From the IMG/VR virus record IMGVR_UViG_3300018023_000033, positions 1 to 23,845 of that record: a DNA stretch of 23,845 nt, one strand, 5' to 3'. This document shows, one piece after another, positions 1 to 23,845 of the stretch (its first letter is position 1; each line of letters opens with the position of its first letter). Source of the stretch: a virus. Position numbers and translations under genes: made by a program. The notes under the pieces are model-generated. The model was not told where the DNA came from, made no database searches, and saw only the letters and a list, made by a program, of their open reading frames with translations.

Positions 1-2567
1 CGCACATCAGTACCATCCACAGCCTTGCCTTGAATGCCATCCGTAAAGACCCCGAGGGTTTCGGATTCGAGGGAAGGGTCACACCGATGGACGACTATGA
101 CCAATCTCAAATGGTAAAGAAGCTCATCGAACGGAGCAAGCCCGAACCGGGGGAGGAACACAATCCCTATCGGTTCCTTGAGAAGCTCGGCTACCATCGG
201 GCACGGGGGATAGGATTCTCCGCCGACTACACCGATGAAGTGCATGAGGAGGCCCTTGAACACCACGCCGGATATCACGCTCTGGAAGACTGGGAGACCA
301 AGATTTGGTACAGCTTCGAGGAAGAGAAGAAAAAGTGCCGGATGGTGGATTTTGACGACATGGTGTTACTGGTAAATAAACGAGCAGCAGAGCAGTCAGC
401 ATGGAAACTGAAGCTCCAATCTCGGTTTTGGCATGTTTTGGTCGATGAAAGTCAAGACCTCAGCCCGACCCAGCATGTTTTTGTCAATAACTTGCTACCC
501 GACTCTAATCAAAACCTGTATATGGTCGGAGATTTGGCCCAATGTCAGCCTGCGGGAACAAAGGTAAGAGTGCTTGAGAAGCGAGCATACAAACTTTCAG
601 GTGCAAAAGTCACGTTAAAGGATATAAGCGAGCTTCGTGATGGCAACAGAGTCGTGTCTTGGAGCCCGTTTTGGGTTTGTAGAAGGGGGCAGAAGAAGCA
701 GTTTGTGGTTTTAGATGGAAGAAAGATAAAGACTTCTAGCCGTATGTATAATGGAAGGATGCTTTCTGTATCCTATAAGGGAAATACAACCAGAGTTACC
801 CCCAATCACTGGTTCTGGGCTAGATTTTCTCCATCCTTGACCACGAGAAGAGTTTTTGCAGTCTATCTTATGTGGCGACAGGACTGGGGATTTAGGGTCG
901 GTAGGGTTACGCTCAAAGGGTCTGGCAATGTCAGCTTGTTCGCCCGAAGGGCGGCGGTTCAGAAATGCGACAAGATGTGGTTGCTAAAAATTACAGATGA
1001 CCACATTGAAGCAGAGACCCAAGAACAGATATTTTCTCTTAGGTACGGCATACCTCATACCGAATTTGAAAATTACGGACTATCCGAAAAAAGCATCGAA
1101 CAGGTGAAGCGGATATTTGCTGCGTCTGACCCCAGTGGCGGGTATAGGTGTCTGGAGGACCAAGGTCTTCTATTTGAATACCCCATATGGAGTAAGCCTG
1201 AAAAGAACAGGCAGAATTGGGGACGGAGTCCATATTTCAAGATAGTCGCAGCCAACCTTATTCCTGAAGTTATGGAATTGCCTCATCTGGAAGACAGGGG
1301 TAGTTCTCCGATAACTTCAGTCATCTCCGAGAATTACTCCGGGTTAGTGTACTCCCTTGACGTAGAGATAGACCATAGATATGTAGCTGATGAAGTACCG
1401 GTTGGGAATTCTATCTACGCCTTTCAGGGGGCAGAGCCACGGTTGCTCAAGGAGTTTAGTGAGGGCTGGCGTGGGCATGTACCGGACCTGTATCGTATCT
1501 CTCGCAACCACCGGAGCCTTCCCGCCATCATCCGGTTATCCAACCGCATCAATGCCACGATGACCGAGGTCATTCCCCTCAAGATGCAAGTGTTCCGGGG
1601 AATGGAGGGGGACAAGGAAGTAGAGACCGGCACCGCCCGGCTCATTCGTTCTAGCACGCCGGGAGAAATCGCCAACATCATCGCTCGGGAGATACAACAC
1701 GACAATGGCGTTAAGGGAAAGCACATTGACTACAAGGATAATGCCATCCTCGTGCGTAGCGCCATCCAGGTCCGGGACCTAGAAGGTGCGCTCGTTCGCC
1801 TGCGTATCCCTTATATCGTCCGGGGCGGCAGGGGATTACTTCAAACCGAGGAAATCAAAGACCTGCTTTCTTATTTCCGTCTGGCGGTCAACCCCAAAGA
1901 TTACCCCGCTTTTAGTCGGGCAATCAGCACTCCCAAGCGGGGAGTCGGGGATGTAGCCATCGAAAAGATACGAGTCCGGGCGGAGGCCGACCACGGCGGC
2001 GACCTGCTGGCGGCGTGCGGTACCAATGATAAACTTGACTTGTTCTCTCGGGCAATGGGGGAAGTGAAGAGCCGCCTTTCTTCTCCAATGGCCGCTTTAG
2101 AGGAAATCATTAACCTCTTTCGGTACAAGGATTACATCAATCAGAAGTATGCACGGGAGGCCAGCAAGGCACGGACGAAGTGTGAGAACATTGACCGGTT
2201 TGTTTCTTTGGTGGAAGGTCTGGTCAATGATACCGGTTTATCTGCCGAAGACCTTGTGTTTCAGCTTGCCATGGAGCGCCCCACCGATGAAGATGATGAA
2301 GAGGGGGCCGTAACCATCAGTACCATCCACAGCGCCAAGGGGTTAGAGTGGCGTCGGGTCTATGTCACCAATGTCACTGAGGGCAGCATTCCCCACCGTT
2401 TTTGTACTACTCCAACCGAGTGGGAGGAGGAGCGGAGGCTTCTATACGTGGCCTGTACGAGGGCAAAGGATGTTTTGAACATTTGTGTTCATGCATTGGA
2501 ATTCCGTGGACCCAATACAATCTCCGTTCGACCCTCTAGGTTCCTTTCTGAAATCGGAGTTTTGTAA
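1..2567 (+). CDS. UvrD/Rep-family superfamily 1 DNA helicase, 5' partial, interrupted by an intein
   Basis: ATP-dependent 3'-5' DNA helicase of the UvrD/PcrA/Rep family, probably for phage DNA replication or repair. The frame is open from the left edge (first full codon at 3), and the first residues read HISTIHSLALNAI, the motif Ib region. Motif I (Walker A) therefore lies upstream of the window, and the TTG at 30 is not the true start. Visible motifs: II as VDESQDLSPTQ (canonical DEFQD), III as VGDLAQ then SIYAFQGAEP split by the intein, IV around YRISRNHRSLP, V as STIHSAKGLEW, VI as LLYVACTRAKD. About 565 helicase residues are visible without the intein, which fits a UvrD-size protein lacking its first part. 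The stop at 2567 is followed by a GIY-YIG gene. The family is certain; the biological role is inferred. Confidence 0.93.
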   Translation, partial: HISTIHSLALNAIRKDPEGFGFEGRVTPMDDYDQSQMVKKLIERSKPEPGEEHNPYRFLEKLGYHRARGIGFSADYTDEVHEEALEHHAGYHALEDWETKIWYSFEEEKKKCRMVDFDDMVLLVNKRAAEQSAWKLKLQSRFWHVLVDESQDLSPTQHVFVNNLLPDSNQNLYMVGDLAQCQPAGTKVRVLEKRAYKLSGAKVTLKDISELRDGNRVVSWSPFWVCRRGQKKQFVVLDGRKIKTSSRMYNGRMLSVSYKGNTTRVTPNHWFWARFSPSLTTRRVFAVYLMWRQDWGFRVGRVTLKGSGNVSLFARRAAVQKCDKMWLLKITDDHIEAETQEQIFSLRYGIPHTEFENYGLSEKSIEQVKRIFAASDPSGGYRCLEDQGLLFEYPIWSKPEKNRQNWGRSPYFKIVAANLIPEVMELPHLEDRGSSPITSVISENYSGLVYSLDVEIDHRYVADEVPVGNSIYAFQGAEPRLLKEFSEGWRGHVPDLYRISRNHRSLPAIIRLSNRINATMTEVIPLKMQVFRGMEGDKEVETGTARLIRSSTPGEIANIIAREIQHDNGVKGKHIDYKDNAILVRSAIQVRDLEGALVRLRIPYIVRGGRGLLQTEEIKDLLSYFRLAVNPKDYPAFSRAISTPKRGVGDVAIEKIRVRAEADHGGDLLAACGTNDKLDLFSRAMGEVKSRLSSPMAALEEIINLFRYKDYINQKYAREASKARTKCENIDRFVSLVEGLVNDTGLSAEDLVFQLAMERPTDEDDEEGAVTISTIHSAKGLEWRRVYVTNVTEGSIPHRFCTTPTEWEEERRLLYVACTRAKDVLNICVHALEFRGPNTISVRPSRFLSEIGVL
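543..1409 (+). mobile_element. Intein (289 aa) in helicase motif III, no recognisable endonuclease domain
   Basis: A protein-splicing insert between Gln and Ser of the helicase motif III (VGDLAQ / SIYAFQGAE). It starts with Cys1 (CQPAGTKV, block A). Block B is VTPNHWFW, with the Thr and His of the TxxH pattern. Block F lies around VYSLDVEIDHRYVAD, and the insert ends VPVGN followed by Ser+1. Removing codons 543-1409 restores a clean UvrD motif III in frame. The penultimate residue is Gly instead of the usual His, which is uncommon but known in active inteins. About 150 residues between blocks B and F show no LAGLIDADG or HNH signature, so this is probably a mini-intein or one with a decayed endonuclease. 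The segment is visibly more AT-rich than the helicase around it, consistent with separate ancestry. Confidence 0.9.
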
Positions 2568-2578
2568 ATATCAACTTT

Positions 2579-2599
2579 CTACTCCTAATACAGAGGTAG
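2579..2599 (+). promoter_or_regulatory. Hairpin overlapping the ribosome binding site of the GIY-YIG gene
   Basis: CTACTCCT (2579-2586) can pair with AGAGGTAG (2592-2599) around a 5-nt loop: 7 of 8 positions pair, including one G-U, with one mismatch. The 3' arm carries the GAGG that would serve as Shine-Dalgarno for the ATG at 2607. By comparison with T4 homing endonuclease genes it would limit translation. That function is inferred. Confidence 0.45.
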
Positions 2600-2606
2600 A
2601 AGAAGA

Positions 2607-3305
2607 ATGAAGACTAGCGGCGTCTACGGGTGGAGAAATACGATAACAGAAAAGTGGTACATCGGAAGCTCTGTCCACATTGAAAGACGAAAAGCAACCC
2701 ACCTTAAGGAGCTTAGCAGGGGAATCCACAGTGGTCAGAAATTTCTCCGAGCGTGGAGAAAGTACGGAAAACAGGCGTGGGAATTTGTAGTTATTGAACA
2801 ATGCGAGCCTGTCCGGGAGACCCTCATAGCCCGAGAGCAGCATTGGCTAGATTTTTATGGTAGTTACAAAAACGGCTATAACACTCTTCCGAAGGCGGGA
2901 AGTTGTTTGGGTACTAAGTGGACTGAGGACCGGCGTAGGAAAACCATTACTAGCCGGATAGCATCAGGTGGTTGGCATCATTCTAAGGAGACCAGAAAGC
3001 TCATTGGGGATATTCAGCGGGGCAAGAAGAAAGGCCCAATGTCTGAAGCACAGAAACGGCTCCTATCCAAGATAAAGATAGAGCAAGGTATGCCCGAGTC
3101 TGAGCGCCAGCGGATAGCTAAGATGGCAAGGGAAAGAGTGTATACTGACGAAATAAGGAGAAATATGTCCTTAGCGCATACAGGATATGTGATGCCGAAA
3201 GCCCAGCGAGATAAAATAGCGGTTGCCAATACTGGGAATCTTAAGGCACGTTGCAAGCATCAGCACATAAACCGTGGTTTACCCTGTGTCTGTGGCAAGC
3301 ATTAA
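2607..3305 (+). CDS. GIY-YIG homing endonuclease with NUMOD3-like repeats (free-standing, SegA-like)
   Basis: Site-specific DNA nuclease of the GIY-YIG family, a free-standing homing endonuclease of 232 aa. The nuclease domain is residues 3-95: the GIY element is GVY (5-7), the YIG element WYIG (17-20), the basic residues are R27/R28, and the probable catalytic Glu is E77 in REQHWLDFYG. After it come NUMOD3-like DNA-binding segments rich in Lys and Arg (about 105-215). The tail HINRGLPCVCGKH has an H-x-N-R-G...C-x-C pattern that recurs in the GIY-YIG gene at 18144-18851. The ATG at 2607 starts the conserved domain immediately. The gene is AT-rich relative to its neighbours and sits directly downstream of the helicase, as an insertion would. 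Confidence 0.9.
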   Translation: MKTSGVYGWRNTITEKWYIGSSVHIERRKATHLKELSRGIHSGQKFLRAWRKYGKQAWEFVVIEQCEPVRETLIAREQHWLDFYGSYKNGYNTLPKAGSCLGTKWTEDRRRKTITSRIASGGWHHSKETRKLIGDIQRGKKKGPMSEAQKRLLSKIKIEQGMPESERQRIAKMARERVYTDEIRRNMSLAHTGYVMPKAQRDKIAVANTGNLKARCKHQHINRGLPCVCGKH

Positions 3306-3353
3306 AAACCCTTAAAAGTTCAGTATTTATTACTGTGTGTTATAGGAGGATGT

Positions 3354-3692
3354 ATGGCATCCATCATCAAGCAATACCCCGGTCTAATGCCGGGTGATTA
3401 TCTGGAAATTGGTACCCCGCAGCGCATCACCGCTCAGCTTCCCGATGGCGTGGCGGTCAGAACGTTCGTTACCCCATCGTTGACCGACCCCGAGGCCGGG
3501 TACATGCTGCAAGCAGTCAAGACCCGGAAGGCGGGCTGGGGGAACGGTTCGGCAAACATCATCTGCACCTGCACGGACTGTGCCTTCAAATTCGGATTGG
3601 TTTTGACCGGCGTCAAGACCCCCTGCAAGCACGCTAAGGGTCTCCGGGCGCTGTTGCGCACCACCAGCGAAATCTCACGACTTGACGAATAG
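3354..3692 (+). CDS. Small SWIM-type zinc finger protein
   Basis: A 112-residue protein of unknown role with a likely SWIM zinc finger, which in other proteins mediates DNA or protein binding. The visible ligands are C71 and C73 in ICTCTDC, then C91 and H93 in PCKHAKGLRAL, giving the C-x-C-x(n)-C-x-H pattern and the typical KHxxxLRAL ending. The remaining N-terminal 65 residues (LMPGDYLEIGTPQRI and on) match nothing I recognise. The ATG has a strong AGGAGG upstream (TATAGGAGGATGT), so the start is secure. GC-rich third positions match the phage core genes and differ from the endonuclease just upstream. The next gene begins 7 bases after the stop. Confidence 0.7.
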   Translation: MASIIKQYPGLMPGDYLEIGTPQRITAQLPDGVAVRTFVTPSLTDPEAGYMLQAVKTRKAGWGNGSANIICTCTDCAFKFGLVLTGVKTPCKHAKGLRALLRTTSEISRLDE

Positions 3693-3699
3693 GGGGTTT

Positions 3700-4158
3700 A
3701 TGAGTTCTTCCGACCCGTTTGCCCCGATATTTCTCGGGCATTTGATTGGGGATTATCTTCTCCAGAATAAGTGGATGGCGATGAACAAGAGCTCCAGTCA
3801 CTTCAAATGTGCTGTTCACTGCCTTCTCTATACCTTGGCAGTTACGGCGACGACGTTTCCCCTGTTCATTGGGTTGGACCCCTTTATTCGTTTTGTTTTA
3901 TGGCCGCTTTGGGTTTTTGTCAGTCACTTCTATATTGACCGCTATGGATTGGCGGACAAGTGGCTTAAATTGATACGAGGGCGGTCTCTTGAAGAGTTTT
4001 TGGAGCATGGTAAGGAGGGCATCCCCGTCAAGTTCGAGCAGGTCTCTAACTACCATGCTCTCCGGGCGGCATTCACCGGGTTGGTTTATGCGGCGGCGGA
4101 CAACACCATGCATTTAATTCTCATGTACTACGCCGCTCTTGCACTTTTATCTGCATAA
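3700..4158 (+). CDS. DUF3307-like integral membrane protein
   Basis: A 152-residue polytopic membrane protein. The N-terminal GHLIGDYLLQNKWMA and the following helix with conserved His (FKCAVHCLLYTLAV), then WVFVSHFYIDRY, are the signature of the DUF3307 family, small membrane proteins of unknown function found in phages and bacteria. Hydrophobic segments lie at about residues 9-20, 40-60, 65-85 and 125-150. An upstream in-frame TTG at 3682 would overlap the previous gene, but the ATG at 3700 has a GGGGG-type ribosome site just before it and starts nearer the conserved part, so I prefer 3700. The last helix is short and ends at the C-terminus (LALLSA). The function is unknown. Confidence 0.75.
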   Translation: MSSSDPFAPIFLGHLIGDYLLQNKWMAMNKSSSHFKCAVHCLLYTLAVTATTFPLFIGLDPFIRFVLWPLWVFVSHFYIDRYGLADKWLKLIRGRSLEEFLEHGKEGIPVKFEQVSNYHALRAAFTGLVYAAADNTMHLILMYYAALALLSA

Positions 4159-4196
4159 ATTCCCTTTCCCGTGGTATACTGTAGGTGGAGGGAAGT

Positions 4197-4364
4197 ATGG
4201 AAATGACCACGCAAGACCTTGAGTTTCTGAGTAAAATGGGGATAGCTCCCCAAGAAACCGAAGAAGAGCGCAAGGCAAGGTATGAGCGTGTGCGTTTAGA
4301 AATGCTTCCTTACTTGCTCGCAGATGCCCGTCGTTTGGGAAGGAACCTGACGGCTGGTTGGTAA
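4197..4364 (+). CDS. Small hypothetical protein (55 aa)
   Basis: A short ORF encoding 55 residues, starting MEMTTQDLEFLSKMGIAP and ending RNLTAGW. It has a clear ribosome site (GGTGGAGGGAAGT before the ATG) and fills the gap between the DUF3307-like gene and the next one. The product is mostly charged helix (residues 18-50, ETEEERKARYERVRLEMLP) with no cysteines and no membrane segment. Short proteins of this style are common between phage genes, but I do not recognise a family. Being a real gene rests on the ribosome site, spacing and composition, so confidence is moderate. Confidence 0.6.
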   Translation: MEMTTQDLEFLSKMGIAPQETEEERKARYERVRLEMLPYLLADARRLGRNLTAGW

Positions 4365-4423
4365 GACACCAAATTTCAATGGAAGATTAGCCTCTGCTAC
4401 GGCATTGAGGCAAGGAGTTTAAT

Positions 4424-4711
4424 ATGAAAGAACTTGACCAGCGCCGGGCGGAAGCCCGAGCGTGGAAGTACTTCCGTGTAATCCTTCCGATTAGCCGGAA
4501 GCGGTTAAAGGGACTTTACAAGCAGGCTTCGGACCGGATGCGTCCGGGGGTTCATCCGGGAAACACCAAGGGTGACTTCATGGAAATGCAGGATTTTTAT
4601 CACGAACTTTTGGAAGCCAACCCGCATTGGGCATTTATCACTGAGCACCCGGTGCTCCAGCAGAAACGCCCCAACCGAGGAAAGGGTCATTTCACCCAAG
4701 CAAGGAGTTGA
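4424..4711 (+). CDS. Small protein with a J-domain-like segment lacking HPD
   Basis: A 95-residue protein of unknown role. Residues about 28-66 follow the J-domain layout: a basic helix (RLKGLYKQASDRM), a loop, then a second helix ending MQDFYHELLEAN, as in helices II and III of DnaJ-type domains. The invariant HPD is absent; the corresponding loop reads RPGVHPGN. If the resemblance is real it should not stimulate an Hsp70 in the usual way and may be a J-like structural fold. The start has a GGCAAGGAGTTTAAT ribosome site, and the same GCAAGGAGTT is repeated before the next gene at 4713. The stop is one base before the next ATG, so the two are likely cotranslated. The J-like reading is tentative. 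Confidence 0.6.
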   Translation: MKELDQRRAEARAWKYFRVILPISRKRLKGLYKQASDRMRPGVHPGNTKGDFMEMQDFYHELLEANPHWAFITEHPVLQQKRPNRGKGHFTQARS

Positions 4712-4712
4712 T

Positions 4713-5495
4713 ATGAGAACCGGATACTTCGATGTTAGCATTCCCACGGAACATGGGCGGGTGTGGGGTGCCATTCTCGGCTATGATTTCTGCGCCGAGC
4801 ACGAGTGGGGTATTGCCAAGTTGCTGGACCGTTTCGGGGTCACATCAGACACCCGGTTTCTCGGCATGAACCGCCGCAAGATTATCAAGGTCGCAGAGGG
4901 CCTCATGTGGGTCAAATGCAGGCATCGTCAAGGGATTCTTCTTCCCGATTCTGTATCCCTTTGGCTTGAAGAGCGTGAGCCGGTGGAAATACGCTACTGG
5001 AAAACTCTTGGGCTGACCAACCGCAAAGGCATGTACGCTGCGTGGGATGAGGAGTCCTTCTGTATTACCTCCGATGACAAGATGGAGATTGTGCGGCTCA
5101 AGCAGGTCTACGAAGCCTTCTTGCGCAAGGACATCGCCATTGCCCGACTCTCCTCCGGGTGGGCTCAGGGCTCCAGTCTCGCTTTCATTATTATCAGTCA
5201 GATGCCCAAGGCGGTGAAGAAGGCGTGGGTGAATACAGACCGTCTGGACAACAGGGTTCGCCGGGAGTTCAAGCGGACCCGTATAGAAAGTTTGCTACGG
5301 AAAAAGAAAAAGGGATTTTTTGCTCTCTCACCGAGGTATAATAAGAGTGGAGAGCTTGTTGTCTGGCTCAACCCGTTTGAACAGAGCAAGTACAATTCCG
5401 GGTGGTTTACGATTCAAGACCTTCAGGATTGGGCAAGAGACACGGGGAAGGTCATTAAGAAGCCTGACCCACCCGAGTCCTTCATCCCACAATAA
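4713..5495 (+). CDS. Hypothetical phage protein (260 aa)
   Basis: A 260-residue soluble protein I do not recognise. The frame extends upstream to 4572, but the ATG at 4713 has a GCAAGGAGTTGAT ribosome site and begins 1 base after the preceding stop, so it is the likely start. The N-terminal part contains GYDFCAEHEWGIAKLLDRFG, and a C-terminal basic stretch (FKRTRIESLLRKKKKGF, about 185-202) is followed by Trp-containing segments and FTIQDLQDWARDTG. No catalytic motif or membrane segment is visible. The basic patch allows nucleic-acid binding, but that is only a guess. Confidence 0.7.
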   Translation: MRTGYFDVSIPTEHGRVWGAILGYDFCAEHEWGIAKLLDRFGVTSDTRFLGMNRRKIIKVAEGLMWVKCRHRQGILLPDSVSLWLEEREPVEIRYWKTLGLTNRKGMYAAWDEESFCITSDDKMEIVRLKQVYEAFLRKDIAIARLSSGWAQGSSLAFIIISQMPKAVKKAWVNTDRLDNRVRREFKRTRIESLLRKKKKGFFALSPRYNKSGELVVWLNPFEQSKYNSGWFTIQDLQDWARDTGKVIKKPDPPESFIPQ

Positions 5496-5532
5496 GTGGA
5501 CGGATTCGAGGAGTGGTACTCTGCGGGAGGAA

Positions 5533-5742
5533 ATGATGAAGGAACTTAAAGACATGACCACCAATGAGTTGGTCGAATTTTGGACAGGACATGCGTGCAT
5601 CGCCATCGGCAAGGGAGAGTTTCGTAGCGCAATTTGCGACATCATCCTGTCCTCCATGCAGTTGGGAGCCGATAACCAGAAAGACTACGAAGAGCGCAGC
5701 AAGCGGGAACGTGCTCGGGAACTCCGCAAGAAACGGTCATAG
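5533..5742 (+). CDS. Small hypothetical protein (69 aa)
   Basis: A 69-residue protein starting MMKELKDMTTNELVEFW and ending in a very basic helix (RSKRERARELRKKRS). The ribosome site GGGAGGAA lies just before the double ATG at 5533/5536; either Met could be used. It sits 37 bases after the previous gene and 9 bases before the next, in the same direction, so it is probably in the same transcript. There are two cysteines and no membrane segment. The family is not recognised. The longer frame starting at 5320 is only an overlap with the end of the preceding gene. Confidence 0.65.
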   Translation: MMKELKDMTTNELVEFWTGHACIAIGKGEFRSAICDIILSSMQLGADNQKDYEERSKRERARELRKKRS

Positions 5743-5751
5743 GGAGGCCGC

Positions 5752-6213
5752 ATGTATTTTTTCCCGTTAATGCTTTTACCCATCATCTTTTGTCTCATTG
5801 CTTACCTTCTTCACAAGCAAGGAATCCTTGTGGAGAGTCATGGTCTCGGTGAGGCTATCTGCACCCTTGTTGCCTGCGCTATTATCACCGGTGCCGGGCT
5901 GGCACTGGAGTTCTACGACGTCACGAGCGACACAGAGATTTGGAGCGGGTCCATCACTCAAAAACAGCGGGAGGAAGTTTCCTGCCGTCACTCCTACAAG
6001 TGCAACTGTTATACCACCACCGACAAGGATGGTCATTCCGAGGAACATTGCTCAACCTGCTACGAACACAGCTATGACGTAGATTGGGACCTTTATTTCT
6101 CCACGGGTAAGCAAATCAGCATCGACACTGTTGACCGTCAAGGGCTTAACATGCCTCCCCGGTGGGCCGGATGGTCAGCCCATCCCCGGTGCCAAGATTA
6201 TCCACACGTATGA
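5752..6213 (+). CDS. Membrane-anchored phage protein with Cys-rich external domain, apparently shortened
   Basis: A 153-residue protein with two N-terminal hydrophobic segments (about 2-20 and 34-54), then a soluble region from about 60. The soluble part holds clustered Cys and His (CRHSYKCNCYTTTDKDG, then HCSTCYEHSYDVDWDLYFS), likely a metal site or disulfides. It resembles membrane proteins of other large phages in which the part after the DVDRQG..MPPRW element continues for many more residues. Here it ends 19 residues after MPPRW with a sequence unlike that continuation (GWSAHPRCQDYPHV), so I infer a 3' deletion or frameshift. The ribosome site is AGGGAGGCCGC. The function is unknown. Confidence 0.7.
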   Translation: MYFFPLMLLPIIFCLIAYLLHKQGILVESHGLGEAICTLVACAIITGAGLALEFYDVTSDTEIWSGSITQKQREEVSCRHSYKCNCYTTTDKDGHSEEHCSTCYEHSYDVDWDLYFSTGKQISIDTVDRQGLNMPPRWAGWSAHPRCQDYPHV

Positions 6214-6283
6214 CCTGATTGAGGCTGGGCTGTGTTGGGAGCAGTGGAATCCCCGTGGAATCACCCGCCCCGCCGGTCGCTGA
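6164..6283 (+). pseudogene. Possible 3' remnant of another gene, in a different frame
   Basis: Just where the membrane protein loses its expected sequence, another frame reads sensibly for 39 codons (PDGQPIPGAKIIHTYDLIEA, then LCWEQWNPRGITRP) and stops at 6283. No good start codon or ribosome site precedes it. It looks like the tail of a second gene joined to the truncated membrane gene by deletion, or the frameshifted end of the same gene. Coding character was judged by eye only. Confidence 0.35.
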
Positions 6284-6319
6284 GTTTGTGCGTCAGTTGA
6301 AGGAAGATTTCTATAATCT

Positions 6320-6658
6320 ATGAGCGACTATGACTCACTTTCGGACGCTGACCTCCAGCAGAACTTGATGGAGCGATTCAGACCCTTGATGGGTAGAGCG
6401 GTCACCAGTATGCTCCAGACCGAGATAAGAGTATTGCTCGATAACTGGACGCACGAGATGCAGGCGTACTTTTACTGCGAGTTTTTGGAGGTGCAGGACG
6501 AGCCATGGCAACATGTTCGGGTCTTCCGCATGGAAAACAGAATACGCATCCTTACGGTAGAATTTGACAAGTCCAGTTTTAGCTTAAACGCTTCTCTGTG
6601 CCCATTCACCGCATATGATGATATCGTAATGAAAGCCAAAAAGGGAATTGCAGTATAA
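6320..6658 (+). CDS. Hypothetical protein (112 aa)
   Basis: A 112-residue acidic, soluble protein starting MSDYDSLSDADLQQNLMERF. It is predicted helical in the first 45 residues, with a beta-like second half (WQHVRVFRMENRIRILTVEF). No motif, metal site or membrane segment is visible and no family is recognised. A weak ribosome site (AAGGAAG) lies about 13 bases upstream of the ATG. It ends before a 62-base gap that leads into the HNH endonuclease. Confidence 0.6.
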   Translation: MSDYDSLSDADLQQNLMERFRPLMGRAVTSMLQTEIRVLLDNWTHEMQAYFYCEFLEVQDEPWQHVRVFRMENRIRILTVEFDKSSFSLNASLCPFTAYDDIVMKAKKGIAV

Positions 6659-6696
6659 ATCCGTCTCATGACTAGCACAATAAACATGACTTTCAA

Positions 6697-6711
6697 CTCC
6701 TTTAATAGGAG
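6697..6711 (+). promoter_or_regulatory. Hairpin sequestering the ribosome binding site of the HNH gene
   Basis: CTCCT (6697-6701) pairs exactly with AGGAG (6707-6711) around the loop TTAAT, so the strong AGGAGG used by the GTG start at 6721 is buried in a 5-bp stem. This is directly visible. That it regulates translation is inferred. Confidence 0.5.
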
Positions 6712-6720
6712 GATAAAATC

Positions 6721-7638
6721 GTGTTAATGTGCTTTCATTGCAAGACAGGGGTGGGAAATAATGAGATTCGAGGAACATGCTTAAAACGAAATGAGGGGTT
6801 TCAAGGGAAAAAGAAACGGCACCAGTTCTTACAGGTGTGTAGTGAATGTTCCACGAGATTTTTGATATCAGGGCATGAAATGCCTCGTATAGTCTGTAGC
6901 AGGAAATGCTCGGACCTAAAAAGGAGTAGGGACTTTTCAGGGACCGGTAACCCCAACTATGGAAACAAAGTGTCTAAACATACAAAGAAACTTATTTCTA
7001 AACAGGTTTCGCTACGTATGCTAAACCCAAGAGAACGATGGGGGGCGGGAACAGCAAACCGAGGAAGGGTTTTTGGCAACGTATGGTTACAACGGCTAAG
7101 TGAGGGCCATAAAGGAATATCACACCCTTGCTCAGAAAAATCCAAGAGAAAGATTGGTACTAAATCAAGGGAGAAGTTTACTGATGAATATCGTAAACGT
7201 GTAAGAAAAGTAAATGAGGAACACGGCAATTGGACGCCGCTAGAAAACTTGTCTGATTTTGCTCTATACCGGAAATTATCGAATTGGGTTAATGGGGCTA
7301 ACTTGCTACAATTTCAGCCAATAGAGACAAAGAGACGAGTTTCTGAGTTGGGTATATTTCATCCAGTTAAGAATAAGACTGGGTTGGTACGAGACCATAG
7401 GCTGTCTCGAAAACAGGCATATGCTCTTGGGGTTTTCCCGGAGATAGTAAGGCATCCAGCAAATTGCCGGTATGTCACACACTCCGAAAATTGTAGGAAA
7501 AGAGTAACATCCGATTTGTCTGTTAAAGAGTTGTTCAGTTTAATCAGTAAGTTTTCTAGAGAGTGGACGGAACAGGGACAGTGCATTGAATTAATTGAAC
7601 GATATGAGTTGGGGGAACGATACAGGAGGGTATCATGA
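6721..7638 (+). CDS. HNH homing endonuclease with NUMOD3-like segments
   Basis: Free-standing HNH-family homing endonuclease of 305 aa. The N-terminal half has paired CxxC motifs (C4/C7, C40/C43, C59/C63), likely zinc-binding, then a NUMOD3-like GNPNYGNKVSKHTKKLISKQ (77-96). The nuclease core is C-terminal: DH at 225-226 in LVRDHRLSRKQA, then HPAN at 245-248 and N257 in THSENCRK, as in phage HNH enzymes of this type. The start is GTG at 6721 with AGGAGG 8 bases upstream. The gene is very AT-rich compared with its neighbours. Its stop overlaps the start of natV (ATGA at 7635), and the ribosome site for natV lies inside it, so insertion preserved expression of the downstream gene. Confidence 0.88.
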   Translation: MLMCFHCKTGVGNNEIRGTCLKRNEGFQGKKKRHQFLQVCSECSTRFLISGHEMPRIVCSRKCSDLKRSRDFSGTGNPNYGNKVSKHTKKLISKQVSLRMLNPRERWGAGTANRGRVFGNVWLQRLSEGHKGISHPCSEKSKRKIGTKSREKFTDEYRKRVRKVNEEHGNWTPLENLSDFALYRKLSNWVNGANLLQFQPIETKRRVSELGIFHPVKNKTGLVRDHRLSRKQAYALGVFPEIVRHPANCRYVTHSENCRKRVTSDLSVKELFSLISKFSREWTEQGQCIELIERYELGERYRRVS

Positions 7639-8576
7639 CCAAACCATCATTTGGTGTTTTAGTTGGCCGGTTCCAAGTTCACGAACTCCATGACGGGCAC
7701 CTTGAAATTTTTCGTATTGTGCGTGGGCGTCACCAGCGGGTTATCGTATTCCTTGGCTGCAATAAGGTCGGTCCGACCCGGCACGACCCGTTAGACTTCG
7801 AGACTCGGAAGAAAATGATTCAGGCGAAGTTCCCCGAGTTCACCGTATTGCCCCTGCGGGACTGCAAGACCGACGAACAGTGGTCAGACAGTTTGGATGA
7901 GCGCATCTCCGAAGCCGTGGGAGAAGTTCCCCACGAAGTGGTATTATACGGTAGTAGGGACTCATTCGCTCCCTTCTATCACGGGAAGCACAAGGTCAAG
8001 GAACTGGAGATAGAGGTCCCGGCGTCCCTTACCAGCACGGATATCCGTGCCAAGCTGACCAACAATGTCATGGAGTCGCCATTTTTCCGGGCGGGTGTCA
8101 TCTACGCCATGAACCAACTGTGGCCCCGGCTTGTCACCGTGGTGGACATTGCTATCCTGCACAAGGCGGAGAAGGGTTTGATGCTTCTCCTCGGCAAGAA
8201 GCCAGATGACACGTTCTGGCGTTTTCCGGGCGGGCACGCAATATTCAGCACGCCAACCTTCGAGGCTGATGCCAAGAAGGAAGCGTTCGAGGAGACGGGT
8301 CTGGACATCCAAGACCTTGAATATGTCGGCTCCCGCAAGGTCGATAGCTGGCGCTGGCGCTCGGAGCCATCTGAGGGCTTCAAGACCGTCTTCTTCATGG
8401 CGTACAGTATGACTATGGGCGGGAAGGGCAGCGATGACCTTTCCCAAGCGCAGTGGTTTGACATAAGCAAATTGACTGTGGAGGATTTTGAGAAGGAGCA
8501 TCGTCCTCTCTTCGAGATGCTGCAACAACATCTTACCAAAAAGGAGAACACACATGCCCAAAGCACTCAAGCTTAA
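7635..8576 (+). CDS. natV: Bifunctional NMN adenylyltransferase / Nudix hydrolase (NatV-like)
   Basis: Cytoplasmic enzyme making NAD+ from NMN and ATP, fused to a Nudix hydrolase that in relatives acts on ADP-ribose or similar products. The 313 residues hold an N-terminal nucleotidyltransferase domain with GRFQVHELHDGH (11-22, a variant of the GRFQPxHxGH nucleotide-binding loop) and LTSTDIR (132-138, the ISSTxxR motif). The C-terminal Nudix box starts at GG 199-200 and ends KEAFEETGL (215-223). It has one extra residue compared with MutT, as is usual for NadM-type fusions, and keeps the metal-binding glutamates E216, E219 and E220. The domain order matches the KVP40 NatV protein. The start at 7635 follows AGGAGGGTATC. 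The gene overlaps nadV by 23 bases, which argues for coupled expression. Confidence 0.92.
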   Translation: MTKPSFGVLVGRFQVHELHDGHLEIFRIVRGRHQRVIVFLGCNKVGPTRHDPLDFETRKKMIQAKFPEFTVLPLRDCKTDEQWSDSLDERISEAVGEVPHEVVLYGSRDSFAPFYHGKHKVKELEIEVPASLTSTDIRAKLTNNVMESPFFRAGVIYAMNQLWPRLVTVVDIAILHKAEKGLMLLLGKKPDDTFWRFPGGHAIFSTPTFEADAKKEAFEETGLDIQDLEYVGSRKVDSWRWRSEPSEGFKTVFFMAYSMTMGGKGSDDLSQAQWFDISKLTVEDFEKEHRPLFEMLQQHLTKKENTHAQSTQA

Positions 8577-9984
8577 CCCCATTTTAAGGACAGACAGCTA
8601 CAAGCTGTCGCACTGGTTTCAGTATCCTTCGGATGCGGAATATGTGTACAGCTACCTCATGAGCCGGGGTGGTTTCTGGCAGCACACATTGTTCTCCGGG
8701 CTGCAATACATCCTCGCCGCATACTTCGAGGGCAAGGTGTTCACCAAGAAAGATGTCCACGAAGCTGCCCGCATTTGTCACCGGCATTTCGGCAACGATG
8801 AAGTATTCAACTTCAACGGCTGGATGCGGTTGCTGGAAAAGCATGGCGGCAAGTTGCCCCTGCGCATTCGTGCGGTTAAAGAGGGTACCGTGGTTCCCAT
8901 CAAGAACGTGTTGATGACCATCGAAAACACCGACAAGGAATTCCCGTGGCTGACCAACTGGGCGGAAACCCAACTCCTGCAAGTGTGGTATCCCATCACG
9001 GTTGGGACCCTGTCATTTGAAATCAAGCAGACCATCGGCAGGGACCTTGTGCGTACCGGTGACCCGGCTGGACTCGGTTTCAAGTTGCACGACTTCGGAT
9101 ACAGGGGCGTTAGCTCTCAGGAGACCGCTGCTATCGGCGGGGCTGCCCACCTTGTCAATTTCATGGGCACCGACACCATGGCGGCTCTTTCGCTTCTGGA
9201 GCAGTTCTACGATTGCCCCTGCGCCGGTTTCTCCATCCCGGCGATGGAGCACTCCACCGTTACTTCGTGGGGTGAGGATGCCGAGGCTGAGGCTTATGCC
9301 AACATGCTGGAGAAGGTCCCGGCTGGCCTCGTGGCGCTCGTGGTAGACAGCTACGACACCCACAACGCCGTTGCTAACATCTTCGGCGGCAAGTTGCGGG
9401 AAACAATTCTGCGGCGTGACGGCGTGGTGGTCCTGCGCCCGGATAGCGGTGACCCCTGTGTCGTCATTGAAGACATGTTCAACGCCATTGCCGAGAAGTT
9501 TGGCTTCGAGACAAACGCTAAGGGTTGGAAGGTCCTGCCCAAGCAGGTCCGGGTCATCCAAGGCGACGGAGTCAACTACCAGAACATCTGCCGCATCAAC
9601 AGTCACCTGACACGGGCCGGGTGGTCCATGGACAACTGGGGCTACGGCATGGGCGGTGCTTTGCTTCAACAGCAGAACCGTGATACCATGCGGTTCGCCA
9701 TCAAATGCTCCGCTATCTGCCGGGACGGTCGGTGGGAGGATGTTCACAAGACGGTTAAGACCGACCCGTCCAAGGCATCCATCGGCGGCAGGTTCTCCCT
9801 CTTGGAACTGTCGGATGGGGAATTCGAGACTGTGGAGCAGGAATACGATATGAAGCTCGCCACAGGCCACGAAGATAAGCTGGAGACAGTATTTGAAGAT
9901 GGGGTAATTAAGCGGCACCAGACCCTTGACGAAGTCCGGGAAATCTCCAGCGGTTATGACCGCTACAACCGGGAAGATGACTAA
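8554..9984 (+). CDS. nadV: Nicotinamide phosphoribosyltransferase (NAMPT)
   Basis: Converts nicotinamide and PRPP to NMN, the rate-setting step of NAD+ salvage. The product is then the substrate of the upstream natV gene. It has 476 aa, close to human NAMPT (491). Recognisable elements: LKLNPILRTDSYKLSH at the N-terminus, HDFGYRGVSSQETA, IPAMEHSTVTSWG containing H233 (the equivalent of the phosphorylated catalytic His247 of human NAMPT), VDSYDTHNAV, and LRPDSGDP (equivalent of the human D354 region). The frame is open from 8488, but the ATG at 8554 has an AAAAAGGAGAACACAC ribosome site inside the end of natV and starts at the conserved N-terminus. No key motif is missing, so it should be active. 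Confidence 0.95.
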   Translation: MPKALKLNPILRTDSYKLSHWFQYPSDAEYVYSYLMSRGGFWQHTLFSGLQYILAAYFEGKVFTKKDVHEAARICHRHFGNDEVFNFNGWMRLLEKHGGKLPLRIRAVKEGTVVPIKNVLMTIENTDKEFPWLTNWAETQLLQVWYPITVGTLSFEIKQTIGRDLVRTGDPAGLGFKLHDFGYRGVSSQETAAIGGAAHLVNFMGTDTMAALSLLEQFYDCPCAGFSIPAMEHSTVTSWGEDAEAEAYANMLEKVPAGLVALVVDSYDTHNAVANIFGGKLRETILRRDGVVVLRPDSGDPCVVIEDMFNAIAEKFGFETNAKGWKVLPKQVRVIQGDGVNYQNICRINSHLTRAGWSMDNWGYGMGGALLQQQNRDTMRFAIKCSAICRDGRWEDVHKTVKTDPSKASIGGRFSLLELSDGEFETVEQEYDMKLATGHEDKLETVFEDGVIKRHQTLDEVREISSGYDRYNREDD

Positions 9985-10007
9985 TGCCGAAATGTGAGGG
10001 AGAAAAT

Positions 10008-11000
10008 ATGTCAGCATCCGACGATTGGGCGGAACTGCAAGGTAGGATGAACGATAAGGCAGCAAGGGATTCAGACCAAGGTGTTCCCCGTGGAAATAAG
10101 ACTAGCGCCCAAGGTCCCACGGGGAGCGACGAATCCGATGATGTCATCACCATGAACGTCTGCCAGTGGCAGGTGCATCCTAACGGTAGCTTTTCCGCCT
10201 CCTCCAAGACCACTGATACGCTTCCTCCGGGGGTCTACAACCTCTCTCAGGACAGCGACGGGAGGATATACTTCCTCAAGTCCAAGCCAATGACTGACAC
10301 CCTTTATGACCTTGGGGAGACGGTCACTCAACAGGTCATCAACTCCATCGAAACCTTTTGGGACTCCAAGGAGAAGTTCTCCGCTATGGGCATCCTGTTC
10401 AAGCGGGGTATCCTCCTGTGGGGCAACGCCGGGTCGGGTAAGACGGCGACGGTCGCTCTGCTTATTGAAAAGCTCATCAAGCGGGGCGGTATTGTCATCA
10501 TCTGCCAGCATCCGGGCATGGCAATCAACGCTCTGCGGGTCCTTCGCCGGATAGAGCCGGACCGCCCGCTTATCGTCATCATGGAAGATATTGAGGAAGT
10601 GATTGAGCACCGGGGCGAACACGATTTGCTCAGCTTTCTGGACGGTGAGCATCAGGTAAACAACGTGGTGCATATCGCCACGACGAACTACCCTGAGAAC
10701 CTCGGGCCTCGTATCGTCAACCGCCCGAGCCGCTTTGACGAAGTGATAAAGGTCCCTATGCCGGACGAGTCGGCCCGACGCATGTATCTGACCCGTGCCA
10801 TCGGAGAGAAATTCACGAAAGAGCAAATAGCCGGTTGGGCGAAGGAAACCAACGACCTCAGCATTGCCCACCTGCGGGAGTTCGTGGTCGCTACGCAATG
10901 CCTTGACCGGCCATTTGACGAAACCATCGAACGGCTAAAGGGAATGAAGATTAAGCCGAAGTCCAGTGAAGGCGTCTCGCATCCGGGCTTTAACAAGTGA
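10008..11000 (+). CDS. AAA+ family ATPase
   Basis: An ATP-driven remodelling ATPase of the classical AAA type, 330 aa. Walker A is GNAGSGKT (139-146), Walker B LIVIMED (188-194), sensor 1 around ATTNYPENLG, and NRPSRFDEV (238-246) supplies the arginine-finger region. A helical lid follows (KFTKEQIAGWAKETND...). The first 110 residues are not conserved and may bind a partner. An ATG at 9984 overlaps the nadV stop, but the ATG at 10008 has a better-placed GAGGGAG, so I use 10008. It is in the same run as natV and nadV, but a link to NAD metabolism is not shown. The target is unknown. Confidence 0.88.
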   Translation: MSASDDWAELQGRMNDKAARDSDQGVPRGNKTSAQGPTGSDESDDVITMNVCQWQVHPNGSFSASSKTTDTLPPGVYNLSQDSDGRIYFLKSKPMTDTLYDLGETVTQQVINSIETFWDSKEKFSAMGILFKRGILLWGNAGSGKTATVALLIEKLIKRGGIVIICQHPGMAINALRVLRRIEPDRPLIVIMEDIEEVIEHRGEHDLLSFLDGEHQVNNVVHIATTNYPENLGPRIVNRPSRFDEVIKVPMPDESARRMYLTRAIGEKFTKEQIAGWAKETNDLSIAHLREFVVATQCLDRPFDETIERLKGMKIKPKSSEGVSHPGFNK

Positions 11001-11007
11001 GGGTAGT

Positions 11008-11205
11008 ATGACTATTACGAGCAGTGCGGGGACCATCTCTTTAGAAGTTGACATGTATTGTGCAAAGTGCGGTCGCCCCATGACGGGAAGATACGAGGAG
11101 CCTTACATTGAGTATTACGCACGGGTCTTGAGCCGCATACATGTGGACCCATGCCCATATTGCAAAGAGCATCCTGACGCAGAGTACTGCGGTATATACG
11201 CATGA
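11008..11205 (+). CDS. Small zinc-ribbon-like protein (65 aa)
   Basis: A 65-residue protein with two CxxC pairs, CAKC near residue 18 and CPYC near residue 49, spaced like a zinc ribbon, plus a further Cys near the C-terminus. The start at 11008 follows GAGGGTAGT. The frame is open from 10966, but that part overlaps the ATPase gene. Its stop overlaps the ATG of the next, truncated ORF (ATGA), so the two were probably cotranslated. The function is unknown. Small zinc ribbons are frequent in phages and can bind RNA polymerase or nucleic acid, but nothing here decides that. Confidence 0.65.
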   Translation: MTITSSAGTISLEVDMYCAKCGRPMTGRYEEPYIEYYARVLSRIHVDPCPYCKEHPDAEYCGIYA

Positions 11206-11315
11206 AACACTACCCCGAAATCGCCGGGTCAGCCCATGCTCCCCTCGGGAGTCCCTGCCTCGCTTTTGAGAAATACGACGGCAGTAACTTGCGGTGGGAG
11301 TGGTCGAAGAAATGA
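11202..11315 (+). pseudogene. Truncated RNA-ligase-like gene, N-terminal 37 codons only
   Basis: The ORF starts MKHYPEIAGSAHAPLG and reaches FEKYDGSNLRWEW, which contains the ligase/capping-enzyme motif I K-x-DG-x-N with the adenylated Lys. Relatives continue with a KRGWYKFGTR-type stretch. Here, after WSKK, a TGA replaces the expected Arg codon, and the next in-frame codons still read G-W-Y before similarity ends. So the gene appears to have acquired a nonsense change (CGA to TGA would do it) and lost the rest at the junction with the minus-strand block. A 19-codon ORF starts inside the stop (ATGA at 11312) and ends at 11371; I do not call it a gene. No ligase activity is expected. Confidence 0.6.
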
Positions 11316-11375
11316 GGCTGGTACAGGTCATTGTCAATACCGGCGAACGGGCGGATGGAATTGAAGATTGACCGG

Positions 11376-13049
11376 TTACGTGTAAGATTCTAAGAACTTG
11401 GTGTTGCCAAACACTTTGACTCGGGGCGTAAGCGATATACCCGGACCGTAGGATGACACCGTGGCGGTGCTGGTTATTTCCAAGGTGACCAGCCGGGTGA
11501 CCAGTGGTACAAACACTTTCCAATCTGCCATAGCGGAAACAGTCAGACTGTAGACAAACTGTGGAGCGGTGCCGCTGAGGTCACGCTGCAATCCCACATA
11601 CGACCGGCTGGCTTCAAACAAGGTGATGCCGTCTGCCTCCATATTCGTCCGGCGCATGATGAGAAGCTCTCGGCGGAGCAACTCGCTGAGGTCGGAGGCG
11701 GTCTGGAGGTCATTTGCCCGGCAGTCCACGGTGAAGGTCAGGTTCTCCTTGCTCCCGTATACCTCATAGGTCTCGGCGGTGTAGGGCTGCACGATGATAG
11801 CCACTTGGTCATCCTTGAGAACGTTGTCACCGATAGCTATCCGCAGGCCGGGGAGGACATTCTCATTGAGGTTGTACTTTTTGGCTCGGGCCTTTGTTCT
11901 TCCTGTATCTACTCGAACTTCCCAGCGGCACCATTCCCCCGGCAAGAGAAGAGTGGGCAAGGTACAAGTCCCATCCGTATTGGGTACGAGTGACGTGTAG
12001 TTTCCGAGAGAGGTCTGTACGAATACCTGCCCCGGTGCTAGACTGTTTCCCTCCGTCACTTGCGTCTGTAGGATATTCTCCGGGTTGGTCCCCGGTACGC
12101 CCGTGGGGTCAACCTTAACGACCATGTTTGCCGTAATGGTCATTCCGGGCGGCGTGTACGGAGAGAGTTCCAGCCAATCATTGCTGGCAAAGTAGGTGTA
12201 ATCCTTCCCTTTGATAAGTTCGTAGCCGTTCTGGTCCGTAAGCGTGAAGGAGAGGAGGGTCTGAACCATCTGCGGCGGGCTTCCGCCTCCCGGAACGTCC
12301 ACAAGGCCCAGCGGAATGCCAACGACTTCTTGTCCTCCCACGGTACTTTGGCATACCACTTGCTGGACGGTCTGTTGATACCAGTAATCCAACAGGGGAG
12401 TAAGCTGGACGGGTGGGGACCCGGCGAAGAGGACCAACCCGGCTGGGGTATCGGTCAGCAAATAGCCAAAATGCGGGGCGAGGAGCAAATCTACCGGCAC
12501 AGGAGGAGAAACGAGCGTAGTTTGCCACGTGCCGTCGTTTACAGCCGTTTCCAGAGGCGTTGGGGGGCTTCCCCTGCCTGAGACATACCCTGAGACCGTA
12601 GTGCCGTCAATTTGGGGGGCGAAGTAGACGATGGAGCCTTGGGCGTTGACAACCTTACCCTCTTGCCATGTGTATTTCTGGATGGTTAGGTCTACGTCCC
12701 GTGTCTGCTCATTGACCTCATCCACATTGAAATAGTATACCCCGGCTGCGGGCGTCTGCCGGGTGGAATCCACCTCTTGCACCCACTCAATGAATCCCCC
12801 CTCTTTGCTCTGGATTTTGGCAAGAATTGCCCGCCCGTAGTTCTTGCACATGAAGTAGTCAGGAGAGAGGCGGTTGCCGGTGGAGGTGACGTTCTTGATG
12901 CTGATTTGAGCGTCCTTCCATTGAATGAGGTTGTTGTACTGAGAAGAGACTTCTCCAAGGGTGTACCGGAACCGGGGGGACCGGTTTACGGCGTCTTCGA
13001 TAACTCTGCGGAGATAAGCGACGAGATTCCCGCCCGTCAAGTCAAGCAT
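11376..13049 (-). CDS. Probable virion structural protein (557 aa)
   Basis: A large protein, mainly beta-strand-like, rich in Thr, Val, Gly and Pro. It starts MLDLTGGNLVAYLRRVIEDA and ends FGNTKFLESYT. It has no enzyme motif, signal peptide or membrane segment. Composition, size and position in a block of similar genes next to the tail sheath suggest a tail or baseplate component, but I cannot assign a named family. The ATG at 13049 follows GTAGGGAGCATTT. It is the last gene of the minus-strand block and converges on the plus-strand genes ending near 11371, with no obvious terminator hairpin in the short gap between them. Confidence 0.75.
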   Translation of the reverse strand: MLDLTGGNLVAYLRRVIEDAVNRSPRFRYTLGEVSSQYNNLIQWKDAQISIKNVTSTGNRLSPDYFMCKNYGRAILAKIQSKEGGFIEWVQEVDSTRQTPAAGVYYFNVDEVNEQTRDVDLTIQKYTWQEGKVVNAQGSIVYFAPQIDGTTVSGYVSGRGSPPTPLETAVNDGTWQTTLVSPPVPVDLLLAPHFGYLLTDTPAGLVLFAGSPPVQLTPLLDYWYQQTVQQVVCQSTVGGQEVVGIPLGLVDVPGGGSPPQMVQTLLSFTLTDQNGYELIKGKDYTYFASNDWLELSPYTPPGMTITANMVVKVDPTGVPGTNPENILQTQVTEGNSLAPGQVFVQTSLGNYTSLVPNTDGTCTLPTLLLPGEWCRWEVRVDTGRTKARAKKYNLNENVLPGLRIAIGDNVLKDDQVAIIVQPYTAETYEVYGSKENLTFTVDCRANDLQTASDLSELLRRELLIMRRTNMEADGITLFEASRSYVGLQRDLSGTAPQFVYSLTVSAMADWKVFVPLVTRLVTLEITSTATVSSYGPGISLTPRVKVFGNTKFLESYT

Positions 13050-13131
13050 AAATGCTCCCTACAAAGAACTCGATAGGCGTTTCAGTTACCAAGCCACTGA
13101 ACAGGCATGATAGGCGGGAACCCCCGGTTGG

Positions 13132-13356
13132 TTACAGCTTTGCTTTGATGGCGGCGATAACCTTTTTCGCATCCGTCTCGGCAACGGCTTCTGCCTTGGC
13201 AAGTTCTGCCTTGACTGCGGCGAGAACCTTCTCGGCTTCCGGCTTAACCTTGGCGGCTTCTGCCGTGGCTACGGCCTTGGCCTTTGCCCACCATCCAACG
13301 ACGATGGCTACGACGTGGCTGATTGCCAAACCGACTACTGCTGAGGTGATTACCAT
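13132..13356 (-). CDS. Small single-pass membrane protein with Ala/Lys-rich helical tail
   Basis: A 74-residue protein: one N-terminal hydrophobic helix (about 2-23, ITSAVVGLAISHVVAIVVGW) followed by about 50 residues almost entirely Ala, Lys, Glu and Val (EKVLAAVKAELAKAEAVAET and on), which should form one long charged helix or coiled coil. The frame is open upstream to 13425, but the ATG at 13356 follows GTAGGAGGAAAC, a strong ribosome site. The topology suggests an N-terminal anchor with a cytoplasmic or periplasmic stalk. Holin and spanin roles are possible because it lies in the late gene block, but neither is supported by a specific motif. Confidence 0.65.
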   Translation of the reverse strand: MVITSAVVGLAISHVVAIVVGWWAKAKAVATAEAAKVKPEAEKVLAAVKAELAKAEAVAETDAKKVIAAIKAKL

Positions 13357-13393
13357 GTTTCCTCCTACTGTTTCACTGACTCTCCGCCAAAAT

Positions 13394-15121
13394 TTACCAG
13401 CTACTTCCGCCGCTGACCTTGTCATCGGTCAGTGCATCAGCACTTCCGATGTTGTCTTCCTTGTCCATGACCTTGACCGGCAGGGCGCTGTAATCGACGC
13501 CGGGCGGCGGAGGCGGAACGGTCTGAGTGATGGGTTCAATCCACTGGTGAATGCTGCGCCGGATATCTCCGATGGACACAAACCATGAAATCCTTGGGTA
13601 CCAGCGGTTCTCAATCTGAATGGAGTCGGCCCCGTCATAAAACAGGATGTTCCACTCGCTGCCATCATGAGCTTGGAATACGGCCCCCGGCAGCATATAG
13701 GCGAAGAAAATCTCGTCTCCCTCGATAGGGCTGAGAGGATTGGGAAGCTGCATGGTCCCCGGATTGGGGTGGAACTGGGCAAAGGTGGAAGTACGGACAT
13801 CCGTGGGGTCGCCCACCATGGCTTGTAGGTCGGAATCGGCGTTGGGGTGGTCCCCCTCGCACAATACTTGGGCGGTTTTTGATACCAATGCCGCCAAATC
13901 GCTTGCTTTCGTAGAAATTCCCATGGGCGTTCCTCTCTTATGGCTTGTATAGTCGCCTTCTTTGGATTTTGCCTTCTGTTCTTCCACTTCTTGAATCTCG
14001 TCATCAAGGGTTCGCATAGCCCAATTTCCGTCAACCTTTTCAATTTCAATGACTTGCCCAGTGGCGGCTCCCCCAGCCAGAGGTACGGTAGTAGGGTCAC
14101 CCTCGGAAATGATGCAGGGCAGGGAGTTCAAAAACCGGGAGTGAGTGACAGCAACTATCCTCCCGTTAAGCTTTATGGCTCTCTCCTGTAGCCACTTGAC
14201 AATGCTGACCGCCCGGTCATAGAACTCCCGGAAGGGCTTGCCTCCGGGAGCGGCTTGGTCGATATTTTTCTGGAGGAGTTCGAGTTCCTCAATATGTTCT
14301 CGGACCGTATCTCCAGCCCAATCTCCGAGGTCCCACGGTCGTAAGTTGGGGATGAGGTAGAGTTTAGCCCCCGTGACCTTCTTTATTTCATTTGCTGTAT
14401 AAGCGGCACGGTCAAGGTCGGAGGAGTATATCTCCTTTATATCCATACCCTTAAATTTTTTGGCCGTTTTCCCTGCCTGTTGTTTTCCAATCTCATCTAA
14501 GGGCACATTGGTGAATCCCCGGATGCGGCTATCCATGGAATCCCCGGTAGAGGAGTTATAGGGGGTGTGCCCGTGGCGGACAAAACATACAGTGGGTTTG
14601 GTCTTATCTGGCATACGGTCCCCTCTTTTAAGAGTTCCAGATTTAGCCGGTGCTAGAATGGACGCCTTGGCATCCGCCAAGACTTCCTCTATACTGTCGA
14701 ATGGGGTACCTTCCCAGTCTTCATAAACGTTCTCATCGTCATTGAGGCGGTACTCCATCTCATCCCAATATCCCCCGGCGCTCTTTATAGGTTTCCACCC
14801 ATGCCACATTATCTCAATGGTTTGCGGGGGAATTACCCTCTCGGCATAGAATGAGTGGGTATCTTGCTTGTCCTGTACCATACCTTGGAGGTTTCTTACT
14901 CTTAACAGGATGGGAGCGCCCGCTGCTCCCTCTAACTGTAAGGTGTCACGAAAGACAATCTCACCGTAATAGTAGGCGTGCTGGGGGTTATCAGCAAAGA
15001 ACACTTTACCCAGAGAAGTATCTCCCAAGTCTCCTCCCCAATGTGGGTCCATTGAAGGCTGTAGCCCTTTATGCTGGATGCTTACTACTCGGTCAGTGGA
15101 GGTGCAATGGTAGAGGTACAT
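13394..15121 (-). CDS. Three-part fusion: ART-like domain, histidine phosphatase, probable virion domain
   Basis: One uninterrupted 575-codon ORF. Residues 1-115 look like an ADP-ribosyltransferase/Tpt1-like fold: LYHCTSTDRVVSIQHKGL with H5, GKVFFADNPQHAYYYGE with the Tyr cluster at 50-52, and AERVIPPQTIEI with E94, matching the H-Y-E layout. Residues 170-370 are a histidine phosphatase: VRHGHTPYN with R182/H183, YSSDLDRAAYTA with R238, and VTHSRF with the second His, H327. Residues 400-575 (MGISTKASDLAALV and on, Pro run at about 545) resemble no enzyme and may be a virion protein. Met170 and Met400 are each preceded by in-frame Shine-Dalgarno-like sequences, so separate products are possible. 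The ATG at 15121 overlaps the upstream stop (TAATG). The phosphatase assignment is firm, the ART reading probable, the virion part inferred. Confidence 0.8.
   Translation of the reverse strand: MYLYHCTSTDRVVSIQHKGLQPSMDPHWGGDLGDTSLGKVFFADNPQHAYYYGEIVFRDTLQLEGAAGAPILLRVRNLQGMVQDKQDTHSFYAERVIPPQTIEIMWHGWKPIKSAGGYWDEMEYRLNDDENVYEDWEGTPFDSIEEVLADAKASILAPAKSGTLKRGDRMPDKTKPTVCFVRHGHTPYNSSTGDSMDSRIRGFTNVPLDEIGKQQAGKTAKKFKGMDIKEIYSSDLDRAAYTANEIKKVTGAKLYLIPNLRPWDLGDWAGDTVREHIEELELLQKNIDQAAPGGKPFREFYDRAVSIVKWLQERAIKLNGRIVAVTHSRFLNSLPCIISEGDPTTVPLAGGAATGQVIEIEKVDGNWAMRTLDDEIQEVEEQKAKSKEGDYTSHKRGTPMGISTKASDLAALVSKTAQVLCEGDHPNADSDLQAMVGDPTDVRTSTFAQFHPNPGTMQLPNPLSPIEGDEIFFAYMLPGAVFQAHDGSEWNILFYDGADSIQIENRWYPRISWFVSIGDIRRSIHQWIEPITQTVPPPPPGVDYSALPVKVMDKEDNIGSADALTDDKVSGGSSW
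13922..13941 (-). promoter_or_regulatory. Internal ribosome-binding-like site and ATG for the third domain
   Basis: On the minus strand CATAAGAGAGGAACGCCC directly precedes the in-frame ATG at 13924 (Met400). AGAGAGGA at this spacing is as good as other ribosome sites in the window. Internal initiation would yield a separate 176-residue protein. Confidence 0.45.
14612..14630 (-). promoter_or_regulatory. Internal ribosome-binding-like site and ATG for the phosphatase domain
   Basis: On the minus strand AAAAGAGGGGACCGT precedes the in-frame ATG at 14614 (Met170), just before the phosphatase domain. Translation starting here would give a phosphatase lacking the ART-like part. Confidence 0.45.
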
Positions 15122-15999
15122 TAGTTTTGTATCCCCCTATTCGAGACTTCATGTATCCCAGAGTGTGCTCTCATGAAAGCGGAATCACCACTTCTGATTC
15201 TATCCCCCCTCACTATTCCCTCGGACCCGCAAACAATGCATTTAACCGCCCACTTGGATTGGGGATTAGACGCTACTAAAGACATGGGAATTACGTTTCC
15301 AAAATCTTGTCCTTGCAGATTTATTAAATGGGCTTTTCGGTTTTTCTCTTTTGACTCATCACTATGGTGTTTTCCACGGAAGGAACTTGGGGTACCTTTT
15401 TTGACCTCGCTAATACGTTTTTTCGTTTTCTCTGAATGATGTTTCCCACGCCGGGGGTCTGGCTGTAGCAGACGTTTAATCCGTATTTTATTACATGTCT
15501 CAGGCGTGCGTTTTAATCCAGCAATTGCCTGTTTAATTTTTTCAAGACCTTCCGGGGTATGCCACGATGAACTATTCCTATGCCCCACTATCATTTGTGT
15601 TAAGAAATGTTGTTTTATTTCAGGGTTAGTCCACATTTGTTTGTGGTGAGTAGATATTTTTTGACGAGTTTCTTGAGATAACGGTCCTGTATGTCCTTCC
15701 CCACCCTTACAAATGTTGTACCCATACTCGGGGTCTTGTGACCGCAGAAATTTGATAAAATCCCTCTCGGTTTCGTTAAGCTCTTCTTTTGTTTGGATAT
15801 CCGAACGAAGGGCATGAATGGACCAAGAGGAGGAAAGGGGATGTTTACGCATAGAGGCGAATAAATAAGAACCCCCCTTACCCTCATTGTGTTTTGCGGC
15901 GGAAAATTTACGCTGCAAGTAGGCTTTAAGGTTATCCCCTTTGTGCTGTCCAACGTAGTACTTCCCGGTTTCGTGATTGACAATAAGATAAATGAACAT
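15121..15999 (-). CDS. GIY-YIG homing endonuclease (292 aa), paralogue of 18144-18851
   Basis: GIY-YIG nuclease, free-standing. The catalytic domain is residues 1-105: IYL (3-5) and KYYVG (13-17) stand for GIY and YIG, and the metal-binding Glu is in NETERDFIKFL (E76 or E78). The linker and tail hold NUMOD3-type repeats (two GKHHSE/D-type segments at about 195 and 220). A C-terminal module contains a CxxC (KCIVCGSEG) and is typical of DNA-binding tails in these enzymes. The first 105 residues are nearly the same as in the gene at 18144-18851, while the tails are unrelated. The gene is AT-rich, lies between two structural genes, and its stop overlaps the next ATG. Its start lies behind a 9-bp hairpin. 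Confidence 0.9.
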   Translation of the reverse strand: MFIYLIVNHETGKYYVGQHKGDNLKAYLQRKFSAAKHNEGKGGSYLFASMRKHPLSSSWSIHALRSDIQTKEELNETERDFIKFLRSQDPEYGYNICKGGEGHTGPLSQETRQKISTHHKQMWTNPEIKQHFLTQMIVGHRNSSSWHTPEGLEKIKQAIAGLKRTPETCNKIRIKRLLQPDPRRGKHHSEKTKKRISEVKKGTPSSFRGKHHSDESKEKNRKAHLINLQGQDFGNVIPMSLVASNPQSKWAVKCIVCGSEGIVRGDRIRSGDSAFMRAHSGIHEVSNRGIQN

Positions 16000-16032
16000 G
16001 AACCTTCCTCCTATAAGTGCTTTGGAAAGTTC
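16000..16032 (-). promoter_or_regulatory. 9-bp hairpin around the ribosome site of the GIY-YIG gene
   Basis: On the minus strand GAACTTTCC (from 16032-16024) pairs with GGAAGGTTC (16008-16000): nine pairs including one G-U, with a 15-base loop. AGGAGG spans the loop and the 3' arm, and the arm ends immediately before the ATG at 15999. It should hinder ribosome access. Its regulatory role is inferred. Confidence 0.55.
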
Positions 16033-16044
16033 GTTTTTTACTTT

Positions 16045-17355
16045 CTAATTTTGTATCCTCCCAAACGTGACGGTCCTCCCTACCGGGGGTTCAATAGTGT
16101 TCTCGAAAGGCTTATCCGGTTGCTCCCGGATATTCACGATAGGTTCTCCATCACCCTTAAGGTGGAGCGGGTCGATGCCTTGGTCCGGGTTATCCCGATA
16201 GATGGGGTTGTAAAGTGTCGGCAGGCCGGTGTTGATGGGAATGAGATAACGGGTGTCACCCTCGGTCAGTAATTGAACGCCGAAGTCCTGTTGGAGGAGT
16301 ATGCCTCTCGGTTGTTTGTAAGTGACGCCGTGAATGACCAGACGTTCCCCAGTCCGGCGAATGATGAGGTCACCATCCTGTACAATGGGGGTATTGGTCA
16401 GGTAACTTTTCGATTCACGGGTCGCTTTGATACCCCCGCCTTCGTCCAGTTCACGGACAAGCGCCGTGTCAGGGGGGACGTAGAGAAAGTCATAGGGACC
16501 GTAGTAACCTCCGACGACCCCGGTTTCAAAGCAAACTTTGCATCCGTGACGGGGAGTACCCATTCCCGCCTCGGGGCGCACGCAGCCGCAAGGTTCTCCA
16601 CGGGTCCGGCGAAACATTATATAAGCGGGTTCGCCCACCTGTTCAAAAACCCAGTGGTTGCGGTTTACCATTTCTTTGTATTCCCAAGTAATCTGGTCTA
16701 CTTCTTGGGTATTCACAACGGGAGCGGCTGGTGCTCCGGGCTTGTGGATTTCTCCGCCATCACCCACCCCTACTACCGTGTAGAATTGCCGTGCCAGCGA
16801 GGTGTAGATGTCCACGTAGTTGGCTAGCCTCTTGAAAAATGCCTTTACTTCCTGAATGCCAGCATAGTTGGCGACGACGACGTTATCCGTGGAAACCACC
16901 GCTGTATCCGACACCGCTCCACCCTTGGCAAGAGTGTTGTCCATAGGGAACCAGACGGTCTGGTCTAGTGCCCGTACCTCTGTGGGACGTATCTCACTCT
17001 TATTGTTAAACATGTCGGTGAGGACAATCTTTATGTCATCAGGGTTGTTGGCTACCATGGGACGAGTCGCCACAATGTTGGAATAGGGGATCTCTGGGAG
17101 CTTGAAACCCCAGCGGCCCAACTCTCCCTGTTCTACCCAGTCCTGCGGGCGTACAATGAACTCCACCTTTTCAAGGTAAGCTTGGTCTCTCCAGAAGTGT
17201 CCCCGCCATGTTCCCTTATTGAGCTTTTTCCAATTGCTTGGATGGTCGTAGGCCCGGTAGATATTATAGCCCCTCGTTGCCTCGGGGTCGTCCACCCACC
17301 ACAGGTCCCGGCTGCCAACATAACTCGAATTGATGACCAGTAATTCGCTAATCAT
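16045..17355 (-). CDS. Probable virion structural protein with a four-Cys cluster (436 aa)
   Basis: A 436-residue protein rich in Trp, Tyr and Pro, beginning MISELLVINSSYVGSRDLWW. No enzyme motif is visible. An internal knuckle has C256, C258, C272 and C275 (EPCGCVRPEAGMGTPRHGCK and on), which could hold one zinc. The rest is probably beta-rich, and its place among tail-region genes argues for a virion component. It starts 8 bases inside the end of the upstream phosphatase gene, so translation is likely coupled. It ends GRIQN-stop, and the endonuclease inserted downstream ends in the same Ile-Gln-Asn (see findings). The named family is unknown. Confidence 0.75.
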   Translation of the reverse strand: MISELLVINSSYVGSRDLWWVDDPEATRGYNIYRAYDHPSNWKKLNKGTWRGHFWRDQAYLEKVEFIVRPQDWVEQGELGRWGFKLPEIPYSNIVATRPMVANNPDDIKIVLTDMFNNKSEIRPTEVRALDQTVWFPMDNTLAKGGAVSDTAVVSTDNVVVANYAGIQEVKAFFKRLANYVDIYTSLARQFYTVVGVGDGGEIHKPGAPAAPVVNTQEVDQITWEYKEMVNRNHWVFEQVGEPAYIMFRRTRGEPCGCVRPEAGMGTPRHGCKVCFETGVVGGYYGPYDFLYVPPDTALVRELDEGGGIKATRESKSYLTNTPIVQDGDLIIRRTGERLVIHGVTYKQPRGILLQQDFGVQLLTEGDTRYLIPINTGLPTLYNPIYRDNPDQGIDPLHLKGDGEPIVNIREQPDKPFENTIEPPVGRTVTFGRIQN

Positions 17356-17950
17356 TCTTCACCACCACCCAATCCCTTTTCACCTCTATCCACTCACCCG
17401 GTGGTATTTCATTCGCCTCACTGTAAGTGAATGTGAAGTCGGATATTTCCGGCAATCCATTGAATAACCACTTCGTCCCCAGCATGATGTTCTGGAGGTG
17501 AGTGCAGACTAGAACCTCCCCATCCTCGGGAGCTTGATAAATGATTTGCTTAATGGCTTCTATCAACTTTTCGAGGAAAGTGTTCATGGATTCCCCACCC
17601 TTGGGGAACAAATCCCGGCCCGCTCCCGTAGCAAGGATTCCCAGTACATCCTTTACTTCATCTACAGGTTTGCCATTCATAATGCCGTAGTCTCGGCTTT
17701 TGAGGCCGTCTAGTTTATCTACCTTTAACCCATACTCATGGGCTACAGTGGTTGCCAATATGGAAGCCCGCTCCAATGGGCTGGAATACACCTGTTTGAT
17801 GCAGCAGTATTGACCCCTTAATTTTTCAACTATCAGTGGTATCTGAGCGAATCCAGCCGGGGACAGAGGGATGTCAAGCGCCCCCCGGAGCCGAATTGGC
17901 TCCATGTTGTAGGCCGTCTGAGGATGACGAAGAAAGATGATTCGCTTCAA
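17348..17950 (-). CDS. Histidine phosphatase superfamily protein (phosphoglycerate-mutase-like)
   Basis: A 200-residue phosphatase of the branch with catalytic phospho-histidine. H9 lies in FLRHPQTAYN (RHP instead of the usual RHG), followed by RLRGALDIPLSPAGFAQ, YSSPLERASILATT with R61, RDYGIMNGKP around D87, KGGESMNTF, and the second catalytic His H151 in VCTHLQNI. All residues expected for catalysis are present. The substrate is unknown; the superfamily acts on sugar phosphates, nucleotides and proteins. The start is TTG at 17950 with AGGTAGGA just upstream, 3 bases after the previous stop. The 3' end overlaps the next gene. It is a distant relative of the phosphatase domain in the 13394-15121 ORF. 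Confidence 0.88.
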   Translation of the reverse strand: MKRIIFLRHPQTAYNMEPIRLRGALDIPLSPAGFAQIPLIVEKLRGQYCCIKQVYSSPLERASILATTVAHEYGLKVDKLDGLKSRDYGIMNGKPVDEVKDVLGILATGAGRDLFPKGGESMNTFLEKLIEAIKQIIYQAPEDGEVLVCTHLQNIMLGTKWLFNGLPEISDFTFTYSEANEIPPGEWIEVKRDWVVVKND

Positions 17951-17953
17951 GTC

Positions 17954-18136
17954 CTACCTCGGTTTCTTACAATAAGGGCATTTTACCGGCTCATCCGAAT
18001 CAGGGCAGAAGTCTTGCCCACTGGGTAGGATGAGAGCGTCTTTCACGCCCGTGATAATGATGCGCCAAGTCCCGTCCGGCCGCCCCGTCATTGATATCTG
18101 AGGGTTATCACCGTTATCTCCGAGGATATGGAGCAT
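17954..18136 (-). CDS. Small hypothetical protein with C-terminal Cys pair (60 aa)
   Basis: A 60-residue protein starting MLHILGDNGDNPQISMTGRP and ending EPVKCPYCKKPR. A single CxxC at the C-terminus plus an earlier Cys in DFCPDSDE suggests a small metal site. The ribosome site is strong (TAGGAGGAAT before the ATG) and lies at the stop of the upstream GIY-YIG gene. Spacing to the phosphatase is 3 bases, so it is probably cotranslated. No family is recognised. Confidence 0.65.
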   Translation of the reverse strand: MLHILGDNGDNPQISMTGRPDGTWRIIITGVKDALILPSGQDFCPDSDEPVKCPYCKKPR

Positions 18137-18143
18137 ATTCCTC

Positions 18144-18851
18144 CTACAAAGATGGTTTACAAAGTAAACATTCTGGGTTAATCAACCCTCGGTTGACATG
18201 CCAGCGAACATGTTGGGCTTTCCTACGGCTGTTTCTTTCAATGCTGATTTTGGCGGCCCTTTGCTTGGCTTCCCGTGTTCCAGCCCTGCCCCCCAGTATG
18301 TGGGCCTCGTGGGACAGGCGTGCTGACATTTCTTTGGGGTGCTCTGCCGCATACTTCCTACAGCCTTCGGCCCGTGGTGCTTCGTCCTGCAAGACACGGG
18401 CAGCCTTAATCTTGTCGATAGTCTCTTGTGATGTAGGATGCCCTTTCATAATCTCACTCCAGTGTTCCCGGAAGTTCGGTTGCGCCCATCTTTGTTTCAG
18501 AGCTTCGGTCACCTTGGCTCTCGCCGCAGGTCCGTGCGGCCCCGTGAACCCCTCCCCTCTCCGGCATATGTTGTAGCCATATTCAGGGTCAGTTGCCCTA
18601 AGAAATTTGATGAAGTCCCGCTCCGTCTCGTCTAATTCGGATTTTGTTTGGATGTCGGCCCGGAGGGCGTGTATGGACCAAGAAGAGGGAAGGGGATGCT
18701 TACGCATGGAGTTATAAAGACGGGAACGACTGGAGATTCCCTTTTGAGCGTGATGAAACTTCTGCTGTAGGTATTTTTTTAGGTTGTTCCCCTTATGCTG
18801 ACCGACATAGTACTTCCCAGTCTCGTGGTTGACAATCAGATAGATGAACAT
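18144..18851 (-). CDS. GIY-YIG homing endonuclease (235 aa), paralogue of 15121-15999
   Basis: GIY-YIG nuclease, free-standing. The catalytic domain (1-105) is almost the same as that of the gene at 15121-15999: MFIYLIVNHETGKYYVGQ at the start, then SSWSIHALRADIQTK and ETERDFIKFLR with the metal-binding Glu. After GFTGP the two proteins diverge completely. This tail has an Arg/Ala-rich NUMOD3-like part and ends WHVNRGLINPECLLCKPSL, sharing the H-x-N-R-G...C-x-x-C pattern with the gene at 2607-3305. The frame is open five codons upstream, but GAGGGGG sits just before the ATG at 18851, which also aligns with the paralogue. The 3' end holds a perfect inverted repeat GTTTAC/GTAAAC (18155-18169). 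Confidence 0.9.
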   Translation of the reverse strand: MFIYLIVNHETGKYYVGQHKGNNLKKYLQQKFHHAQKGISSRSRLYNSMRKHPLPSSWSIHALRADIQTKSELDETERDFIKFLRATDPEYGYNICRRGEGFTGPHGPAARAKVTEALKQRWAQPNFREHWSEIMKGHPTSQETIDKIKAARVLQDEAPRAEGCRKYAAEHPKEMSARLSHEAHILGGRAGTREAKQRAAKISIERNSRRKAQHVRWHVNRGLINPECLLCKPSL

Positions 18852-18853
18852 AC

Positions 18854-18886
18854 ACAACCCCCTCATATAAATACCGAGAAAGTTGT
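18854..18886 (-). promoter_or_regulatory. 11-bp hairpin burying the ribosome site of the GIY-YIG gene
   Basis: On the minus strand ACAACTTTCTC (from 18886-18876) pairs with GAGGGGGTTGT (18864-18854) along all 11 positions, three of them G-U, with an 11-base loop. The GAGGGGG ribosome site is entirely within the stem, 2 bases before the ATG at 18851. Translational control is inferred. Confidence 0.6.
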
Positions 18887-18890
18887 TTTT

Positions 18891-19814
18891 CTATCCGAGG
18901 AGCCAACGCTGTTGTCTTAATCCTGCACTGTAAGGCCGGATAGCGGTAATCAGGGGTGCCCATTCTTGGAACTCCTGACCATAGCTTTGGGATAAACTTA
19001 GGTAAAGACTGGACTTGTTGATGTCCAAGCTTACCCCATTCAAGCTGTAGCTGAACTCATCAGCCGCCCAACGTGCGCCCTCAGCGGACAAACAGGATGC
19101 CGCCGCACCCACTGCTGCACAATTTCCCCAATCCTTTGGAAGGTTCTCAAGGCTGTAATTCGTCAAGTTCTTAGGGTTCCACGTGTTCAACTTGCTAATG
19201 TTAATGTCAAGCATCCTTAGTATAGTGGAGTCAAGCCAGATATACCCTACACGAGTGGTGTACCCGGCAACCACCTTCCCCGGCGTCGGTGGACGGAAGT
19301 GGTAGTTGCGGTCTGGGTTGGTATCGCTGATGAGTTCCCGGACTGCCATAATGGCCGGTGTGTACTTATTCTTGGTCAGGGGATGCGGTGTAATAATGAC
19401 AGAGGGAGCCTCGAAGGCGGAATCAGCCGGGTCGATGGGCTGAACGACGAAATCCTCATAGACCCGTGTTTCCGGCTCTCCTTCATATTGGATAAGATAC
19501 CAGACCAGCCGGAAGATTCCCCGCCACAGGGTGGGTATGGTCATGTTGACCCAGTAAGCCCCCACGGAGGCCCGGCGAGGGCACATCCGGGGTTCAGTGG
19601 AAAGAATGAGGCTATCTTCGGGCAGCCGCCCCATGTGGTTTGGTTGCTCGGCATCATACTCATATGCCCGCTGCCCCACTTCGGGGATCTTTTCCGTTAT
19701 CTGAAATATTGAATAGGAGATTGACACGGGGTCAACCATCCGTCCTTTGGAATCCCGGACAAGGATACTAAGGTCCCCCGGTCCCAGTGTTTTCCCTTGA
19801 TTAAGTGTCTCCAT
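18891..19814 (-). CDS. Probable virion structural protein (307 aa)
   Basis: A 307-residue protein beginning METLNQGKTLGPGDLSILVR and ending LRQQRWLLG. The N-terminal half reads as strand-rich (SILVRDSKGRMVDPVSISYS, TLWRGIFRLVWYLIQYEGEP), similar in style to phage tail-associated Ig-like or head-tail proteins. A middle part has Trp, Leu and Asn-rich helices. No catalytic motif is visible. The frame starts at 19847, but GGCAGGAGAGCCAG precedes the ATG at 19814, so this is the likely start. It is the first gene of the minus-strand block and is divergent from the plus-strand genes starting at 19890. Confidence 0.72.
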   Translation of the reverse strand: METLNQGKTLGPGDLSILVRDSKGRMVDPVSISYSIFQITEKIPEVGQRAYEYDAEQPNHMGRLPEDSLILSTEPRMCPRRASVGAYWVNMTIPTLWRGIFRLVWYLIQYEGEPETRVYEDFVVQPIDPADSAFEAPSVIITPHPLTKNKYTPAIMAVRELISDTNPDRNYHFRPPTPGKVVAGYTTRVGYIWLDSTILRMLDINISKLNTWNPKNLTNYSLENLPKDWGNCAAVGAAASCLSAEGARWAADEFSYSLNGVSLDINKSSLYLSLSQSYGQEFQEWAPLITAIRPYSAGLRQQRWLLG

Positions 19815-19889
19815 CTGGCTCTCCTGCCTAAAGAAACGGAAAGTCAATCGAACTAGAAAATAGACTATGGCAATCTATATTGATACACC

Positions 19890-20357
19890 ATGGCGGAACT
19901 CATACAGTGCCGAAAATGTAATACCCCTAAGTCTGAGGAGGAATTTCAACTATTCCGTAATGGAGATACGGTTGGTCGTAGACACGTATGTAGAAGATGT
20001 AGGAACTCTCGAATCATGGCTACCACAAGTCCAACAAGAAGAAATGAGTTGTTTAAGAAAAGAACTGAGAATCTTCCGGGTTGTTGGCTTATTAAATATC
20101 GGTACAAAATGACTCAAGAGGAATACGCTGCTCAATTTGAAAAGCAAGGTGGTGTGTGTGCAATCTGTAAAAGACCCCCCACAGCATGTCGTGCCAAACG
20201 AAGGTTGTGTGTGGACCATAATCACAAGACTAAAAACAATCGAGGGCTTCTTTGCACTTCTTGCAATGTCATATTGGGTCGTTTAGAAAACAATCCCGGA
20301 CCTTTGGAAGCTTTTATTAGATACGTGGCAGAGTGGAAAGAAAAAGAGGAAATCTAA
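19890..20357 (+). CDS. Endonuclease VII-like HNH nuclease (155 aa)
   Basis: Nuclease of the recombination endonuclease VII superfamily. The C-terminal core has C90/C93 (VCAICK), DHNH at 109-112 with the catalytic His, and C122/C125 (GLLCTSCN), which together form the zinc-bound beta-beta-alpha-metal fold. An extra N-terminal treble clef has C7/C10 and C34/C37. Its size equals T4 gp49 (157 aa), but it is AT-rich and isolated between structural genes, so a mobile homing-type nuclease is at least as likely as a Holliday-junction resolvase. The ATG at 19890 fits the conserved N-terminus; no good ribosome site is seen. Another ATG in a different frame lies at 19867. The stop is 2 bases before the next ATG. 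Confidence 0.82.
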   Translation: MAELIQCRKCNTPKSEEEFQLFRNGDTVGRRHVCRRCRNSRIMATTSPTRRNELFKKRTENLPGCWLIKYRYKMTQEEYAAQFEKQGGVCAICKRPPTACRAKRRLCVDHNHKTKNNRGLLCTSCNVILGRLENNPGPLEAFIRYVAEWKEKEEI

Positions 20358-20359
20358 CT

Positions 20360-20740
20360 ATGGCTATATACGCCTTCCGCTGTGATACCTGCGGAGTCCT
20401 TGTTGAAGAACTCATGCCCATGAACAAGGCCACTTTTGAAGACCGCCCCTGCATCCGACCCAACTGTAAAGGAAAATGCGTCTACCAGCTTAAGGGTGCG
20501 CCGGGCCTCAAGACAGACAATATGTCAAATCCCACTTTTGATGTGGTGGTGGGAGCAGATGCCGAAAAGCGCTGGGAGAAAATCCATGAGCGCCAAGCAG
20601 TTAGGGACAAAGTTCGCAAGGAGTCGGGGGAAAAGGCCCTCATCGCCACAAGCAGTGAGAGCTACCGTACCCTGCCGGGCACCAAGCTCCGGGAGGTGGT
20701 AATTCCACCCTCGGCGCAGCCCAAGGTTCTGGGGGAATGA
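20360..20740 (+). CDS. FmdB-like zinc-ribbon protein (126 aa)
   Basis: A 126-residue protein. The N-terminal MAIYAFRCDTCGVLVEELMP and following CIRPNCKGKC form the zinc ribbon typical of the FmdB/CxxC regulatory-type family (two CxxC-like knuckles). The rest is charged, helical around residues 65-95 (AEKRWEKIHERQAVRDKVRK), with a disordered tail. Phages often carry such a gene near structural genes; its function is not established. The frame opens at 20333, but the ATG at 20360 starts exactly at the family's conserved N-terminus. It shares third-position GC with the core phage genes. Confidence 0.75.
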   Translation: MAIYAFRCDTCGVLVEELMPMNKATFEDRPCIRPNCKGKCVYQLKGAPGLKTDNMSNPTFDVVVGADAEKRWEKIHERQAVRDKVRKESGEKALIATSSESYRTLPGTKLREVVIPPSAQPKVLGE

Positions 20741-20852
20741 GGGTTTATCTCTTGCAATCGAAGCAAGAATTAGACTTTCATCCCCATAGTTGAGGAGCAA
20801 GAAATAAATGCCCGTTCAGCGGCCTAATAGCTGAAAATTGAGGAGACTTACT
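20741..20852 (+). promoter_or_regulatory. Leader of the tail sheath gene with two stem-loops
   Basis: A 112-base gap without a gene. TCTTGC (20750-20755) pairs with GCAAGA (20763-20768), and TTCAGC (20815-20820) pairs with GCTGAA (20830-20835), both 6-bp perfect stems. The ribosome site GAGGAGACTTACT follows. No clear promoter is visible and no T-run makes either stem a convincing terminator. Confidence 0.35.
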
Positions 20853-23845
20853 ATGGCACTCTTTGGAAGCTATGCACCCCCCGGAGTTTACACCTCGGTT
20901 ATCATTTCTGGAGCGGGTCAGCCCCTCTTTACGAACAACCGTATCCCGGTCATCATCGGTGAAGGACAGGAGTTCTTTGAACAGGACAACGTGGAGCTTT
21001 TCCGTGGTTCGTCCTCTGTCGCTAGCCCGCAGGTGGTGAACGAGAATATCTCCAACCAAGTCACGGCAATCACCAATACCCTCCATACCACCTATTTCCC
21101 GGTGGTCACAGCGGCGGCAGTTGGTCTGGCAGGTGGAGGAACTGGAGCGGGAACGGTCACCAATGACCCCAGTCAGGTTCAGATAACCATCGACGGCGTG
21201 CCCGGCACGGTTATCTCCCTCGTGGGTCAGACAGGCGAGTTCACCACTCAAGAACTCATCACTCCGGGTCAGAACGTGGAAATCAGTTACTATTTCGCCC
21301 GGACCGATACCCTCATTACCAATGAGGATGACTCGGACCAAGTTCCCTCCTTTGCCACACTGACGATTTACAACAACATCGCCAGTCCTCCGGGCGGCGA
21401 CTCCATGGTCATCAGCACCAAGCTCCCCGGCGTTACAGGCAACCTTGTCAGTCTCACCATCTTCGATGACACCCTGTCTTCGCCTCCGGGTATCGGCGTG
21501 CTGGACACACAGGCGGTCAGCGGAGCCGGTACGGACCATATCAGTATCGACATCGCCGAGGTCGGCGGCGGCAAGCGTACCCTTGAGGACATTTATAACC
21601 TCGTGCAGGCGGGAATTCCCACCTTGGACGCTGGTTACCTCACGGCGACTCAGCCCGCCATCCAATCTCCTCCCATCCCGGCTGCAACCATCTCCCCGAC
21701 TTTCCTCTCGGGTGGTGCAGGACCCAACACCAACACTGTTTTCAAGGTTGAGCATGTTCCCATCGTAGACGGTAGCGGCGGTGGGGTGGTCACTACTGAC
21801 CCCAGCAAGGTTACAGTCACAGTGAACGGCACCCCCGTAACGGTCTCCGCCGTTAACGGTGCGGAAGGTCTCGTCACGGTTAAGAATCCCGTGGCCTTCC
21901 CGTCCACCGTCACCATCACCTATTACACCAACACTTACCAGAACACCTATGACATCATTCCGGCGCAGAATGTCACCTCCATCATCGAAGTTGGTTTGGG
22001 ACCTAACCGGGCCGATTTCGTCCAAGATACGGACTACAATCTTGGTCTGGATTCAGTCGGAAATGCGGTCATCAACTGGGGCGCAGGCAGTCAGACCTTG
22101 GTGGGAAGTTCCACCACGGGCTTTACTCCCTTCGGTCCGACTCAGATTCTCACCACCCTCGTGGATGAGAAGGTGTTCCTCCGCACTTGCACGGGAGTTG
22201 CCAACGGCAAGAACCTCACGTTCACACTGCCCGATAGCCCCGTGGATGGCAGCGGTCTCGGCAGGGTAACTGACAACCCAGTCAAAATCATGGTCTTCGT
22301 CGGCACCAACCCCGTGGAAGCTCTGGGTAACTACTATCCCGGCACTTCCGAGCGGGTCATTCAACTGACCGGAAGCACGGGGAGCTTTACTCTCTACAAC
22401 GCTCCCGGCGCTGGAAACAACGTGTATGCCAGTTACTACCGCAACACGCTGCATGACCACTCCTACACACTCACTGTGGTCAACCCCGGCATCCCCGGAC
22501 AGGGCACTTATAAGATGAAGGATGAGGTAGGACGTATTCTGCCGGTGGTATCGTTTGATGCCGTCCACAGTGTCGTCACCGAATCCGGTGCTTTCAATCA
22601 GACAGATATTGTGTGGCCTTTCGCTTTCCCGGACCTCTATGATTCTCCGGGTGAAGTGGATGAGACTGTCACCTTGACGTTCCAAAATGATGAATACACC
22701 AAGGATGCTAATCCGGGCGCACAGGCATACCTCTTGGCACAGGGAATTCTCTTCTTCTCTACGACCCCCGGTTCCGGTGGAGATGCCATCACAGTCGCTT
22801 TCAATACCACGGGCAGCTACGGTGTCAGCGTGGTTGGAAACGCCATCACCTTCAACGGTGTGACGACCACCAGCCAAGTCATCGACCTCGCCGGTTCCGG
22901 TATCAGCACCACCTTTGGAACGGTACTTGCCAACCTTAAGACGGCAGGGACCATCCAGACTGCTGCTCCCCTGAACCTCGCTGGCGGTGTGGACCCCAGT
23001 TCCCCGGAGCCTTATGCTCTCCGGTACCTCGTTACCTCCAGCAACCCCAAGGGTTCGGGTTCCGGTGGAGTAGGCACCAATGTGGGCTACCTTGACCAGA
23101 CGTATGTTGACGAAATCACCGGTCTCAAGTTCACCATCGTCAACCCACAAGATGCCCTTGACTACGGATACACCAGTCTCCCGACGCCCCAGTACAACTT
23201 CCAGCCGGGCGACACACTGGTATTCGATGTCAGCAGCGAAACCCCCCGTGTAACGGGAACCGTTTACGTTCCTTTCAGCACGGCGGAGCCGAACAACTTG
23301 GTAGCCATCGCCGGTCTCCACACCGAAGTCATTACCACTTTTGGTGCCAACGCCGGGGATACCGCCATCATCAACACCTTTGCTCCGTCCGCCAATCAGC
23401 CGAGCATCGGTGAGTACTACTACGTCAGCTTCCAGACCGAAAAGACGGCAGCGGACATGGCAATCACCCTTTATACCAACCCGTCCGACGCTTACGCCGC
23501 CTACGGTCAGCCGAGCACCATCAACCGGGTGTCGCTCGGTATTCAGTTGATGACTCAGAACGGCGCACAGCAGTTCGGCGTCATTCAGGTCCCGAAGCAA
23601 GCCGGTCTCAATGTGGCCTCGGACGCTGACTTTATCAGCGCCATCCAGACCTTGACAACCGCCCTGCCCGGAACCAACCAGAAGGCGAATGTCATCGTTC
23701 CTCTCAGCGTGAGCACCACGGTTCACCAGTTCTTGAGCCGTCAACTCATCACGCAGGCAACCGTTCGTAACAAGGGCGAGGCCATCGGCTTCGTCGGCTA
23801 CAGCACTACCACCTCCGCCAACCAAGCAAGTGCCAACGCCGTTGC
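20853..23845 (+). CDS. Tail sheath protein, 3' partial
   Basis: Contractile tail sheath subunit, the protein that encloses the tail tube and shortens during DNA injection. The N-terminus MALFGSYAPPGVYTSVII matches the sheath signature (PGVY). The C-terminal visible part has ATQ/sheath-like features: VIVPLSVSTTVHQFLSRQLI and then NKGEAIGFVGYSTTTSA, like the sheath core. About 997 codons are present without a stop, so the protein exceeds 990 residues, large even for a large-phage sheath, because of beta-rich inserted domains. At least three of these resemble one another (21090-21311, 21741-21953, 22173-22467). The ATG at 20853 follows TGAGGAGACTTACT. No frame defect is seen. Confidence 0.9.
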   Translation, partial: MALFGSYAPPGVYTSVIISGAGQPLFTNNRIPVIIGEGQEFFEQDNVELFRGSSSVASPQVVNENISNQVTAITNTLHTTYFPVVTAAAVGLAGGGTGAGTVTNDPSQVQITIDGVPGTVISLVGQTGEFTTQELITPGQNVEISYYFARTDTLITNEDDSDQVPSFATLTIYNNIASPPGGDSMVISTKLPGVTGNLVSLTIFDDTLSSPPGIGVLDTQAVSGAGTDHISIDIAEVGGGKRTLEDIYNLVQAGIPTLDAGYLTATQPAIQSPPIPAATISPTFLSGGAGPNTNTVFKVEHVPIVDGSGGGVVTTDPSKVTVTVNGTPVTVSAVNGAEGLVTVKNPVAFPSTVTITYYTNTYQNTYDIIPAQNVTSIIEVGLGPNRADFVQDTDYNLGLDSVGNAVINWGAGSQTLVGSSTTGFTPFGPTQILTTLVDEKVFLRTCTGVANGKNLTFTLPDSPVDGSGLGRVTDNPVKIMVFVGTNPVEALGNYYPGTSERVIQLTGSTGSFTLYNAPGAGNNVYASYYRNTLHDHSYTLTVVNPGIPGQGTYKMKDEVGRILPVVSFDAVHSVVTESGAFNQTDIVWPFAFPDLYDSPGEVDETVTLTFQNDEYTKDANPGAQAYLLAQGILFFSTTPGSGGDAITVAFNTTGSYGVSVVGNAITFNGVTTTSQVIDLAGSGISTTFGTVLANLKTAGTIQTAAPLNLAGGVDPSSPEPYALRYLVTSSNPKGSGSGGVGTNVGYLDQTYVDEITGLKFTIVNPQDALDYGYTSLPTPQYNFQPGDTLVFDVSSETPRVTGTVYVPFSTAEPNNLVAIAGLHTEVITTFGANAGDTAIINTFAPSANQPSIGEYYYVSFQTEKTAADMAITLYTNPSDAYAAYGQPSTINRVSLGIQLMTQNGAQQFGVIQVPKQAGLNVASDADFISAIQTLTTALPGTNQKANVIVPLSVSTTVHQFLSRQLITQATVRNKGEAIGFVGYSTTTSANQASANAV
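21090..21311 (+). repeat. Sheath beta-domain repeat 1
   Basis: Encodes a segment with GAGTVTNDPSQVQITIDGVP and ending EISYYFARTDT. It aligns with the two later copies through the pattern G-x-VT-x-(D/N)P-x-x-V, a G-x-P turn, and a YY near the end. Confidence 0.5.
21741..21953 (+). repeat. Sheath beta-domain repeat 2
   Basis: Encodes VDGSGGGVVTTDPSKVTVTV then NGTPVTV and ends TITYYTNTYQNTYD. The same order of motifs as repeat 1 suggests a duplicated Ig-like domain inserted into the sheath. Confidence 0.5.
22173..22467 (+). repeat. Sheath beta-domain repeat 3
   Basis: Encodes VDGSGLGRVTDNPVKIMVFV then a longer middle section and VYASYYRNTLHDHSY. It aligns best with repeat 2, with an insertion before the final strand. 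Confidence 0.45.

Follow-up and report, generated by a model that had tools for sequence, protein, structure and literature searches.

A phage gene joining two enzyme domains to a tail-region protein, with a probable retained internal start

Principal finding

The window considered here is a 23,845-nucleotide stretch of viral DNA that carries, on its minus strand, a 575-codon ORF (13394..15121) joining an ART-like domain, a histidine phosphatase (HP), and a C-terminal tail-region domain (CT). Comparison with related loci makes it moderately probable that this is a virion-region gene with two products, an enzyme–CT fusion and a plain CT begun at Met400 from the Shine–Dalgarno (SD) sequence of the CT leader. 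In one clade, ART and HP genes would have been inserted after a minor tail gene and ahead of the CT leader, and the reading frame would have been opened through that leader. Translation of the full length would then give the enzyme–CT fusion, while initiation at Met400 through the leader's own SD would give plain CT. The particle would be built from plain subunits, with a minority of fusion subunits mounting or carrying the enzymes; the ART would act on a host target using NAD+, and the HP would dephosphorylate a host or nucleotide substrate. That two products are made, and in what ratio, that CT is present in the virion, that the cargo is delivered, and that the enzymes are active are predictions here. 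A wider formulation, offered more tentatively and at somewhat less than an even chance, holds that enzyme cassettes are swapped in-frame before a fixed leader and start, and that plain CT and a set enzyme-bearing fraction are delivered with the particle.

Organization of the fused gene

The fused ORF was defined from the ORF listing and homologues, and its minus-strand location and ATG start bear out the sequence-only reading that had picked it out. The ATG overlaps the stop codon of a GIY-YIG/NUMOD3 homing endonuclease gene (15121..15999, minus strand), which lies between the fusion and the gene for a minor tail protein (MTP; 16045..17355, minus strand; 50% identity to gp322 of phage Tunturi_5). 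A tail terminator (TT) gene is found on the other side (11376..13049, minus strand; 40% identity to Tunturi_5 gp324), and a second, separate histidine phosphatase, HP2 (17348..17950, minus strand), which is 28% identical to HP, lies upstream of MTP.

The three parts are all encoded on the minus strand. The ART-like domain covers residues 1–125 (14747..15121) and shows the motifs YHCT, SIxxxGLxPS, and GKVFFAD; HP, a branch 1 histidine phosphatase (PF00300), covers residues 173–375 (13997..14605); and CT, assigned from a predicted SH3/Tudor-like core and from synteny, covers residues 400–575 (176 aa; 13394..13924). Above the Pfam cut-off, the whole 575-codon protein matches only histidine phosphatase, at residues 178–373. 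The domain edges first proposed at Met170 and Met400 agree with this match and with the homologues that have CT alone.

SD-like DNA does precede both methionines, and both linkers read Lys-Arg-Gly-X-X-Met, as had been noted from the sequence. At Met170 the site is AAAAGAGGGGACCGT-ATG (14612..14629, minus strand), a weakly supported start, and the DNA before Met400 is GACTATACAAGCCATAAGAGAGGAACGCCC. The linker DYTSHKRGTP ahead of Met400 is encoded by the retained 5′ leader of the stand-alone CT gene (13925..13954, minus strand). Within this leader, the heptamer AGAGAGG (13932..13938, minus strand) is the candidate SD of the internal start, and the Met400 ATG (13922..13924, minus strand) is the probable second start codon, kept in 7/7 fused lineages.

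The C-terminal domain and its neighborhood

An alignment search for CT in IMG/VR gave 64 contigs. CT stands alone in 43 of them, is fused to ART and/or HP in 12, carries another N-terminal extension in 8 (L026, L027, L030, L055–L058, and L065), and is cut in 1 (L037, excluded from the fused/free count). The 12 enzyme fusions (L004–L014 and L052) represent seven distinct lineages, the window included.

The surroundings of CT are highly conserved. MTP precedes it in 61/64 contigs and TT follows it in 62/64, the remainder being cut by contig ends. The connector, MTP, and TT are all present in order in 49/64; most gaps are contig or flank ends, and three contigs (L032, L034, and L079) have 3.4–4.6 kb on the left side without a connector match. 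A stand-alone CT is also found in the jumbo phage Tunturi_5 (308,711 bp), as gp323 (159 aa), which is 49% identical to the window protein over residues 421–550 and is the sole phage-record match to CT at a threshold of E 0.01. By annotation, gp323 lies between a minor tail protein (gp322) and a tail terminator (gp324), and gp326 is a tail sheath. Tunturi_5 has a contractile tail, according to the accessible part of PMC11924767.

The window CT has no match in Pfam at E 1. An AlphaFold2 model of CT has a pLDDT of 59 and is best at CT residues 71–130, which are predicted with moderate confidence to form a small SH3/Tudor-like barrel. By VIA-align the model comes closest to Tudor/SH3-like folds (best Z 6.8); phage neck and tail proteins are missing from the 50 rows listed, which does not count against such a role, and a Foldseek search with the model gave nothing at E 0.001 or better. 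The enzymes are fused to a protein of the virion gene cluster, with CT sitting between MTP and TT. Because of this synteny and of annotation made by others, CT is best viewed as a putative small structural protein of the neck or tail region of contractile-tailed, jumbo-like phages. A small ORF (13132-13425, minus strand) overlaps the end of the fusion and encodes one membrane-like segment followed by an Ala/Lys-rich tail; its relatives adjoin CT in several loci.

The internal start at Met400

In contigs L053 and L054, a free CT gene directly follows MTP, at a spacing of 57 and 65 nt. It starts at the same ATG as Met400, and its leader is nearly identical to the linker DNA of the fused genes. 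The motif AGRGAGG, counted over the 22 nt ahead of each in-frame ATG inside an ORF, is present at the CT junction in 7/7 fused lineages versus 2 of 947 control ATGs, the controls being drawn from 148 mechanical ORFs of 300–800 aa (not all of them genes) in the same 31 loci, with the junction ATGs of the fused ORFs left out. AGRGAGG occurs together with ACTAY, counted at −40 to −22, at 6/7 fused junctions and at 0/947 controls; in L009 the ACTAT lies in an upstream copy of the leader, so that ACTAY is in place in 6/7. Among the 78 internal ATGs of the seven fused ORFs, those at the CT junction are the only ones with AGRGAGG. Of 20 free CT genes, 9 carry AGRGAGG and 11 carry ACTAY. Two fused lineages have a second ATG two codons after the Met400 equivalent. 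At L009:9930-9990 the CT leader is partly duplicated, with a first copy that has no ATG and then a second SD and ATG.

Single-sequence SD strength was rejected as evidence for internal starts. Predicted anti-SD pairing is −8.4 at Met400 and −8.2 at Met170, and among the 90 in-frame ATGs lying inside 11 genes of the window these sites rank only 9th and 11th.

Divergence among the fused lineages gives the conservation its weight. Between the window and L013 or L009, pS is 0.61–0.88 over the parts tested, and dN/dS, where estimable, is 0.02–0.18. Against L013, dN/dS is 0.10 for HP and 0.14 for CT, with ART saturated; ART has a dN/dS of 0.04 against L008, and pS for CT is 0.13–0.21 in closer pairs. 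The ART, HP, and CT parts are all under purifying selection. Because distant lineages are close to saturation at synonymous sites, retention of the Met400 SD and ATG does not simply reflect a recent origin.

Codon-level tests at the junction, taken alone, are modest. Across codons 390–397, third positions are identical at 8/8 sites between the window and L013, a value matched by four overlapping windows of 551, in two places; over five sequences, 6/8 are identical, which 13 of 375 windows reach. At the junction, 4/5 invariant residues use the same codon in all five sequences, as against 60/209 elsewhere (Fisher p 0.029). In L014 the linker protein changes from KRG to KGG, while the SD stays as AGGGAGG. 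An internal SD and ATG that share the stop codon of the full-length frame are thus conserved in 7/7 fused lineages, and on this comparative evidence Met400 is probably a true second start.

The small N-terminal extensions serve as a natural control. In all four lineages with such extensions (L026, L030, L055, and L065), leader-like DNA, judged by eye, precedes the whole extended ORF; the CT Met of the extended lineages has no AGRGAGG in three and is absent in L026. The leader standing in front of the extended ORF means that small extensions were added downstream of it, and the enzymes upstream. This opposite placement would be expected if plain CT has to be present alongside the enzyme fusions, and it may be tied to cargo size.

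Architectures and history of the fusions

Four arrangements of the enzymes are found ahead of CT. ART–HP–CT occurs in the window and L004–L007, in L009/L012, and in L013; ART–CT occurs in L008; HP–CT occurs in L010/L011 and in L052; and L014 has ART, a circularly permuted HP, and CT. In L010 and L013, the listed ORF begins at the first start codon, ahead of the likely ATG. From the leader through CT, L008 and the window share 97% DNA identity, and in ART 83%. By ORF alignment, L008 is missing residues 163–380, exactly 218 codons (654 nt; 13982..14635 on the minus strand of the window, edges ± a few nt), which span HP, and the frame is intact; L008 thus appears to have lost HP while the frame was kept. 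The frame and leader persist despite loss of ART or HP and, in one contig, circular permutation of HP.

In a tree of MTP, CT, and TT (31 taxa, 1098 columns), all seven fused lineages form one clade with L053/L054 (UFBoot 100), and the free-CT pair L053/L054 is sister to the fused L013 (UFBoot 100). Two deeper nodes within the clade are weak (UFBoot 55 and 72). The simplest reading of this tree is a single fusion followed by loss of ART–HP in L053/L054, which would have left the old internal start as the start of the gene; separate fusions are possible.

These comparisons divide the earlier proposal of three genes whose stop codons were lost, or of an operon read both as a fusion and as separate proteins. 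Since CT is a separate gene in 43/64 contigs and the linker DNA is its leader, both a lost upstream stop and dual reading fit the Met400 junction. Neither is supported at Met170, where the start is not conserved and none of the contigs found has ART or this HP as a gene of its own. A search for homologues encoding the parts as separate genes found CT alone, as above, and no separate ART gene: all nine ART loci found are fusions. Searching close relatives with the window HP gave fused copies only (five contigs). The suggestion that ART and HP form a modification-and-removal pair is weakened, as ART without HP (L008) and HP without ART (L010/L011 and L052) both occur and the two are not an obligate pair.

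The enzyme domains

Residues 1–125 are likely an ART-superfamily domain. Searched alone, the domain matches PARP at E 0.046, with 13.7 bits against a Pfam cut-off of 26.7, and the E value is 0.19 when the whole 575-codon protein is searched. Alignment by hhalign to seven RNA 2′-phosphotransferases (E. coli KptA and six phage stretches) gave 82% over 57 columns, and CT as a control gave 0.3%. A five-sequence ART profile searched against 177,635 distinct PDB sequences returned three matches, all RNA 2′-phosphotransferases (E 0.76). The YHxT strand and the I..GL helix that follows it are invariant in 5/5 sequences and align to RNA 2′-phosphotransferases. The ART-like identity first suggested for residues 1–115 thus has moderate sequence support from hhalign, while the PARP match stays below cut-off; the structure prediction suggested as a check for an ART/Tpt1 fold gave an AlphaFold2 model (five sequences) with a pLDDT of 36.5, too low for a fold comparison.

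Position 90 of ART is Glu in L009, L013, and L014 and Ser/Ala in the window and L008. This position is possibly the catalytic residue, and the Ser/Ala makes activity of the window ART doubtful. Other searches added little. Reference genomes gave 43 pattern matches to ART, none confirmed; phage records gave 122 matches, with E values of 4 to 10 among the 20 listed; and PHROGs gave weak matches only, including RNA 2′-phosphotransferase for one member (E 0.33). The top phmmer PDB match of the L013 ART, a T-cell receptor chain (E 0.014), was taken as noise; the same search returned RNA 2′-phosphotransferases at E 0.4.

HP matches its family profile well above the cut-off (His_Phos_1, PF00300, at residues 178–373; E 8e-32, 110.9 bits against 21.7), with the catalytic histidine motifs FVRHGHT, holding the N-terminal RHG, and AVTHSR toward the C-terminal end. 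The closest PDB entry by sequence is 1h2e (E 4e-10), which we take to be PhoE. The RHG, S-S-x-x-x-R-A-like, and THS/THG motifs of the two align. HP differs in that the glutamate of LRE, presumably the acid/base residue in 1h2e, is replaced (LRPWD), and in that the domain is permuted in L014. The nearby Asp of LRPWD might serve in place of that Glu.

The permuted HP of L014 (L014:2930-3628, plus strand) lies in an open ART–HP–CT frame. HP residues 150–202 precede residues 2–143, so that the THSR half comes before the RHG half, and each catalytic motif is present once. A search for further permuted copies found this contig only. No literature report of a circularly permuted histidine phosphatase was found, nor, by titles and the beginnings of abstracts among the papers listed, one of a phage histidine phosphatase–tail gene of this type.

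Alternative explanations

The Met400 site might be an unused relic of a former intergenic region, with only the full-length fusion being made. A leader that is read as a linker need not have any role, the SD energy at Met400 is ordinary, and purifying selection on the fused frame and all its parts fits this account. We regard it as unlikely, because the SD, its spacing, and the ATG are kept in 7/7 lineages despite near-saturated synonymous sites and because the SD of L014 was retained through a change in the linker protein. The possibility that the leader is mainly a late promoter or processing site, with plain CT coming from its own mRNA and not from internal initiation, has a somewhat greater, though still limited, likelihood. 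It is favored by the position of ACTAY, which lies at −29 to −32 in half of the free CT genes (10/20), at −22 in Tunturi_5, and at −29 in 6/7 fused genes, and by similar leaders before some connector, MTP, and TT genes. The SD is conserved along with ACTAY, however, and both may matter. Either route, promoter or internal initiation, would lead to the same product outcome.

A third product, HP–CT started at Met170, is the least likely of these alternatives. The sequence CTTAAAAGAGGGGA before Met170 is common to the window and L013 in different frames (KRGDRM and KEGKDM), and reading of the same DNA in two frames hints at an old gene start; HP–CT is moreover the entire gene in L010/L011 and in L052. 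Of the other ART-then-HP lineages, L013 has a similar site, yet that of L014 is weaker and L009 has no Met at this point, and AGRGAGG in the fused ORFs is seen only at CT-junction ATGs. Met170 is therefore without comparative support as a start, and a third product is not claimed. It is also improbable that the fusion acts only in the infected cell, in host takeover or defense evasion, with CT as an oligomerization domain and not a virion part. The CT core does resemble a common SH3/Tudor-like barrel, which implies no specific function, but CT lies between tail genes wherever flanks are present and is conserved without an attached enzyme. A two-product virion-region gene is the reading that we prefer.

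Relation to known systems

The window gene combines two known themes, virion-fused ARTs and two-product endolysin genes. According to the accessible part of PMC9503650, myovirus ARTs that are joined to head genes or lie next to them are probably packaged. Like these virion-packaged ARTs with MuF, portal, or head proteins, the window ART is fused to a protein from the structural cluster of a contractile-tailed phage; unlike the ARTs in that part of PMC9503650, its partner is CT and not MuF or portal, HP lies between, and the partner keeps its own internal start. The window gene is also like the two-polypeptide endolysins described in the accessible parts of PMC9430671 and PMC7098653 (LysIME-EF1), in which an N-terminal enzyme is followed by a C-terminal module, and an internal SD and ATG yield additional copies of that module. 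As given in the latter, LysIME-EF1 consists of one full-length chain and three C-terminal fragments from the internal start. In contrast to the endolysins in these texts, the C-terminal module in the window is a putative tail-region protein, the internal start would be the ancestral gene start, and the products are predicted.

Polyvalent proteins offer a third comparison. Directly upstream of MTP, Tunturi_5 encodes gp321 (L001:6482-10570; 1362 aa), a polyvalent protein with Pfam matches to ART-PolyVal (E 6e-48), a 2′-5′ RNA ligase-like domain (weak Acb1), and GNAT, and with sub-threshold matches to SprT-like and DUF3990. Its annotation as a MutT/NUDIX hydrolase was set aside, there being no Nudix match at E 0.1. 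As in polyvalent proteins such as gp321, several effector domains share a polypeptide and the same operon; the window gene differs from gp321 in that its two effector domains are joined to a structural gene that is conserved. BLASTP found no convincing similarity between the window ART and gp321. Taken with the packaged ARTs in the accessible part of PMC9503650, gp321 makes virion cargo plausible for the window fusion.

At the level of search entries, the literature gave no case of a tail-region protein that bears an enzyme cassette and keeps an internal start. Should two products indeed be made, the gene would represent a natural design for a controlled number of enzymes on a phage particle with assembly unspoiled, and a testable route by which Tunturi_5-related phages carry enzymes directed at NAD+ and phosphate into the host. 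Among the soil phages compared here the corresponding swaps already exist in nature, as forms with ART only, with HP only, with both, with neither, and with a permuted HP. Gene callers that allow a single start for each stop would annotate just one protein at this locus and overlook the other.

Other features of the region

The phage had also been described as making NAD+, and the window does carry salvage genes: it encodes a cytidylyltransferase-like/Nudix protein together with a nicotinamide phosphoribosyltransferase, a pairing known from NAD+ salvage and described in the accessible part of PMC9503650. In several loci a recurring leader, consisting of ACTAY, about 10 nt, TTA with a purine-rich SD, and ATG, stands before the genes for CT, the connector, MTP, and TT; in this phage group it may act as a late promoter or processing signal.

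Five endonuclease-like ORFs are found in 24 kb (2607-3305, 6721-7638, 15121-15999, 18144-18866, and 19890-20357), with matches to GIY-YIG, NUMOD3, or endonuclease VII that in some cases fall below cut-off; the one at 15121-15999 is missing in the close relative L008. MTP has a large insert in two contigs (L025:6478-8829 and L079:613-2952), with weak LAGLIDADG/intein-splicing matches in L025 and none in L079. At 30-2567 (plus strand) of the window, a UvrD-like helicase is split between GDLAQ and SIYAFQGA by 289 residues (172–460). Pfam matches only the helicase parts, and the insert, which begins with Cys and ends with VGN before Ser, looks by eye like an intein.
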